A stretch of DNA of 64,000 nt, taken from positions 62,001-126,000 of the forward strand of contig JAITLR010000019.1 in assembly GCA_031277805.1 (NCBI GenBank). Reading direction: 5' to 3'. Source of the DNA: Comamonas sp. (GTDB lineage: Bacteria; Pseudomonadota; Gammaproteobacteria; Burkholderiales; Burkholderiaceae_C). Below the pieces are notes generated by a model. The model made no database searches. It had not been told where the DNA came from and saw nothing but the letters and a program-made list of their open reading frames with translations. Shown here piece after piece: positions 1 to 64,000 of the stretch. A program made the translations under genes and the position numbers. The number at the start of each line of letters is the position of its first letter. Position 1 is the stretch's first letter.

Positions 1-233
1 CTGGCGCGCAGCAGCTTGCGGCCCTCATGTACCAGCACCTGCCCGGCCGAGGTCAATTCCGCCTGGCGCCGGCCTCGTACCAGCAGTGTGGCCTCCATGC
101 GCGATTCCAGTTCCTTGATGTGCAGGCTGACTGTGGGCGGCGCCAGATGCAGCGCCTGTGCGGCTGCCGCAAAAGTGCCCAGGTCTGCAATCGCTATCAG
201 GGTCTGCAACTGGTCGAGGTTGAGATTACGCAT
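1..233 (-). CDS. LysR-family regulator, N-terminal part (cut by window edge)
   Basis: The reverse strand encodes the first 77 residues of a LysR-type transcriptional regulator, starting MRNLNLDQLQTLIAIADLG and running off the left edge. The helix-turn-helix is visible at about residues 18-40 (FAAAAQALHLAPPTVSLHIK), followed by the usual 'L..RMEATLLVRGRR..LT.AG' wing. The effector-binding domain lies outside the window, so no ligand can be suggested. A small ORF starts 82 bp away on the other strand, so the intergenic stretch could hold a shared, autoregulated promoter. The family call is firm; the target genes are unknown. Confidence 0.9.
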   Translation of the reverse strand, partial: MRNLNLDQLQTLIAIADLGTFAAAAQALHLAPPTVSLHIKELESRMEATLLVRGRRQAELTSAGQVLVHEGRKLLRA

Positions 234-315
234 GGATCTTGTGGTCAGAAATTCTGAATTGAATGTTCATTGAATTCAACTTTACAGAATTTACTCAAAT
301 ATTGAGCATAGGCTC

Positions 316-507
316 ATGAATCACGATTACAAAAATGCATGCTCGGCCGCCCATACAGATGAGCCGATCAAGGCAGCACGGGCTGAAAAAAAATTATCGA
401 GCCGACGCGAGCAACTGGCTTCCTGGCTGCAAGCCATTCGTCGGATGTTGGAGAGGGCCGAAAAGCACATCGGGGAAAACTTTCGCGTGCCGCCCAATGG
501 CGGCTGA
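316..507 (+). CDS. Small hypothetical protein (63 aa), divergent from LysR gene
   Basis: A 63-codon ATG ORF is divergent from the LysR gene. The product is basic and highly charged, with a lysine/arginine-rich middle (residues 20-32) and a predicted amphipathic helix around residues 34-52 (LASWLQAIRRMLERAEKH). No signal peptide or known motif is visible. Codon use is less GC3-biased than in neighbouring genes, and no strong Shine-Dalgarno precedes the ATG, so it may not be translated. Its position opposite a LysR gene is the main argument for it. I do not recognise a family. Confidence 0.4.
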   Translation: MNHDYKNACSAAHTDEPIKAARAEKKLSSRREQLASWLQAIRRMLERAEKHIGENFRVPPNGG

Positions 508-582
508 GAACTCGGTGCTTGCTATCGATATAAGAACAGGAGACTATTGCTGGACAAATGCTTGAGTGGTTTTTCTGCTCTT

Positions 583-2226
583 TTAAACCCCCATCAACTG
601 CCAGCCATCGCCCATCCAGTTGAGTCTGTGTGTGAGCTGAATGGCTTGCAGCAATGCCTCATCGTGCGAGACCACAAGCAGCGGCCCCGGATACTGCACA
701 AGCAAGGCCTGCAGTGCCTGCTGCGAAGGCAAGTCGAGATGGTTATCCGGCTCATCCAGCAGCAACAGAGGCAGGGCGTTTTGCGCATTCTCATCGGCAT
801 AAAGCGCGACAGCCATGGCGGCTTTGAGACGCTCGCCGCCGCTGAGCAAGGCGCTGGGCTGGGTGATATGGCGGGCGTCCAGCCCCAGTTGTGCCAACCG
901 CATGCGCTGCAGCGATTCGGGCGTGCGCGGGCTGGCGGCTTGCAGTTGCTCAAGCACGGATAGCCTGGCTTGCAACAGACTCTGATTCTGGTCCAGCAAG
1001 GCAAAGCGGCCCTGCATGCGGCGCTGGCCTGCCAACGGCTTAACTTGGCCGGCCAGCACCCGCAGCAGCGTGGATTTGCCGCAGCCATTGGGTCCGCAGA
1101 TGGCCACGCGCTGATCGGCGCGCAGCACAAGGTTCAGCGGCTGATGTGCTGCGGTGTATGGCAGTTGCACCTCGGATAGCTCGGCGACGATGCGATCGGT
1201 CTGCGTGCCCAGCCCCTCTGGCAGATGCCAGTGAATGCTGTCGGCCTGCCAGTCGACCTGGCGCTGCAGGGCCTGGGCAGCCTCGCGCACGCTGTCGTTG
1301 AGCGCTTCACGCGTGGCGGCATGCTGGGCGGCCAGTTTGCCGCCCGAGCCTTGGGCGCGTTCCTTGTTGGCATCCAGCAAGATCTTGGCCTGGTTGCCAC
1401 TTTTACCGATGCGGTCGCCGCGTGCCTGTCTGCGGTTCTGGCGCTCTTGCTGGTTGCGCAGGGCCTGCTCGGCACGGCTGCGCTCGAGCTTCAGGCGGGT
1501 CAGTTCGTCCTGCGCGTTCCGGCTTTGCTGGCGCTGGGCCTGTTCATAAAAAGCATAGCTGCCGCCGTAGACGGTGATTGCGCTGGTGCTCATTTCGGCA
1601 ATGGCTTGCATGGCGTTGAGCAAGACCTTGTCGTGACTGATGAGCAGCAGCCCGCCGCGCCACTGGGCAAGATCGCGGGCCAGGGCGGTGCGGCTGGTGG
1701 CGTCCAGGTGGTTGCTGGGCTCGTCCAGAATCAGAAAGTCCGCTGTTGACATGCGGGCACCCGCCAGTGCCACACGCATGGCCTGACCGCCGCTGAGCTG
1801 GCTGGCTGGGGTCTGCGGCGCCAGTTCCGGCAGGCCGATCTGGGCCAGCATGGCTTGAAACTGCTGGCGAATATCCCAGCGCTCGCCCAACTGTTCAAAG
1901 TCCTGCGCATCGCTGCTGCCTTGCTCTATGCGTATCAGCGCCTGCAGGGCAGTCTCCATGCCGGCCAGTGCAGCCACGCTGGCGTGGGGCGCAGCGGCCA
2001 GCGGGTTTTGCGGCAGATAGTGGACCAGGCCTGTGGCGGTGACGCTGCCGCTGGTGGGCTCAAGCTGGCCCGCCAGAATTCGCGCCAGCAGGGATTTGCC
2101 CACGCCGTTGCGGCCCACGAGCGCTGTGTGCTGTGGGCGAAAAGTGCAGGAAAGATCGGAGAAAAGCAGCCGCCCATTGGGCAGCGCATAGGAGACGCTG
2201 TTCAGCGTCAAACGAGGTTCGGCCAT
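583..2226 (-). CDS. ABC-F type dual ATPase (ribosome-associated, not a transporter)
   Basis: The 547-residue protein has two ABC ATPase domains on one chain and no membrane segments, the ABC-F pattern. Domain 1 has Walker A GRNGVGKS near residue 38, signature LSGGQ and Walker B LILDEPSNHLD. Domain 2 has Walker A GPNGCGKST, signature LSGGE and Walker B LLLDEPDNHLD. Between them is a long charged, coiled-coil-like linker, as in the P-site tRNA interaction motif of the family. ABC-F proteins act on stalled ribosomes or give resistance to ribosome-targeting drugs; which applies here cannot be told. The ATG at 2226 (MAEPRLTL) is chosen because the first ATPase domain begins there; the upstream 66 in-frame codons look like leader. 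A sigma70-like promoter lies about 150 bp upstream. Confidence 0.9.
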   Translation of the reverse strand: MAEPRLTLNSVSYALPNGRLLFSDLSCTFRPQHTALVGRNGVGKSLLARILAGQLEPTSGSVTATGLVHYLPQNPLAAAPHASVAALAGMETALQALIRIEQGSSDAQDFEQLGERWDIRQQFQAMLAQIGLPELAPQTPASQLSGGQAMRVALAGARMSTADFLILDEPSNHLDATSRTALARDLAQWRGGLLLISHDKVLLNAMQAIAEMSTSAITVYGGSYAFYEQAQRQQSRNAQDELTRLKLERSRAEQALRNQQERQNRRQARGDRIGKSGNQAKILLDANKERAQGSGGKLAAQHAATREALNDSVREAAQALQRQVDWQADSIHWHLPEGLGTQTDRIVAELSEVQLPYTAAHQPLNLVLRADQRVAICGPNGCGKSTLLRVLAGQVKPLAGQRRMQGRFALLDQNQSLLQARLSVLEQLQAASPRTPESLQRMRLAQLGLDARHITQPSALLSGGERLKAAMAVALYADENAQNALPLLLLDEPDNHLDLPSQQALQALLVQYPGPLLVVSHDEALLQAIQLTHRLNWMGDGWQLMGV

Positions 2227-2383
2227 AAGACTCTTGCGATGATTGAATGCCAGACATCCCTGCACCGTGCGCAAAACGCGTGAACGCGTGGCGACGTGGG
2301 AGGGGAGGGAAGTGGCCGTCAGCGGGACGGCGGCATCAATAGCGCATGGGAGTCGAGACCTCGCAGGGGAAGGAAAGAGGGCG

Positions 2384-2411
2384 ATTGTAGGGCGCCTGCT
2401 CGCGCGGTCAA
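2384..2411 (-). promoter_or_regulatory. Predicted sigma70 promoter of the ABC-F gene
   Basis: On the reverse strand TTGACC (2411-2406) and TACAAT (2389-2384) are separated by 16 bp, a close match to the -35/-10 consensus. Transcription would start near 2377, leaving a leader of about 150 nt before the ABC-F start. The leader contains a three-codon ORF (ATG CGC TAT TGA). The rest of the 2227-2525 gap shows nothing else recognisable. Confidence 0.6.
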
Positions 2412-2525
2412 GCGACAGCCTCAAGGCTGAGCGAGGCGTTGACTATCAATAGTGAAGCGCATGGCGCATTCAGGTCAAGGGTTTCAGCGCTGTTTTCCTC
2501 GAATTTTCAGACATGCTCCAGACGT

Positions 2526-3131
2526 TCAGGTCGCCTGCAGAAGGCGCAGCAGCTGCGTTGCCATATGTGGCATCCAGTTATTTTCCTCGCGCAGCAGCGG
2601 GTCGGCAAAAGCGCGTTCGAAGGTGGGGCGCACGATATGTGCATAGTTCAGGCTGCCTAGCACCACGGTCAGCAGGGCCAGCGGGGGCACATCGCGGCGC
2701 AGCAAGCCGTCGCGCTGGCCGTCTTCCAGCAGGGTCAGCGCGGTGTTCAGAAATCGCTCCAGCGGCCGGGTCTGGGCCGTGGCAATGCGCTCGGAGTTGT
2801 CCAGCAGCTCGCGCGTGACGAGCTGGGCGGCCAGCGGGCGCTCGCGCATCCAGTCCAGTTGCACGGCGACAAAGCCGGCCAGGCGCTGATCCGGTGCGGT
2901 GGTGTCGGCCAGCATCCTGTCCATGCGCTGCATCAGGTCCTGGGCCAGGGTCTCCAGCAGCGCGCGGTACAGCAGCTCCTTGCTGGCAAAGTGGTGCAGC
3001 AGCCCGGGGTTGCCCAGCTCGCAGTCACGCGCAATGGCCGACAGCGATGCGCCCGCAAAGCCGTGCTGGGCAAAGTGCTGCTCGGCGACTTCCAGAATCT
3101 GCTCTTTGCGCGGTTTGGCGGATTTGCTCAT
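2526..3131 (-). CDS. TetR/AcrR-family repressor
   Basis: This 201-residue protein has the TetR DNA-binding domain at residues 8-55, with the typical segment 'ILEVAEQHFAQHGFAGASLSAIA' followed by GLLHHFASKELLY. The C-terminal ligand domain is divergent and gives no clue to the inducer. The gene lies 60 bp downstream of the Rieske oxygenase gene on the same strand, so the two are probably cotranscribed. A perfect inverted repeat at 4385-4404, just upstream of the oxygenase gene, is the likely operator. That would make the pair an autoregulated catabolic unit. The family assignment is secure; the operator link is inference. Confidence 0.92.
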   Translation of the reverse strand: MSKSAKPRKEQILEVAEQHFAQHGFAGASLSAIARDCELGNPGLLHHFASKELLYRALLETLAQDLMQRMDRMLADTTAPDQRLAGFVAVQLDWMRERPLAAQLVTRELLDNSERIATAQTRPLERFLNTALTLLEDGQRDGLLRRDVPPLALLTVVLGSLNYAHIVRPTFERAFADPLLREENNWMPHMATQLLRLLQAT

Positions 3132-3191
3132 GCGGGTTCGATATGCAATCAGAAGCTGCTTGCGCAGATTGGTATTGGGTTTGAGTCACTT

Positions 3192-4352
3192 TTAGTTTGA
3201 ATCTTTCAGCGACTGCTGCAGCTGTGCATGAAAGCGCCCAATGCTGTATTCAAAGCTGGCAAAAGTGAAGTGTTCATTGGCGCCGCTGGCCAAGCCCTGC
3301 TGAATCGACTCGGCCAGGGCGTAATCCTCGGCCAGCGTGCGGCGGTACAGATCGACGTTGGCCTGCCAGTATTTCTCGGCTTTTTCGGTGGCCGGGGTCT
3401 GGGGCAGCAGCGTGATCTCGTGGATGCGCGTGCGCTCGGGGCTGATGGGCTCCAGACAGCTGAACTGCGCATGGTCGGGCTGCACCAGCACGGTGTTGGT
3501 GGGGAAGAAGAAATAGGTCAGATTGCCGTACTGGCGCGGCTCGAATGCGTCGGGCGCGGGCTGCTCGAGCGCAAAGTTGGCCTTGATCAGATACAGGCGC
3601 CGGTGCGGTCCGCATTCATCGACCAGTTGTACATTGCCGGCAAACATGGCGGCAATCGTCTTCTGGTGCGCAATCTTGAAGTGATAGGCCTCGAACACGC
3701 CGTCCACCAGCAGCTTCCAGTTGGCTGCCACCTCATAGCTGCGCGGCGCATAGCCCACAGGCTGCTGCATGCCGGCCAGCGCGCACAGGTCCTGCATCAT
3801 GGGGCCAAGCTGGGTGGTGGTGTTCTGCTCGCTCAGTTGCGGATCAAGCAGCACCCAGATCAGCCCAGCAGCCTCATGGCAGGCCAGGCGGCGCAGGCCC
3901 ATGTCCTGTTTGCAAAGATCGGCAAACCCTTCGGCCTGCGGCACGCCGCGCAGCGCGCCATCAGTCTGATAAGTCCAGGCGTGATAGGGGCAGGAAAACG
4001 CCCGCGCCTGATCGCCCGCACCTTCGGCCACCACACGCGCGCCGCGGTGGCGGCAGACATTGAGAAAGGCCCGCACGCTGCCGTCAGCCTGGCGCACCAG
4101 CAGCAATGGCGTGCCCAGCCTGGTGAGCGACAGCCAACTGCCGGGCTGGGCCAGCTCAGAGCTGGCGGCCACGGCCTGTGGGTGCTGGCGCAACATCTGC
4201 ATCTCTTGCGCAAACTGCTCGGGGCTGCGGTAGCTGGCGACGGGAAGCTGCCCGCCCTGGCCCTGCGCATCGGCCCGCATCTGCGCGACTGCCTGCAGGG
4301 CGCGCTCATGCAGATCGACGGGGCGAGGAAAGATCGGGGCGGCGGCGTTCAT
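3192..4352 (-). CDS. Rieske non-heme iron oxygenase, alpha subunit
   Basis: The 386-residue protein is an aromatic-ring-hydroxylating-type oxygenase large subunit. The Rieske [2Fe-2S] ligands are C100, H102, C121 and H124 (CRH...CPYH). The mononuclear iron site is marked by NWKLLVDGVFEAYHFKIAH, with H224 and H229 as histidine ligands. Such enzymes hydroxylate or demethylate small aromatic or quaternary-amine substrates using electrons from a separate reductase, which is not encoded nearby. The start at 4352 is chosen because AGGAG lies six bases upstream; a longer in-frame reading would run through the operator. The downstream TetR gene and the upstream palindrome suggest induction by the substrate. 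The substrate cannot be read from the sequence. Confidence 0.88.
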   Translation of the reverse strand: MNAAAPIFPRPVDLHERALQAVAQMRADAQGQGGQLPVASYRSPEQFAQEMQMLRQHPQAVAASSELAQPGSWLSLTRLGTPLLLVRQADGSVRAFLNVCRHRGARVVAEGAGDQARAFSCPYHAWTYQTDGALRGVPQAEGFADLCKQDMGLRRLACHEAAGLIWVLLDPQLSEQNTTTQLGPMMQDLCALAGMQQPVGYAPRSYEVAANWKLLVDGVFEAYHFKIAHQKTIAAMFAGNVQLVDECGPHRRLYLIKANFALEQPAPDAFEPRQYGNLTYFFFPTNTVLVQPDHAQFSCLEPISPERTRIHEITLLPQTPATEKAEKYWQANVDLYRRTLAEDYALAESIQQGLASGANEHFTFASFEYSIGRFHAQLQQSLKDSN

Positions 4353-4384
4353 GGCAGGCTCCTGAGCATCAAGAGCTGTCAATG

Positions 4385-4404
4385 TACCGATTGAACAGTC
4401 GGTA
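4385..4404. promoter_or_regulatory. Candidate TetR operator upstream of the Rieske gene
   Basis: TACCGA (4385-4390) and TCGGTA (4399-4404) form a perfect inverted repeat around an 8-nt centre. ACCGA/TCGGT half-sites are common in TetR/AcrR operators. The site sits 33 bp upstream of the oxygenase start, where a bound repressor would block the promoter. Another ACCGAT half-site lies about 30 bp further upstream. Confidence 0.55.
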
Positions 4405-4439
4405 TTTGATTGGGGTTTATTCCAGTGAATCAACCGATA

Positions 4440-4502
4440 CTGCTATCAAAAACAAACCGCCAGCGCTGGATGGGCAAGCGCTTGCGGCTGATTTGTCGAT
4501 AT
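4440..4502 (-). repeat. Dispersed Comamonadaceae-type intergenic repeat, copy 1
   Basis: On the reverse strand the copy ends in TTTTTGATAGC and contains two AGCGCT-type half-palindromes (CAAGCGCTTG and CAGCGCTGG) about 10 bp apart, able to fold into a hairpin. It lies between the Rieske gene promoter and the next convergent stop. Confidence 0.6.
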
Positions 4503-4509
4503 TTTGTCG

Positions 4510-4902
4510 TTATGACTTTGTCACCGGCAGTTCGCCAAAATCGCCTTCCACCCAGCCATGCCAGCCCATGCACATGCCATCGCCGTGCAGCAGATCGACG
4601 GCATGCAGCACCGCGTCATCGCTGGCGCGGCGCAGCTCGGCCGTGGTGCGCAGGCCCACATACACATCGTCATTAGCCAGCGGGTCGCTCACGCCGTCCA
4701 GCAACTGCATCAGCCCATAGACGGCATCGTCGATGGATTGCAGCGCTGCCTGGTGCGCCTCTTGACCGAGCTGGCGCTGCGCCAGCTTGCTGCGAGCCCG
4801 TTCGCGGGTGGCGTCCAGCAGCAGCTTGCCTGCGGCGTGCTGCAGCCATAGCTCCAGGTCTTGCTCGTGCGTCGGCGGCGTGGCGAGAGTGGGTGAAGGC
4901 AT
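4510..4902 (-). CDS. Conserved-looking hypothetical protein, soluble, 130 aa
   Basis: This 130-residue soluble protein is acidic and mostly helical. It has no signal peptide and no membrane segment. A notable C-terminal stretch is HAVDLLHGDGMCMGWHGW (about residues 100-117), rich in His, Trp and Cys/Met, which could bind a metal or cofactor. It lies between two copies of the dispersed repeat. The ribosome-binding site is weak. GC3 bias is strong and typical of real genes here, so it is probably expressed. I do not recognise the family and make no functional call. Confidence 0.7.
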   Translation of the reverse strand: MPSPTLATPPTHEQDLELWLQHAAGKLLLDATRERARSKLAQRQLGQEAHQAALQSIDDAVYGLMQLLDGVSDPLANDDVYVGLRTTAELRRASDDAVLHAVDLLHGDGMCMGWHGWVEGDFGELPVTKS

Positions 4903-4919
4903 GGTGAGAGATTTTGGTT

Positions 4920-4985
4920 GCTATCAAAAACAAACCAACAGCGCTTGTCTGGCATGCGCTGGCGGCCCATTTGATTCAAATTTTC
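4920..4985 (-). repeat. Dispersed intergenic repeat, copy 2
   Basis: This copy reads GCTATCAAAAACAAACCAAC followed by AGCGCTTG and GCGCTGG on the plus strand, and it closely matches copy 1. It fills the space between the esterase stop and the next gene's start, ending at the esterase stop codon. Confidence 0.65.
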
Positions 4986-5739
4986 AAAGCGCCTGCTTGA
5001 AGAACGCACGCACCGATTCGTTGATCAGATCGGCATCGTTATCCAGCGTGGCCACGTGGTAGCTCTCGGTCAGCAACACCTGCTGGCGCAGCGGGCTGGC
5101 GATGCCGTTCAGAATCATGCTGCCGTTGACGGCGGGCACGATATGGTCGTCGGGCGAGGTCAGCACCAGCGCGGGCACGGTCACGCGCGGCAGCAAATCC
5201 TTGGTCACGCTCATCAGGCCGTAGATCTGCTTGATGGCGGGCACGGGCACATCGGCGTAGACGATTTCTTCGATACCGGGCTTTTTGATATCGCTGCCCA
5301 CGCCGGGCACGGTGGCGGGCGCGTTGCGGTCAAAAGCCAGCAAAGCCAGGTCGGGGTTTTGAAACTCCACACAGGCGTTGATGGGTGCAATCGCCTTGAA
5401 GCGCTGCGGATAGCGGCCCGCCATATACAGCGTCAGCGTGCCGCCCATGGACAGGCCGCTGATGAAAACATGCTTGCAGCGCGCCTCCAGCTCTTGCAGG
5501 CCTTCCTCCACCGAATCCACCCAGTCCTGCGCCGTGGTCCGGGCCATGGCGGCCGGTGTTTCGCCATGGCCTTTGAGGCGCACACCCAGCACCGTCCAGC
5601 CTTCGGTGCGGTGCAGATACTCGCCCAGCGGCCGCATGCACGAGGCCGTGCCGGTAAAGCCGTGCGAGAGCAGCACGCCGACTTCGTTGCCTTCAAAGAA
5701 AAAGGGCTTGCCGCCCTCGATGATGTCCTGTGCTTGCAA
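4984..5739 (-). CDS. Alpha/beta-hydrolase, carboxylesterase (Est30-like)
   Basis: The protein is a serine hydrolase of the alpha/beta fold, similar to bacterial carboxylesterases of about 250 residues. The oxyanion/HG motif is SHGFTG (25-30), the nucleophile elbow GLSMGG puts the serine at 97, and the acid and histidine are D198 (SPDDH) and H228 (YHVATLD). The TTG at 5739 is preferred as start: AGGAGG lies five bases before it, it gives 251 residues, and it removes overlap with the upstream membrane-protein gene. The upstream ATG would add 29 residues of unlikely sequence. It probably cleaves short-chain esters in the cytoplasm; the natural substrate is not known. Confidence 0.9.
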   Translation of the reverse strand: MQAQDIIEGGKPFFFEGNEVGVLLSHGFTGTASCMRPLGEYLHRTEGWTVLGVRLKGHGETPAAMARTTAQDWVDSVEEGLQELEARCKHVFISGLSMGGTLTLYMAGRYPQRFKAIAPINACVEFQNPDLALLAFDRNAPATVPGVGSDIKKPGIEEIVYADVPVPAIKQIYGLMSVTKDLLPRVTVPALVLTSPDDHIVPAVNGSMILNGIASPLRQQVLLTESYHVATLDNDADLINESVRAFFKQAL

Positions 5740-5792
5740 GATGGCCTCCTGGCGTTGTGTGCGTAGTCCATGATAGATCGGCAGCAAAGTGT

Positions 5793-6014
5793 TCAAGGTC
5801 TGCTGGCGTTGTGATCGAAAACGCATTCCAGCCTGTACTGCGGGTTTGGATTTTTCACCGCCGCCAGCAACCGGGCACATTGCGCATCCTGGGCGGCTTT
5901 CTGCGCCATATGCTCGCTGGCCGCGCGGTGCATGAAGAAAACCATGATGCCGCCTAACACCACCCCCGCCAGCACGGCCCAGCCCCTGTATTTGCGCAAC
6001 TGCAACTCTGTCAT
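5793..6014 (-). CDS. Small single-pass membrane protein (73 aa)
   Basis: The reading starts MTELQLRKYRGWAVLAGVVL and has one membrane helix at about residues 11-28, followed by a soluble tail with two cysteines (about C47 and C64). The basic residues before the helix suggest an N-in orientation with the tail in the periplasm, where the cysteines could pair. It precedes the esterase gene by 53 bp on the same strand and may share its transcript. The upstream in-frame codons overlap the divergent gene and are not counted. Family unknown. Confidence 0.6.
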   Translation of the reverse strand: MTELQLRKYRGWAVLAGVVLGGIMVFFMHRAASEHMAQKAAQDAQCARLLAAVKNPNPQYRLECVFDHNASRP

Positions 6015-6117
6015 ATTGAAAATGATAGCAGCGCTGAACGCGCGGCAGCCTTGCGTTTTAGGTGAGGAAGCGCTTTGCTGCGCAGCCTTAAAATCCAGGG
6101 CTTTTGCCGGAACCCCC

Positions 6118-6723
6118 ATGAATGTGATCAGCCAGACAAGTTTTACGCTGCAGCAGGGCGATGTGCAGCGCATCATGCTGGCCCAGCGCGACGCGTCGGA
6201 TGCCGTGGTGCAAAGCCAGACCGGTGTGTGGCGCAAGCTGCGCATTGCCTCCATCGCAGGCGTGCCTCTGCTGGCGTTGGTTGCGGCCGGCATCAAGACC
6301 TCGCCGGGCATGCAGATCAGCTTTACGCTGATGCTGCTGCTGGGCCTGCTGTTTTACGTCAGCAACTGGCGCATCAAACAGCGCATGTACGAGATGGGCG
6401 CGAGCAATACCGTCTCGCGCAAATCGGTGATCAAGGCCGTGGAAAACAACATCTTCAAAGGCCAGGCGCAACTGGCCTGCGAGGCCCGCTTTGACGAGCA
6501 GGGCTTTGAGCTGCTACAGAACGGCCTACGCCTTGCCGCCGCCTATGACGATGAAAGCCGCATCGGCATCATCTTCGAGCGCCAGGGCATGCTGCAGATC
6601 ACGTCTGCCGACACGCGCGGCATGCCGGATGCCGTGTTTTTCATCCCCTTGCAGCAGCTGCCCGATGCCGAGGCGGTGATGCAGCGCTTGCAGTGCAGTC
6701 CTTGCTTTGTGAGCGCCCGGTAA
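6118..6723 (+). CDS. Two-helix inner-membrane protein, YcxB-like layout
   Basis: This 201-residue protein has two adjacent membrane helices at about residues 42-60 and 64-83, separated by a very short turn, then a soluble C-terminal domain of about 115 residues. That domain alternates strands and short helices, with a segment (about 140-185) like the 'deegl..........Y.di..I.....' pattern of YcxB-type proteins. No catalytic motif is visible. Its TAA stop directly abuts the stop of the convergent DUF1697 gene (0 bp between them). The YcxB comparison is a resemblance only. Confidence 0.7.
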   Translation: MNVISQTSFTLQQGDVQRIMLAQRDASDAVVQSQTGVWRKLRIASIAGVPLLALVAAGIKTSPGMQISFTLMLLLGLLFYVSNWRIKQRMYEMGASNTVSRKSVIKAVENNIFKGQAQLACEARFDEQGFELLQNGLRLAAAYDDESRIGIIFERQGMLQITSADTRGMPDAVFFIPLQQLPDAEAVMQRLQCSPCFVSAR

Positions 6724-7236
6724 TTACATCTCCGCTGCCATCTGGGCCAGTTTGGCGACCGTGTTGATATTCCGCGCTGTGCCTTGCGCCGCCGCAGGAA
6801 TCTTGAGCTTGGACTGGCCCATGCCAGAGCCGTAGGCCACATAGATCTCGCGCAAGCCCAGCTGTACCTGTTCGTCGTTCTGACCTTTGATGTGCTCCAG
6901 GGTGTCGGCAGGTGGTGTTGCGTCGAGAAAGATGGCAACGCTTTGATGACCCGGAGAATCGGGAAAAGGGTTGGCGGCCAGCACATCGGCCATTTCCTGG
7001 GCAGTGCGCACAAAGACCTCGACCGGTTTGCCCGCATGGCTGGCCAGGCGCTGCATCAGCGCAGCTTTGACTTGTGGGGCCGTGCCGCTGGCCTTGAACA
7101 CCACATTGCCGCTGGCGATATAGGTCCGAACCTGCTCAAAGCCCGCTGCTTCGCACATCGCCTTGAGCTCTGCCATGGGCAGCTTGCCGGTTCCACCGAC
7201 ATTGACGGCACGCAGCAGAGCAATATAGACGGGCAT
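6724..7236 (-). CDS. DUF1697 family protein
   Basis: The start MPVYIALLRAVNVGGTGKLPM is the hallmark N-terminus of DUF1697, followed by 'ELKAMCEAAGFEQVRTYIAS' with GNVVF. The family is small (about 170-180 residues), cytoplasmic and functionally uncharacterised; 170 residues here is full length. The start at 7236 is supported by AAGGA nine bases upstream; a longer reading adds seven residues. The two genes on this side are convergent with abutting stops. Confidence 0.88.
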   Translation of the reverse strand: MPVYIALLRAVNVGGTGKLPMAELKAMCEAAGFEQVRTYIASGNVVFKASGTAPQVKAALMQRLASHAGKPVEVFVRTAQEMADVLAANPFPDSPGHQSVAIFLDATPPADTLEHIKGQNDEQVQLGLREIYVAYGSGMGQSKLKIPAAAQGTARNINTVAKLAQMAAEM

Positions 7237-7334
7237 GGCAGTTCCTTGGCGTTTCAAAGCGAGGCGGGACTTGCATGCTAGCGCAGCGGCTGGATGTCGG
7301 CTTCAGGCCTTGTGCACTTTGATGGCAGGCTGGC

Positions 7335-8663
7335 CTATGTATTGGCCAAAACAACCCGGTTGCGGCCTTTTTCCTTGGCTTGGTACAGGGCTCTATCAGC
7401 CCTATCGATGAGTGTTGAGGAAGACAAGTCCAGTTCAGAGCCGCTTACACATGCAGCCCCAATACTGACGGTGATTCGCACCAATCGGGTTTTTTCATTA
7501 CCAAGCGCCATATTCTCGACTTGTTGCCTGATGAATTCAGCGAGCTTTGCTGCACCGGGTAAATCTGTATTTGGCAGCAGAACTGCAAACTCTTCACCTC
7601 CGTAACGAGCAACCAGACTTCCCGTGCGTTGGACGCAATGCGAGAGCAGGGTTGCAAAGCATTTAAGCACCTCATCACCAAATGGATGCCCAAAGGTGTC
7701 GTTGAGCCGCTTGAAGTGATCCACATCCAACATCAGCAGCGAAAGCGTGGACTCTGACCGGAGCATCCTGCGCCACTCAGAATCCAGCACCTCGTCAAAT
7801 CGTCTGCGGTTTACCAGGTTTGTCAAAGCATCCTTCACCGCCAAGGACTCTAGATGCATCGTCAGCTGCCTCAGCTTTTCCTGCTGCCGGCGCGAATCGG
7901 TGATGTCGACATGCGAGAAAAAGCTGTAGCCATTGGCTTGGGTTCCACGCAGCTCCACGACTCGAACCCAACGATCCTGTGGCAGAGCAAGTACATAAGG
8001 CGCCCCTGAAAAACGCTGCCGCTCTTTGAGAACGGAAAGTCCCGTCGCGAAGTCTGGTGTGGGTTGCTTGTGCTCCCATGTGGCGATGTATATATCGCCA
8101 AACATGCGCGTGTTAAGGCTCTCGATGTCCGGCAAACCATAGAGCACAAGAAAGGATCGATTGGCCCAGACAGCTCTGTCTTGTGTGTCCACCATCAGGA
8201 TTCCATCAGCGAGGCTTTCCAGGGCCATAACGGTGTCCGCCGATATCTGATTGGGCAACTGAACCTGTTTGGGACTAATTCGGTCCTGCATTCCTGTGAG
8301 CAAAGGAGCCGTCTTGCGCCACAACCTGATCCGGCCAAAGGCTCCCAGGGAAAGAGAAGCTACTCGAACGCGATAGTCATAGTGGTCGAATTCAAAAGCG
8401 CGCTGCTGATGGCGATGCCGGTGAATGCCTTCCTCAATGTAGCGTTCCATTCCTGAGAGCTCGTCTTCGGGGAGTCTTCGCAGGTAGAAGCGCCGCAAAT
8501 TTTCCCTGTAGTCCTCACCGGCATAGACATGTCCAGCGTGCTCGGGGAAAAACTGCAAAAACGTATCGTTCCAGAGCAGGGTTCTGTCATTGGTGTCAAA
8601 GACACAGACTGCCACCTCTAGCTGGTCCAATGCAACTGCAACTAATCGGAGAATCGAGATCAA
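7335..8663 (-). CDS. PAS-PAS-GGDEF diguanylate cyclase with degenerate I-site
   Basis: The 442-residue protein has a PAS-like N-terminal domain (about residues 10-50, FDTNDRTLLWND), a second PAS domain (about 145-255, ending HVDITDSRRQQEKL) and a C-terminal GGDEF domain (about 275-440). The active-site loop is YGGEEFAVLLP, so it should make cyclic-di-GMP. The inhibitory I-site, RxxD five residues before GGEEF, reads RTGS, so product inhibition is probably lost. There is no membrane segment, so it senses a cytoplasmic signal. The start is uncertain: TTG at 8663 is the first in-frame option after a stop, with no clear ribosome-binding site. No EAL partner is adjacent. Confidence 0.88.
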   Translation of the reverse strand: MISILRLVAVALDQLEVAVCVFDTNDRTLLWNDTFLQFFPEHAGHVYAGEDYRENLRRFYLRRLPEDELSGMERYIEEGIHRHRHQQRAFEFDHYDYRVRVASLSLGAFGRIRLWRKTAPLLTGMQDRISPKQVQLPNQISADTVMALESLADGILMVDTQDRAVWANRSFLVLYGLPDIESLNTRMFGDIYIATWEHKQPTPDFATGLSVLKERQRFSGAPYVLALPQDRWVRVVELRGTQANGYSFFSHVDITDSRRQQEKLRQLTMHLESLAVKDALTNLVNRRRFDEVLDSEWRRMLRSESTLSLLMLDVDHFKRLNDTFGHPFGDEVLKCFATLLSHCVQRTGSLVARYGGEEFAVLLPNTDLPGAAKLAEFIRQQVENMALGNEKTRLVRITVSIGAACVSGSELDLSSSTLIDRADRALYQAKEKGRNRVVLANT

Positions 8664-9019
8664 AGGCCGCTAGGTGAATATAGTTAACGGCGTAAGTCTA
8701 CTTTGTAAACATGTATAAAAACCCGATGAATTCTTAGGAGTTGCCAGCAGTGAAGGCGTACTCATGCTTGAAGAATATCGGTTGATCGGTGCGGGGTGAG
8801 TTGGTGTTGGTTCTGAAGTGCCGTGGCAACGCAGCGACTTGATTTACGCAAGCTGCCTTGACAGAAATTTGGGTAAAAGTCGGCTTGTGGCCGGCTGCGC
8901 AACCCTCTGTGGACCAGGAACCTCCGGGTCTCTGCTGGCGCCCAGATCTTCAACGATTGGGCGTTGTTCGGGCTGGCATTGCTCTTGGCGGGACTACCTG
9001 CCCAATACTGAGTCACATA
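8664..9019. other. Intergenic stretch without recognisable gene
   Basis: About 356 bp lie between two reverse-strand genes. Short ORFs exist on both strands but lack ribosome-binding sites, the GC3 bias of real genes here, and any family pattern. The segment is less GC-rich near 8690-8760 (for example TTTGTAAACATGTATAAAAAC), which may be promoter DNA for the GGDEF gene. No terminal inverted repeats of an insertion sequence were seen. Confidence 0.5.
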
Positions 9020-9784
9020 TCAGAACCGGCGGTGGCTGTCGGCCCAACTGCCTTCATCGCACTCGCCTCGGAAGTGCTCGATGCCGTCAATGTGGATGCG
9101 TCCGCTGCGTCGGTCGATGTCGACCTTGGGCCTGTTGAGCCCATTCAATGCATATCGTCCTGTGATACGGTCACTGCTTACCTGGAGGTCATCCAGATTC
9201 CACCAATGGTTGTTATCGCCTGAATGGATAGGTGCAACGAGTGCACCTGTGAGGTGGATGCGTCCGCGTTGGCCGGAAATCTCGACCTGAACCTCCGCGT
9301 CGAAGCCTTCTTTGCTGGTAGTGACTTCGTCGATTGACTCATAGCGGTCGCGCCTGGAATTCCAGCGATATCCCGAGCGGGATTCCACGGAAGGCTTGCG
9401 ACCTTCGCCGTAGCAGATCAGCGTCAGGCTTGGGGAGGCCGCACGCTCTTCATCCTGGTGGCTGTATGTCGCTGCTCCCTGATGGCCAGATTGGCCGCAG
9501 TTGGCGGCGGGAACTGTCTGGATCGCACTGTAGCGCCCATCCGAAGTTGCGACCTGCACGCATTCACGCTGCTGCGAGCTCCACCAGAAAGCCCACTTCT
9601 CACCCCGCACAGTATTGGCCTTGATGAACTGGTATCCCCGGGCTTCCATCTGTGTTTCGCCAGAGCTTCCACGAGCACCGATGAGATCGGCAAGAGCAGA
9701 AGGCACTTGAGCATAGGCACCATTGGCCATTGTCAGGAGGGCTCCGAGCACAGCAGAAATTAGAACTCCGTTCGAGGCATTCAT
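9020..9784 (-). CDS. Secreted hypothetical protein with signal peptide
   Basis: The ATG at 9784 gives a 254-residue protein with a typical Sec signal peptide: MNASNGVLISAVLGALLTMA, then cleavage likely after ANGAYAQ. The mature part contains a repeated-type motif, 'RGYQFIKA...GEKWAFWW....RECVQVATSDGRY', in which a cysteine-bearing strand follows a Trp-rich strand, and a C-terminal domain with 'GRIHLTG' and 'GRIHIDG' beta-strand repeats. It is probably periplasmic or outer-membrane associated. AAGGA lies nine bases before the ATG. Similar Trp/Cys modules occur in other secreted proteins of unknown role. I make no functional call. Confidence 0.75.
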   Translation of the reverse strand: MNASNGVLISAVLGALLTMANGAYAQVPSALADLIGARGSSGETQMEARGYQFIKANTVRGEKWAFWWSSQQRECVQVATSDGRYSAIQTVPAANCGQSGHQGAATYSHQDEERAASPSLTLICYGEGRKPSVESRSGYRWNSRRDRYESIDEVTTSKEGFDAEVQVEISGQRGRIHLTGALVAPIHSGDNNHWWNLDDLQVSSDRITGRYALNGLNRPKVDIDRRSGRIHIDGIEHFRGECDEGSWADSHRRF

Positions 9785-9907
9785 TGCTGCATTTCCTTGT
9801 TGATAGCGATCACTCAACTTTACGGCAATCCGGCTTTGCTTCCAGGCAAGTGCATCGCTGACATCACGCATCGTGAGGAGCAGTTCTGAATCATTTGCCG
9901 CCGCTCA

Positions 9908-9939
9908 AGAAAAAAGCCCATCGCTTTTGCGATGGGCTT
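9908..9939 (-). terminator. Rho-independent terminator of ttrA operon
   Basis: AAGCCCATCGC and GCGATGGGCTT form a perfect 11-bp stem with a TTTT loop (9914-9939). On the reverse strand the stem is followed by a run of Ts. It lies 32 bp after the ttrA stop and should end the ttrBCA transcript. Confidence 0.9.
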
Positions 9940-9970
9940 GCTCACCATCCGTATCTGCACAGAGGGTCCA

Positions 9971-12900
9971 TCAGACCTTTTTTACTTTGACGGGCAACCC
10001 TTGTCGTACCACTGCCCCAGAAACCCAATCAATCCAGACATTGTCCTTTTCGGGCCGGGTAGGGTCCGCAAAGCCCAGCGCGTTCAGGTTCACACCATTG
10101 CCATGCTGGGGGTTGGCATGGGTGGGCTGACCGTCCACCTTGTGTGCCACGGTGCCCAGTTGCTTGTGGCCGTAACCATGTTCAATAGCGATAGCACCGG
10201 GCGCAATACCGGCGCGCACCAGGGCCACGCCTTGCAGTTTGCCGCCAGGAGTGCTGAGCTCGATATGGTCACCGTTGGCAATGCCCAGCTTTTCCGCATC
10301 CTGCTTGTTGATGCTGACAGGGTTGTGTGGATGCACCTGGCGCAGCCGTGAGGCGGCGATGGACATGCTGCTCATCAGATTGGACTTGTAGCTGGTCATG
10401 GTCAGCGGCCAGTCCTGCTCGCTGAATACGGCACGCATGTCCGAACCATCGGCCAGGCGCGTGGGGTACCAGGTGGGGCAGCCGCTGTAGCGCTCACCGG
10501 TCATGGAGTGGCGCATTTTGCTCAAACCCTCGTGCCAGAACGTGGCAGGGAATTTGGCTTGCAGCTTCAGGTGCTCGCCCTTCCAGGCATCTTCGACCTT
10601 GTCAAAGCGGCCGCCACGGCTCATGACCATGGCGACGCGGCGCACTTCCTCGGGCTTGACGCGCGCTTCGACCGACGGCATCCACCTCCTGAGGCCGGTG
10701 ATTTCGATATCGTCATCGCTGGCTTCGGGCACGGGCTTGCCGGCCTGGTAGGCGATGTTGCATATGCCGCGCAGGTAGAAGTCTTCGGCGTTTTCCAGAT
10801 CGAGCGGCTCGCCGTCCTTGGTGGACATGGCGTTCTTGCCAAAGCCGGGCAGGCCCAGCTGCTTGGCCACGGCAAAGACAAAGCTTTCAAAGCTGATGGG
10901 CTGGCCATTGGCGGTTTTGGCGGTGGCGGCATCGACTGCGGGCCAGCGTACGGTGCTGCTTTTGGCAACCACATCGGCCCAGGGTGCGCCAATGCCCCAG
11001 CTTTCATAGGTGACGGTGTCGGGCACGATGTAGTCGGCCAGGGCCGAAGTCTCGTTGATGAAGGGATCCACCGAGACAAACAGCGGCAGCTTTTTCACAT
11101 CCTTGACAGCATCGGCCAGGGCGTTCTCGAAGCCGCACATGGCATAGATGGGGTTGCTCATGTGATTGATCCAGGCCTTGACCCGGTATGGGTAGCCCAG
11201 CATGCCGGCGGCCAGCATTTCGCTGGACAGCCCGCCGGGCGCGGGATACCAGGGCGCTTTGGCGGGGTAGGGGTTCTGGCCCGCTTCCTTTTTGCGCTTG
11301 AATTCGCTGGTTTTTTCATAAGGGAACTTGGTGCGAGATAGCGCCACACCCCTGGGTTTGACGGCGCCCTCAAACTGCGCAAAGTTGTAGCGCGGGCCGG
11401 GGCCAAAGGGGCCGAACGGGCCAGCGTCCATCACCCAGCCGCCGCGCACGTTCAGGTTGCCAATCAGATTGTTGAGCATGGCAATGGCGTAGGCGGTGTA
11501 AAAGCCCGAGCCATTCATGGTGCCGCCGTGCGAGTTGGCCACGGCCTGTTTGCCATGGCTGGTGAACTCGCGCGCCAAATCTTCAATCTCTTTGGCGGGC
11601 ACGTCACAAAGGGCCGCGTATTCGTCAATGGTCTTTTTGTGCGCCTCGGTGCGCAGTTTGATAAAGGCGCTGCAGACGGCAATCGGTGCGGGCTCTTCAG
11701 CAGCATCGGCGGTCTGAATGGGCGTGAAGTCGCGCTCCACGATTAGCTCGGCCGGTGTGGCGACGGTGTGTGCGGCCAGCGTTCCATCGGCCAGCTGCAC
11801 CACATAGACATCTTCGGCGGGTGTCTTTTCATCCACCGGCTCGGGCATGGGCAAGCCAATATCGGCGCCGCGCAGGAACTGGCCGTAGCGTGGGTGCTTG
11901 GGCTCGTTGATCAACAAGTGGGTGGCATTGCTCCAGCTGGCTTCGCCCACGGCTGCCATGGCGGCGGGGCCCGGCTGGGTCAGGAACAGCTTGTCGTAAC
12001 GCTCGTTGTCGATGATCCAGCGGATCAGGCCCATGGCCAGCGCCAGATCGCTGCCGGGTTTGACGGGCAGCCAGCGGTTGTTGTCGCCCGCCGCATGGCT
12101 GGACGAGGTGGGCAGCATGGGCGAAACCACCACATATCGGTAGGTGTTCTCGCTGCGCGAGCGTGCTTCGGCCAGTTCGCGGCCCACACGCTGGAAGGGG
12201 TTGCCCGATTGCGCGGGCGAGGTGCCGATGAACAGGCCAAAACGCGAGTTTTTCCAGTCCGGCTTGCCATGAGGCATGCCCGCCATATCGCCCAGCGCCG
12301 CGCCCGTGCCCACGCGGTAGGTCTGGCCGCAGTACGAACCGTGGTTGGACACATTGATGGTGCCGAACGACTGCTTGGCAAAGCGGTTGACCAGCGGCGT
12401 GCGGCCCTCGTTGGCGGCCTCGGTCACCAGCAACTGGTTGGACTTGGGGCCGTATTCGGGGTTGGCTTCGTCAATCAGCGTCTTCACATCGCGAATGGCG
12501 GCGAGGCCGTCCACATGGCCTTCACCAAACAGGTCGCCGCCTTCGCAAATTTCCTTCACCAGCTCTTCGAGCGTGATGGTCTTCCACTGGCCGGAGCCGC
12601 GCGGACCCACGCGCTTGAGCGGCTTGAGCACGCGGTGCGGCGCCTTCTGATGCTCGAGCATGGCCGAGCCGCGTGCGCAACTGGTGGCGCGGCCTTCCAG
12701 GCCGTTGTCACCGCCCAGCATGGCATAGACCTCCCGCACCGGCGTTTCCATGGGGGCGGGGTGAGTGGTTGCCAGTGGATGGTAGGGGTTGCCAGCGATG
12801 CGGATGATCTGGTTATCCGCCGTGTCCACGCGCAGGCGCACACCGCACTGTGTCCAGCAGCCCAGGCAGGACGAAGGGCTGACCACTTGACCGGGCTGGG

Positions 12901-13147
12901 TTGTCAGCTGGCCAGTGACGGGGTCGATGCGGAATTCGGGCGTCAGCGAATTGCCGCGTGTGGCGCTTTTGGTGATTTTTCCCGAGGTTCCGGTGATCAG
13001 CCCCTTGGCACCCTTGGCCACGGTTTCGCCATAGCCGGCGGCAAAAGCGGCCAGACCGCCAGCCACGGCGCCGCCGCGCAGCAGCAGGCGACGGCGGGCG
13101 ACGTCGGCATCTTGAGATTGTTCGGGGGAGAGTTTCTTGTCTGTCAT
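9971..13147 (-). CDS. ttrA: Tetrathionate reductase, molybdopterin catalytic subunit
   Basis: This 1058-residue protein is a molybdopterin oxidoreductase of the tetrathionate reductase branch. It has a Tat signal (RRR at 18-20 then LLLRGGAVAGGLAAFA), so it is exported folded. The [4Fe-4S] cluster ligands are in CLGCWTQC plus a later cysteine (TSCARGSAM). A cysteine in SNHGSYCGQTYRVG is positioned as the molybdenum ligand, as in TtrA of Salmonella. It reduces tetrathionate to thiosulfate in the periplasm using quinol electrons passed by TtrC and TtrB. The start at 13147 has AAGG upstream. It is last in ttrB-ttrC-ttrA. A dispersed repeat occupies the 108-bp gap before it. Other family members (arsenate or polysulfide reductases) fit less well given the TtrB match. 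Confidence 0.9.
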   Translation of the reverse strand: MTDKKLSPEQSQDADVARRRLLLRGGAVAGGLAAFAAGYGETVAKGAKGLITGTSGKITKSATRGNSLTPEFRIDPVTGQLTTQPGQVVSPSSCLGCWTQCGVRLRVDTADNQIIRIAGNPYHPLATTHPAPMETPVREVYAMLGGDNGLEGRATSCARGSAMLEHQKAPHRVLKPLKRVGPRGSGQWKTITLEELVKEICEGGDLFGEGHVDGLAAIRDVKTLIDEANPEYGPKSNQLLVTEAANEGRTPLVNRFAKQSFGTINVSNHGSYCGQTYRVGTGAALGDMAGMPHGKPDWKNSRFGLFIGTSPAQSGNPFQRVGRELAEARSRSENTYRYVVVSPMLPTSSSHAAGDNNRWLPVKPGSDLALAMGLIRWIIDNERYDKLFLTQPGPAAMAAVGEASWSNATHLLINEPKHPRYGQFLRGADIGLPMPEPVDEKTPAEDVYVVQLADGTLAAHTVATPAELIVERDFTPIQTADAAEEPAPIAVCSAFIKLRTEAHKKTIDEYAALCDVPAKEIEDLAREFTSHGKQAVANSHGGTMNGSGFYTAYAIAMLNNLIGNLNVRGGWVMDAGPFGPFGPGPRYNFAQFEGAVKPRGVALSRTKFPYEKTSEFKRKKEAGQNPYPAKAPWYPAPGGLSSEMLAAGMLGYPYRVKAWINHMSNPIYAMCGFENALADAVKDVKKLPLFVSVDPFINETSALADYIVPDTVTYESWGIGAPWADVVAKSSTVRWPAVDAATAKTANGQPISFESFVFAVAKQLGLPGFGKNAMSTKDGEPLDLENAEDFYLRGICNIAYQAGKPVPEASDDDIEITGLRRWMPSVEARVKPEEVRRVAMVMSRGGRFDKVEDAWKGEHLKLQAKFPATFWHEGLSKMRHSMTGERYSGCPTWYPTRLADGSDMRAVFSEQDWPLTMTSYKSNLMSSMSIAASRLRQVHPHNPVSINKQDAEKLGIANGDHIELSTPGGKLQGVALVRAGIAPGAIAIEHGYGHKQLGTVAHKVDGQPTHANPQHGNGVNLNALGFADPTRPEKDNVWIDWVSGAVVRQGLPVKVKKV

Positions 13148-13195
13148 GGTCTTGCCCTTGGTATGAGGGAAGGGCAAGCGCTGCAGTGTTTCTAT

Positions 13196-13259
13196 GGTTT
13201 TGATAGCTGCTAGCGCTTGCTGGTATTGCGGTAGATGCCTATTTGATTTGAAGCTTCAA
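13196..13259 (+). repeat. Dispersed intergenic repeat, copy 3 (inside ttr operon)
   Basis: GGTTTTGATAGCTGCTAGCG is followed by CTTG, a GC-rich middle and ATTTGATTTGAAGCTTCAA, one of the best matches to the repeat in this window. It separates ttrC from ttrA and ends at the ttrC stop codon. Confidence 0.8.
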
Positions 13260-14296
13260 GAGGCGGCCAGAGGCTTGCGGGCCGGGAAAAGCTCCAAAGC
13301 CCAGGTCGCCATGGCCACAAGTGCCACGCACAGACCGGCCACGCCGACCATGCCCATCAAGCCCTCGCCGCCCAGCGGCATGTTGTACAGATACAGTCCC
13401 GCGCCAAACTTGGGCACGCCTTGCACACCCATGAACAGGGCCCAGCGGAAGGCCCAGGCCGATGCCGCCAGTCCTGTGCCCAGCACCAGCGTGTAGCCCT
13501 TGGCGCCCAGACGGTGTTCGCCGCGCAACAGGGCCATCAACACGGCCGCGCCAAAGAGGGCCGAGCCCAGCATGGAGATGCGCCAGACAGGGAAGTCCTT
13601 GAATAGGCGCACGGCCATGTCAAACGACGGACTCTGGCCTGCGATGCCGGCAATGCTCCAGGTCAGCGCGCTGGCAACCAGACCGGTAGCCAGCCACAGG
13701 CCCAGATTGCGCAGGCCGTGCAGGGCCTCAAAATCAGGCTGCAGCTTTGCCGGCAGAAAGCGGTAGAGCACAAAGCCCATGCCTACGGTCGCCAGCCAGC
13801 CGCTGAGCGCCAGATTGATGGGCACCCACAGTGTGTTCCACAGCGGACGCGAGCGAATGACCATGATTTCAGCGCCTGTGTAGGCCACGATGGAGAGCGT
13901 GGATAGCACGAGCAGCGGCACCAGGGAGCGCATCCACTTGTGCCGGCCCAGCCACCACAGCACACAGGTCAGCACGCACAGGCCTACGAACGTGGGCATC
14001 AGCACGGCACCCAGGCTCATCCACGACCAGGGCGTGAGGTGGGCATAGAAATGCCAGAAGCGTGCTGGCTGATGCAGATCGGCCAGCAGGGCGACGGGTG
14101 CGGCAATTGCGCTCATGGCTAGTACCAGCACAGCCGTGGGCAGCAGGCGCTGGCGCAAGCCATTGGCCGGGCCGAATGCGCAGGCCGAGGTCAGCAGTGC
14201 AGCGCCGGTAGCCATGCCAACAAGAAAGAAATATTGGACGGCCCATGGCAGCCAGGCGGCTTCGTAGGCAGGAGTCAGGAGTTCGATGATTTGCAT
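13256..14296 (-). CDS. ttrC: Tetrathionate reductase membrane subunit (NrfD family)
   Basis: The 346-residue protein is a polytopic NrfD/PsrC-type membrane protein with about nine predicted helices. It begins MQIIELLTPAYEAAWLPWAV, followed by the family's 'YFFLVGMATGAALLT' first helix. TtrC oxidises menaquinol or ubiquinol and hands electrons to TtrB. AAGGAG lies eight bases before the ATG at 14296, and the gene starts 13 bp after the ttrB stop, so it is in the same operon. Its stop overlaps the end of the dispersed repeat. The subunit order B-C-A matches the Salmonella ttr operon. Confidence 0.88.
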   Translation of the reverse strand: MQIIELLTPAYEAAWLPWAVQYFFLVGMATGAALLTSACAFGPANGLRQRLLPTAVLVLAMSAIAAPVALLADLHQPARFWHFYAHLTPWSWMSLGAVLMPTFVGLCVLTCVLWWLGRHKWMRSLVPLLVLSTLSIVAYTGAEIMVIRSRPLWNTLWVPINLALSGWLATVGMGFVLYRFLPAKLQPDFEALHGLRNLGLWLATGLVASALTWSIAGIAGQSPSFDMAVRLFKDFPVWRISMLGSALFGAAVLMALLRGEHRLGAKGYTLVLGTGLAASAWAFRWALFMGVQGVPKFGAGLYLYNMPLGGEGLMGMVGVAGLCVALVAMATWALELFPARKPLAAS

Positions 14297-14309
14297 GAGA
14301 GGACTCCTT

Positions 14310-15173
14310 TCACAGATGCTCGGCAACAAGGCGAACCGTTGCCTGGCCATCGACACCGTTCACAAATTCATCAGGCAGGCCGATGTAGAACACATGGGGC
14401 TTGGTCTTCATGCCGGGCTTGAGGACCTTGATCTCGTCCCTGTGCGCGTTGATGCGTTGGTTGATCTCGCTGTGCGCGTCGTTCAGATCGCCGATCACGC
14501 GAGCGCCACCCACGCAGCTTTCCACGCAGGCGGGCAGCAGGCCGGCTTCCAGGCGATGTTCACAGAAGGTGCATTTGTCGGCGGTCTGCGTCTCGTGGTT
14601 GATGAAGCGTGCGTCGTAAGGGCAGGCCTGCACGCAGTAGCCACAGCCTACGCAGCGCTCGTTATCCACGAGAACAATGCCGTCGGTGCGCTGGAAGGTG
14701 GCTTGCACGGGGCAGACAGGCACGCAAGGCGGCTCGTCGCAGTGGTTGCATAGGCGCGGCAGGCTGACCATGGCGGGGGCAGTATTGCCCGCCTGGTCGA
14801 CCTCATACTGCAGCACCGTGGTGCGGAACTGGCCGATGGGCGGCTGGTTTTCGACCGAGCAACTCACCGTACAGGCCTGGCAGCCGATGCATTTGCGCAT
14901 ATCGACCAGCATGCCAAAGCGCTTGCCCTCCATGCCGGGGCGACGTGTGGGCTGGAATGTGGGATCACCCGGCAGGGCGGCGCGGGCGCTGCCCGCGATG
15001 CCAAAACTGGCTGCCAACGCAATCAAGTCCTGCAAGAAGCCGCGTTTGGCCTGGACCGGGGTGGTTGATGAAGTCTGAGCGCCGGCAGGGTTGTGGTGAA
15101 CGGGATTGGCAGGCGCGCAGGAGCAGGTACTGCCGGAAGAGCAACTGGAAGATTCTGGTGTGTGAAGTGGCAT
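14310..15173 (-). CDS. ttrB: Tetrathionate reductase iron-sulfur subunit
   Basis: This 287-residue protein carries four [4Fe-4S] cluster motifs: CIGCQACTVSC, CNHCDEPPCVPVC, CVGCGYCVQAC and CTFCEHRLEAG. It closely resembles Salmonella TtrB, including 'VCPVQATFQR' and 'ACPYDARFINHETQTADKC'. It relays electrons from TtrC to TtrA. The export signal uses KR in place of RR (AKRGFLQ, near residue 44), as described for Salmonella TtrB. Unusually, a 40-residue Ser/Cys-rich extension (SSSCSSGSTCSC) precedes the signal. The start at 15173 is supported by AAGGAAGG upstream. Expression is likely anaerobic, from the FNR-box promoter 84-130 bp upstream. Confidence 0.92.
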   Translation of the reverse strand: MPLHTPESSSCSSGSTCSCAPANPVHHNPAGAQTSSTTPVQAKRGFLQDLIALAASFGIAGSARAALPGDPTFQPTRRPGMEGKRFGMLVDMRKCIGCQACTVSCSVENQPPIGQFRTTVLQYEVDQAGNTAPAMVSLPRLCNHCDEPPCVPVCPVQATFQRTDGIVLVDNERCVGCGYCVQACPYDARFINHETQTADKCTFCEHRLEAGLLPACVESCVGGARVIGDLNDAHSEINQRINAHRDEIKVLKPGMKTKPHVFYIGLPDEFVNGVDGQATVRLVAEHL

Positions 15174-15223
15174 GGCCCTTCCTTTCATCGTCGCAATGGC
15201 ATCAGATAAAACTGATGTTTATG

Positions 15224-15255
15224 CATAAAAGAGTATTTAATTAATCTCTTTTATG
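15224..15255. promoter_or_regulatory. Inverted repeat in the ttr leader (possible operator or RNA hairpin)
   Basis: CATAAAAGAG and CTCTTTTATG form a perfect 10-bp inverted repeat separated by an AT-only 12-nt spacer. If transcription starts near 15257 the repeat spans about +3 to +34 of the leader. It could be an operator for an unknown regulator or a 5' hairpin. Confidence 0.5.
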
Positions 15256-15263
15256 TGCGAATT

Positions 15264-15305
15264 ACTGTATGAATGGAGTGCAATGCGATGCTTGATTTGT
15301 ATCAA
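15264..15305 (-). promoter_or_regulatory. FNR/Anr box and class II promoter of ttrBCA
   Basis: TTGATACAAATCAA (15305-15292, reverse strand) matches the FNR consensus TTGAT-N4-ATCAA at every fixed base. Exactly 22 bp downstream lies TACAGT (15269-15264), a fair -10 element. The box is therefore centred at about -41.5, as in class II FNR-activated promoters, with a start near 15257 and an 84-nt leader before ttrB. Confidence 0.75.
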
Positions 15306-15755
15306 GCTATCTTCGGGTAATCCCTTGTCAGAGGGGAAATACGGTTCAAGAAGAAGCCGTGGCCAGAGGATGCAATCGTCACATTAATGAACTGTTAAAT
15401 ATTGGGCGTGGCAGTGTTCCTAATGTCAGCATCTTGAATGGACGCAAGAAGCGTTGCGTCAACTGTCCGGGTCTGGGACGGTTCTGTGTGAAGCTGTTTC
15501 AGATAGATGGAAGAACGCTGCCAATGGCCTTGCTGATTGAGGAGGCTGCTTCTGTTTTTGAGGCCATGCCCTGGGGGAATGTCCGACACCAGGCTGGGCG
15601 CGCGAGGCGTTTGACCGCTGTTTCTTTTGGGTAAGATGGATACATGCTGTGTTGAGCGATGAGGGCTTTCTTCATCGCCGGGTCACAGTGATCGGCATGG
15701 CGCGGCAAGTCTGCTTCGCGCCGAACCCTATCAATCGTCACTAGAAAGGTTTGAT
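15306..15755. other. Intergenic region between ttrB promoter and DUF883 gene
   Basis: No convincing gene is present. TTGACC (15611-15616) and TAAGAT (15632-15637), 15 bp apart, may be the promoter for the downstream membrane stress cluster, giving a leader of about 115 nt. An open frame at 15359-15634 has poor codon use and overlaps this promoter, so it is not called. Confidence 0.4.
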
Positions 15756-16067
15756 ATGTCCCGCTCTGTATCCGATACCGTCTCCAATGCCCAAGAAGAT
15801 CTGGAAAAGCTGGTGGGCGATCTGCGTGGCCTGTTGTCCGCTCGCGAACTGGACAGGCTCCCCGAGATCAGCGCGCTGCGCCAGCGCATCGATGACAGCA
15901 TGAACATGGTGCGCGACTCCGCCGTTCGCGCTGCTCAGGATGCCGCACGTCAGGCCCGCGATGCTGCCGATGTGGCGGACCGCTATGCCCATGACGAGCC
16001 ATGGCGTGTCGCAGGCGCGGCTCTGGCCGTGGGCGCGCTGGTGGGCTTCATGCTGGGTCGCCGCTGA
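15756..16067 (+). CDS. DUF883 (ElaB/YqjD-like) membrane-anchored protein
   Basis: The 103-residue protein has a long helical N-terminal part rich in Glu/Asp/Arg heptads and a C-terminal membrane anchor with a glycine pattern (AGAALAVGALVGFMLGRR). This is the DUF883 layout of ElaB/YqjD, inner-membrane proteins that bind ribosomes in stationary phase in Escherichia coli. An AGAAAGG ribosome-binding site is present. Two further genes (YqjE-like and YqjK-like) follow tightly, as in the yqjDEK cluster. Confidence 0.9.
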   Translation: MSRSVSDTVSNAQEDLEKLVGDLRGLLSARELDRLPEISALRQRIDDSMNMVRDSAVRAAQDAARQARDAADVADRYAHDEPWRVAGAALAVGALVGFMLGRR

Positions 16068-16098
16068 TTGGCGGACGGCGACATCAGGACGACTGTCT

Positions 16099-16494
16099 GT
16101 GAACTGGATTTCACTATTAGGTCTTGACACATTGCAGGCGCGCTGGCGCGCCAGCCTCAACGAGCTCGCACTGGCTGCCGAGGACCGGGCCGATCTGGCC
16201 CAGCTCGAATGGCAGATGCACAAGCGCAGCCTTCAGACCCTGGTGGTGCTGGTGGTTGCGCTGGGTGGGTTGACAGTGGTGGTGCTCACGGTCCTGTCCA
16301 TTGCTCTGCTGGTGCAGTTCTGGGACAGCGACCATCGCACCACGGTGGCCTGGTGCCTGGCGGGCGGCTGGCTGCTGGTCTGGGTACTGGCGCTGTGGCG
16401 CTTGCTGGCTGCGGTCAAGCAGTTGTCAGAGCCCTTCAAGCTGACTCGTAACGAGTTCAAGGTGGACTGGAAGACGCTGAAGGAGAAGCTCTAG
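16099..16494 (+). CDS. YqjE-like inner-membrane protein (phage-holin family)
   Basis: A 131-residue protein starting at GTG (16099), with an AGGA nine bases upstream. It has an amphipathic N-terminus and two membrane helices at about residues 49-75 and 83-106, the arrangement of the YqjE family that databases label 'phage holin'. No phage genes are near, and the position between DUF883 and YqjK-like genes fits the chromosomal yqjDEK cluster instead. A longer in-frame start upstream would overlap the DUF883 gene and is rejected. Confidence 0.82.
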   Translation: MNWISLLGLDTLQARWRASLNELALAAEDRADLAQLEWQMHKRSLQTLVVLVVALGGLTVVVLTVLSIALLVQFWDSDHRTTVAWCLAGGWLLVWVLALWRLLAAVKQLSEPFKLTRNEFKVDWKTLKEKL

Positions 16495-16495
16495 C

Positions 16496-16864
16496 ATGAA
16501 CGCACTTCGGCAGGCACAAACCGATAGTTCCAAACCCGTTGGCTTTGATGCAGAGCTTTGGGAGGACGCAACGCCAGAGCAGCAACTTGTGCTCAAGCGC
16601 ATTGCCAAGCAGCGCTCTCGCTTGCAGGCACGCTCGGCGGCAAGAGCCCAGGCCCAGACGCTGCAGACTCAGGCTCATGATGTAGAGCAGGTGCAGTCCG
16701 ACGCGCCACTGGTCGACCGTGTCATCACCTTTGTGCGGCTGCACCCGATTGCCACTGCGGTGGCGGGGGCCTCCCTGATGGCCGTGGGTCCGCGCAAGTT
16801 GATGCGCTGGGGCAGTATTGCCCTGCCATGGATTCTGAAGCTGCAGCAGCGCGGTCGGTCCTGA
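16496..16864 (+). CDS. YqjK-like protein
   Basis: This 122-residue protein starts one base after the stop of the YqjE-like gene, a sign of translational coupling. The N-terminal two thirds are charged and helical, with a Arg/Ala/Gln-rich stretch (RLQARSAARAQAQ). The last third holds a hydrophobic segment, 'VRLHPIATAVAGASLMAVGP'. Order and layout suggest the YqjK partner of the cluster; sequence identity to YqjK cannot be judged here. A terminator follows. Confidence 0.72.
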   Translation: MNALRQAQTDSSKPVGFDAELWEDATPEQQLVLKRIAKQRSRLQARSAARAQAQTLQTQAHDVEQVQSDAPLVDRVITFVRLHPIATAVAGASLMAVGPRKLMRWGSIALPWILKLQQRGRS

Positions 16865-16895
16865 TACCTGTCTCAGAATTTGCTGCCCCCAAGCA

Positions 16896-16934
16896 AACAG
16901 CCCGTGCAAGCATTGCGCTTCATGGGCTGTTTTT
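16896..16934 (+). terminator. Rho-independent terminator after the yqjDEK-like cluster
   Basis: AACAGCCC (16896-16903) pairs with GGGCTGTT (16924-16931), extended by a wobble pair into GTG/CAT, and is followed by TTTT. It also faces the convergent pyrD gene. Confidence 0.8.
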
Positions 16935-16976
16935 CATGAGCCATACGGCGCTTCAGAAATCTGAAGCCATGCGTAT

Positions 16977-18035
16977 TCAGTGCATGTGCGCGATGGCCTG
17001 GGCTGCTTCGGTCACCAGGTCCGGGCCGCGGTAGATCAGGCCACTGTAGATCTGCACCACGTCTGCACCTGCGCGAATCTTGCTTACGGCATCCGCTCCG
17101 CTCAGGATGCCGCCCACGCCGATGATGGGGAAGCGGCTGCCCAGAGCAGAGCGCAGCTGGCGAATGATCTGGTTGCTGGCTTCCAGCACGGGAGCGCCGG
17201 ACAGACCGCCGGCTTCCTCGGCATGAGGCAGACCCTTGACGGCTTCCCGGCTGATGGTGGTATTGGTGGCAATCACTCCATCCATTCCATGGCGCTGCAG
17301 CGTCGCGGCGATCACGCCGACCTGCTCTTCATCAAGGTCAGGGGCGATCTTCACAAACACCGGCGTGCGCTTGCCATGCTCGGTGGCCAGTTGCTCGCGG
17401 CGGTCGGCAATGGCGCCCAGCAGCGCGTCCAGCGCTTCATCGCTTTGCAGCGCGCGCAGATTCTTGGTGTTGGGCGAGCTGATGTTGACCGTCACATAGT
17501 CGGCATGGGGGTACACGCCGTCCAGCGCCTTCAGATAGTCGCTGGTGGCTTCCTCAATCGGCGTGGTGGCGTTCTTGCCGATGTTCAGGCCCAGCAGCAT
17601 GGCGCCGCCATTGTTTCCTGCTTTTGCGCGCACTTGCGAGCGACGCACATTGGCCAGAAATGCATCCAGGCCTTCGTTGTTGAAACCCAGGCGGTTGATC
17701 AGCGCATTCTTTTCAGGGATGCGGAACATGCGCGGCTTGGGGTTGCCGGGCTGAGGGCGGGGAGTGACCGTGCCCACTTCCACAAAGCCGAAGCCCATGG
17801 CGGCCAGTGCGTCGATGCAGCGCGCATTCTTGTCCAGACCCGCAGCCATGCCCACGCGATTGGGAAACTTCAGACCGGCGAGTTCGATGGGGTCGCTGAC
17901 CAGGGGGCGTTCCCAGGCTTTTTGCAGCAGAGTGTTCTGACCCTTTGCCATGAGGTTCATGGTGAAGTCGTGGGCAGCTTCGGGGTCCATACCGAAAAGA
18001 ACAGGACGGGTCAGGGAGTAAGGAATAAGAGACAT
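16977..18035 (-). CDS. pyrD: Dihydroorotate dehydrogenase (quinone), class 2
   Basis: The 352-residue enzyme oxidises dihydroorotate to orotate in pyrimidine synthesis and passes electrons to quinone at the inner membrane. It has the class 2 N-terminal helix region ([19 protein letters not shown]), the FMN-binding 'AAGLDKNA', the catalytic serine in VNISSPNTK, and the 'IGVGGI' phosphate loop. Length is normal for class 2. The start at 18035 leaves only 34 bp to the divergent rpiA start; upstream in-frame codons overlap rpiA. The ribosome-binding site is weak. Confidence 0.96.
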
Positions 18036-18069
18036 GGAGATAATCGCAGGATTACCTGGATTTTCCCTC

Positions 18070-18768
18070 ATGACGACATCTGCTGCTTCCCTCTCTCAAG
18101 ATGAACTGAAAACTTTGGTCGGACAAGCTGCCCTGAAATATGTGGTAGCTGGTGAAATTGTGGGCGTGGGCACCGGCTCTACGGTCAACAAGTTCATCGA
18201 CGCGCTGGCCACCATCAAGGACCAGATTCCTGGAGCGGTCTCCAGCTCCGTGGCCAGCACCGAGCGTCTGAAAGCGCTGGGTATCAAGGTGTTGGATGCC
18301 AACGAAGTGCAGCGCCTGGCCGTGTATATCGACGGTGCCGACGAGATCGACGGCCAAGGCTATATGGTCAAGGGTGGCGGTGCGGCGCTGACGCGCGAGA
18401 AGATTGTGGCGGCTTTGGCTGACCGCTTTGTCTGCATTGCCGATGAATCCAAGCTGGTGGATGTGCTGGGCAATTTCCCGCTGCCCGTGGAAGTGATCCC
18501 CATGGCGGCCGCTCAGATCGCGCGCCGCTTTGAAGCCATGGGCGCTGGCGTCACGGCTCAGATTCGCATGAAGGATGGCGCCCCTCTGGTGACGGATAAC
18601 GGCCAGCATATTCTGGATGTGCGAGGCCTGAAGATTGCTCAGCCTCTCGCTTTTGAATCCGAAGTCAACCAGTGGCCCGGCGTGGTGACGGTAGGCGTTT
18701 TTGCACACCAGAAGGCCGCTGTCTGCCTGCTGGGTACGGCTACTGGTGTACAGACTCTGGCTTACTGA
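18070..18768 (+). CDS. rpiA: Ribose-5-phosphate isomerase A
   Basis: This 232-residue enzyme interconverts ribose 5-phosphate and ribulose 5-phosphate in the pentose phosphate pathway. The RpiA motifs are clear: [14 protein letters not shown] and [11 protein letters not shown]. The ATG at 18070 is chosen because the conserved region begins shortly after; an ATG 36 bases upstream would overlap the pyrD start. It is divergent from pyrD with 34 bp between starts, so each promoter must overlap the other gene's 5' end. A terminator lies 21 bp after the stop. Confidence 0.96.
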
Positions 18769-18788
18769 AAAACCAGAGATCAAAGCAA

Positions 18789-18820
18789 GAGCCAGCGGCG
18801 CCATGCTGCTGGCTTTTTTG
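18789..18820 (+). terminator. Rho-independent terminator of rpiA
   Basis: AGCCAGC (18790-18796) pairs with GCTGGCT (18808-18814), extended with one mismatch, followed by six Ts. Confidence 0.85.
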
Positions 18821-18827
18821 TTATGAA

Positions 18828-18884
18828 TTTGATAGCTTCTTATGCTTTATGCATAAGCGTTTAAGCCATATTTCATTGAAATCC
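18828..18884 (+). repeat. Dispersed intergenic repeat, copy 4 (degenerate)
   Basis: TTTGATAGCTTCTTATGCTT followed by TATGCATAAGCG and a final ATTTCATTGAAAT keep the ends of the repeat, while the GCGCTTG core has drifted to an AT-rich form. It reaches into the stop region of the next gene. Confidence 0.5.
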
Positions 18885-19181
18885 TGTTGCTTGTGACAGG
18901 CGCTCATAGAGGCCAGCCAGAGCGATCCAGATCAGCAGCAGCGACATGCTCCAGCCAAGCAGCTTCAGGTTGAACGGGCAGGATTTCTTGCGCAAACGAT
19001 TGACGCCTTCGGCAACTCCCCAGAACAATCCGTGGGCTGCGAAAAACAGGCCCATGCTCATCTCATAAGCCAAGCGGTTCAGACCGTTGCGTAGGCCGTC
19101 ATCTGCCACAAACCAGACGGTGATCAGCACCGGTGCAAGCAGTAGCACCGATGCTTTCAGAAGTTTGTGGACCTGGAGCAT
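18873..19181 (-). CDS. Small inner-membrane protein (102 aa)
   Basis: The 102-residue protein has two or three hydrophobic helices (about residues 9-26, 40-58 and 74-92), with a short basic loop containing a cysteine (RLRKKSCPFN). It precedes the DUF4124-glutaredoxin gene's terminus on the same strand by 15 bp and may be cotranscribed with it. No family is recognised. Its AT-poor coding pattern is consistent with a real gene. Confidence 0.68.
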   Translation of the reverse strand: MLQVHKLLKASVLLLAPVLITVWFVADDGLRNGLNRLAYEMSMGLFFAAHGLFWGVAEGVNRLRKKSCPFNLKLLGWSMSLLLIWIALAGLYERLSQATGFQ

Positions 19182-19196
19182 GGGCTTTGCTGTGTC

Positions 19197-19883
19197 TCAG
19201 AAGCGCAGGCCGGCAGGATTGTTGGGCGTCGGAGTGCCAGGCGGGGGTGTAGTCTGTGTGGCGGCAGATGTCGGGGCACGCACCGCAGGCTCGGAAGGCT
19301 TGGGCTTGTCGGCGAGAGCGGGCGTGGTCAGAGGCATGGGCGCAGGAGCGCGATAGTTGGCGGGCAAGGTCGACTGAGCAGGGTAGCCTGCAGCTTTCAG
19401 ATACTGGGTCCAGCTATCTTCGCCAAAGCCTTTGAGATGCTGGCTGCCGATGGTGGCAAACGGCAGATTCTCCTGGCCGCTGAGTTTTTTGAGCGCATCA
19501 AGGTCGGCGTTGGTTTGCACCGTGCGTTCGCTGAACGGCACTCCATGCCCTTGGAGGTAGTTGCGCGCTTCATCGCAGGGCTGGCAGTCCTTGGATGCGT
19601 ACAAGGTGACAGGGTAGCGTGTGGCGGTCTGACGCAGTTCATAAGGCAGCTGCGCCAAGGATGATGCGGATGTGCCGGGCGCAGCGTTCTGGCTGCTGGC
19701 CGCGCCGGTTTGTGCATTGTTGATGGGGGGGCGATCGGAGAAGGTGACGCGCCCATCGGCACCCACGATACGGTATACGCCCTGGGCTTGTACGGCGCCT
19801 GTGCCCAGCAGCACGACGGTAAAAAGACTGAAAAGACTACAGGTGAAATTGGAGGAGGGCGAGGCAAGAAGGGAGCAATGCAT
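19197..19883 (-). CDS. DUF4124 plus glutaredoxin-like envelope protein
   Basis: The protein of about 228 residues has an N-terminal signal or anchor helix, then a DUF4124 module (VYRIVGADGRVTFSDRPP), then a glutaredoxin-like domain with the redox motif CQPC (KDCQPCDEA), and a Pro/Ala/Thr-rich tail. Such proteins are exported and the CxxC probably acts in thiol exchange or disulfide handling. The start at 19883 (MHCSLLAS) is an estimate; a GTG two codons earlier is an alternative. The tail is low complexity and may span peptidoglycan. Confidence 0.82.
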   Translation of the reverse strand: MHCSLLASPSSNFTCSLFSLFTVVLLGTGAVQAQGVYRIVGADGRVTFSDRPPINNAQTGAASSQNAAPGTSASSLAQLPYELRQTATRYPVTLYASKDCQPCDEARNYLQGHGVPFSERTVQTNADLDALKKLSGQENLPFATIGSQHLKGFGEDSWTQYLKAAGYPAQSTLPANYRAPAPMPLTTPALADKPKPSEPAVRAPTSAATQTTPPPGTPTPNNPAGLRF

Positions 19884-19992
19884 CAGCACGATCGTAAAGG
19901 TTCCAAGAATGGGCAAAGCATAGCGTGCTCAGACATGTTTCAACATAGCTTTTGCTCATGGAGAACGCTGGGCTGATCTGGCTCAGCTCATG

Positions 19993-20017
19993 AAAAAAGC
20001 GCCCCAGTGGGGCGCTT
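19993..20017 (-). terminator. Rho-independent terminator of prlC
   Basis: AAGCGCCCC and GGGGCGCTT form a 9-bp stem around AGT. On the reverse strand a T run follows. It begins 8 bp past the prlC stop. Confidence 0.88.
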
Positions 20018-20024
20018 GGCGGTA

Positions 20025-22064
20025 TCAGCTGGCCTGTGCCATGCCTTGATGGCGCAACAGTGCATCGATCTGCGGCTCGCGGCCGCGGAAGGCCTTGAAG
20101 GACTCCATGGCAGGGCGGCTGCCACCGGCCTCCAGAATCGACTCGCGGTATTTGCGGCCGGTCTCGGGGTTGGGTGAGCCATCGGCCAGCACGGTTTCCT
20201 CAAAAGCCGCGTAGGCGTCGGCGCTCAGCACCTCGGCCCATTTGTAGCTGTAGTACCCCGCTGCATAGCCGCCCGCAAAGATGTGGCTGAAGGTATGGGC
20301 CATGCGGTTGTAGGCGGGCGAGGGCAGCACGGCCACTTCGCTGCGCACCTTGTGCAGCAAAGGCATGAAGTCGTCGGCGGGGTTGTGTTCGGTGTGCAGC
20401 AGCATGTCGAACAGCGCGAACTCGATCTGGCGCAGCGTCTGCATGCCGGACTGGAAATTCTTGGCCGCAATCATCTTGTCATACAGCGCGCGGGGCAGAG
20501 CCTCGCCGGTATCGACATGGGCGGTCATGTGCTTGAGCACATCCCATTCCCAGCAGAAGTTCTCCATGAACTGGCTGGGCAATTCGACGGCATCCCACTC
20601 CACGCCAGCAATGCCTGAGACATCGCGCTCGTTGACCTGCGTGAGCATATGGTGCAGACCGTGACCTGTTTCGTGGAACAGGGTGATCACGTCATCGTGT
20701 GTGAGCAGCGCAGGCTTGCCATCCACGCCGGCCGCAAAGTTGCAGACCAGATGGGCCACAGGCGTTTGCAGCTGGTGCGTATCGGGGCGCAGCCAGCGCG
20801 TACGTACATCGTCCATCCAGGCGCCGCCGCGCTTGCCCTTTCGGGCCTGTGGGTCCAGATAGAACTGGCCGACCAGCTGACCGGCACGTTCGATACGGTA
20901 AAACTCCACGCAGGCATTCCACACCGGCGCTTCATCACGGCGAATCGAGACTTCAAACAGGGTCTCCACAATCTTGAAAAGACCTGCCAGCACCTTGGGT
21001 GCGGGGAAATATTGCTTGAGTTCCTGCTCGCTGAAGGAGTAACGGGCCTCCTTGAGCTTTTCGCCAATGAAGGCCCAGTCCCATGGCTGAGGCTCGGCAA
21101 TGTCAAGCTCGGCCTTGGCAAAGGCGCGCAGATCGGCCACGTCTTTTTCAGCGTAGGGGCGAGCGCGCTGGCCCAGGTCGTGCAGAAAGTCTATGACCTG
21201 TTTGGGGGAGTCGGCCATCTTGGGCACGACGGAGACTTCGCCGAAGCTCTTGTAGCCCAGCAGCAGCGACTCTTCCAGGCGCAGGGCCAGAATTTCCTTC
21301 ATCACGGCTGTGTTGTCGAATTTGACGGCGTCGCCTTCGGCCTGGTCGGAAGCGCGTGTCACATAGGCGTGATAGAGCTTCTCACGCAGCGCGCTGCTCT
21401 TGGCAAACTGCATCAGGGGCAGGTAGCAAGGCATCTTGAGCGTGAGCTTGTAGCCTTCCTTGCCATCGGCTTCGGCAGCTGCTCTGGCTGCGGCAATCAC
21501 ATCGGCGGGCACACCGTCGAGCTCTTTGGCGCCGGCGTAGTAGGCAAAGGCATCCGTGGCGTCCAGAGCGTTTTCGCTGAACTTCTGAGCCAGCTCGGCA
21601 GAGCGAGCCTGAATCTGGGCAAAGCGCTCCTTGGCCGCGCCTTGCAGCTCGGCGCCGGAAAGCACAAAGCCGCGCATGGCGTGATCCCAGGCTGCGCGTT
21701 GCTCCTTGTTGAGGCTGGCGGGATTGATAGCCTTGTACTTGGCGTACAGGCGTTCATCGGCACCCAGATTGGTCCAGAACTCGGTCACGCGAGGCAGAGC
21801 CTCGTTATAGGCGGCACGCAGCTCGGGTGTATCGGCCACGCTGTTGAGGTGATTGACAGCCGACCAGGCCGTGCCCAGCTTCTCGGTCGCCACGTCCAGC
21901 ACGGCCGAGATGGCTTCCCACTGTGCGGGAAAGTCGGTCATGACGACGGTCTCCAGTGCCTCGCTGGCACGGGCCAGCAGAACATCAATGGCTGGGCCTA
22001 CGTCCGCAGGCTGAATGCGGTCAAACAGGGGCAGGGAGGAGGTTTCGAGAAGTGGATTGCTCAT
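20025..22064 (-). CDS. prlC: Oligopeptidase A (M3 metallopeptidase)
   Basis: The 679-residue cytosolic zinc peptidase degrades short peptides, including cleaved signal peptides. The M3 zinc motif is LFHETGHGLHHML (HExxH), with a downstream glutamate in 'GVEWDAVELPSQFMENF'. Length and the N-terminal 'PLFDRIQPADVGPAI' fit OpdA/PrlC rather than Dcp. A clean terminator follows. The gap to folD carries a GC-rich repeat. The assignment is firm; prlC versus opdA is naming only. Confidence 0.93.
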   Translation of the reverse strand: MSNPLLETSSLPLFDRIQPADVGPAIDVLLARASEALETVVMTDFPAQWEAISAVLDVATEKLGTAWSAVNHLNSVADTPELRAAYNEALPRVTEFWTNLGADERLYAKYKAINPASLNKEQRAAWDHAMRGFVLSGAELQGAAKERFAQIQARSAELAQKFSENALDATDAFAYYAGAKELDGVPADVIAAARAAAEADGKEGYKLTLKMPCYLPLMQFAKSSALREKLYHAYVTRASDQAEGDAVKFDNTAVMKEILALRLEESLLLGYKSFGEVSVVPKMADSPKQVIDFLHDLGQRARPYAEKDVADLRAFAKAELDIAEPQPWDWAFIGEKLKEARYSFSEQELKQYFPAPKVLAGLFKIVETLFEVSIRRDEAPVWNACVEFYRIERAGQLVGQFYLDPQARKGKRGGAWMDDVRTRWLRPDTHQLQTPVAHLVCNFAAGVDGKPALLTHDDVITLFHETGHGLHHMLTQVNERDVSGIAGVEWDAVELPSQFMENFCWEWDVLKHMTAHVDTGEALPRALYDKMIAAKNFQSGMQTLRQIEFALFDMLLHTEHNPADDFMPLLHKVRSEVAVLPSPAYNRMAHTFSHIFAGGYAAGYYSYKWAEVLSADAYAAFEETVLADGSPNPETGRKYRESILEAGGSRPAMESFKAFRGREPQIDALLRHQGMAQAS

Positions 22065-22216
22065 GCTGTATTAGGTGCCGGCAAGGTCGGGAAAATCAAG
22101 CTCTCTCAGAGGAATTAATGCTATGGGGTTCATAGCGTCAGCCATTGGTCAGTAGCGCGCTGCGCTGGTTTTAAGCCAGAGGCAGCAAGCAAGGGCCGTC
22201 CCGCAGCGAAGTTGCC

Positions 22217-22266
22217 GTCCCCCTCCCGAAGTGAGAGGGGGAGGCCGCGTAGCGGCTCAGGGGGGT
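22217..22266 (-). repeat. GC-rich inverted-repeat element downstream of folD
   Basis: CCCCCTCCC-GAAGTGAG-AGGGGGAGG is followed by CCGCGTAGCGG and CTCAGGGGGG, giving nested hairpins. It ends exactly at the folD stop and could end or stabilise the folD transcript. Elements of this type (CCCCCTGAGCCGC...) are common in Comamonadaceae genomes as I remember them. Confidence 0.65.
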
Positions 22267-23120
22267 TAGCCCGCAGCTCGTTCAGCGGATTCCATGGTGT
22301 TGACCAGCAGCATGGTAATCGTCATGGGGCCGACACCACCGGGCACAGGGGTGATGTAGCCCGCGACTTCCTTGACGCCATTGAAGTCGACGTCGCCGCA
22401 GAGCTTGCCTTCGGCGTTGCGATTCATGCCCACATCAATGACCACGGCGCCGGGCTTGACCATATCGGCGGTCAGCACATCGACCTTGCCCACGGCGGCG
22501 ACGATGACGTCGGCCTGGCGTGTCATGGCGGCCAAATCAGCGGTGCCGCTGTGGGTAACGGTGACGGTTGCGTTGGCGGCCAGCAGCATCATGGCCATGG
22601 GCTTGCCCACGATATTGGAGCGGCCGATCACCACGGCATGCTTGCCGCGCAGATCCTTCATACCGATGGATTCCAGCATCTTCATGCAGCCGTAGGGTGT
22701 GCAGGCCTTGAAGCCGACTTCGCCGACCATCAGTGCGCCAGCGCTGGCCACATGGAAGCCGTCCACATCCTTGGCGGGAGAGATGGTTTCGATGACCTTG
22801 TGATCGTCAATGTGCTTGGGCAAGGGCAGCTGCACCAGAATGCCGTGGATGCTGGGGTCGTTGTTCAGTGCTTCGACGCGGGCCAGCAGTTCGGCTTCGG
22901 TCATCGATGCATCGTATTTTTCCAGCACGGAATGGAAGCCCACGTCTTCGCAGGCCTTGACCTTGTTGCGCACATAAACCTGGGAAGCTTGGTTGTCGCC
23001 CACCAGAATCACGGCCAGGCCAGGCGTCACGCCCTTGGCCTTGAGAACTGCCGCACGCGCGGCGACTTCCTTGCGCAGTTGTTCGGAGAGAGCTTTGCCG
23101 TCGATGATTTGGGCTGTCAT
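22266..23120 (-). CDS. folD: Bifunctional methylene-THF dehydrogenase/cyclohydrolase
   Basis: This 284-residue enzyme makes 10-formyl-THF from 5,10-methylene-THF with NADP. The catalytic lysine region is [13 protein letters not shown], the nucleotide loop is [12 protein letters not shown], and the C-terminal signature is [11 protein letters not shown]. Length is typical. The ATG at 23120 gives [12 protein letters not shown], the usual FolD start. It is separated from the response-regulator gene by 154 bp containing a dispersed repeat. Confidence 0.96.
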
Positions 23121-23138
23121 TGCTGGATTACCAATAAA

Positions 23139-23182
23139 AAATGCTGCTAGCCCTTGATTACAAGCACTAGCAGCTATCAGAA
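23139..23182 (-). repeat. Dispersed intergenic repeat, copy 5
   Basis: On the reverse strand it reads CTGATAGCTGCTAGTGCTTG followed by TAATCAAGGGCTAGCAGCA. The two GCTAG half-sites make a hairpin. It lies upstream of folD. Confidence 0.6.
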
Positions 23183-23274
23183 CAGGAGTTAGCTAAGGCC
23201 TGGGCCCGAGCAGTGCTCCTTCAATTATCTCGCGATTGAAGAGGTCTCCAATCAGCTGACATCTCTGGGATCGC

Positions 23275-23925
23275 TTAGTTGAGCGCAGCAGCCTTGGCGG
23301 CGGCAGCGGTCTGGCCCTGGCCCAGGGCGATCTTGAGCAGATCGGCCACGGTGTTGGCGTTGAGCTTTTCCATGATGTTGGCGCGGTGCGCTTCAACGGT
23401 CTTGATGCTGATGCCCAGATCGTCGGCAATCTGCTTGTTCAGACGGCCGGCGACGATGCGCTCCAGCACCTGAGCCTCGCGGCCTGTAAGCTTGGCCAGC
23501 AGCGCGTCACGGCTGGCAGCCTGCTGGTGACCTGCGAAGGCTTCGCGAGCATGGTCCAGCATGCGCTCGACCAGGCCCAGCAGCTCTTCTTCGTTGAAGG
23601 GCTTCTGGATGAAATCCAGTGCGCCCTTTTTCATGGTGTTCACAGCCATGGGGACATCGCCGTGGCCGGTGATGAAGACGATGGGCAGGGGGGACTTGCG
23701 CTCGATCAGGCGGTCCTGAAGCTCCAGGCCGGTCATGCCACCCATACGGATATCCACGATCAGGCAAGCGACTTCGCGAGGGTCGTAACGTGACAGAAAG
23801 GTTTCGGCGGAATCAAAGCAGCGAACCCGGTAGTCCTTGCCTTCCAGCAGCCACTGCAGGGAATCGCGCACTGCCTCGTCATCATCGACTACGTAAACCG
23901 TGCCTTTTTTGGGTATCAAACTCAT
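23275..23925 (-). CDS. FixJ/NarL-type response regulator
   Basis: The 216-residue regulator has a receiver domain (residues 9-120; D58 is the phosphoacceptor in VDIRMGG, and the lysine lies in QKPF) and a LuxR-type HTH (LTGREAQVLERIVAGRLNKQ, with IKTVEAHRANIMEKL). Phosphorylation by the upstream kinase should make it bind DNA. Its ATG overlaps the kinase stop by four bases (ATGA), so the two are translationally coupled. GAGGA precedes the start. The targets are unknown; the adjacent divergent aceE operon is a candidate. The C-terminal tail is alanine-rich. Confidence 0.92.
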   Translation of the reverse strand: MSLIPKKGTVYVVDDDEAVRDSLQWLLEGKDYRVRCFDSAETFLSRYDPREVACLIVDIRMGGMTGLELQDRLIERKSPLPIVFITGHGDVPMAVNTMKKGALDFIQKPFNEEELLGLVERMLDHAREAFAGHQQAASRDALLAKLTGREAQVLERIVAGRLNKQIADDLGISIKTVEAHRANIMEKLNANTVADLLKIALGQGQTAAAAKAAALN

Positions 23926-26489
23926 GCAATCGTCCTCTTTATGGGTTCGCTTGTCGTGGTGAGTGTTGTCGTCTCCACACCCGTTGCCAGTGGTAGCCAG
24001 AATGAAAAGCGGCAGCCAGTGACCTCGGAACCATTGTAGAGGTTCTCGGCATGCATTCGGCCGTGATGCGACTCGACAATCGAGCGGCACAGGTTCAGGC
24101 CGATACCCATGCCTTCGCTTTTGGTCGAGAAGAAGGCCTCGAATAAATGCTCCAGTACCTCGGGAGGCAGGCCTCTGCCGGTATCTTCCACTGTAAATTC
24201 AACGCCTTGCAGGTCTTCATGCTGCTGTGGGCGCACACGCAGTTCCACGCTGCGCTGGCCCGTGGGGCGCTCGGACATGTCGATGGACTCAGCACTGTTT
24301 TTCATCAGATTGATAAGAACCTGCTCAATCAGAATGGTGTCTGCCATCACCGGCGGCATGCGTTCGGCCACATGCAGGGATAGCTGCACATTGCGGCGGC
24401 GCAGTTCGATGCCTGCGAGCTCCACGGCTTCGTTGACCATTTCCGAGACCTGTGCGAGCGTACGGTTGGGCTCGCTCTTTTTGACGAAAGAGCGGATGCG
24501 CTGAATGATCTGGCCGGCGCGCAAGGCTTGGTGGGCGGTTTTTTCCAGTGCAAACTTCATCTGCTCGGGCGTGAGCGTGCCGTTTTCCAGGCGCGTGAGC
24601 ATGCCGGAGCTGTAGTTGTTGATGGCCGTCAGCGGCTGATTGAGTTCGTGGGCCACGCTGGAAGCCATTTCGCCCATGGTGATGAGACGGCTGGCTGTCT
24701 GGGCTTTTTCGGCCTGGGCGGCCGCTTGCTCTTCGGCCTGGCGGCGCTGGGTGATGTCGGTGGCAATCACCATCTGGGCCAGGCGTCCATCCACCCAGCT
24801 CAGATAGCGCGAACGAACCTCCAGCCATTTGCCCAGACTGGGCACAAAGATTTCGGCGTTCTCGCTGCGTGCAGCAGTCAGCGTGTCAGTGGGCAGGCCC
24901 ATGAGTCCATCTTCATCTTCGGGCTCGGGCTGGCGGCGGATGGGAAGCTTGCCGGCCTGAGCCACCAGTTGCAGGTGACCTTCGGTATGGGAACCAAACC
25001 ATTGGCGGTAGAGCTTGTTGGCAAACAGCAGCTCGGCACTGCCCAGGGGGGCTACGGATACAGAAGCATCCAACGCTTCCAGCACAATGGTAAAGCGCTC
25101 ATATGATGCAGAAAGCTGTTCGCGAATGCGATTGGGCTCGGTGATGTCCGTCATCGAAGACATCCAGCCCGTGTGCTGGCCGTGGGCATCAATCAGCGGC
25201 GATACATAGAGGCGGGCGTCGAACAGACTGCCGTTCTTGCGTTTCACACGCACTTGAAAGCCGCCCACGATGGTCTTGCCCGACAGCTCCTCGCGCAACT
25301 GTGAATGCAGATTGTCGTAGTCGTTGTCGGGCCAGTAGGAATAGGGCGGTACCTGACCAACCAGTTCTTTCTCGCTCCAGCCCGTCATCTGGCAGAACGC
25401 CGCATTCACATAGGTGATGCGGCCATGCAGGTCCAAGGCCCGCATGCCTGTGAGCACGGAGTTTTCCATGGCACGGCGGAAATTGGTTTCGGCAACCAGG
25501 GCTTCCTGCGCACGCTGGCGGCGGCGCGTGTGGCGCCAGGTGGCCAGCAGCAGCCAGGCGGTCATGGCCGACAGCGTTCCCACCAGCCAGAACAGGCCGC
25601 TGCCCACCACACCCAGCGAGGTGCGGTAGGCTTGGGCACGCAATATCAAGGAAATGCCCACGGGTGATACCGGCACTTCATATTCATTGGCAATGGCGCG
25701 CCAATGCAGCAACTCGCTGGGCGTCTTGCGCGGCGCCAGGGGGGTGCCGGCCAGTACCAGTCCCTGACTGTCCAGCATGGTGATGGCGTAGCGCGCCATG
25801 ACTTCGGTCGGTGTACCGTAGCGCAGCAGACTATCTACTGAGAATTCAGCCAGCAGCTCGCCCGCATAGCGGCTGTTGCTGCTGATGGGGACATGCAGTT
25901 GCAGCAGCGGTGGCAGGTCATTGGGGGTGGATTTTTCCTGCACATAGATAGGCTGCAGCATTTCCCTGGCCTGCTGGTAAGCGTGCAAGGTCTCGCCTCT
26001 GTGCAGCACCTCACCCACTACACGCAGTTGCTCGGTGTTGACGGTGGGGGCGGCCTGGCTCTGCAGAATATGGAGCTTGTCGTCGACCCAGGTGATGGAC
26101 TGCAGCTCGGGGTACTGGCTGATCAGCGCTTCGGCGCGGATGTCGAAGTCGGACTTGCGCATATCGCGGGTTCCCACGTCACGGGCCATGCGCATCAGCT
26201 GTTCCTGGCGCTCCAGCAGGCGCAGGCGCACACGCTGCTGCGCATATTCCACGTCACGGCGCAGCGCTTCCTGCTCGCGGTCCACTTCCTCCGTACGCAA
26301 GTACCAGAAAGAAGCAATGATTGCAGCCATGAACATCAGCACGGATGCTAGGGGGGCCAGCGCGGCATAGCGATCCTGACGGGTCGGGGAAAGGCTGCGC
26401 CACCAGCTGCGCCACCAGCGCACAGGCGAGGCAACAGATTGCGCGCTATCAACGGGCTTTTTTTCTGGTTCGGAAGAGCTTGTTTGCAT
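23922..26489 (-). CDS. PAS-domain sensor histidine kinase
   Basis: This 855-residue membrane kinase has a first transmembrane helix at about 44-63, a periplasmic sensory domain of about 230 residues, a second helix at about 300-325, two PAS domains (about 345-455 and 465-600, the first with 'TYVNAAFCQMTGW'), a HisKA region (SVAHELNQPLTAINNY; H is the phosphorylated residue) and an ATPase domain (LINLMKNSAESID, VEDTGRGLPP, GMGIGLNLC). The HisKA type resembles FixL/DctB. It is cotranscribed with the FixJ-like regulator and divergent from aceE. The periplasmic domain may bind a carboxylate, by analogy with DctB, but no ligand can be read from sequence. Confidence 0.93.
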   Translation of the reverse strand: MQTSSSEPEKKPVDSAQSVASPVRWWRSWWRSLSPTRQDRYAALAPLASVLMFMAAIIASFWYLRTEEVDREQEALRRDVEYAQQRVRLRLLERQEQLMRMARDVGTRDMRKSDFDIRAEALISQYPELQSITWVDDKLHILQSQAAPTVNTEQLRVVGEVLHRGETLHAYQQAREMLQPIYVQEKSTPNDLPPLLQLHVPISSNSRYAGELLAEFSVDSLLRYGTPTEVMARYAITMLDSQGLVLAGTPLAPRKTPSELLHWRAIANEYEVPVSPVGISLILRAQAYRTSLGVVGSGLFWLVGTLSAMTAWLLLATWRHTRRRQRAQEALVAETNFRRAMENSVLTGMRALDLHGRITYVNAAFCQMTGWSEKELVGQVPPYSYWPDNDYDNLHSQLREELSGKTIVGGFQVRVKRKNGSLFDARLYVSPLIDAHGQHTGWMSSMTDITEPNRIREQLSASYERFTIVLEALDASVSVAPLGSAELLFANKLYRQWFGSHTEGHLQLVAQAGKLPIRRQPEPEDEDGLMGLPTDTLTAARSENAEIFVPSLGKWLEVRSRYLSWVDGRLAQMVIATDITQRRQAEEQAAAQAEKAQTASRLITMGEMASSVAHELNQPLTAINNYSSGMLTRLENGTLTPEQMKFALEKTAHQALRAGQIIQRIRSFVKKSEPNRTLAQVSEMVNEAVELAGIELRRRNVQLSLHVAERMPPVMADTILIEQVLINLMKNSAESIDMSERPTGQRSVELRVRPQQHEDLQGVEFTVEDTGRGLPPEVLEHLFEAFFSTKSEGMGIGLNLCRSIVESHHGRMHAENLYNGSEVTGCRFSFWLPLATGVETTTLTTTSEPIKRTIA

Positions 26490-26867
26490 GCCGTCAGTGT
26501 AGGGGAGAGACCCACTGCTTTATCTGAGTATTTCTGTCGCGTGGGCGACGGTTTTGGTGCTCTTCACTGTGTGTGCATTTGCAGCATTTTTTTAAATAGT
26601 GAAATCACGAAGCACCATTTGAAATTCAAAAAAAATGTGCGAAACTCCCCCGGCATCGAGACAGTGAATCGGTTTAATCCGGGGAGCGCCTGAACGGGGC
26701 TGTGCCGCGCGTTGCGCGGTCTGGCACTTGCCACATCGCGTGATGGCCGCACTCACTGATTCGGTTTTGAGAGCGTGCTTACCTTTTTTGCCTCTGTGTA
26801 CACGATGGTGTGCAGAAAATGTTCGCAATACTCTGATAGCGACCCCCTCTCTCGAAGGAGACACACA
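26490..26867. promoter_or_regulatory. Divergent regulatory region between kinase gene and aceE
   Basis: About 378 bp with no gene. It contains an AT-rich stretch (26583-26635) with the perfect inverted repeat TTTGAA-A-TTCAAA (26618-26630), which may be an operator, and a GC-rich hairpin-like segment (GCCGCGCGTTGCGCGGTC, about 26703-26720). No clear -35/-10 pair was seen. GAAGGAGA precedes the aceE start. Confidence 0.4.
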
Positions 26868-29582
26868 ATGACAGCTCAGACTGACCCACAAGGTGCTGGC
26901 ATGCCTGCCGGCTTGGACCAACAAGAATCCCGCGAGTGGATGGATGCCCTCTCGGCTGTGATCGACCGTGAAGGTGCCGATTACGCCCACAAGCTGATCG
27001 AGGATCTGCTGGAGCATGCACGCCAAAGCAGCGTGGATATGCCTTTCTCGGCCAATACCGGCTACGTCAACACCATCGAAGCCGATCAGGAAGAAAAGTG
27101 TCCTGGCAACCTCGAGATCGAAGGCCGTCTGCGCGCCTACATGCGCTGGAATGCCATGGCGATGGTGGTCAAGGCCAACCGCATTCACCCCCCAGAAGGT
27201 GGTGACCTGGGCGGCCACATCGGTTCCTTCGCTTCGCTGGCCAATATGTTTGCGGCCGGCTTCAATCATTTCTGGCACGCCGAGAACGAAAACCACGGTG
27301 GTGACTGCCTGTACATCCAGGGTCACGTCTCGCCCGGCATCTACGCCCGCGCATACTTGGAAGGCCGTATCTCCGAAGAGCAGCTGCTGAACTTCCGCCA
27401 GGAAGTGGACGGCAAGGGTCTGTCGAGCTACCCCCACCCCAAGCTGATGCCCGACTTCTGGCAGTTCCCTACGGTGTCCATGGGCCTGGGCCCGCTGATG
27501 GCCATCTATCAGGCACGTTTCCTGAAGTACCTGCACGCACGCGGCATTGCCAACACCGAAAACCGCAAGGTCTGGGTGTTCTGCGGCGACGGCGAAATGG
27601 ACGAAGTCGAATCGCTGGGCGCTATCGGCCTGGCTGCCCGTGAAAACCTGGACAACCTGGTCTTCGTGATCAACTGCAACCTGCAGCGCCTGGACGGTCC
27701 TGTGCGCGGCAACGGCAAGATCATCCAGGAACTGGAAGGCGAATTCCGCGGTTCCGGCTGGAACGTGATCAAGCTGCTGTGGGGCAAGGGCTGGGACGAG
27801 CTGCTGGCCAAGGACAAGGACGGCGTGCTCAAGAAGATCATGATGGAGTGCAACGACGGCGACTATCAGGCTTTCAAGGCCAACGATGGTGCTTACGTTC
27901 GCCAGCATTTCTTCGGCCGCGATCCTCGCGCCCTGAAGATGGTCGAGCACATGTCCGACGACGAAATCTGGAATCTGCGCCGCGGTGGCCACGATTCGCA
28001 GAAGGTCTACGCTGCTTTCGCTGCTGCCAACGGCCACCAGGGTCAACCCACTGTGCTGCTGGTCAAGACCGTCAAGGGCTTCGGCATGGGCAAGGTTGGT
28101 GAAGGCAAGAACAACGTTCACCAGACCAAGAAGCTGAGCGATGAGGATATCAAGGCCTTCCGCGACCGTTTCAACATCCCGATCCCTGACAGCCAGATCG
28201 CTGACATCCCCTTCTACAAGCCGGCCGATGACACGCCGGAAATGAAGTACCTGCACGAGCGTCGCAAGGCTCTGGGTGGCTACCTGCCTCACCGTCGCCA
28301 GCAAGCTGACGAGCAGTTCACGGCGCCTACGCTGGACACCTTCAAGGCCATCCTGGAGCCTACTCCAGAAGGTCGTGAAATCTCCACGACCCAGGCCTAT
28401 GTGCGTTTCCTGACGCAGCTGCTGCGCGACAAGAACATCGGCCCCCGCGTTGTGCCCATCTTGGTGGACGAAGCCCGTACTTTCGGTATGGAAGGCCTGT
28501 TCCGCCAAGTCGGTATCTACAACCCCCACGGTCAGCAATACACACCGGTCGACAAGGACCAGGTGATGTACTACCGCGAGGACAAGGCCGGCCAGATTCT
28601 GCAGGAAGGCATCAACGAAGCCGGCGGCATGTCCAGCTGGATCGCTGCGGCCACCAGCTACAGCCATAGCAACCGGGTCATGATCCCGTTCTATGTCTAC
28701 TACTCGATGTTCGGCTTCCAACGCATTGGCGATCTGGCCTGGGCAGCTGGCGACCTGCAAGCACGCGGCTTCCTGCTGGGCGGCACTTCGGGCCGTACCA
28801 CGCTGAACGGCGAAGGCCTGCAGCACGAAGACGGTCACAGCCACATCCTGGCCAACACCATCCCCAACTGCATCACTTATGACCCCACCTTCGCTCATGA
28901 AGTGGCAGTCATCATGCAGGACGGTCTGCGTCGCATGGTGCAGAACCAGGAAAACGTCTTCTACTACATCACGCTGCTGAACGAAAACTACCCCATGCCT
29001 GGCCTGGAAGCCGGCACGGAAGAGCAGATCCTCAAGGGCATGTACATGGTCAAGCCTGGCCAGAAGGTTCCCGAGAGCGGCCTGCGCGTTCAACTGCTGG
29101 GCTCCGGCACGATCCTGCGCGAATCCTTCTTCGCACAAGAGCTGCTGGAAAAGGACTGGGGTGTTGCTGCCGACGTCTGGAGCTGCCCATCGTTCAACGA
29201 ACTGACCCGCGAAGGTCAGGCCGTGGATCGTTTCAACATGCTGCACCCCATGGAAACCGCCAAGGTTCCATTCGTGGCTCAGCAGCTGGCTGCCCACCAA
29301 GGCCCCGTGGTCGCTTCGACCGACTACATGAAGGCTTACGCCGAGCAGATCCGTCCCTACATGCCCAAGGGCCGTACCTACAAGGTGCTCGGTACCGACG
29401 GTTTCGGCCGCTCGGACTTCCGCGCCAAGCTGCGTGAGCACTTCGAAGTCAACCGTCACTACATCGTGGTGGCTGCACTGCGCGGTCTGGCCGACGAAGG
29501 CAAGATCAACGCAACGACCGTGGCCGAAGCGATCAAGAAGTACGGCATCAACGTCGACAAGATCAACCCGCTGCACGCCTAA
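26868..29582 (+). CDS. aceE: Pyruvate dehydrogenase E1 (homodimeric)
   Basis: The 904-residue enzyme decarboxylates pyruvate and transfers the acetyl group to the E2 lipoyl domain. It is the single-chain, E. coli-type E1. The thiamine-diphosphate motif GDGEMDE is followed about 25 residues later by VINCNLQRLDGPVRGN. 'HGGDCLYIQGH' and 'GRTTLNGEGLQHEDGHS' are family signatures. The start at 26868 is supported by GAAGGAGA eight bases upstream. Downstream genes aceF, an unknown gene and lpdA run in the same direction with short gaps. The opposite kinase/regulator pair shares its upstream region. Confidence 0.97.
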   Translation: MTAQTDPQGAGMPAGLDQQESREWMDALSAVIDREGADYAHKLIEDLLEHARQSSVDMPFSANTGYVNTIEADQEEKCPGNLEIEGRLRAYMRWNAMAMVVKANRIHPPEGGDLGGHIGSFASLANMFAAGFNHFWHAENENHGGDCLYIQGHVSPGIYARAYLEGRISEEQLLNFRQEVDGKGLSSYPHPKLMPDFWQFPTVSMGLGPLMAIYQARFLKYLHARGIANTENRKVWVFCGDGEMDEVESLGAIGLAARENLDNLVFVINCNLQRLDGPVRGNGKIIQELEGEFRGSGWNVIKLLWGKGWDELLAKDKDGVLKKIMMECNDGDYQAFKANDGAYVRQHFFGRDPRALKMVEHMSDDEIWNLRRGGHDSQKVYAAFAAANGHQGQPTVLLVKTVKGFGMGKVGEGKNNVHQTKKLSDEDIKAFRDRFNIPIPDSQIADIPFYKPADDTPEMKYLHERRKALGGYLPHRRQQADEQFTAPTLDTFKAILEPTPEGREISTTQAYVRFLTQLLRDKNIGPRVVPILVDEARTFGMEGLFRQVGIYNPHGQQYTPVDKDQVMYYREDKAGQILQEGINEAGGMSSWIAAATSYSHSNRVMIPFYVYYSMFGFQRIGDLAWAAGDLQARGFLLGGTSGRTTLNGEGLQHEDGHSHILANTIPNCITYDPTFAHEVAVIMQDGLRRMVQNQENVFYYITLLNENYPMPGLEAGTEEQILKGMYMVKPGQKVPESGLRVQLLGSGTILRESFFAQELLEKDWGVAADVWSCPSFNELTREGQAVDRFNMLHPMETAKVPFVAQQLAAHQGPVVASTDYMKAYAEQIRPYMPKGRTYKVLGTDGFGRSDFRAKLREHFEVNRHYIVVAALRGLADEGKINATTVAEAIKKYGINVDKINPLHA

Positions 29583-29600
29583 GAAGGGGAGACAGACAAC

Positions 29601-31283
29601 ATGGCATTGACAGAAATCAAAGTCCCCGATATCGGCGACTTCTCCGAAGTCGGCGTGATCGAAGTGCTGGTCAAGGTGGGTGACACCATCAAGGTCGAGC
29701 AGTCCCTGATTACCGTGGAGTCCGACAAGGCCTCCATGGAAATTCCCTCCAGCCAGGCTGGCGTGGTCAAGGAAATCAAGGTTGCCCTGGGCGACAAGGT
29801 CAAGGAAGGCTCCGTGGTCGTGATGCTGGAAACCGCTGATGCGGCTCCCGCACCTGCCGCCGCAGCGCCTGCACCTGCTGCTGCCCCCGTGGTCGCTGCA
29901 CAGGCTCCCGTGGCTGCAGCCCCTGTGGCCGCAGCCCCTGCAGCGTCCTCCACCGTGGACCTGAAGATCCCCGATATCGGCGACTTCAAGGACGTGGCTG
30001 TGATCGAGATGCTGGTCAAGGTGGGCGACACCGTGACCGCCGAACAATCGCTGTTCACCGTGGAGTCCGACAAGGCCTCGATGGAAATCCCTTCGCCCTC
30101 GGCCGGCACCATCACGGCGCTGACCATCAAGCTGGGTGACACCGTCAATGTGGGCGATGTAGTCGGCAAGATGACAGTGCAGGGCGCAGCTGCTGCCCCC
30201 GTGCAGGCCGCAGCTCCCGTGGCTGCACCTGTTGCCGCCCCTGTGGCAGCAGCACCTGCCCCTGTGGCTGCTGCTCCCGTAGCCGCCGCTGCTCCTGTGG
30301 CAGCACCTGCTGCGCACAACCCCACGGTGGCACCTTCGGGCCAACTGCCCCACGCCTCGCCTTCCGTGCGCAAGTTCGCTCGTGAACTGGGCGTGCCTCT
30401 GGCGGAAGTCAAGGGTTCGGGCAACAAGGGCCGCATCACGGCGGAAGACATCCAGTCCTTCACCAAGTCGGTGATGGCGGGTGCCGTGCAGACCCTGGCC
30501 CAGCAGGCTGCTGCTCCCAAGTCTTCCGGCGGCAACGTCGGTGGCCTGGAAGTGCTGGCATGGCCCAAGGTCGACTTTGCCAAGTTCGGCGCGGTTGAAC
30601 GCAAGGAACTGTCGCGCATCAAGAAGATCTCGGGTGCCAACCTGCACCGCAACTGGGTGGTCATCCCCCACGTCACCAACAATGACGAGGCCGACATCAC
30701 CGAGCTGGAAGCCTTCCGCGTGTCTACCAATGCCGAAAGCGCCAAGGCCAAGAGCGACGTCAAGGTGACGATGCTGGCTTTCGTGATCAAGGCCGTGGTT
30801 GCTGCGCTGAAGAAGTTCCCCGAGTTCAATGCCTCTCTGGACGGCGACACTCTGGTCTACAAGCAGTACTTCAACATCGGCTTTGCCGCTGACACGCCGA
30901 ACGGCCTGGTCGTTCCCGTGCTCAAGGATGCCGACAAGAAGGGCATTCTGCAGATCAGCCAGGAAATGGGTGAGCTGGCCAAGAAGGCCCGCGACGGCAA
31001 GCTGGGTGCTGCGGACATGCAAGGCGGCTGCTTCTCGATCTCGTCTCTGGGCGGCATCGGTGGCACCAACTTCACGCCCATCATCAATGCGCCTGAAGTC
31101 GCCATCCTGGGCCTGTCCAAGGGGGCCATGAAGCCCGTGTGGGACGGCAAGCAGTTTGTGCCGCGCCTGATGCTGCCTCTGTCGCTGTCGTACGACCACC
31201 GCGTCATCGACGGTGCCGCCGCTGCACGCTTCAACGCCTACCTGGGCGCCGTGCTGGCCGACTACCGCCGCATCCTGCTCTAA
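29601..31283 (+). CDS. aceF: Pyruvate dehydrogenase E2 (dihydrolipoyl acetyltransferase)
   Basis: This 560-residue E2 has two lipoyl domains (about residues 3-75 and 118-190; both contain [12 protein letters not shown] with the lipoylated lysine), an Ala/Pro linker after each, an E1/E3-binding domain (ASPSVRKFARELGVPLAEV) and an acetyltransferase core with the DHR-type motif YDHRVIDGAAAARF. E. coli has three lipoyl domains; two is common in betaproteobacteria. It starts 18 bp after aceE. The near-identical lipoyl coding stretches, also found in lpdA, offer sites for recombination. Confidence 0.97.
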   Translation: MALTEIKVPDIGDFSEVGVIEVLVKVGDTIKVEQSLITVESDKASMEIPSSQAGVVKEIKVALGDKVKEGSVVVMLETADAAPAPAAAAPAPAAAPVVAAQAPVAAAPVAAAPAASSTVDLKIPDIGDFKDVAVIEMLVKVGDTVTAEQSLFTVESDKASMEIPSPSAGTITALTIKLGDTVNVGDVVGKMTVQGAAAAPVQAAAPVAAPVAAPVAAAPAPVAAAPVAAAAPVAAPAAHNPTVAPSGQLPHASPSVRKFARELGVPLAEVKGSGNKGRITAEDIQSFTKSVMAGAVQTLAQQAAAPKSSGGNVGGLEVLAWPKVDFAKFGAVERKELSRIKKISGANLHRNWVVIPHVTNNDEADITELEAFRVSTNAESAKAKSDVKVTMLAFVIKAVVAALKKFPEFNASLDGDTLVYKQYFNIGFAADTPNGLVVPVLKDADKKGILQISQEMGELAKKARDGKLGAADMQGGCFSISSLGGIGGTNFTPIINAPEVAILGLSKGAMKPVWDGKQFVPRLMLPLSLSYDHRVIDGAAAARFNAYLGAVLADYRRILL

Positions 31284-31296
31284 GCAGCTGACGGGC

Positions 31297-31322
31297 AGGC
31301 CGATTTTTAGCGAAATCGGCCT
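31297..31322. other. Intercistronic hairpin after aceF
   Basis: AGGCCGATTT (31297-31306) and AAATCGGCCT (31313-31322) form a perfect 10-bp stem with a 6-nt loop (TTAGCG). There is no T run, so it is more likely an attenuator or 3' stabiliser than a strong terminator. It may lower expression of downstream genes relative to aceEF. Confidence 0.55.
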
Positions 31323-31361
31323 GTAGCGCTTATCTGAACTGCGCAAGCAGCTATCTTTTTA
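31312..31361 (-). repeat. Dispersed intergenic repeat, copy 6 (short form)
   Basis: On the reverse strand AAAAAGATAGCTGCTTGCGC is followed by AGTTCAGATAAGCGC. It lies between aceF and the unknown gene, overlapping the end of the hairpin. Confidence 0.5.
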
Positions 31362-31398
31362 GATGCATTGCGCTTCACCTTGCCAGCCCTTTAGCGAC

Positions 31399-32283
31399 AT
31401 GAGTGAGATGAAGAACCTGAGACAGCATCCCATCGAGCATCTGCGTGGCGTCATCCCCGGCATCCGGCCTTTTCCGGATGCGGTCGACGTCTTCGCCGAG
31501 CCGGTCGAGAAATATGCGCGGCATTTTCTGCCGCTCGTCACCATCGACCTGGCGCTGCTTGACGATGGCTGGAGCGGGCCGATTCATCTCGTCGCCCCTT
31601 GCGAGCCCTATGAAGGGCAAGTGGGGGAGTGGGGTGGCGGGGAGTTTGGCAACGCGCTGCTCAAGCCTGACTGGCTGGCTTTCAAGCTCAACGAACAAGG
31701 CAAGTACGAGCTGCTGGGCGACTGGCGCTACTTCATGCTGGAGCAGGACCGGGCCGACTGGGCGGAAAAATCGCTCGATTGGCGCGAGGTGCGAACCCAG
31801 CATCGTGAATTGATCAAACTCGGCGTGGAGCCACCGTTTGAACTGCACCACGAGGCCAGGTACTCATGGCGCGATGTGATGGAGCTGCATTACGCAACCC
31901 AGCACGCAGCATACGAGCAGGCCAGGCAGGACTTTCTGGCCCATGGCTGGAATGCAGCGAACGAGTGGGACGACCCCGCTGAAGTTGCCAAGCTGCCGCT
32001 GTATGAGCCAGGCACCGATTGCTACGAAACCAGTTCCGGGCGCTATCTGCTCGGCGTGCTGGGCGGCCCTTCCTGGGGCGGCAACTGGAGCAATCTGACG
32101 AATGAGTTGCTGAGCGACACCGGCACGGAAGATGGCATTCACCCCATCCACCCAGAAACCGGCGCGCACTTCGAGTTCATCTGCAGTGCCAATGCCGATG
32201 CCTTTGCCGCAAGCGGCACCGAAACCCTGCTGTTCTACGAGCCTGAAAGCCGTACCGTATTGCTGACTTTTGACTGGAGCTAA
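31399..32283 (+). CDS. Hypothetical protein inserted between aceF and lpdA (about 294 aa)
   Basis: A soluble protein of about 294 residues without signal peptide. It is rich in acidic and aromatic residues and holds recognisable but unassigned blocks such as '[20 protein letters not shown]' and '[17 protein letters not shown]', with 'FDWS' at the C-terminus. The pattern (Trp/Gly-rich strands, ending in a hydrophobic strand) suggests a globular beta-rich fold of the SMI1- or DUF1963-type class, but this is a guess. ATGs at 31399 and 31408 are both possible and neither has a strong ribosome-binding site. It has no known role in the pyruvate dehydrogenase complex. An N-terminal ATG at 31363 lies in repeat sequence and is not used. 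Confidence 0.72.
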
Positions 32284-32377
32284 GGCGTCAGCCGCCAGGC
32301 TTCAACCCGGAAATACCGTTTTCAGCTGCTCGAGCGAATCGGGCGGCGCAGAGACAAAAACCAAGATAGGAGCGCAT

Positions 32378-34210
32378 ATGAGCCTCATCGATATCAAGGT
32401 ACCCAATATCGGCGACTTCGCCGAAGTGGGCGTGATCGAACTGCTGGTCAACGCCGGCGACACCGTGTCCGTGGACCAGTCCCTCATCACCGTGGAGTCG
32501 GACAAGGCCTCCATGGAAATTCCTTCCAGCCACGCTGGCGTCGTGAAGGAAATCAAGGTCAAGGTCGGCGACAAGGTTGCCGAAGGCTCCGTCGTGCTGT
32601 CGCTGGAAGTGGCCGCCGGTGCTGCCGCACCTGTGGCCGCACCCGCTCCCGCCGCCGCGGCGCCAGCCCCTGTGGCCGCTCCCGTTGCTGCTGCTCCTGC
32701 CCCCGTGGCCAGCAACTTCAGCGGCGCTGTGGACTATGACTGCGACGTCGTCGTTCTGGGCGGTGGCCCTGGCGGCTACTCCGCAGCCTTCCGCGCAGCC
32801 GACCTGGGCCTGAAGGTCGTGCTGGTCGAGCGTTACGCCACCCTGGGCGGCGTCTGCCTGAACGTGGGTTGCATCCCCTCCAAGGCCCTGCTGCACGTCG
32901 CAGCCGTGATGGACGAAGTCAAGCACCTGGAAGTGGCCGGCGTGAAGTTCGGCGCTCCTGAAGTGTCCGTGGATACACTGCGCGGCCACAAGGAAAAGGT
33001 CATCGGCAAGCTGACCGGCGGTCTGGGCCAGATGGCCAAGATGCGCAAGGTCACCGTCGTGCGCGGCTACGGCAACTTCGTGTCTGCCAACCACATCGAA
33101 GTCGAAGAAACCACCGGCACCGGCCAGGAAAAGACCGGCAGCAAGAAGGTCGTTCAGTTCAAGAACGCCATCATCGCTGCGGGCTCGCAAGCAGTGCACC
33201 TGCCCTTTATGCCCAAGGACCCCCGCGTGGTGGATTCCACCGGCGCCCTGGACCTGAAGGCTGTGCCCAAGCGCATGCTGATTCTGGGCGGCGGCATCAT
33301 CGGCCTGGAAATGGGCACCGTCTACAGCACGCTGGGCGCACGCCTGGACGTGGTGGAAATGATGGACGGCCTGATGCAAGGCGCTGACCGCGATCTGGTC
33401 AAGGTCTGGCAGAAGATGAACGCGCCTCGCTTCGACAACATCATGGTCAACACCAAGACCGTGGGTGCAGAAGCCACGCCCGAAGGCATCAAGGTCACGT
33501 TCGCGCCTGCCAAGGATGGCGTCACCGTGCCCGAACCCCAGACCTACGACCTGGTTCTGCAAGCCGTGGGCCGCACGCCGAACGGCAAGAAGATCAGCGC
33601 AGACAAGGCTGGCGTTGCTGTGACCGACCGCGGCTTTATCGACGTCGACATTCAGATGCGCACCAACGTGCCCAACATCTTCGCGATCGGCGACATCGTG
33701 GGCCAGCCCATGCTGGCACACAAGGCCGTGCACGAAGCGCACGTGGCTGCCGAAGTCATCGCCGGTGAACTGCAAGGCAACAAGGAACTGGCTTCTGCTG
33801 CCTTCAACGCCCGCGTGATTCCTTCGGTGGCTTACACCGACCCCGAAGTGGCGTGGGTGGGCCTGACCGAAGACCAGGCCAAGGCACAAGGCATCAAGGT
33901 CAAGAAGGGCCTGTTCCCCTGGGCTGCCTCGGGCCGCGCCATCGCCAACGGCCGCGATGAAGGCTTTACCAAGCTGCTGTTTGACGATTCCCCTGAAGCC
34001 CACGGCCATGGTCGCATCCTGGGCGGCGGCATGGTCGGCACGCACGCTGGCGACATGATCGGTGAAATCGCCCTGGCCATCGAAATGGGCGCAGACACCG
34101 TGGACATCGGCAAGACCATTCACCCCCACCCGACACTGGGCGAGTCCATCGGCATGGCGGCGGAAGTGGCCCACGGTTCCTGCACGGACGTGCCACCTAC
34201 ACGCAAGTAA
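32378..34210 (+). CDS. lpdA: Dihydrolipoyl dehydrogenase (E3) with N-terminal lipoyl domain
   Basis: The 610-residue protein begins with a lipoyl domain (about 1-80; [16 protein letters not shown]), then an Ala/Pro linker, then a flavin disulfide reductase (from about residue 122). The FAD motif is [10 protein letters not shown], the redox-active disulfide is in [10 protein letters not shown], the NAD-binding motif is [10 protein letters not shown], and the catalytic His-Glu is in HPHPTLGES. It reoxidises E2 dihydrolipoamide with NAD. An E3 with its own lipoyl domain is typical of betaproteobacterial pyruvate dehydrogenase. AGGAG precedes the ATG. A strong terminator follows the stop. Confidence 0.97.
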
Positions 34211-34244
34211 GCGTGACGATCAGGTCTCAGGGCCTGTTCAAAAC

Positions 34245-34271
34245 AAAGGCAGCCTTCGGGCTGCCTTTTTT
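34245..34271 (+). terminator. Rho-independent terminator of the pdh operon
   Basis: AAAGGCAGCC and GGCTGCCTTT pair with a TTCG tetraloop, followed by TTT. It lies 35 bp after the lpdA stop. Confidence 0.93.
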
Positions 34272-34320
34272 ATTTTGATAGCCGCTTACGGTTGTCAGAT
34301 AAGCATTAGAGATACTTTTT
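34272..34320 (+). repeat. Dispersed intergenic repeat, copy 7
   Basis: ATTTTGATAGCCGCTTACGG, then TTGTCAGATAAGC. It directly follows the lpdA terminator. Confidence 0.5.
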
Positions 34321-34411
34321 GTTCTGACTTTCCAGAAGGAAAACCAAAGAAGTCAGCCCGATATGCCCGCTGACTGCTGAGATCAGGGCGTTCCGGACAG
34401 TACAGTATCCT

Positions 34412-35794
34412 TTACTGGTGCTCGGCTCGGTTGGCCTTGCCGCCGCGTACGGATACAGCAAGCACCAGCACGGAGATGACCAGCATCACCAGCACCAGAT
34501 AGATGCTGTACTGCTTGTTGCCTGTGTATTGGGTCATCAAGCCCGCCAGTGAGGGGCTGGCGGCGGAGCCCAGGTTGCCCAGGCTGCTGATGAGGGCGAT
34601 GCCGCCGGCGGCGACGGCAGGCGTCAGATAGTCGCTGACCAGGGCAAAGAACAGCGGGGGCAGGGCGGCAAGTCCTACCAGCGTGAAGGCCAGGGCAATC
34701 AGCGAGCCTTCGAGATGGCCGTGCATCTGCAGGGTGACGATCAGGCCGGAAATGGCCATGCCGGTGGCGATGAACAGATGCCAGCGGCGTTCACGGAATC
34801 TGTCGGAACTGGCGCCAAAGGCAATCATGCCGATCAGGCCTGCGACAAAGGGCAGGGCTGAGTAGAAGCCTACGTGCAGCACATCCTCCACGCCCAGGCC
34901 CTGGATGACGGTAGGCATCCAGAAGACAAACAGATAGGTGGCGCCATGCATCATGAAATAGACCAGTGACAGCGCATAGACCTTGGGGTCGCGCAGCAGC
35001 TGGCCCAGGGTGGCGCTGCTGGCGTGGCTGGCCTTGTGCCCGCCGTGGTGGCCTTTGCCTTCGCTGATGTCGTTGTCGATGTTGTGCTGCAAACGGGCTT
35101 TTTCCGCGTTGCTCAGCCAATGGGCGTCGGCTGGTCTGTCCTGCAGATAGCGATAGAGGATGAGACCCAGGATGAAAGCGGGCGGGCCCTGGATGAGGAA
35201 CAGCCACTGCCAGCCGTGCAGTCCGTCGACACCGTTCATGTATTTGAGGATGGCGCCGCACAGCGGTCCGGCCACGACGGCCATGCCCATGACGGCAGAC
35301 AGAAAGATGGAGATCACGCGGCCGCGTCTGGCCGAGGGGTACCAATAAGTGAAGTAGAGAATCACGCCGGGGAAGAACCCTGCCTCGAATGCACCCAGCA
35401 GAAAGCGCGCCACGTAGAACTGCAGGGGCGTAGTGACCCAGGCCATGGCTGTGGCGATGATGCCCCAGACCACCATGATGCGCATCAGCGTCTTGCGCGT
35501 GCCGATTTTCTCCAGCAGCAGATTGCTGGGCACTTCAAACAAGAAATAGCCGATGAAAAACAGACCCGCGCCAAAACCATAGGCGGCGTCACCGAAGTCC
35601 AGCGTCTGCTTCATCTGGATTTGCGCGTAGCCGATGTTGATGCGATCCAGATAGGCAACCATATAGCAGACCAGCAGCAAGGGCAGCAGTCGCCAGCTAA
35701 TCTTGGAATACAGGGCGTTGTCTGCTTCGATCTCGGGGCTGCTTGTTCGGAGTTTGGGCGTTGCGCTCGCAATGGTCGTTGCGCTTGGGGTCAT
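34412..35794 (-). CDS. MFS transporter, anion:cation symporter (ACS) family
   Basis: This 460-residue carrier has 12 predicted membrane helices. The N-terminal pattern 'RLLPLLLVCYMVAYLDRINIGYA' and 'FFIGYFLFEVPSNLLLEKIG' is that of the ACS family, whose members import organic acids such as tartrate, phthalate, 4-hydroxyphenylacetate or sugar acids with a cation. A central His-rich cytoplasmic loop (GHHGGHKASHAS) is unusual. The start at 35794 has GAGG upstream. No catabolic enzyme is adjacent, so the substrate is unknown. The 498 bp upstream of it holds no gene. Confidence 0.9.
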   Translation of the reverse strand: MTPSATTIASATPKLRTSSPEIEADNALYSKISWRLLPLLLVCYMVAYLDRINIGYAQIQMKQTLDFGDAAYGFGAGLFFIGYFLFEVPSNLLLEKIGTRKTLMRIMVVWGIIATAMAWVTTPLQFYVARFLLGAFEAGFFPGVILYFTYWYPSARRGRVISIFLSAVMGMAVVAGPLCGAILKYMNGVDGLHGWQWLFLIQGPPAFILGLILYRYLQDRPADAHWLSNAEKARLQHNIDNDISEGKGHHGGHKASHASSATLGQLLRDPKVYALSLVYFMMHGATYLFVFWMPTVIQGLGVEDVLHVGFYSALPFVAGLIGMIAFGASSDRFRERRWHLFIATGMAISGLIVTLQMHGHLEGSLIALAFTLVGLAALPPLFFALVSDYLTPAVAAGGIALISSLGNLGSAASPSLAGLMTQYTGNKQYSIYLVLVMLVISVLVLAVSVRGGKANRAEHQ

Positions 35795-36292
35795 GCTTGC
35801 CTCGTGAAAGTTGGTGTGGGGTGCACTGCCGCGCCGCACGAAGCATCACGATGCGGTGGATGCTGCCAATTGCGGGGCGAGGATCAGGCTGGGCTTTGTG
35901 TCGTTGCCTTGCTGTGTGCACCAGTCCTTTTTGATCTCTGCGGAGGCAAAAATCAAAGAGTTCAAGAGGCAATGTAGAGGCGGCGCCCTGAATGGACTTA
36001 GCGCATCCCGCAATTCAATTGTCAGATGACGACACCTGAGGGTAAGCCTTAGGAGCACTGCAAACAGAGGCTTGGCGAGGGGCGCGAGCTGCTCTGAGAG
36101 TCATGGCAGATCTGAAAATCTTCGCGCGGGGATGATGAGGTGTCGATTCAAAAGCAGTGGCCGAACTGGCTTTTGAGAGGATTTCGATAGCTGCTTGCGC
36201 TTGACTGGTAACAGTCAAGGCTGGATTTGATATGTGTTTTTGAGGCCTGAATGGCTGGCATGGACATATCTCCAGGCCGGCGGTCGATCAAC
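35795..36292. other. Long intergenic stretch with a dispersed repeat
   Basis: About 498 bp without a supportable gene. The MFS promoter is presumably near 35800-35900. One copy of the dispersed repeat lies at 36180-36236. Short ORFs have no ribosome-binding site or coding bias. Confidence 0.5.
36180..36236 (+). repeat. Dispersed intergenic repeat, copy 8
   Basis: GATTTCGATAGCTGCTTGCG is followed by CTTGACTGGTAACAGTCAAG and GCTGGATTTGAT. Within it CTTGACTG-GTAA-CAGTCAAG is a perfect 8-bp hairpin stem. Confidence 0.7.
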
Positions 36293-36535
36293 TCAGGCGG
36301 CAGCTGCTGCAAGTGTCTGCAGGCGCAGCCATTCTTCGTCGAGGGTATTGGTTGGCAGGGGGCAATGGCCGCGCCCGTACCAGTATCGAGCGTTGCTCAG
36401 GTCACCTTCTACGCGGTGTAGATAGCCGTGAATCTGGCAAGACAGTTCATCGCCATGCTTTTGTACGATGGAATGTGCTTCTTCCCAGTGGCCAGCCTGG
36501 GCCAGACTCAGAACTTCGAGGTGGTCGCAGCTCAT
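36293..36535 (-). CDS. Small TPR-like hypothetical protein (80 aa)
   Basis: The protein of 80 residues begins MSCDHLEVLSLAQAGHWEEA, with a helix-turn-helix pair resembling a single tetratricopeptide repeat (AQAGHWEEAHSIVQKHG), and 'ARYWYGRGHCPLP' in the middle. AAGGAG six bases before the ATG supports translation. It is 75 bp downstream of the YjdM gene on the same strand and may be cotranscribed. Function unknown. Confidence 0.7.
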   Translation of the reverse strand: MSCDHLEVLSLAQAGHWEEAHSIVQKHGDELSCQIHGYLHRVEGDLSNARYWYGRGHCPLPTNTLDEEWLRLQTLAAAAA

Positions 36536-36610
36536 CGCATCTCCTTTTTTATAGATTTTGGGGTGTTCCGCCCCCTGCGCTGGAGGGCGGATGGGTAGAT
36601 GGTTCGGGCC

Positions 36611-36967
36611 TCAGGCCTTTTTCAGAAACTCGGACTTCAGAATGAACGGACCCTGGTCCGTCTTGCAGTCCACGTCGTGGTCGCCGTTGTCATAGACCAG
36701 ACGGATGCCCTTGATCTTGGTGCCCTTCTTGATGACGGTGGACGAGCCCTTGACCTTCAGGTCCTTGACCAGCAGCACGCTGTCGCCGTCGGCCAGCGGG
36801 GTGCCGTTGGCATCCTTGATGACGCGAGGGCCGCTGTCTTCATCGGCGGCGGCTTCGGCCTGGGCTGACCATTCATGGGCGCAGTCGGGGCAGATCAGCA
36901 GATCGCCATCGAGGTAAGTGTTGTCCAGACCGCATTGGGGGCAAGAGGGTAGAGTGCTTGTGCTCAA
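36611..36967 (-). CDS. yjdM: YjdM-type zinc-ribbon protein
   Basis: This protein of about 118 residues has an N-terminal zinc ribbon ([21 protein letters not shown], two CxxC pairs) and the C-terminal '[20 protein letters not shown]' KOW/SH3-like fold of YjdM, formerly called PhnA. It is no longer thought to be phosphonoacetate hydrolase. The TTG at 36967 is preferred because it gives the family's usual length; a longer reading starts at another TTG (37000) within a low-confidence leader. The naming follows E. coli. Confidence 0.88.
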
Positions 36968-37091
36968 GGATTCGCTTTCTTTCAAAACAATAAACACCAA
37001 GCCTAGCCGCTAAGCAGTAGTGACAAGGATTGGTGCGGATTGCAAGGCAGCTGCGCTCTATACGACTTTGGCTGCATGCCCAGGATTCTAT

Positions 37092-37150
37092 GGTTTTGAT
37101 AGCTACTTGCGCTTGCTGAATAGGCGCTGGAAGCTGTTTTGACTCAAAGA
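37092..37150 (+). repeat. Dispersed intergenic repeat, copy 9
   Basis: GGTTTTGATAGCTACTTGCG, then CTTGCTGAATAGGCGCTGG and GCTGTTTTGACTC. This is one of the closest matches to copy 3. It lies downstream of the LysR stop. Confidence 0.75.
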
Positions 37151-37161
37151 TGCTTTAACTA

Positions 37162-38073
37162 TCAACGCGCCAGATGCTCGGCCAGAAAGTCGATGAACAC
37201 CCTTGTCTTGCGCGGCAGGTGGCGGCTGTTGGGAAAGACCAGATGAATCGGCTGGCTGGGTAGGGCGTAACCGGGCAGTACGCGTTGCAGGCGGCCGCTG
37301 CGCACATCGTCCTGCACCAGCCAGTCGGGCAGCACGGCCACACCCAGCCCCGCCAGAGCCATCGCACGAATCGCGCTCGATGAATTGGACTGGTGCGCCG
37401 CGCGGCCCAGCACCTCGGCCTGCTGGCCTTGGTCGTTTTCCAGCGTCCAGTGCGTGGGGCTGTCCAGATTGCTGTTGGCAATCCAGGGCAGGGCGGTCAG
37501 GTCTTGCGGCTGCTGCACGGCTGGCAGGTCCGCCAGCTGCGGCGCTGCCACCAGCCAGATCTCGTAGTCGGCCAGCTTGCGGCTTTTGAGGTTGGAGTCG
37601 ACCAAGCTGCCCAGGCGCACGACCAGGTCCAGCTTTTCGGCCACCAGGTCGCTGAGCGAGGAATTGACATGGTGGCTGATGCCAATGCCGGGGTAGCGCC
37701 GCACAAACTGCGGAATCAGCGGCAGCACATAGCGCTCGCCAAACTCGGCCGTGGTGCTGATGCGCAACTGCCCGCGCAGGCGGCGGCTGCCATGCTGGGC
37801 ATTGTCAAATGCAGCTTCAATATGCGTGAAGATCTGCTTGAACTCATCATAGAACTGCTGGCCGCTTTCGGTCAGCGCCACCGACCGCGTGCTGCGCACC
37901 AGCAGGGTGACGGACAAGGCTTCCTCCAGCGCCTTCACATGCAGGCTGGCCATGGCTTTGCTGATGTTCAGGTAGTCGGCGGCCTTGGTATAGGTGCCCA
38001 GCTCCACAACGGCCAGAAAAGTCTGTACGCGATGAAGCTGGGTGTGGATGGCGGTGCTTGCGGTGGCGGCCAT
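37162..38073 (-). CDS. LysR-family transcriptional regulator
   Basis: The 303-residue regulator has the N-terminal HTH (KAADYLNISKAMASLHVKALE) and a LysR effector domain with 'VRLGSLVDSNLKSRKLADYE'. The pattern is that of the CrgA-like LysR branch. It is divergent from an MFS transporter gene with 88 bp between starts, the classical arrangement for a regulator and its target. The inducer is unknown. The start at 38073 is the ATG nearest the HTH; no strong ribosome-binding site was seen. Confidence 0.93.
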   Translation of the reverse strand: MAATASTAIHTQLHRVQTFLAVVELGTYTKAADYLNISKAMASLHVKALEEALSVTLLVRSTRSVALTESGQQFYDEFKQIFTHIEAAFDNAQHGSRRLRGQLRISTTAEFGERYVLPLIPQFVRRYPGIGISHHVNSSLSDLVAEKLDLVVRLGSLVDSNLKSRKLADYEIWLVAAPQLADLPAVQQPQDLTALPWIANSNLDSPTHWTLENDQGQQAEVLGRAAHQSNSSSAIRAMALAGLGVAVLPDWLVQDDVRSGRLQRVLPGYALPSQPIHLVFPNSRHLPRKTRVFIDFLAEHLAR

Positions 38074-38161
38074 TGTTCAATTCAGTCAAACAAAGTATCA
38101 AGCATAGCGGTATCGACGCGCGCAGGTGCGCTCTCTACCATGCGCAGCTCAAAGGAAAGAC

Positions 38162-39511
38162 ATGAGCTACCGCTACCGCATTGCCCTGGTGTTCTTGACC
38201 GGGTTCTTTATCGACTGCATCAATATCTTCATGCCCGCCGTTGCCTTGCCCCGGTTGGCTGCCGAGTTTGAAGTCGCCAGCCTGGATACGGCCTGGGTGG
38301 GCAATGCCTACATCCTGGGTTTGACCTTGGTGATTCCCATCAGCACCTGGCTGGCCAGCCGCTGGGGCGCGCGGCGTTTGCTCGCGGCTTCCATGCTGGT
38401 GTTTGCGCTGGCCGTGGCGGCCTGCGGCATGGCCGGCAGTTTTGCTGCCGTCGTGGGCTGGCGCTTTGTGCAGGGCATGGCTGGCGGGCTGCTGATCCCG
38501 GTGGGGCAGGCCATGGCCTTTGCCTTGTTTCAGGGGGCGGAGCGCGCACGCATTTCCACCCTGGTCATGGCTGTAGCCCTGATTGCGCCGGCCTTGTCGC
38601 CAGGGCTGGGTGGGCTGATTGTGGACAGCAGCTCCTGGCGCTGGGTGTTCTTTGCCAATATTCCGCTGGCGCTGGCGGCCGCGCTGCTTGCATGGCTCTG
38701 GGTGCGCGATTCGTCAGAGCCATCGGCTGTGGCAAAGCCCGATATCACCGGGCTGCTGCTGATCAGCACCGCGCTGGCCGCCGTGCTGCTGGGCATGTCG
38801 CTCTACGGCGCGGGCCATGGCTGGGGCGGTGCGCTGCTGTGTCTGGCCGTGGGGCTGGTATCTGGCGCGCTCTATGTACGCCATTGCCGCCGCGTGCCCA
38901 ACCCGGTGGTGGTGCTGCGTCTGCTGCGCAGCCCGCGCCTGCGGGTGTCCATGGCTGTGTATTACGCCGTGCCCGGCGTGTTTACCGGCGTCAATCTGCT
39001 GAGCCTGTTTTTTCTGCAAGACCTGCTGGCGCTGAGCGCCCAGCGCTCGGGCATATTCATGCTGGTCTATGCCGGCGGCGCGTTGCTGGCCATGCTGCTG
39101 TGTGGCCGCGTCTACAACCGCGTGGGCGCACGGCCGCTGTTTGTCGCCAGCCTGCTGCTGCACAGCCTGGGCATTGCCTGTCTGATGGCGGTGAATAGTG
39201 CGGGCGATCAGGCCACCCTGGTGCAGGCTTATGCCTTGATGGGTCTGGGCGGCGGCCTGGCGGCCAATGCCGCGCAAACCACGGCGCTGATGGATTTTCA
39301 CGGGGCCGAGATGCCGCAGGCCAGCGTGATCTGGAACATCAACCGCCAGATGGCTTTCAGCGTGGGCGCGGCCCTGTTTTTGATGATCTTCAACCTGCTG
39401 CAGCCGCATACCGGCGCGCTGTCGGCCTATCACGCAAGCTTTGCCGCCGCCGCTTTGGCCGGGTTGCTGCCGCTGACCTGTTTACACACTCTGAAAGAAA
39501 AACACGTATGA
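38162..39511 (+). CDS. MFS transporter, DHA2-like multidrug exporter
   Basis: The 449-residue carrier shows 12 to 14 membrane helices and typical drug-exporter features: 'VALPRLAAEFEVASLDTAWVGN' in helix 1-2 and 'GWRFVQGMAGGLLIPVGQA' as motif C. It is more likely an exporter of drugs or toxic aromatics than an importer. The start at 38162 has AAGGA upstream. An NTF2-like gene overlaps its stop by four bases (ATGA), so they are translationally coupled. The divergent LysR gene probably regulates both. Confidence 0.88.
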   Translation: MSYRYRIALVFLTGFFIDCINIFMPAVALPRLAAEFEVASLDTAWVGNAYILGLTLVIPISTWLASRWGARRLLAASMLVFALAVAACGMAGSFAAVVGWRFVQGMAGGLLIPVGQAMAFALFQGAERARISTLVMAVALIAPALSPGLGGLIVDSSSWRWVFFANIPLALAAALLAWLWVRDSSEPSAVAKPDITGLLLISTALAAVLLGMSLYGAGHGWGGALLCLAVGLVSGALYVRHCRRVPNPVVVLRLLRSPRLRVSMAVYYAVPGVFTGVNLLSLFFLQDLLALSAQRSGIFMLVYAGGALLAMLLCGRVYNRVGARPLFVASLLLHSLGIACLMAVNSAGDQATLVQAYALMGLGGGLAANAAQTTALMDFHGAEMPQASVIWNINRQMAFSVGAALFLMIFNLLQPHTGALSAYHASFAAAALAGLLPLTCLHTLKEKHV

Positions 39512-39909
39512 ACGACCAGAACCTCAAAGTCGCCGCACAAAGCATTCACGATGTGCATGTGCTGATCCACACCATCTTTACCCAGCCCGGCGATGCCGCC
39601 CAGGCCGCCACCCAGGCGCTGATGCCGGTGTTTGCCGAGAACTTCAGCATGGTCACCACGGGCGGCCAGATCGTGACGCGCGCCCAGGTGCAGCAGATGT
39701 TTGAGGGCGCTGCGGGTGCCAGGCCCGGCTTGCAGATTGCGGTGGATGCGCTGCAGCCCGTCTGGCACGCAGGCCCGCATGTGGCTTTGCGCTACCGTGA
39801 AATACATACCTTGGCAGGCATTGTCACGGCGCGCTATTCCACGGCGCTGCTAGAAGTCACCGCCAGCGGAGTGCTATGGCATGCGCTGCATGAAACCGCG
39901 ATTGTCTGA
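39508..39909 (+). CDS. NTF2/SnoaL-like (DUF4440-type) protein
   Basis: The protein of 133 residues has the NTF2-like cone fold: an N-terminal helix pair (AQSIHDVHVLIHTIFTQ), then antiparallel strands ('NFSMVTTGGQIVTR', 'HVALRYREIHT', 'ARYSTALLEV'). Members act as small binding or isomerase-like enzymes, often with an unknown substrate. It begins within the stop of the MFS gene, so it probably acts on, or protects against, the exported compound. No catalytic residues are certain. Confidence 0.8.
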   Translation: MNDQNLKVAAQSIHDVHVLIHTIFTQPGDAAQAATQALMPVFAENFSMVTTGGQIVTRAQVQQMFEGAAGARPGLQIAVDALQPVWHAGPHVALRYREIHTLAGIVTARYSTALLEVTASGVLWHALHETAIV

Positions 39910-39928
39910 CTTCCCACTTCAGCCCTGC

Positions 39929-41779
39929 TCAACTCATCACAAAAATGGGCGCCGTGGTGCGAAACGGCAGCCTGCGGCCGGGCGGCAGCAGATAGGCATG
40001 CTCGCGCGGCACGCGCAACTGGTCGCATTCGCCGTCGGTGATGATGAGCATGGGGCCGTCCTTGGGAAAGTCGTCGGCCTGCAGCAACAAGTCCACGCCC
40101 GGCTGCAGCACGGTGCCGCCGCGGCCCTTGAGGGCGATGCGCTGGGCCATGTCGGCGGCGGGCAGATAGCCCAGGTCATAGGCTGCGGCGTCGCAGCAGA
40201 TCAGGCGCACGGCGGGCACGTCCTTGGCCTCGGCATAGCTGGCGATGGCGCCCAGCGCCTTGGCCAGTACATGGCGCTCCATCGATCCCGAGGTGTCCAG
40301 CACCACGCCAAAGGTGCGGCCTTCCAGCCAGCGGCTGTCGGCCTGAATGCGCGGGCGGGGAATATCGGGCGTGGCACTTTGGCGGCGGCTGATGCGGGCA
40401 TAGCTGCGCCGCGTCTCTATGGGCGGAAAGTGGTGGTCAAACCAGCGCGCCAACTCGACCTGCCAGTCAATCGGCGGCTGCAGCAGGGCACGGATTTCCT
40501 CGATCAGCCCCGCAGGCAGCAGGCCACGCGTGCTTTGCTCGTGGCGCAGCAGGCCCTTGCCCAGCTGGGTGCGGCAGAACTCGTCGATATCGGTGTAATC
40601 CCCCGCGTTGCGCTGGCCGCCCACATTGCGCTCCAGCATGTCGCCCTGGCCGCCGGCCAGGGTGCGCAGCTTGCGCATGCGGCGCAGATCGCCCGCGATG
40701 CGGTCGTAGACCTCTTCGGCGCTGAGCCCGCGCAGCTCGGGGTCGTAGAGCAGGCCGATGCCCGGTGGCTGGCCCACGTCCATCTGAATCAGCCAGTCGT
40801 TGATGACAAAGTCGCAGGCCACATTCCACAGAAACGGCTCGCGCCCGCGGCGTCGCGGCAGATGGCGCAGCGCCACATGCAGCACTTCGTGGGCGATGAC
40901 AAAGCGCAGCTCCAGCTCGGATAGGCGCGGGCCGGGGTTGATGTAGATGGTGCGTAGCACCTCGTCGACGGCGGCGACGGCGATCTCCTCGCGCTCGCAG
41001 ATACTGGCGTCCTCAATGATGTCAAAGGCCGCGACCATGCTGCCCAGCAGCGGAAAGCTGTCCATGAACCAGTGGCGCGCGCGGTCCAGCGCGCTGCTGG
41101 CGGGGCGGCTCTGGCCAAACTCGCGGCGCACGCCTGCGGCAATTTCCACAGACTGGGTCACAGACCGGGCCAGACCCGCGGCAAACATTTCGGACCAGCT
41201 GCTGTATTTGCGCCAGTGGGGTTTGGTGGTGGCAGTAGCCGGTTCCGGCCATTGCTGCGGCAGCGCCAGGCTGGGGTGGGCGCCGCCCAGGCCTGGGCCG
41301 GCCAGACTCAGCGCCTGCGCCCAGGCGGGTATGCCTTGTTCGCAGAACTGGCCATACCACTGGGCCTCGTCACGCTGCGGCAGGCCGTCGGGCAGCTCCA
41401 TGCCTTCGGGCGCGCGGCCCAGCTTGATGGTCTGGATAAAGCGGGCCGTGACCACATCGCAGGCCGCGCTCCATTGCGCCCAATGGCTGCGGTCGCGCTG
41501 AAACAGCTCCAGCGCGTAGCTGAGCGTGGCTCGGCCCAGGCAATAGGCCCATTCCTCGGCGCTGGCCATGCGCTTGGGGTGGATGTCGATCTGCCCGGTC
41601 ATGCGCTGGTGGTTGAGCTTGGCCTGCGCCCAACCATGGGCCGGACACTCCGAATGGGCGCTGCGCAGATAGCTCAGGCTGCGGCTGAGTTCGCTGAAGA
41701 TGGGGTGGGCCTGCAGCAAGGCCAGGCCCTGCATATAGGCCAGCGTGGCAGGCGTTTCGCGCGTTGGTGGCTTGGCCAT
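39929..41779 (-). CDS. Zincin-like metallopeptidase/vWA protein with a duplicated, degenerate zincin copy
   Basis: The 616-residue protein combines a zincin module and a C-terminal von Willebrand A domain. The active copy (about 277-345) has HEVLH (297-301), H306 and an NVACD motif (319-323). The vWA domain (about 490-616) has the MIDAS motif DTSGS (495-499). Residues 64-131 repeat the same sequence plan, 'IxIxP...', 'W.AACDVV' and '+LG+.P', but the zinc residues H297, E298 and H301 are replaced by R, A and S. The layout resembles DUF2201-type partners of MoxR ATPases. The MoxR gene is 6 bp upstream on the same strand. The role is probably metal or complex remodelling, not proven. Confidence 0.88.
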   Translation of the reverse strand: MAKPPTRETPATLAYMQGLALLQAHPIFSELSRSLSYLRSAHSECPAHGWAQAKLNHQRMTGQIDIHPKRMASAEEWAYCLGRATLSYALELFQRDRSHWAQWSAACDVVTARFIQTIKLGRAPEGMELPDGLPQRDEAQWYGQFCEQGIPAWAQALSLAGPGLGGAHPSLALPQQWPEPATATTKPHWRKYSSWSEMFAAGLARSVTQSVEIAAGVRREFGQSRPASSALDRARHWFMDSFPLLGSMVAAFDIIEDASICEREEIAVAAVDEVLRTIYINPGPRLSELELRFVIAHEVLHVALRHLPRRRGREPFLWNVACDFVINDWLIQMDVGQPPGIGLLYDPELRGLSAEEVYDRIAGDLRRMRKLRTLAGGQGDMLERNVGGQRNAGDYTDIDEFCRTQLGKGLLRHEQSTRGLLPAGLIEEIRALLQPPIDWQVELARWFDHHFPPIETRRSYARISRRQSATPDIPRPRIQADSRWLEGRTFGVVLDTSGSMERHVLAKALGAIASYAEAKDVPAVRLICCDAAAYDLGYLPAADMAQRIALKGRGGTVLQPGVDLLLQADDFPKDGPMLIITDGECDQLRVPREHAYLLPPGRRLPFRTTAPIFVMS

Positions 41780-41785
41780 CAGGCG

Positions 41786-42853
41786 TCAGGCCTTGGCCGC
41801 TTCGCGCGCTTCGACCAGTCGCGGCAGGTCGCGCACGATTTCCACCATATACCAGGCGGGCAATGTCTGGCCGTCGCTTTCGGCAGTGACGATCTGGGCC
41901 ATTTCCAGGCTGATCTGGGCCAGGTCCTTGAGCATGGCCTTGGAGCGGTGCACGGTCTGCTGCAGCTCGCCGCTGCTTTGTTGCTTGTCGGCAGGCAGGA
42001 TCTTGAGCAGGCGCGCGCGAAAGGCCTGGGCCAGAAAGTACAGCACGTCGCGGTCCTGCGGCGCATGGGGCCAGTTGGCGTCGCCCTTGAAGATGGCGTC
42101 CAGACGGTGACGGTCGTCGGCCAGTTTGTAGAAGGCCTTGAACTGCGCCGCATGTTGGGGCGTGAGGCAGCCGCTGCTCAGGGCTTCGAGCGTGTGCAGA
42201 TTCAGATCTTCGCCATAGGACTGCAAGGCGTCGCTGAGCATATGCCAGGAGCGCGGCGTGGAAAACGCCTCCTCATGCTTGGGCGGCTGGCTCCATAGAT
42301 GGTCGGGGCGCTGGGCCAGATATTCGAGCACCAGCGTGTGCAACTGGGCCTGCTGCGCCCATTGCAGCCACTCGCTGGCGCTGACCTTGAGCTGCACATG
42401 AATCATGCGGTTGATCAGCGCCGAGGACATGGTGCGCACAATCGCCGAGTCCTGAGCGCGGTTGCCAGCGGCAATCACGATGGAGCTCTCGGGCATCACA
42501 TACTCGCCCACGCGGCGTTCCAGAATCAGGCTGTAGAAGGCTTTCTGCACATCCTGGCTGCAGGCGTTGAGCTCGTCCAGGAACAGGCAATAGGGTTGCT
42601 CGCGCGCAATCATGGCGGGCGGGCAGAAGCGGGTCACGCCGTCGCTGATCTGGGGCACGCCCAGCAAATCCTCGGGCGCGAGCTGGCTGCCCAGCAGGGA
42701 GACGCAATCGAGCCCCACGCTTTGCGCAAAGCTCTGCACCAGCGCCGATTTGCCGATGCCCGGCGGCCCCCAGATGAATACGGGGCGCACGGTGGCGACA
42801 TTGAGAAGAAATTCGCTCAGTTGCGAGGGAGTGAGAGCCAGACTGGTTTGCAT
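41786..42853 (-). CDS. MoxR-type AAA+ ATPase
   Basis: This 355-residue ATPase has Walker A GPPGIGKS (29-36) and Walker B LFLDELN (93-99), with 'GNRAQDS' as sensor 1. It lies immediately upstream of the vWA-metallopeptidase gene, so the two form a MoxR-vWA module. Such pairs assemble or activate protein complexes or metal centres. The C-terminal 130 residues are helical, with no further known domain. It is preceded by a dispersed repeat that separates it from the VOC gene. Confidence 0.92.
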   Translation of the reverse strand: MQTSLALTPSQLSEFLLNVATVRPVFIWGPPGIGKSALVQSFAQSVGLDCVSLLGSQLAPEDLLGVPQISDGVTRFCPPAMIAREQPYCLFLDELNACSQDVQKAFYSLILERRVGEYVMPESSIVIAAGNRAQDSAIVRTMSSALINRMIHVQLKVSASEWLQWAQQAQLHTLVLEYLAQRPDHLWSQPPKHEEAFSTPRSWHMLSDALQSYGEDLNLHTLEALSSGCLTPQHAAQFKAFYKLADDRHRLDAIFKGDANWPHAPQDRDVLYFLAQAFRARLLKILPADKQQSSGELQQTVHRSKAMLKDLAQISLEMAQIVTAESDGQTLPAWYMVEIVRDLPRLVEAREAAKA

Positions 42854-42912
42854 GCAACTGGCAGTCTAAATCAGGCGCGCGGCACAGCGGATGCAATAGC
42901 GTTGAAAACTAC

Positions 42913-42968
42913 TGAATTGATAGCTTCCAGCGCTTGATGCAATGGCGCTAGAGCCATATTTCTTCAAT
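42913..42968 (+). repeat. Dispersed intergenic repeat, copy 10
   Basis: GAATTGATAGCTTCCAGCGC is followed by TTGATGCAATGGCGCTAG and CCATATTTCTTCAA. The two GCGCT half-sites can pair. It sits between VOC gene and MoxR gene. Confidence 0.75.
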
Positions 42969-43609
42969 TATTCGTAGTCAAACTCGGCTTGGTAATCGGC
43001 CGGATTGATGCCTTCGGCGCGCAGCGGCTCGACCAGGCGAAAGCGCGTGATCTTGGCCGATGCGGTGATATAGCCCTTGATGACCAGCTCGCGCGTGACC
43101 GGGCTTTGTGCTTCCTGGGCCAGCTGCTCGATCACCCGCGTGGTCTTGCGCCGTGCCAGCATGCGAAACAGCGCCGGTACATGGGCCAGCAGGCGCTTGA
43201 GCAGGTCTTCGGCTTCGGCCAGCCATTGGCCCTGCTTGGGCAACTCGGGCACAAAGCCCCATTCATCCTCGGTCAGCGCGCGCCACAGGGTGATGGCGTG
43301 GCCGTCCGCATCGGTGACGCAGGCCATTTCTTCAAGCTGAGGAGTTTTTACGGGGGCATAGCGCGATGCCATGCCAGCAGCCAGCAATGCTTGATAGGAC
43401 TGTGGCACATCACCAACCTGCAGGCGCAGTGCCACGGGGGCTTCAATTGCCCGGACCTGCAGCAGCCGTAGGGTGGCGCTGCCGGTATCGATATCCACAA
43501 AGCCATCACCACGCTGCACTGCGGCAAAACCCATGACATCACACCAGAGCGCGGAGCTGCGCTCCAGTTGGGTCACGGGTACGACAAGATGGCTGATTCC
43601 AAAAAACAT
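42968..43609 (-). CDS. VOC (glyoxalase-fold) protein fused to a PCP_red domain
   Basis: The 213-residue protein has two parts. Residues 3-111 form a VOC module (MFFGISHLVVPVTQLERSSA, with 'MACVTDADGHAITLW'). Residues 127-185 resemble the PCP_red domain, known as the C-terminal part of protochlorophyllide reductase subunit ChlB/BchB: 'WLAEAEDLLKRLLAHVP' and 'RRKTTRVIEQLAQEA'. The fusion is unusual. The start at 43609 has no strong ribosome-binding site; a GTG at 43714 would read through a LexA box and is rejected. Two LexA-type boxes lie upstream, predicting induction by DNA damage. Confidence 0.78.
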   Translation of the reverse strand: MFFGISHLVVPVTQLERSSALWCDVMGFAAVQRGDGFVDIDTGSATLRLLQVRAIEAPVALRLQVGDVPQSYQALLAAGMASRYAPVKTPQLEEMACVTDADGHAITLWRALTEDEWGFVPELPKQGQWLAEAEDLLKRLLAHVPALFRMLARRKTTRVIEQLAQEAQSPVTRELVIKGYITASAKITRFRLVEPLRAEGINPADYQAEFDYE

Positions 43610-43676
43610 AGCAGACTTCGCGGGGCTGGAAAGGGCTGGAATGATAAAGCGCGACAGTTTTCGAAGATAAATAGTC

Positions 43677-43739
43677 TTAACTGTATATTTGTACAGTAAA
43701 TGCTGTTTGAGCACCTGGGAGGTATGTTTTGGGCATCAT
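43677..43739 (-). CDS. Candidate 20-residue ORF between two LexA boxes
   Basis: Reading MMPKTYLPGAQTAFTVQIYS, this short ORF has a good ribosome-binding site (GGAGG, 8 bases upstream of the first ATG). It lies 120 bp downstream of LexA box 2 and its stop overlaps LexA box 1. It is not strongly hydrophobic and matches no known toxin. It could be an SOS-controlled leader peptide or a chance reading. Confidence 0.35.
   Translation of the reverse strand: MMPKTYLPGAQTAFTVQIYS
43681..43696. promoter_or_regulatory. LexA (SOS) box 1
   Basis: CTGTATATTTGTACAG matches the LexA consensus CTGT-N8-ACAG with an AT-rich spacer and flanks AA/TA as in E. coli. It lies 71 bp upstream of the VOC-PCP_red start on the reverse strand. 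A TGTACA...TATTTA pair overlapping it, 16 bp apart, may be the promoter. Confidence 0.7.
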
Positions 43740-43758
43740 CAGAGGTGCCTCCAGAATG

Positions 43759-43803
43759 AAAATCAATAGCTGAGATCGCTTTGCCGTAAAGCGCTATGGC
43801 TTG
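43759..43803 (+). repeat. Dispersed intergenic repeat, degenerate copy 11
   Basis: AAAATCAATAGCTGAGATCG, then CTTTGCCGTAAAGCGCTATG. It keeps the AATAGCT start and one GCGCT half, and lies between the two LexA boxes. Confidence 0.4.
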
Positions 43804-43859
43804 TTTTTCATGAAATTCCTGCCCGAGACAGTGCACTATGGCCTGAATTCTGGAAACAG

Positions 43860-43875
43860 CTGTATTTATATACAG
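43860..43875. promoter_or_regulatory. LexA (SOS) box 2
   Basis: CTGTATTTATATACAG, with AC and AGC flanks, is another consensus CTGT-N8-ACAG site. Its centre is 179 bp from that of box 1, close to 17 DNA turns. It is 56 bp past the LysR stop, so any gene it controls must lie on the side of the VOC gene. Confidence 0.7.
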
Positions 43876-43931
43876 TTTTCGGGTGAGGGAAGACTTCAAA
43901 CCGGGCACTGCTGCCAAAGCGATCTGCGAAC

Positions 43932-44852
43932 TCAGGCGTTGATCTGCGCCTGGAATGCCTGCATGCCTTGCACGCAGTGCTGCAGAAAGCGGTTGGCGGC
44001 AGGCGACAGGTGGCGTCCCGTGCGGGTGATGAGCTGCATCTGCGCACCCTCAAAAGCCGGGTTGCTGACGGGAATGGCCTTGACCCGGCCCTGGGCCAGC
44101 TCAGCCACGACGGCGCAGCGGGGCAGCAGGGTTACCCCCTGGCCGGTGCTGACAAAGCTGATGAGCACACTGATGAGATTGCTGGTCAGTGCCGGTGAAA
44201 GCCGAATCCGGTCCGCTTGCTCCGCCGCCTCCACCAACTGGCGTATGCCGTAGACGCCTTGCAGCAGGGCAATGGGCCACTGCGTCAGCTCTTGCAGTGA
44301 GGTCTGGGCCGCGTTCGCCAGCGGGTGCAGTGGGTGAATGATGGCCTGCATGGGCTGGCTGGCCGATCCGCGTGCGGTGATATGGCTATCGGCAGGCGGG
44401 TAGTAGACGAGGCCGATTTCTGCCTCGTCCTCGCGCACGCGGCGCATGATTTCATTGGTGCCGTAGATTTCCAGCGCAATCGACACGCCAGGGTGCTGCT
44501 GGCGGAACTGGCGGATGGGCCCGTCGATCAGTTCCTGGGCAAAGCCTTCGCCGCTGACCACGCTGATGCTGCCGCTGTGCAGGCCGCGCAGGGCATCCAT
44601 CTTGGCGAGCATGTCATGGCGGTGCGCGATATGTTGGCGGTAGTAATCCAGGACGAGCTGGCCGGCCTGGGTCGGAACCACACCGCTGCGGTGGCGCTCC
44701 AGCAGGGCTACTCCCAGAGATTCCTCCAGCAAGGTGATCTGGCGGCTGACGGCCGAGGGCACGATGCCCAGCTTTTCTGCGGCTGCCCGCACCGAGCCGC
44801 AGCTAACGGCTTCATATAGATAGTGAGCGCGGGAGTCCTGGTAGGCCGACAT
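43932..44852 (-). CDS. LysR-family transcriptional regulator
   Basis: The 306-residue protein has a LysR HTH (RAAAEKLGIVPSAVSRQITL) and the effector-binding domain ('QELIDGPIRQFRQQHPGVSI'). It is divergent from the DUF3100 transporter and M20 peptidase genes, with about 200 bp between starts, and probably regulates them. The start at 44852 gives MSAYQDSRAHYLYEAVSCGS, suitable for the family. The LexA box 2 lies beyond its stop and is not in its promoter. Confidence 0.93.
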   Translation of the reverse strand: MSAYQDSRAHYLYEAVSCGSVRAAAEKLGIVPSAVSRQITLLEESLGVALLERHRSGVVPTQAGQLVLDYYRQHIAHRHDMLAKMDALRGLHSGSISVVSGEGFAQELIDGPIRQFRQQHPGVSIALEIYGTNEIMRRVREDEAEIGLVYYPPADSHITARGSASQPMQAIIHPLHPLANAAQTSLQELTQWPIALLQGVYGIRQLVEAAEQADRIRLSPALTSNLISVLISFVSTGQGVTLLPRCAVVAELAQGRVKAIPVSNPAFEGAQMQLITRTGRHLSPAANRFLQHCVQGMQAFQAQINA

Positions 44853-45048
44853 GGATAGATATGTTCAAGCAAGAGCGCGATTTTGTCTGCAGAGTGTGCA
44901 CTTTTTTAGAACAGAAAACATCAAGTCATGAAATAAACGCATTGATATATTCGTCGGCAGTATCAGGTGTAAGGCTGAGGCCCTTCCCAGCTCTTTTGCA
45001 TCTGAGGAGTGAATGCTTTCCTGCGGCGCACCGCGGAGGCGAAAAAGG

Positions 45049-46407
45049 ATGACCATGAGTACAGAGATGCGGCCCGCTACACCGGGGCTGGAGATGCGCA
45101 GCATGCTGCAGATTTTTGCGCTGGCGCTGGTGATTTCGGCCTTGTCCGAATGGCTGGGCCCGTTGCCCATCGAGCTCGGTGTGGGCAAGGTGGTACTGCT
45201 GCCCATGATCTGGGCGCTGCTTATCGGTCTGGTACTGGGCCTGTGCGCCAAGCGCATGCCCGCGCCGCTCAAGCTCAGCCTGCACAGTCAGCATCTGGCC
45301 GCAGCCGTTCTGTCGTTCGCCCTGTTCCTCTTCATTGCCAAGCTGGGCCTGCTGGTGGGCGGCTCGTTGCCGCAACTGGCCGAGGTAGGCGGTGGCCTGG
45401 CATTGCAGGAGCTGGGCAATCTGGTGGGCTGTGTGGCACTGGGCATGCCGGTGGCGCTGCTGCTGGGCATCAAGCGCGAGGCCATTGGCGCGACTTTCTC
45501 CATTGGACGCGAGCCGGGCCTGGCCATCATTGGCGAGCGTTTCGGCATGGATTCGCCCGAAGGCCGCGGTGTGCTGGCCGAATACATCACCGGCACGCTG
45601 GTGGGCGCGATCTTTATTTCGCTGCTGGCCGGCTTTATCTCCAGCCTCAACATCTTTCACCCGCTGGCGCTGGGCCTGGGTGCGGGCGTGGGCTCGGGCT
45701 CGATGACGGCGGCTGCCGTGGGCGCGATTGCAGCCCAGCATCCCGAGATGGCCGACAAGATCGCCACTTTTGCCGCCGCGGCCAACCTGATTGCGTTGAC
45801 CGTGGGTACCTATCTGACGTTGTTTGTCTCGTTGCCCCTGGCCGTGCGCGCCTATCGCTTTCTGGAGCCCATTCTGGGACGCCACAGCAAGGCCGTGGCT
45901 TCCGTGCAAACCGACAAGACTGCCGATGCAGCCAAGGCCGAGGCTGAGGAGGTCGTGCATCCTCCCGTGCTGAGCCTGCCCATGCGTTTGCTGTGCTGGG
46001 TCTGGGTAGGTCTGATGGTGCTGATCGGCAACCGCATTGGCCACGGCGTGCCCATGCTGGAGGCGTTGCCAGGCGTGCTGCTGATCATTCTGGCCGTGCT
46101 GATTGGCGATCTGATCTATATGGCCACGCGCCGCATGCTGCCGGCCGTGTGCTGGATTTCCTTCATCGCCATGGCCATGACCTTTCCGTATACGCCTTAT
46201 GCCGCCGAAGTGGCTGCGTTGACGGGCAAGGTCAACTTCCTGGCCATGATCACGCCCATGCTGACCTTTGCCGGCCTGTCGCTGGCCAAGGACATCCCCG
46301 CTTTCCGCCGCCTGGGCTGGCGCATCGTCGTGGTGTCGTTGATGGCCAATGCCGGCGTGTTTCTGGCGGCGACCATGATTTCGCAGACTTTCGTTCACAC
46401 CCTTTGA
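45049..46407 (+). CDS. DUF3100 membrane protein
   Basis: The protein has about 452 residues and 11 or 12 membrane helices with glycine-rich loops ('PLALGLGAGVGSGSMTAAAVG'). DUF3100 proteins are predicted transporters often found next to an M20 amidohydrolase, as here (15-bp gap). A plausible role is uptake of an N-acyl amino acid or similar amide that the downstream enzyme cleaves. Two ATG starts (45049 and 45055) are possible; AAAAAGG precedes the second at six bases. The stop is 15 bp before the M20 gene. Confidence 0.85.
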   Translation: MTMSTEMRPATPGLEMRSMLQIFALALVISALSEWLGPLPIELGVGKVVLLPMIWALLIGLVLGLCAKRMPAPLKLSLHSQHLAAAVLSFALFLFIAKLGLLVGGSLPQLAEVGGGLALQELGNLVGCVALGMPVALLLGIKREAIGATFSIGREPGLAIIGERFGMDSPEGRGVLAEYITGTLVGAIFISLLAGFISSLNIFHPLALGLGAGVGSGSMTAAAVGAIAAQHPEMADKIATFAAAANLIALTVGTYLTLFVSLPLAVRAYRFLEPILGRHSKAVASVQTDKTADAAKAEAEEVVHPPVLSLPMRLLCWVWVGLMVLIGNRIGHGVPMLEALPGVLLIILAVLIGDLIYMATRRMLPAVCWISFIAMAMTFPYTPYAAEVAALTGKVNFLAMITPMLTFAGLSLAKDIPAFRRLGWRIVVVSLMANAGVFLAATMISQTFVHTL

Positions 46408-46422
46408 TGGGGTAGGTTTTCC

Positions 46423-47598
46423 ATGTTGAACACCATCCAGTGGCCGGGCCAGCAAGAGCTGCAAGCCTGGCGCCATGATTTTCACCGTCACCCCGAAACC
46501 GCGTTTCAGGAACACCGCACCAGTGCCCGCGTGGTGGAGCTGCTGACCAGCTTTGGCCTGGAAGTGCACACAGGCCTCGCCGGCACTGGCGTGGTTGCTG
46601 TGCTCAAGGGCAAGATGGGTGCTGGTCCCAGCATCGGTCTGCGCGCCGATATGGATGCGCTGCATGTGACCGAGCTGAATACCTGCGAGCACGCATCGCA
46701 GAATGCAGGCCGCATGCACGCCTGCGGTCACGACGGCCACACCAGCATGCTGCTGGGCGCTGCCAAGACGCTGGCCGCACACCCGGACTTCAAGGGTACC
46801 GTGCATTTCATCTTCCAGCCCGCCGAGGAAAACGAAGGCGGCGCGCGCGCCATGATCGAGGACGGGCTGTTCGAGCGTTTCCCCATGGATGCCGTCTACA
46901 GCATGCACAACTGGCCCGGCCTGCCCGTGGGCACGGCAGCGGTGCACAGCACGGCGGTGATGGCGGCTTTCGATATCTTTGACCTGACCCTCTGCGGCAA
47001 GGGCTGCCACGGTGCCATGCCGCATCTGGGCAAGGACACGCTGCTGGCAGCCTGCCAACTGGTGACCCAGTTGCCCGCGCTGATCGCGCGCGAGCAGGAA
47101 GTGCACAAGCCTGCGGTGCTCAGCGTCACCAGTTTCAATGCCGGCGACACTTATAACGTACTGCCAGAGCAGGTCAAGCTGCGCGGCACCGTGCGCTGCT
47201 TTGACATGGAGCAGCGTGCCAGGATCGAGCAGCGTCTGCGCGACGCCATCAACGCCACCTGCATGCTGCACGGCCTGGAGTCGCACCTGGACTACCGTGT
47301 CAGCTACCCGGCCACCATCAACAACCCCCGGCACGCCGAAGTCTGCGCTGAGGTGCTGACCCAGGTGCTGGGCGAAGGCAAGGTGCAGCGCGACCTCAAA
47401 CCCAGCATGGCCTCGGAGGACTTTTCCTTCATGGCCCAGCAATGCCCGGGCGTCTATATCTGGCTGGGCAATGGAGAAGACAGCGCCTCGCTGCACAACC
47501 CCAAGTACGACTTCAACGATGCCAACCTGCCGCTGGGCGTGCGCTACTGGGTGGAACTGGTGGGAGCGCTGCTGCGCGATGGCAAGCTGCTAGGCTGA
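46423..47598 (+). CDS. M20-family amidohydrolase (hippurate hydrolase-like)
   Basis: The 391-residue enzyme has the M20D/amidohydrolase layout of hippurate and N-acyl amino acid hydrolases: 'DFHRHPETAFQE', the metal-binding ACGHDGHTSM and the general-base PAEENEGG, with 'MHNWPGLPVG'. It removes acyl groups from amide-linked amino acids, releasing carboxylate and amine. The DUF3100 gene precedes it and a bidirectional terminator follows. The exact acyl substrate is not visible. Confidence 0.92.
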   Translation: MLNTIQWPGQQELQAWRHDFHRHPETAFQEHRTSARVVELLTSFGLEVHTGLAGTGVVAVLKGKMGAGPSIGLRADMDALHVTELNTCEHASQNAGRMHACGHDGHTSMLLGAAKTLAAHPDFKGTVHFIFQPAEENEGGARAMIEDGLFERFPMDAVYSMHNWPGLPVGTAAVHSTAVMAAFDIFDLTLCGKGCHGAMPHLGKDTLLAACQLVTQLPALIAREQEVHKPAVLSVTSFNAGDTYNVLPEQVKLRGTVRCFDMEQRARIEQRLRDAINATCMLHGLESHLDYRVSYPATINNPRHAEVCAEVLTQVLGEGKVQRDLKPSMASEDFSFMAQQCPGVYIWLGNGEDSASLHNPKYDFNDANLPLGVRYWVELVGALLRDGKLLG

Positions 47599-47621
47599 AG
47601 CTTCAGGCGACAGCTTTGACG

Positions 47622-47651
47622 AAAAATGCCGGGTTCATGCCCGGCATTTTT
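47622..47651 (+). terminator. Bidirectional rho-independent terminator
   Basis: AAAAATGCCGGG pairs with CCCGGCATTTTT over a 6-nt loop, so a T run exists on both strands. It ends the DUF3100-M20 operon. Confidence 0.92.
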
Positions 47652-48107
47652 CTTGCGCCCGATATTTTGAAACTCACTTCTTGATAGCTGAAAACGCAGG
47701 TCTGGTGTTTGTTTTCGTGAATTTTGAAGTGGATTGTGTTTTGACCCAGGCGACTGCTGATTGGTCAGATTTCTTTCGCTTTGAATCCCGGTGCTTTCAA
47801 TCTGCCAGACTTCTGCCAGTGTTCGGCGGAGATGGGAAGGCTCCCAGTTCTATGATGTAAACAGCGCTTCCAGCGGTGAATCTGCTTGTCGCGTGCATGG
47901 GGGCGGCCATGACAACAGCGTGATACATGAGCCGACCACCGATCGCAGGTGTTGCACCGGGTATTCAGATGCCGACGCTCAATGCGCAGATTGCGCTGTC
48001 GGCTGGCCCGCTTTCTTGTGGCGCATGCCACTGCCGCAACACAGCCTGCTGCAAGCTGGGCCATCGCTTTGCGCTTTCGCCCGGCATTGAGACAGGAAAG
48101 GGCGTCG
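47652..48107. other. Intergenic stretch before the antiporter gene
   Basis: About 450 bp with no gene supported. It holds the dispersed repeat at 47677-47729. TATGAT (47854-47859) could be a -10 element of the antiporter promoter, but no good -35 was found. AGGAAAGG precedes the antiporter start. Confidence 0.4.
47677..47729 (+). repeat. Dispersed intergenic repeat, copy 12
   Basis: ACTTCTTGATAGCTGAAAAC, then GCAGGTCTGGTGTTTG and GTGAATTTTGAAG. The end motifs are kept but the GCGCTTG core is degraded. Confidence 0.5.
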
Positions 48108-49364
48108 ATGTTGCTTGCATCGCAAACGATTCTGAACTGGTGTGTGCTGGTCTCGGCCGCGGCCTTGCTGGGCCATTTGGTGCACCGCATTTCAGGCTTC
48201 CCGCGCATTCTGGGCTATACGGTGGCAGGACTTGCCGCCGGCTGGGTTAGCCAGTTCATGGGCTGGACGGATTTGCCCTGGCCGTTGCAAGGTGGCACGG
48301 TGCTGATGCTGGAGCTGGCCGTGGGCACCAGCATGATGCTGGCGGCATCTCAGGTATCGCTGCACTGGCTGCGGCGCCAGCCCTGGCTGCTGTTGCAAAG
48401 CCTGGGGGAGTCGCTGGCGGCGCTGGGTCTGACCACGGCTGCCTTGCTGGCGCTGGATTGCGGCTGGGCGGTTTCGGTCGCTGTAGGCGTGGTGGCCATG
48501 GCCGCATCGCCCGCCGTGCTGCTGCGCATTGCCAACGATCTGAATGCGCGCGGTGCGGTGACGGATCGCAGCCTGCTGCTGGCCACGCTGAGCACCTCAC
48601 TGGCGCTGCTGGCCTCACTGGTGCTGATGCAGCTGTTCACACCTGATGGGCAAGGCGGTCTGCGGTTTTCTGCAGCGGGACTGATTCCCTGGGTGCGCAG
48701 TCTGCTGCTGAGCGTGCTGTGGGCGGTGTTGCTGACGGCCTCGTTCTGGCCCGTACTGCGCTGGCGTTCTTCGCGCAGCGACTCGGCAGCCCTTTATCTG
48801 CTGGCGGCGCTGACGGCCACTTGCCTGCTGGCCGCTCGCTTTGGTGGTTCTGCCGCGTTGGCATTTGTTGCGACGGGGCTGCTGCTGCGCAATCTCAGTG
48901 CCATGCCCTTGCTGTGGCCGACGGCATTTCAGTCGGTCAACACCATGCTCAACCTGCTGATGTTTGTGCTGGTGGCCAGTATGGTGTCGCAGGTCACATT
49001 CTCTTTTGCTCTGCTCTCCATAGTAGCTAGCGCAATACTGGCAAGGGCTATCGGCAAATTCGGCATGATATTGCTGCTGGGCCATGGCACGGGCATTGGC
49101 TGGCGTAGGCAGTGGCCCGTAGCTTGCAGCCAACTGCCGCTGTCGGGCGTGGCACTGCTGGTGGTGTCTGCTCTGGCCCTGCGCTGGGGAGATGTCCGTG
49201 CCGCCAGCGCTCTGCAGCTGGCATCGATTGCACTGCCCATGATTGTGGTGTGCGAGCTATTGGGGGTCCTGCTGGCATCGACTGCGTTGTGGCGCTGCGG
49301 CGATGCCCATCGCGGCATTGGACGCGCCGCGCTGCTGAGAGGGGAGAAGCGCCATGACACTTGA
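48108..49364 (+). CDS. CPA2-type cation:proton antiporter
   Basis: The 418-residue protein has about 12 membrane helices and CPA2-like features ([20 protein letters not shown] near the N-terminus; '[20 protein letters not shown]' around residues 130-149). Unlike KefB/KefC it lacks an obvious C-terminal KTN/RCK domain. The ATG at 48108 has AGGAAAGG upstream; the 53 codons before it in frame look like leader. Its last eleven bases overlap the start of a glutamate-cysteine-ligase-like gene, which suggests coupled synthesis. Ion specificity (K+ or Na+) is not visible. Confidence 0.85.
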
Positions 49365-50475
49365 AGCATTCCAGCCATCGGCGGCACTGACCTTGGGTGT
49401 GGAGCTGGAGCTGCAACTGCTCAGCACCCATGACTACGATATGACGCCTTATGCGCCCGATATGCTGGCGCTGCTTAAGAATGTCACCGTGCCAGGCGCC
49501 ATCGTGCCCGAGGTCACGGCCAGCATGATCGAGATTTCGACCGGCATCTGTCAGGACGCCCAGGATGCCTGGCAGCAACTGGCGCTGACGCGCGACGCAC
49601 TGGTCAAGGCGGCGGACCGGCTCAATATTGCGGTTGCCGGCGGCGGCACGCATCCGTTTCAGCAATGGCACCAGCAGCGCATCTATGACAAGCCGCGTTT
49701 CAAGGAGCTGACTGCGCTGTACGGTTACCTGACCAAGCAGTTCACCATCTTTGGCCAGCATGTGCATATCGGCTGCCCCGACGCGGACGCCGCGCTGCTG
49801 ATGCTGCACCGGCTGTCGCGCTATATCCCGCATTTCATTGCGCTGTCGGCTTCCAGCCCTTTTGTGCAGGGGCAGGACACGGCGTTTGACTCGGCCCGGC
49901 TGAATTCGGTGTTTGCCTTTCCGCTCTCGGGCCGTGCGCCGTTTGCACTGCACTGGGAAGACTTCGAGCGCTACTTCGACAAGATGGCCGCGACTGGCGT
50001 GATCCACAGCATGAAGGACTTTTACTGGGATATACGGCCCAAGCCCGAGTTCGGCACGGTGGAAGTGCGGGTCTTCGACACGCCGCTGTCCATAGACCGG
50101 GCGGCGCAGCTGGCGGCCTATGTGCAGGCGCTGGGGGCCTGGTTCCTCAATGACAGCCCGTTCGAGCCCCAGGAAGACGACTATCTGGTCTATACCTACA
50201 ACCGCTTTCAGGCCTGCCGTTTCGGGCTCGATGGCAGTTATGTGGATCCGGCCAGCAGCGAAGCGTTTTCGCTGCGCAGCCATATAGAGCAGACTCTGGC
50301 CCAGGTCATGCCACATGCAGGGCCGGAGGGCAGGGAAGCCTTGCAGCAACTGGCACAGCTGCTGAAAAGCGAAGAGGGCAACGACGCCAGCTGGCTGCGC
50401 GCGCGCTATGGGGAGGTGCGCCAATTGCCCGAGGTCGTGCGTCAGGCAGCGTTGCGCTTTGATGCCGGACTGTAG
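49354..50475 (+). CDS. YbdK-like carboxylate-amine ligase (GCS2 family)
   Basis: This 373-residue ligase belongs to the GCS2/YbdK family ('[12 protein letters not shown]' at the start, '[14 protein letters not shown]', '[11 protein letters not shown]'). E. coli YbdK has weak glutamate-cysteine ligase activity. The gene starts 11 bp inside the antiporter gene. Together they suggest a link between thiol/glutamyl peptide synthesis and ion efflux, reminiscent of glutathione-gated Kef systems. That link is inference. The stop is followed by a dispersed repeat. Confidence 0.9.
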
Positions 50476-50480
50476 GTCAG

Positions 50481-50533
50481 ATCAGCTGCAAGCTCTTTCC
50501 CATCAAGCGCCTGCAGCTATGGTTTTGATTATG
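50481..50533 (-). repeat. Dispersed intergenic repeat, copy 13
   Basis: On the reverse strand ATCAAAACCATAGCTGCAGG is followed by CGCTTGATGGGAAAGAGC and TTGCAGCTGAT. It overlaps the DUF2322 stop. Confidence 0.6.
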
Positions 50534-50861
50534 CAGCTGGAGTGTCAGGCTTGGTGATGAGCGTCACCGCATAGTCCTGGCCGCTGGCAATGACCTCTAG
50601 CAGACGGTCGATATTGGGGTGCGAACCAGGGTGTGCCTCGGCATCAGCCGTGTGCTCCGCAAACAGCGCAAGCCCTTCTTCGGCAGCGTTCGTATCGATA
50701 CGGCCATGCTTGGCATACAGCGCGTGATAGATGGTCAACGAGCCAATCTTGCCCGGTGCGTTGGGAATCGTCGTGACCAGTTGTCCCTGCTTGTCGAAAA
50801 GCTGCAGTTCGGCGATATGGGCGATGGATGGAAGCTGCTTGAGGTTGTCTGCAAATGCCAT
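50529..50861 (-). CDS. DUF2322 family protein
   Basis: The 110-residue protein begins MAFADNLKQLPSIAHIAELQ, followed by 'GKIGSLTIYHALYAKHGRID' and 'LALFAEHTADAEAHPGSHPN', the DUF2322 pattern. The family is cytoplasmic, found in proteobacteria and of unknown function. The ATG at 50861 is used because the earlier 82 in-frame codons have no family resemblance. It is 92 bp downstream of a membrane-protein gene on the same strand. Confidence 0.9.
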   Translation of the reverse strand: MAFADNLKQLPSIAHIAELQLFDKQGQLVTTIPNAPGKIGSLTIYHALYAKHGRIDTNAAEEGLALFAEHTADAEAHPGSHPNIDRLLEVIASGQDYAVTLITKPDTPAA

Positions 50862-50953
50862 GGTGTGTGGGTGATGCGGGAAATGCATCACGGTTGCGGT
50901 GATTGAGATTGGAGGCCTGCTATTTTGGGGTGGAAATTTTGCTTCCGTTTCAT

Positions 50954-51718
50954 TCAGGCTTCTGCCTTCATTGGCGGGCAGCGTTGCTGCAGGTTTTTCA
51001 GGGCTTCCTGCATCTGGGTCAGATGCTCGGCGTATTCGGGCAGCTCGGCAATTTCCAGTATTTCGCGCTGCATGGTGCTCTGCACCTGTTCTGAAAGCTG
51101 CTGCCACTGAGGTTGATCCATCAGCGCCAGGGCGTTTTGCAGCAGATCGCCTGGCGCGCTATGGGCCAGAGAAAGCTTGCGCACCACATTCAGAGCAAAC
51201 GGCGGGCACAGCAGGATTTGCAGGGCTGTAGAGCGCGCAAGGGCGCGCGGACTGTGGCCCTGTCGGCCGTGGCGCAGGGTCAGCAGGCCGATGCCTGCGG
51301 TGCACAGATAGATCAAGCCCAGACAGACAAGCTGGGCCAGATCTGAATGCAGAACCAGCAGCGACAGCGGGAGAGCGGCAAACAGCAACGCAGCCAGCAG
51401 GTACAGCGGCAGCGCAAAGACCTTGAAGCTGGCCGCATGTGCATTGAGCGGCGTGGCCAGCGCGGTATTTTCAGGTAGTTCGATCCGGGCGGTATTCCAG
51501 CGCAGCTTGTACAGCGGCTGATGCGGCAGCAAGATGGGCGGCCACAGCAGCCAGTTCTGCCGCAGCTCGAAGCCGCGATTGGCCAGCAGGCCCGTCCAGC
51601 CCTGGCGGTTGGGGCGCAGCAGACCTTCTTCGGGTTTGAGCAGCAGGGCTGCGTCGTACAGATAGAACAGGCAGATGGCGAGCACGATCTGCACCTGGAT
51701 GCTGATGGAGAAATACAA
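50954..51718 (-). CDS. Membrane protein of unknown function
   Basis: A 254-residue protein with helices at about residues 7-25, 98-125 and 132-149, and a helical C-terminal cytoplasmic domain ('LPEYAEHLTQMQEALKNLQQ') that may form a coiled coil. Residues 26-95 lie between the first two membrane parts and include Arg- and Trp-rich segments. It starts at MYFSISIQVQIVLAICLFYL. No family recognised. The genes on both sides are on the same strand. Confidence 0.72.
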   Translation of the reverse strand: MYFSISIQVQIVLAICLFYLYDAALLLKPEEGLLRPNRQGWTGLLANRGFELRQNWLLWPPILLPHQPLYKLRWNTARIELPENTALATPLNAHAASFKVFALPLYLLAALLFAALPLSLLVLHSDLAQLVCLGLIYLCTAGIGLLTLRHGRQGHSPRALARSTALQILLCPPFALNVVRKLSLAHSAPGDLLQNALALMDQPQWQQLSEQVQSTMQREILEIAELPEYAEHLTQMQEALKNLQQRCPPMKAEA

Positions 51719-51750
51719 GGTGGAAGCTGCTTTCGGCCTGAAATGACAAA

Positions 51751-51776
51751 CCCCGCGATCTTAGCGATGCGCGGGG
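51751..51776 (-). terminator. Hairpin downstream of the DUF2167 gene
   Basis: CCCCGCG and CGCGGGG form a 7-bp stem. On the reverse strand it is followed by TTTGTC, a short T run. It lies 79 bp after the DUF2167 stop. Confidence 0.5.
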
Positions 51777-51854
51777 CCGTGATGGTGCGACACAGGAATG
51801 GGCGGTTATCGGGCCGTCATTCCGCTGCGTTCACAAGCAGTGTCTCAAGGCTGC

Positions 51855-52706
51855 TCAGGAAGTCTTCTTGCGGCCGAACAGCTTGCCCAGGCCCGCGAAC
51901 AGAGCCACGGCTGCGGCGGCAATGAGCTTCCAGCCGGCAGCCAGTGCTCCGGCAATGACACCCCACAGTCCCTTCTTGGTGGCCACGGCAGCTGCACCGC
52001 CCAGCACCAGTGCGCCCAGGCCGATGGCGGCAACCTTGTCACCGTTCTTGAATTCGGCGTAGGTCTGGCCGTCTTTGTAATTGAAGCCGGCCAGCACCTT
52101 TTTGAATTCGTCCGTGTTCTTGCCAAGGGATTCGGTGTCCGAGACCAGGGTGGCAGTCATCACGCCGCCGCGGCCCAGGATACGAGAGGTGTAGTTCACA
52201 TTCTTTTCACCGGCTTCATCGCGCAGGCGCAGACCCCACTCCAGGCGCTTGGTTGCGGTGTCGTAGTGGGGAGGGACCTGCCAGCCGTCGGTGTACAGCG
52301 CTTCCAGACCCAGTTTTTTGCGCTCTTCATTGCCGGCCTTGTCGCTGGCCTGCATGGATTTGAGCAAATCGTTGGCATCGATTTTTTCATCGTCCTTGAC
52401 ATAGCCGGTATCGTCATAGGAGAAGACGGCAAACCAGTCCAGCGATTTGGGCGCGATCAGAAAGTGGTCGCTGGTTGGAGGGTTGCCAAAGGCCTGCAGC
52501 AGCTTGGAGGTATCGGACTGGCTCAGAAACGCATAGCCTGAGGGAATCTGAATGCTGGCCTTGTCGGCGATTTGACCTTTGCCGGTCTCTTGCCAATTAA
52601 GGGCCTTGATCTCCGCTGGCAGCTCTTGCCGGGCCTCCTGGGTTTGGGCCCACAGACCCAGAGATAACGACAGGCCGAGCACGGCTGCGGCAATGGACTT
52701 GAACAT
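51855..52706 (-). CDS. DUF2167 membrane protein
   Basis: The 283-residue protein starts with a signal-like segment (MFKSIAAAVLGLSLSLGLWA), has a long extracytoplasmic domain with the DUF2167 blocks 'IQIPSGYAFLSQSDTSKLLQ' and 'WFAVFSYDDTGYVKDDEKID', and ends with two hydrophobic segments and a basic tail (GKLFGRKKTS). The ATG at 52706 is supported by GGGAG nine bases upstream; an upstream in-frame start would overlap the AKR region. The function of DUF2167 is not known; a role in envelope stress is a guess. Confidence 0.9.
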   Translation of the reverse strand: MFKSIAAAVLGLSLSLGLWAQTQEARQELPAEIKALNWQETGKGQIADKASIQIPSGYAFLSQSDTSKLLQAFGNPPTSDHFLIAPKSLDWFAVFSYDDTGYVKDDEKIDANDLLKSMQASDKAGNEERKKLGLEALYTDGWQVPPHYDTATKRLEWGLRLRDEAGEKNVNYTSRILGRGGVMTATLVSDTESLGKNTDEFKKVLAGFNYKDGQTYAEFKNGDKVAAIGLGALVLGGAAAVATKKGLWGVIAGALAAGWKLIAAAAVALFAGLGKLFGRKKTS

Positions 52707-52849
52707 AAATAGAACTCCCGTGTTATGAATTGATTGAGGAAAGTTGTTTTCAAAAGCCGAGGACAGTTTTACATAGGCATGTGATTGGCTAGCATCTGTA
52801 TCGGCTACCGCACGGTTCCAGGCTGAAACTGAGCGGACCAAAACAAGAA

Positions 52850-52900
52850 GATTGATAGCTGCCAGCGCTTGTAGGATGTGGCGATCAGCGCTTTTTAAAG
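52850..52900 (+). repeat. Dispersed intergenic repeat, copy 14
   Basis: AGATTGATAGCTGCCAGCGC then TTGTAGGATGTGGCGATCAG and CGCTTTTTAAAG. It lies directly before the aldo/keto reductase start and supplies an AAAGG that may serve as its ribosome-binding site. Confidence 0.75.
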
Positions 52901-52908
52901 GGTTTCCC

Positions 52909-53763
52909 ATGAGCTTGAGCAACGCACAGAATACATTGTCTTTTTTGCAGCAGCATGCAAATTTGGGCATGGGCAGCTGGCATCTGGGTCAGGGACGACG
53001 CAGCTGGGAGGATGAGAAGTCCGCCTTGTTGATGGGACTGCAGCAAGGCCTGACCCTGATAGACACGGCCGAGATGTACGGTGATGGCTTGTCCGAAGAG
53101 CTGATTGGCGATGCCTTGAGGGACTGGCCTTCGCTGCAGCCTCAGCCTTTTCTGGTCAGCAAGGTCTTGCCCATGAACGCGAGCCGCAAAGGTGTGCTGC
53201 GTGCTTTCGAGCAAAGCCGCCAGCGCCTGGGCGTGGATTGCATTGATCTATACCTGCTGCACTGGCGCGGCCATACGCCGCTGGCCGAGACCGTGGCCGC
53301 TTTTGAGGAGCTGAAGGCCGAAGGCAAGATTCGCCACTGGGGGGTGTCCAACTTCGATACCGACGATATGCAGGAGCTGTGGCGGGTGCCGCAGGGACGC
53401 AACTGCGTGGCCAACCAGGTGCTCTACAACATCTCCAGCCGTGGCATCGAATATGAGCTTCTGCCATGGTGCATCGAGCATGGCGTGGCGGTTATGGCTT
53501 ACTGCCCGCTGGGACATGGCGAGCTGATTGACGAGCCGCTGCTGCAGGAAATCGGCGACCGCCATGGCGTCAGCGGCACGGCCGTGGCTCTGGCCTGGGC
53601 CATGCGCAGCGGGAAGGTGCTGGCCATTCCGGAGAGCGGTTCGGCAGAGCATGTGCGTGATAACGTCAGCGCCTTGCAGCTCAAGCTCACGGAGCAGGAC
53701 CTGGCCGATATCAACGCCGCCTGGCCCGCACCGCGTTACAAGCAACCGCTGGATATTCTGTAA
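52909..53763 (+). CDS. Aldo/keto reductase
   Basis: This 284-residue NADPH-dependent reductase has the catalytic tetrad D52, Y57 (IDTAEMYGDG), K85 (VSKVLP) and H118 (LLHWRG). Length and motifs match the bacterial family that includes YtbE/YafB-type enzymes. It reduces aldehydes or ketones of unknown identity. The start at 52909 is supported by the AAAGG ten bases upstream, which lies at the end of a dispersed repeat. It is divergent from DUF2167, with the repeat near both. Confidence 0.94.
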   Translation: MSLSNAQNTLSFLQQHANLGMGSWHLGQGRRSWEDEKSALLMGLQQGLTLIDTAEMYGDGLSEELIGDALRDWPSLQPQPFLVSKVLPMNASRKGVLRAFEQSRQRLGVDCIDLYLLHWRGHTPLAETVAAFEELKAEGKIRHWGVSNFDTDDMQELWRVPQGRNCVANQVLYNISSRGIEYELLPWCIEHGVAVMAYCPLGHGELIDEPLLQEIGDRHGVSGTAVALAWAMRSGKVLAIPESGSAEHVRDNVSALQLKLTEQDLADINAAWPAPRYKQPLDIL

Positions 53764-53872
53764 GTTTTCAGAATTTGGATGAAGACAGCAGTTAGCCCTT
53801 GGTGTCTGGGCGCTGGCTGCTTCTGAATACATAGCTGAATGCCAGGCGAATGGCATTGCTCAATGGGCCAAA

Positions 53873-54568
53873 CTAGAGCCCATCGTCGCGGTGACCTCGG
53901 CCAAGACCCGCTCCCAGGCCCATACCGCCACCCATACCCATTCCCATCCCGGCACTGCCTCCACCTCCGCCGGAACCCCCGCGGCCGCTGCCTGCTCCAC
54001 CTTCAGCGCTGCGGCGACTGGCGCCGCCACCGCCCGACACGGGCCTGGCAGGGCCCTGGGCCGGAATGGGAACATGGTCTGGAATCGGCTCCAGATCCAG
54101 GGCTTCACGAATAAAGCCGCGCAGCGAAGCCACGAGGGCGCCGGTTTCAATGGGGCTGCCCTCGACCATGTCCTGTGCGGCCTTGGCGGCCAGGGCGACC
54201 TGCTCCTCCGTACCCAGCAAAATGATGTCGGACAAGGCTGCCTCTACCGCGTCGCGGATACGGCGGCGGCGTTCTGCCACGCTGTCATTGACGCTGGCGC
54301 TGCCTTCCTCTGCCTCGGCCTGCTTGAGATCGCGCAGGTGCATGGGGCTGACGCTGAGCGTGCCTGTGAACGAGCCGCCCAGTGTCTTGTAAGCCGCAAT
54401 CAATGACTTGAGTCGCTCATTGATCTGCCGATTTTCCCGCTCGCGACGCTTTTGCACGGTCTGCATGAACAGCAGACGGATTCCCATCATCAGACAGGTC
54501 ACCAGCAACAGGCCCAGCACGGTGGAGAGGACGGACGACCAGGAGCTGAAATCCAGAGAGGTGCGCAT
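53873..54568 (-). CDS. Membrane-anchored protein with Gly/Met-rich tail
   Basis: The protein of 231 residues has one membrane helix near the N-terminus (about residues 8-33, LSTVLGLLLVTCLMMGIRLL), a charged helical middle (with 'VAERRRRIRDAVEAALSD') and a low-complexity C-terminus rich in glycine, serine and methionine (GGGGASRRSAEGG, GSGGGGGSAGMGMGMGG). The tail resembles flexible linkers or RNA-binding glycine-rich segments. No family known. The start at 54568 is an estimate; earlier in-frame codons lack a ribosome-binding site. Confidence 0.72.
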   Translation of the reverse strand: MRTSLDFSSWSSVLSTVLGLLLVTCLMMGIRLLFMQTVQKRRERENRQINERLKSLIAAYKTLGGSFTGTLSVSPMHLRDLKQAEAEEGSASVNDSVAERRRRIRDAVEAALSDIILLGTEEQVALAAKAAQDMVEGSPIETGALVASLRGFIREALDLEPIPDHVPIPAQGPARPVSGGGGASRRSAEGGAGSGRGGSGGGGGSAGMGMGMGGGMGLGAGLGRGHRDDGL

Positions 54569-54906
54569 AGAGAGCTTTCGGGACGGGGAGGATGGCAAAG
54601 ACAGCCACTATTGTGGCGGCCCCTGCGGCTCAGCCTTCGCTTACTGGAGCCTCCAGTCTGATCGCCTATATCAAATGAATGGATATGTATCAATATGATT
54701 TTTGCGATCAGATCTGATTCGATGCATGTTTCAGACACGTCAGAAAGATCATGAATGAGGATTAGATCTATGCCAAAGAATATGTAAATATTTGAATCAA
54801 ATTGAGCGCCGCGGTTACACCGATGGGTGATCTGAACCCGCTCAGGTACAGGCACAAAGCTGTGTCGCATCTCGTTTTGTCGAACCTTTGACCGTAGAGG
54901 CTTCCC
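54569..54906. other. Divergent intergenic region upstream of the chemoreceptor gene
   Basis: About 338 bp between divergent genes. The stretch 54670-54800 is AT-rich, typical of promoter DNA. No FliA (sigma28) promoter consensus was seen. A GAGG precedes the chemoreceptor ATG. Confidence 0.4.
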
Positions 54907-56451
54907 ATGAGAGTTAACGCACCTGTCACCCAGCGCGAGTACGGCTTTGATGAGCAGGCGACCTTGATGTCGACTACGGACACGCAGAGCTACATCAAAT
55001 ATGCCAATCAGGCCTTTATGGAAGTCAGCGGCTTCGAGCCGGAGGAAATCCTCGGTCAAACCCATAACGTGGTTCGTCACCCGGACATGCCGCCAGCGGC
55101 GTTCGCCGATATGTGGGCTACGCTGAAAAGTGGTGAGCCTTGGAGTGCACTGGTCAAGAACCGTCGCAAGAATGGCGATCACTACTGGGTTCGCGCCAAT
55201 GCGATTCCCATCATTCGGAGCGACGTCACCAAGGGCTTCATGTCCGTGCGCACGAGGCCCGAACGCGAAGAGATCGAAGCCGCACAAAAGCTCTACGAAA
55301 CAATGAGCGAGAAAGGCAAGAGCGGCCCCGATCTGCACAGAGGCATTGTCTCCGCCAAAGGGCTGGGCAAGTTGCTGTCCTTCTGGCGCCACATGGGTGT
55401 GCGCAGGCGCATTCGCCTCAATTCTCTGGCGCTGTGGGCAGTGCTGCTGATCGGTACCTGGTTTTTGACGCAGGACCAAGCGCAGTTCCTGTGGGGAGCA
55501 GGGTTTGTCAGCATCGTGCTGATTGTCATGACCGCATTGTTGGAGAGCCAGTTTGCAACTCCGCTGGAATTGCTCAAACGCCAATCGCTGGATGTGGCTA
55601 CAGGCAATAACCGCCAGGCGGAGTCTCTGCAGCGCAGCGATGAGATCGGCACGACGCTACGCACCGTCAATCAGATGGGGCTGATGTTTCGCTGGCTGGT
55701 GGATGACGTCAATCAGCAGGCACTCAATGTTCAGAATGCCTGCGACGAGATCGAGCAAGGCAATGCCTATCTGCATGGACAGACCGAGCGGCTGGCAGTG
55801 AATGTGGCGCAGACATCGGCATCCATGGAGCAGATCACGGCGCGTGTTCAGTCCAGTGCCGATACTGCGCAAAAGGCTGGTGAGCTGGCCAGCGAGGCAA
55901 GCGCGGCCGCTACGCGTGGCGGCCAGTCCATGGAGCATATTGTCTCGACCATGGCATCGATCACGGCAAACTCCCACCGCATTGCTGACATTGTGGGCGT
56001 GATCGATAGCATTGCTTTTCAGACCAATCTGCTGGCGCTGAACGCAGCAGTGGAAGCGGCCCGCGCCGGAGAAAACGGCCGTGGTTTCGCCGTTGTGGCA
56101 GCAGAGGTGAGGGGGCTGGCCCAGCGTAGCGCGGATGCAGCCAAGGAAATCAAAACTTTGATTCAGGCCAGCACCGCCAATATTGAATCAGGCTCAAAGG
56201 TGGTCAGCGATGCGGGACTGAACATTGGCGAGATCGTCTCCCAGGCCCAGAAAGTTGCCAGCTTCATTGCAGAGATCAGCAAGGCCACGCGTGAACAAAG
56301 CGAGGAAATCACCCAGGTCGGAAAATCTGTCGCAGATATGGACCACCTGACCCAGCAGAATGCCCAACTGGTGACCCAGGGCACGGCAGCTTCCAGCAGC
56401 CTGCAGTGGCAGGTGAAGAATCTGGTCGAGGCGATTGGCGTGTTTCGCTGA
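54907..56451 (+). CDS. Aer-like PAS-domain methyl-accepting chemotaxis protein
   Basis: The 514-residue receptor has an N-terminal PAS domain (about 20-105) with the Aer-type block '[17 protein letters not shown]', then two close membrane helices (about 172-188 and 194-213), a HAMP-like part and the signalling tip '[20 protein letters not shown]'. It probably senses redox state or oxygen through a PAS-bound FAD and signals through CheA/CheW. It ends without a CheR-binding pentapeptide. The start has GAGG upstream. No other chemotaxis genes are nearby. Confidence 0.92.
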
Positions 56452-56487
56452 AAGTCGGCCATTACAAGGCCCGGCGCATCGGGCGCA

Positions 56488-57042
56488 TCAGGAATCCACC
56501 TGCACCTGTCTTGCGCGATAGACCACATGCTCGCGCAAGGGGTGGCAGCTTGGAAGGCCGGGATGCCCAAAGGTCTGAGGGTCGCGTTCCATGCCCAGCC
56601 GCTGCATGACTCGTTGGGAGGGAATATTGCTGACGGCGGTGAAGGACACGACTTCGGGCAGGGCCAGTTGCGCAAAGGCAAAAGTCAGCGCTGCACGCGC
56701 GGCTTCGGTGGCAAAGCCCTTGCCCCAGGCCGACTTGGTGAGACGCCAGGCAATTTCGACACAAGGTGAAAAAGGCAGCTCATGGGTGGGGATGTGCAGG
56801 CCGGTAAAGCCGATGAATGTCTTGCTGGCTTTTTCCTCCACGGCCCAGATACCCCAGCCACGTTGCTCGATGAAGTCGTGACAACGCTGCGCCAGGGCAT
56901 TGCTCTCGGCGGTTGTCAGCGTGGCGGGAAAAAAGCGCATGGTTTCCGGGTCGGCATTCAGGCGCGCAAAACAGGGATAGTCGGATCGCCGCCATTGCCG
57001 AAGGCGCAATCTGGCTGTTTCTGGTTCGTGGATCTGGATCAT
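56488..57042 (-). CDS. GNAT-family N-acetyltransferase
   Basis: This 184-residue enzyme of the RimJ/RimL-like GNAT group has 'TARLRLRQWRRSDYPCFARL' at the N-terminus, 'EIAWRLTKSAWGKGFATEA' as the acetyl-CoA-binding motif (QxxGxG/A type) and 'SFTAVSNIPSQRVMQRLGM' in the C-terminal part. The substrate may be a protein N-terminus, a drug or a small amine. The ATG at 57042 is chosen because the GNAT fold starts there; an earlier in-frame start adds 63 residues of non-family sequence. AGGGAA lies upstream. Confidence 0.93.
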   Translation of the reverse strand: MIQIHEPETARLRLRQWRRSDYPCFARLNADPETMRFFPATLTTAESNALAQRCHDFIEQRGWGIWAVEEKASKTFIGFTGLHIPTHELPFSPCVEIAWRLTKSAWGKGFATEAARAALTFAFAQLALPEVVSFTAVSNIPSQRVMQRLGMERDPQTFGHPGLPSCHPLREHVVYRARQVQVDS

Positions 57043-57189
57043 TGGTTTTCCCTGAAGGGGCTCGGACAATTCAATGTTCGGCAGAGAGCTGCCCTGATTG
57101 CAGTGTTGTAACGCTTTCCTGCACCGGAGTTGGGCATTCGCCGGGGTACTGCCCCTGGCACAGGTGGCTTTTGCCCTATGCTTGGTAGT

Positions 57190-57201
57190 TGATATATCAG
57201 C
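57190..57201. promoter_or_regulatory. Small palindrome upstream of the third MFS gene
   Basis: TGATATATCA (57190-57199) is a perfect palindrome, with partly symmetric flanks. It lies between the divergent GNAT and MFS genes and could be a regulator site. The evidence is slight. Confidence 0.3.
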
Positions 57202-57224
57202 TAACAAGAAAAAGAGAGCCAACG

Positions 57225-58481
57225 GTGACATCGCCTTCCAGCCCCGACATTTTCTCCATGCCGCGTCCGCGCCTCAATCCCTCCTGGATTGTCGTGGCAG
57301 CAGGTGTCAGCGCGTCCTTGCATGTGGGAAAGCTGCCGCCTGCCGTTCCCGTACTGCAGCAGGAGCTGGGCGTCTCTCTGGTTCAGGCGGGGTTTCTGCT
57401 TTCCACCGTGCAGGTGGCCGGCATGGCGCTGGGGTTGGTGGTAGGCCTTGGTGCGGATAAATGGGGGCTGCGGCGCAGCATGCTGACAGGGCTGGTGCTG
57501 ATGGCCCTGTCGAGTATCGTGGGCGCTGCCGCGACAGGGTTTGCCTGGCTTCTCGCTCTGCGTGTACTGGAAGGCCTGGGCTTCTTGTTGGTAGCGATGC
57601 CTGCGCCGGGGCTGATTCGGCGCAATGTGAGCACGGCAGAACTCAGCAGCCGTATGGGCTGGTGGGGCTCATATATGCCGATCGGCAGTGCCATCGGGTT
57701 GTTGTTGGGGCCATGGGTGCTGCAAGCCACTTCGTGGCAGGCATGGTGGATGGCGTTGGGCTGCAGCTCTTTATTGGCTTTTGTTGCGGTATGGCGCATG
57801 GTGCCTGCGGATGCAGCTCATATTTCAGGCAGCGCAGCAAGCACTGTGGTTGATGCCAGCAGCCATGGTTGGCGACCCCGTTTGGCGTTGACGCTGCGCA
57901 GCCCAGGCCCATGGCTGGTATCACTGGCCTTCATGCTGTATTCGAGCCAGTGGATGGGAGTGGTGGGTTTTCTGCCAACCATGTATGCGCAGGCGGGCCT
58001 GGGTGCCAAGCTGGCAGGCATGCTGACTGCGGTGGTTGCTGCAGCCAATATGGTGGGAAATATTGCCTCGGGCAAACTCCTGCAGCGAGGCTGGAGCCCC
58101 CGCCGCTGCCTGCAGATCGGCTATGCGGCCATGGGGCTGTGCGCGCTGTTGGCTTATGTGCAGATCGGGGGACAGCCACTAGCGCCTCTGTGGCTGCGCT
58201 TTGTGGCTGTCGTGCTGTTCTCCGCCGTTGGGGGCTTGATTCCAGCCACATTGTTTACCTCTGCAATGCATCTCGCACCCAGCTCTGGAACGGTGTCGAC
58301 TACGGTGGGTTTCATGCAGCAATGGTCTTGCGTGGGGCAATTCGCCGGGCCACCGCTGGTGGCAGCGGTGGCCACCGCCATGGGCGGCTGGCAATTTACC
58401 TGGCTGGTCACGGGCTGCATGTGCGCGGGTGGCTGGCTGCTGGCCTTGGGCATTGACAGGTGTTGGCACCGTCTGCGGTGA
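57225..58481 (+). CDS. MFS transporter, CynX/NimT-like
   Basis: The 418-residue carrier has 12 helices and a CynX-like pattern ('WIVVAAGVSASLHVGKLPPA', 'MALGLVVGLGADKWGLRRSM' and 'VRLLEGLGFLLV' style motifs). The GTG at 57225 is preferred for its GAGAG seven bases upstream; an ATG at 57258 is also possible. Members transport cyanate, 2-nitroimidazole or similar. The divergent GNAT gene may modify the same compound, but that is a guess. Confidence 0.87.
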   Translation: MTSPSSPDIFSMPRPRLNPSWIVVAAGVSASLHVGKLPPAVPVLQQELGVSLVQAGFLLSTVQVAGMALGLVVGLGADKWGLRRSMLTGLVLMALSSIVGAAATGFAWLLALRVLEGLGFLLVAMPAPGLIRRNVSTAELSSRMGWWGSYMPIGSAIGLLLGPWVLQATSWQAWWMALGCSSLLAFVAVWRMVPADAAHISGSAASTVVDASSHGWRPRLALTLRSPGPWLVSLAFMLYSSQWMGVVGFLPTMYAQAGLGAKLAGMLTAVVAAANMVGNIASGKLLQRGWSPRRCLQIGYAAMGLCALLAYVQIGGQPLAPLWLRFVAVVLFSAVGGLIPATLFTSAMHLAPSSGTVSTTVGFMQQWSCVGQFAGPPLVAAVATAMGGWQFTWLVTGCMCAGGWLLALGIDRCWHRLR

Positions 58482-58500
58482 TGAGGAGACATGAGCTATC

Positions 58501-58555
58501 GAATTCATAGCTTCTAGCATAGATATATCAAAGGATACAGGCATTTTTTCTGATG
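58501..58555 (+). repeat. Dispersed intergenic repeat, weak copy 15
   Basis: GAATTCATAGCTTCTAGCAT, then AGATATATCAAAGGATACAG. Only the TAGCT-TCTAGC part is kept. Confidence 0.3.
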
Positions 58556-58632
58556 GAGACCAAACCTTTGCCTACCTGAAAGTGCCCGGCGAAAAAATTG
58601 CGGTTAGGCTTGTACTCCTTTAAGGAGAGAGC

Positions 58633-60396
58633 ATGCAAAAACGCCAGTTTCTTGTCACCGCAGCATCCTGGACCACCTTGTCCACCCCTTGGCTGGCTGG
58701 CTGCGCAGCCTCCGGCAAGCCTGAGTCGGGCGCTGCCAGTGATGCGCAGGCGAGCTTTGCGGATGCCATCTATTTCGGCGGTCCCATCCTGACCATGAAT
58801 GACGCTCAGCCTCAGGTACAGGCTCTGGCGGTACGCGGTACCCAGATTGCTGCAGTGGGTGATCGCCAGGCGGTAGAGGCCTTGCGCGGGCCAGATACGC
58901 GCATGGCGGATTTGCATGGGCGTACTTTGATCCCCGGGTTTGTCGACCCGCACAGCCATCTGGGAGGTGTGGGCCTGCAGGCGATTGCGGCCAATCTGCT
59001 GCCTCCGCCCGACGGGCCCAATGCCTCGGTGGCCAAGCTGCAGCAGACGCTGCGCGAATACATCAAGACCTCGCCCGAGGTGAAGCAACTGGGACTGGCT
59101 TTCGGTTTTGGCTATGACGACTCCCAGCTCAAGGAGCAGCGCCACCCTACACGTGATGATCTGGATGCGGTCTCGCGCACGGTGCCGATCGTGGTGATTC
59201 ATCAGTCGGGCCACTTCGCCTCGATGAATTCTGCAGCGCTGGAAAAAGCTGGCATCGGCGTGGATACGCCCAACCCCGAAGGCGGAGTGATTCGCCGCAA
59301 GCCCGGCAGCAAGCAGCCGGACGGGGTGCTGGAAGAGAACGCGTTCTTCTTCACCCTGGGCAAGATCATGCCCAGGCTGACCGACGAGCAGTCCATAGAG
59401 TGGCTGGAAAAAGCGCAGGAACTGTATCTGCAGTATGGCTACACCACGGTGCAGGATGGCCGTGCCAGCCCCGGTGCCGTAGCCACGACGATTGCTGCAG
59501 CCAAGGCGGGCAGGCTCAAGGTCGATGTGGTGTCCTACCCCGACATCACGCAATTGGGTGATGGCGCGTTCATGCATGGTCCGTACTACAGCCGTGGTTA
59601 TAGCGGGCATTTTCGCATTGGCGGCGTGAAGCTGACGCTGGACGGATCACCCCAGGGGAAGACAGCCTGGCTGACCCAACCCTATCTGGTGCCGCCCAAA
59701 GGCCAGAAGCGCGGCTACCGGGGCTATGGGGTGCTGCCTGATGCCAAGGCCAATGAGCTGGTGGCCAAGGCGATCAATAACGGCTGGCAGATTCTGGTGC
59801 ACGGCAACGGTGACGCCGCCATCGATCAGATGATTGCTGCCGTGCGTGCCAGTGGTCCAGTGGAAAAAACGCGTGCCCTTCGGCCGGTGCTGATCCACGG
59901 CCAGACACTGCGCCGTGACCAGATTCCGCAGCTCAAGGAGTTGGGCATCTTCCCCTCGCTATTTCCCATGCACACCTTTTACTGGGGGGACTGGCACCGC
60001 GATTCGGTGCTGGGAAACCCGCGCGCGCAAAATATCTCGCCCACGGGCTGGGTGCTGCAGCAGGGGATGCGCTTTACCTCGCACCATGATGCTCCGGTCG
60101 CGCTGCCATCATCGATCCGGGTGCTGGATGCCACGGTCAACCGCGTGACTCGCTCCGGCAAGGTACTGGGCCCGGAGCATCGAGTCTCGCCCTGGATTGC
60201 GCTGCAGGCACAGACGCTGTGGTCGGCTTATCAGCACTTTGAAGATGATCGCAAAGGCTCGCTGGAGACCGGCAAGCTGGCCGATCTGGTGATCCTGTCG
60301 GACAACCCACTGACCATGGAGCGATCCAGGCTCGCCACGCTGGAGGTGCTGGAGACCATCAAGGAGGGACGCAGTGTCTATCAGAAGCCTCATTGA
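58633..60396 (+). CDS. YtcJ-like amidohydrolase, probable lipoprotein
   Basis: The 587-residue enzyme is an amidohydrolase-3 (YtcJ-like) metal-dependent hydrolase. The HxH metal motif is FVDPHSHLGG, with later metal ligands in 'HGNGDAAID' and 'TSHHDAPVAL'. The N-terminus (MQKRQFLVTAASWTTL...WLAGC) is a lipoprotein signal with the lipobox LAGC (C24) and a KR Tat-like pair; export to the envelope is likely. A very strong AAGGAG precedes the ATG. Substrates for this group are amides or cyclic imides. It follows an MFS gene by 150 bp. Confidence 0.9.
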   Translation: MQKRQFLVTAASWTTLSTPWLAGCAASGKPESGAASDAQASFADAIYFGGPILTMNDAQPQVQALAVRGTQIAAVGDRQAVEALRGPDTRMADLHGRTLIPGFVDPHSHLGGVGLQAIAANLLPPPDGPNASVAKLQQTLREYIKTSPEVKQLGLAFGFGYDDSQLKEQRHPTRDDLDAVSRTVPIVVIHQSGHFASMNSAALEKAGIGVDTPNPEGGVIRRKPGSKQPDGVLEENAFFFTLGKIMPRLTDEQSIEWLEKAQELYLQYGYTTVQDGRASPGAVATTIAAAKAGRLKVDVVSYPDITQLGDGAFMHGPYYSRGYSGHFRIGGVKLTLDGSPQGKTAWLTQPYLVPPKGQKRGYRGYGVLPDAKANELVAKAINNGWQILVHGNGDAAIDQMIAAVRASGPVEKTRALRPVLIHGQTLRRDQIPQLKELGIFPSLFPMHTFYWGDWHRDSVLGNPRAQNISPTGWVLQQGMRFTSHHDAPVALPSSIRVLDATVNRVTRSGKVLGPEHRVSPWIALQAQTLWSAYQHFEDDRKGSLETGKLADLVILSDNPLTMERSRLATLEVLETIKEGRSVYQKPH

Positions 60397-60416
60397 TTCG
60401 TACCTATCGATTGTTT

Positions 60417-60470
60417 CTGAATTGAGAGTCTCTGACGCTTGTTTATCAATGGTTTGAGCCGAATTTCAAT
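60417..60470 (+). repeat. Dispersed intergenic repeat, weak copy 16
   Basis: TGAATTGAGAGTCTCTGACG, then CTTGTTTATCAATGG and CGAATTTCAATC. The end motif is kept but the core differs; it could be coincidence. Confidence 0.35.
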
Positions 60471-61576
60471 CAGGCGTCGCGCGAACCTATGAGTGCGCGC
60501 AGTGCATTTTCGAACTGCTGGGCTGCTTCATAGGCAGACTGCCATTCTGTGGCCAGCGGCGGTGTGATGCCGGGCTGAGCTTCGGGCTGCCAAGGAGCCA
60601 GCGTGGCCAGAGGGTCATCGCTTTTGAGTGCAACCACGGTGGGTTGGTTGGCCAGATCTAGGCAGGCATCGACCAGCCAGCGGCAATAGCGGCTCAGCAC
60701 TTCGGGTGGCGGGCTGTGCGTGTGAGAAGTTGCTCGGTTCATGCTTTCGGCCAGCAACAAGGCCGTGGCATAGACGCGCAGCGCATGGCGGTCATAGCGG
60801 CGGGTAACAAAGGCCAGCCGATCGGCATTGAGCCGCCCGCGCAGCGACCAGCGGCGCGAGGCATGGGCCTGCCCCACGGCCGCGCGCAGGGCGGCCAGTG
60901 ATTCATGCGCCAGGGACAACTGGCCCAGTGCGGTTTCAGCACCGTCGGCCTGCTGCATCTGGCAGGCTTTCACAATCAAGTCCAGCCCGTTGGCCAGCTG
61001 TTTGAGAAAGGTGGAGGCCGCCCGGCCCATATCCTTGATGGGGTTGGAGGTGAACAGCACCTGGCTGAATAGCAGGCCTACGGCTGCGCCGACCAGTACA
61101 TCGAGCAGGCGCGCACCACCTGCGGCGCTGGGACCCAGGCCCAGAACCAGTACCACGGAGACTCCGGACTGAATGGGCACGACAGGCACAGGGCCGACGA
61201 TCGCACCCAGCAAGACGGCCAGGAAAATGCCGGCGCTCAATCGGATCAACAGATGCTGGTCGGGCAACTGCCAGAGCAGATCGCCGATCACGATACCCAG
61301 GGTGCAGCCGACCAGCAGGCTTTTGGCCTGCTTGAGGTGGCTGGGTAGACCGGGAGCCAGGCAGATCACGGCCGTGACCACGGCGAAGGCAGGGCGAGGA
61401 TGGTTCCAGAGCAGGCGCGCCAGCTGCCAGGCCAGGGCGCTAGCCAGCGCGGCGGCAATGGCATCGCGAGCGGCTAGGCGTGCACGTGAAGGAAGCGTGG
61501 TTCTGGCACGGCGCCAGGCCAGGGTGATAGGGTTGCTCCAGCGCAATGGAAAGCCTCCTGAGTCAGAAGCCTGCAT
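60470..61576 (-). CDS. FUSC-family (aromatic acid exporter-like) membrane protein
   Basis: The 368-residue protein has about six N-terminal membrane helices (from residue 43), with 'FAVVTAVICLAPGLPSHLKQ' and 'GIVIGDLLWQLP', followed by a cytoplasmic helical domain. This is the layout of FUSC/YccS/AaeB-like exporters, in shortened form. It may export aromatic acids. The start is uncertain: ATGs at 61576 and 61648 have no ribosome-binding site. The APC permease gene lies 97 bp away on the same strand. Confidence 0.82.
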   Translation of the reverse strand: MQASDSGGFPLRWSNPITLAWRRARTTLPSRARLAARDAIAAALASALAWQLARLLWNHPRPAFAVVTAVICLAPGLPSHLKQAKSLLVGCTLGIVIGDLLWQLPDQHLLIRLSAGIFLAVLLGAIVGPVPVVPIQSGVSVVLVLGLGPSAAGGARLLDVLVGAAVGLLFSQVLFTSNPIKDMGRAASTFLKQLANGLDLIVKACQMQQADGAETALGQLSLAHESLAALRAAVGQAHASRRWSLRGRLNADRLAFVTRRYDRHALRVYATALLLAESMNRATSHTHSPPPEVLSRYCRWLVDACLDLANQPTVVALKSDDPLATLAPWQPEAQPGITPPLATEWQSAYEAAQQFENALRALIGSRDA

Positions 61577-61672
61577 GTTAGGGCGGCTGCTCGGCGTTTG
61601 CCTGTCGGGAAAGCGCTGACTTCCAAAAAAGGAGCGTGCAGCGCCCATTAGGTAAGGGCGTTGTCCGTATTT

Positions 61673-63079
61673 TTACTCAAAATCCTCGCGATATTGGGGA
61701 GCGCAGCTGCGAAAACCGCCGGTGATGATGCCCAGATAGGTCAAGCCGATGCTGCCCCAGATCAAGCCGGAGGTCAGCGAGGTGGGCTCCACTTCCAGCC
61801 ACATGGCGCCCACGCTCATAAAGCCCAGAATCGGTGTGACCACATAGCGCAGCACGTCGCCCAGGCTGTGCCAGCGGCCCTGACGCCAGACATACTCGGC
61901 CAGGACCGACAGGTTCACAAAGCTGAAGGCCGTGAGCGCGCCAAAGCTGATCAGGGCCACCACATATTCAAGGCTCAGAAAACCGGCAGTCAGGGCCACC
62001 GCACCCGCGAGCAGAATGTTGTAGGAAGGCGTGAACGTCTTTGGGTCGATATGGCCAAAAAAGCGTTTGTGGATCACGCCGTCGCGCCCCATCACATACA
62101 TCAGGCGCGAGACGCCCGCATGAGCGGCGATGCCCGAAGCCATGACGGTGACGATGGCAAAAGCCAGCACCACGGACTTGAACAGTGCACCGCCTACCAG
62201 GTAGAGGATTTCGGGCTGGGTCTCATCCACAGCCTCGAAGTACTGCTTGGGGTCGCCCGGGAAGTACAGCTGCAGGAAATAAGTGGCAGCAATAAAGATC
62301 AGGCCGGAGATCAAGGCAGTCAGGAAGATCGCCTTGGGCAAGGTCTTTTCGGTATTGTGGGTTTCTTCGGCTAGAGACGACAGGGAATCGAAGCCGGTGA
62401 AGGAGAAGCACAGGATGGTGGCGCCCGTAATCAGAGCTCCGATATCGGCTTGGGCACTCCAGAAGGGTGACCCGCTCCAGAGGTTCTGGCCGCCATGCTC
62501 AGCAATGGCGCCGAGTGCATTCTGGCCAGCGTGCAACTCACGCCAGACCATGAACGTGAAAATGGCAATGATGAGCAACTGAAAGAAAACGATGAGGCCG
62601 TTGAAGTTGGCTACAAAGCGGATGCCGCGCAGGTTGACGACGACCATCAGGGCTGTCAGACCCGCGATCCAGACCCAGTGGTTGACCTCGGGGAAGATGG
62701 AGGTCAGATAAATCTTGGCCAGCAGGATATTGACCATGGGCGAGAGCAGATAGTCCAGCAGCGAGGACCAGCCGACCATGAAGCCCACATTGGGGTGTAT
62801 GGCCTTCTGCGCGTAGGTGTAGGCCGAGCCGGAAGAGGGATAGCGCCGGATCATGTGGCCGTAGCTCAGCGAGGTGAGCAAGACCGCCAGCAGTGCGACA
62901 AAGTAAGAGGTCGGTACATGCTGCAGTGAATCGCGCGAGACCATGCCAAAAGTGTCGAGCAAGGTCATGGGCTGGATATAGGCCAGGCCGATGATGATCA
63001 CATGCCATAGCAGCAGGGTCTTCTGCAGGCGTGCAGGGTTGGAAGAGGCCGAGGCCGCGGAAGGCGGGCGATCAGTCAA
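61673..63079 (-). CDS. APC-family amino acid/amine permease
   Basis: This 468-residue permease has about 12 helices and the APC pattern 'GSAYTYAQKAIHPNVGFMVG' and 'ITGATILCFSFTGFDSLSSL'. It resembles PuuP-type transporters for amines or amino acids. The TTG at 63079 is preferred as start: AAGGA lies eight bases upstream and it gives MTDRPPSAAS. The alternative TTG at 63103 lies in a weaker context. No enzyme of polyamine catabolism is adjacent. Confidence 0.88.
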   Translation of the reverse strand: MTDRPPSAASASSNPARLQKTLLLWHVIIIGLAYIQPMTLLDTFGMVSRDSLQHVPTSYFVALLAVLLTSLSYGHMIRRYPSSGSAYTYAQKAIHPNVGFMVGWSSLLDYLLSPMVNILLAKIYLTSIFPEVNHWVWIAGLTALMVVVNLRGIRFVANFNGLIVFFQLLIIAIFTFMVWRELHAGQNALGAIAEHGGQNLWSGSPFWSAQADIGALITGATILCFSFTGFDSLSSLAEETHNTEKTLPKAIFLTALISGLIFIAATYFLQLYFPGDPKQYFEAVDETQPEILYLVGGALFKSVVLAFAIVTVMASGIAAHAGVSRLMYVMGRDGVIHKRFFGHIDPKTFTPSYNILLAGAVALTAGFLSLEYVVALISFGALTAFSFVNLSVLAEYVWRQGRWHSLGDVLRYVVTPILGFMSVGAMWLEVEPTSLTSGLIWGSIGLTYLGIITGGFRSCAPQYREDFE

Positions 63080-63366
63080 TTGGGTTTTCCTTCTCAAGAA
63101 CAAGAGCGCCGGGCTTGGAGTACCGGCCTGCGCGTGGCCGTGTCGAGCACGGAGCCACCGCTGTTATCTGTTGTTGTGGCATGCCCTGAAGAAAGGGCGC
63201 CGTTCTTGGCTTTTCCGGCCCGTGTCAAGCGGCTGACCGAGGTTGGCGCGAAAAAACGCGACATTATCGGTGTTTGGGCCGCTTGAGGCAGGTATCCGAA
63301 AAATTGCCTTCCACTTCAGACGGAATCAGCGCAGTTTGCTATGAATTGAGAAGTGATTGAGGGCGA

Positions 63367-63885
63367 CTAGCGTCCTTCGAGCAGGCCGATGATGCATTCC
63401 CATTCGGTCTGGCTTACCGGCGTGATGGACAGGCGATTGCCTTTTTGCAGCACGCGCATATCGCTGAGTTCGGGCTGCTCGCGCAGCTCGGCGATCAGCA
63501 GGGGGCGTGTCTTGCGCAGTGCCTGTACATCCAGCATGAGCCAACGCGGCTTGTCCGGAGGCGACTTGGGGTCGTAGTAAGGATCGGCAGGGTCAAACTG
63601 TGAAGCATCCACGCGCAGATTGCCAGCAATGCGGGCGATACCGTAGATGCCGGGCTCGGCGCAGCTGGAGTGCCAGTACAGAACGCCATCGCCGGCCTGC
63701 ATATCGTCACGCATGAAGTTGCGTGCCTGGTAGTTGCGCACGCCGTTCCATCCCATGAGCTGGTCTGGTGCAGCGAGTGCATGATCGATGGAGTATTCGT
63801 CGGGCTCATTCTTCATGAGCCAGTAATGCTGGCTTGACACGGTGGCGGAGGAATCCGGTTGGGTAAAGCGTGCGTTATCGGTCAT
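63367..63885 (-). CDS. EVE-domain protein
   Basis: The 172-residue protein has the EVE/PUA-like fold, with 'HYWLMKNEPDEYSIDHALAA' and 'GVRNYQARNFMRDDMQAGDG', 'VLYWHSSCAEPGIYGIARI' as conserved blocks. EVE domains bind modified bases in RNA or DNA. Length is slightly above the usual 155, owing to an N-terminal extension of about 20 residues. The start at 63885 is the ATG nearest the domain and has no clear ribosome-binding site. The last 115 bp of the window carry nothing recognised. Confidence 0.92.
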   Translation of the reverse strand: MTDNARFTQPDSSATVSSQHYWLMKNEPDEYSIDHALAAPDQLMGWNGVRNYQARNFMRDDMQAGDGVLYWHSSCAEPGIYGIARIAGNLRVDASQFDPADPYYDPKSPPDKPRWLMLDVQALRKTRPLLIAELREQPELSDMRVLQKGNRLSITPVSQTEWECIIGLLEGR

Positions 63886-64000
63886 TGCAATATTGTGCGG
63901 GCGCACAGTCAGTTGTCTGAGCGAGGGGAGCTGCGCTTCCAAGGCCCACGATCCGGCTGGCTCCAGTGGTGTGGATGCATGATGCGCTGACGCACCTGCC

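Follow-up and report, generated by a model that had tools for sequence, protein, structure and literature searches.

In beta- and gammaproteobacteria the LexA (SOS) regulon works through operators of the form CTGT-N8-ACAG, and SOS regulation of splB has been predicted in the betaproteobacteria (both according to PMC3323433). An SOS-regulated COG1573-COG4277 operon (UDG/COG4277 base-excision repair) has also been published (PMC8565304). A gene of the glyoxalase/bleomycin-resistance fold, Rv0887c in the SigG regulon of M. tuberculosis, has been studied in the DNA-damage response; that work (PMC3776920) places it under a sigma factor, not LexA, and its product shares a domain class with the protein described below.

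We analysed a window of 64,000 nucleotides from a Comamonas genome (G000, 86% complete), in which two palindromic boxes precede a gene for a VOC-DUF2621 protein (Table 1). The locus resembles the LexA regulon of PMC3323433 in its operator motif, and lexA, imuA, FAN1-like and PA0069-family radical SAM genes are boxed in G000. It differs in that its operators stand 179 bp apart; otherwise a single operator is present or, at lexA, a pair with a distance of 19 bp. We estimate a probability of about 70% that the pair are chromosomal LexA operators controlling transcription of the VOC-DUF2621 gene, and the best reading of the sequence comparisons is that this gene is a new candidate member of the known LexA regulon in one subclade. 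Our search of the open-access literature found neither this gene as a member of the LexA regulon nor any paper on DUF2621. If the proposal is true, some Comamonas deploy a VOC-fold protein in their SOS response, which would suggest that tolerance of DNA damage involves the handling of small molecules; as a principle of regulation this would be nothing unusual.

Table 1. Features of the window discussed in the text
Feature	Position	Strand	Remarks
DUF2201 (metallopeptidase-like/VWA-like) gene	39929..41779	-	further downstream of VOC
MoxR-like AAA gene	41786..42853	-	downstream of VOC
VOC-DUF2621 (PCP_red-like) gene, 213 aa	42968..43609	-	proposed target
Likely VOC -10, TATCAT	43641..43646	-	by eye; -37 to -32
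Proximal LexA box, CTGTATATTTGTACAG	43681..43696	.	72-87 bases upstream of VOC start
Distal LexA box, CTGTATTTATATACAG	43860..43875	.	251-266 bases upstream of VOC start
LysR-type regulator gene	43932..44852	-	upstream; ends before boxes
M20-CPA interval	47599..47948	.	rSAM place in G003, G016, G035 and G001; rSAM absent here

Two LexA-like boxes in the window

Both CTGT-N8-ACAG sequences were found where the preliminary description had placed them, with the centre-to-centre distance of 179 bp that it reported. The motif occurs four times in the window against 0.88 expected, a number reached in none of 100 shuffles. The remaining two sites, at 18884 and 20666, have spacers that are half G+C and were not among the top matches listed for the window with either LexA matrix, so that the claim that nothing similar lies elsewhere in the window holds for strong sites but not for the motif as such.

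LexA was matched in 51 of 53 Comamonas genomes (in G000 on contig C26; TIGR00498, 221.8 bits vs 110.95), and boxes were taken from the best 30 lexA loci. At 29 of these 30 the boxes form a pair with a distance of 19 bp, and many have a single mismatch in the core; the other locus (L154) yielded no boxes because its gene did not begin where expected, and it was excluded from the matrix. The resulting matrix of 23 distinct boxes, all from Comamonas lexA promoters (training range 16.1-28.6 bits), ranked the window boxes first and second at 27.6 bits each, inside the training range, with the next match at 9.7. A wider matrix was made from 36 distinct boxes of lexA, imuA, FAN1-like, PA0069-like and radical SAM genes, the VOC boxes being excluded (training scores 15.9-33.0 bits, median 24.2). 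It gave the pair 29.7 and 28.7 bits, and 10.3 to the next window match; a random control reached at most 16.1 bits across 2,559,240 positions, and none of 599,430 positions in random sequence of intergenic composition scored as high as the window boxes. Both boxes fit the genus's own LexA motif. In the whole genome G000, CTGT-N8-ACAG was found 48 times, compared with 24 in a reversed control, and the stricter CTGTN-W7-ACAG five times, compared with none; these five include the distal box, whereas the proximal box falls outside that pattern. Both boxes are genuine and far above chance.

Further strong sites in G000 lie at imuA (NF033429), at a FAN1/VRR-NUC nuclease gene and at a PA0069-family radical SAM gene, which we infer to correspond to splB. 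The 16-mer at the last of these is identical to the distal box.

The boxes are separated by 163 bp. The 20-codon ORF noted there earlier does exist, but G070 and G003, two relatives that carry the pair, have not kept it, nor have they kept a longer open frame; we therefore rejected the idea that a small ORF is conserved in this interval, and the suggested small new unit is not supported. The supposed degraded repeat came down to weak matches elsewhere in the window. No Rfam RNA matched up to E = 1 in 42500-45500. The distance of 179 bp corresponds to 17.05 helical turns, across which LexA could possibly bind on the same face of the DNA; spacings of 178, 168, 129 and 124 bp, seen at the radical SAM genes described below, correspond to 16.95, 16.0, 12.29 and 11.81 turns, and the independent spacings are too few for any conclusion on helical phasing.

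Conservation of the pair and the presumed VOC promoter

The VOC gene is present in 17 of 53 Comamonas genomes, in 16 of them at full length (the partial match of 50 aa in G022 lies outside these 16). The box pair precedes it at three of the 16 full-length loci, G000, G070 and G003, each time with the spacing of 179 bp, and at one further locus (G002) a single box is shared by VOC and a divergent gene. No perfect box was found within 600 bp upstream of VOC at the other 12 full-length loci, G065 included, nor any box within 700 bp at 10 VOC loci of other genera (among them Thiobacillus, Curvibacter, Corticibacter and Lampropedia); we count this against control by LexA. Sites with one mismatch at -24 in G020 and G014 (9.2 bits and below 8) were not scored as boxes.

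When G000 is compared with G070, 31 of 32 positions in the boxes are identical, against 189 of 296 (64%) in the remaining LysR-VOC interval (Fisher p = 4e-5, a guide only, as neighbouring bases are not independent). The presumed -10 region is well kept in this comparison too, as is a further stretch that surrounds an inverted repeat lying between the two boxes. The distance from box to ATG differs by 32 bp in G003, yet the spacing of the pair is identical. In the VOC tree G000, G070, G065 and G003 form one clade (96/93), and in G065 about 1.1 kb separates LysR from VOC, replacing the box-bearing interval; one gain of the pair followed by loss in G065 is therefore a simple history. The preliminary description had counted it against its proposal if no close relative with the gene also had the boxes: the pair is present in G070 and G003, but the equally close G065 lacks it. 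Retention in two relatives suggests that the VOC gene has been added to an ordinary SOS response.

As had been proposed, VOC is the nearest gene that the boxes can serve, and it is the sole gene that starts downstream of the pair in the interval. The presumed -10 sequence was picked by eye, and the same or a similar sequence stands at a comparable place in other VOC upstream regions, again by eye; a consensus promoter scan did not return it. The centre of the proximal box is about 45 bp upstream of this -10 in G000 and G070, and 56 bp upstream in G003. The box thus lies upstream of the presumed -10/-35 without overlapping it, which also counts against the proposed control. LexA dimers would bind both boxes and keep the VOC promoter down, with LexA at the proximal box perhaps hindering polymerase, alone or together with the distal box; upon DNA damage, activated RecA would promote self-cleavage of LexA, and VOC would be expressed. 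LexA occupancy, promoter position, repression and induction are what we infer here, as is the role of the protein. The minus strand of 42800-44100 showed no terminator-like site, so that transcripts might read through from VOC into MoxR and possibly on into DUF2201. The idea of read-through is weakened by G003, where two other open frames separate VOC from MoxR (L097:9657-11348). These two frames give the impression of a hipB-hipA pair.

The VOC-DUF2621 protein

The gene had been described as a VOC-PCP_red fusion. The VOC domain is supported (Pfam Glyoxalase PF00903, 29.5 bits, cut-off 20.6), but for the second part the window protein stays below the cut-off of PCP_red (PF08369; 15.8 bits, cut-off 32.5) and exceeds that of DUF2621 (42.7 bits, cut-off 27.7). 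PCP_red matches all 25 aligned members at E <= 1, with a best value of 3.8e-5, and the protein is accordingly better named VOC-DUF2621, PCP_red-like.

A predicted model (pLDDT 81.5, pTM 0.55; weak around residues 111-160) gave 331 structure matches at E <= 0.001 and fits many glyoxalase-fold structures, including FosA and mitomycin- and bleomycin-binding proteins; these had similar scores, and the match therefore does not pick a ligand. A sequence search of solved structures gave none at E 0.001 (best 0.029). His7, invariant among the 25 members, lines up with His7 of FosA; it is apparently the only one of the FosA and glyoxalase I metal ligands to be kept in the window protein. Our guess from the model is that the protein may bind a small toxic compound.

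Proteins 72-78% identical to it are found in Thiobacillus-type genomes (L051, L056, L058, L061), and a near full-length match occurs in three of 299 genomes of a family sample. Horizontal transfer of the gene is possible. A plasmid or viral carrier was considered and dropped, no relative being found in IMG/VR or PLSDB.

The radical SAM operon, alternative explanations and further sites

The neighbourhood was compared by tblastn across the regions fetched from 19 relatives. A radical SAM gene (rSAM; TIGR03916, 547.8 bits vs 343.5), of the family that we take to be COG4277, is present in 26 of 53 genus genomes and lies 0.2-4.2 kb from VOC in all 10 genomes that have both. A single LexA box is found just upstream of rSAM in G003, G002, G016 and G035, and also in G001, G008 and G069, which are without VOC. 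Spaced pairs occur at rSAM in G020 (178 bp), G018 (168 bp), G014, G007 and G032 (129 bp each) and G068 (124 bp). The arrangements relative to VOC vary: in G002 rSAM is directly divergent from VOC with its single box between them; in G003 rSAM, followed by a DUF4130 gene, has its own box, and the VOC pair is separate, 3.9 kb away; G016 and G035 have a box at rSAM and none at VOC; the G021 region has neither rSAM nor a strong box; and G000 and G070 lack rSAM but retain the VOC pair. For the M20-CPA interval of the window, no LexA site was listed among the top wider-matrix matches. The likeness to the UDG/COG4277 operon of PMC8565304 consists in a boxed TIGR03916 gene beside VOC in relatives; the difference is that this gene is absent from the window and that G003 has one box for it and a distinct pair for VOC.

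In G065 and G073 a strong box stands just upstream of a DUF3100 permease-like gene (L109:5936-5951 and L115:4153-4168) within homologous flanks, and VOC has no box in either; conversely, DUF3100 is without a strong box in G000, G070 and G003, where VOC has its pair. LexA boxes are thus placed at three alternative promoters of one neighbourhood. We suggest, quite tentatively, that the neighbourhood might be a hotspot of SOS rewiring, with boxes at rSAM-DUF4130, DUF3100-M20 or VOC depending on the species, where VOC, perhaps a binder of a DNA-damaging compound, would have come under LexA in the lineage that later lost rSAM, and where the pair might form a loop. Gains and losses of boxes among such close relatives make the locus useful for studies of regulon rewiring.

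These comparisons bear on the suggestion that the boxes are a scar of a lost SOS operon. The loss of an imuA-imuB-dnaE2 cassette at this place is not supported: imuA, preceded by a box of its own, is found on the same contig at a distance of about 82 kb (C21:23337), and the comparison of the 19 regions, run with queries for other genes than imu, revealed no such cassette here. The loss of an rSAM_link_UDG and DUF4130 operon fits better, since both genes occur nearby in relatives and are absent here, but G003 keeps the operon and its box in addition to the VOC pair. We therefore rejected the pair as a mere rSAM leftover. The broader notion that the boxes remain from such an operon once beside VOC, and control nothing important now, appears improbable to us: the proximity of boxed rSAM genes to VOC, their absence from G000 and G070, the shared box of G002 and the spaced pairs at rSAM all speak for it, whereas the coexistence of both arrangements in G003, the survival of the pair in G000 and G070 despite the absence of rSAM and an identity of 64% in the remaining interval, and the place of rSAM in cassette-bearing relatives, in M20-CPA and not between LysR and VOC, speak against it. 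Slightly less probable still is that the distal box, or both, drive SOS transcription of something other than VOC, such as a small RNA, a small protein encoded between the boxes or an antisense RNA into LysR. The boxes are symmetric, and the 163 bp between them, the 20-codon ORF and the longer frame would leave room for this; G070 and G003 have kept neither of these frames, however, Rfam gave no match, and the scan found no promoter-like site between the boxes. That the palindromes are operators of a regulator other than LexA we regard as very unlikely. AT-rich palindromes are common operators, and G000 contains a further weak N-terminal LexA match (C5:45203-45394, E = 3.7e-4), but the window boxes fit those of lexA promoters and one recurs letter for letter at the PA0069-family gene.

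Control of VOC-DUF2621 by LexA is instead favoured by the matrix scores with their random controls, the paired boxes at lexA itself, the identical spacing in G000, G070 and G003 despite the shifted ATG, the identity of the boxes against that of their surroundings, the clade of the pair-bearing genomes with G065, the shared distal 16-mer and the position of VOC as the only gene starting downstream. On this sequence evidence the boxes are very probably LexA sites that serve VOC in one subclade.

Other LexA-like sites were noted in G000. The FAN1/VRR-NUC gene (L026:1521-3014; C21:45641) is directly behind its strong box of 28.5 bits, whose 16-mer is also present in G070, G065 and G003. At L030:1501-1534 (C21:214888), two LexA-like boxes of 23.2 and 17.7 bits lie 18 bp apart in a lexA-type arrangement, near two open frames for which Pfam gave no match. 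LexA-like boxes also occur near an IS transposase (L035; C30:93806) and near genes for an SLT transglycosylase and a DUF748 protein (L022; C8:129400).
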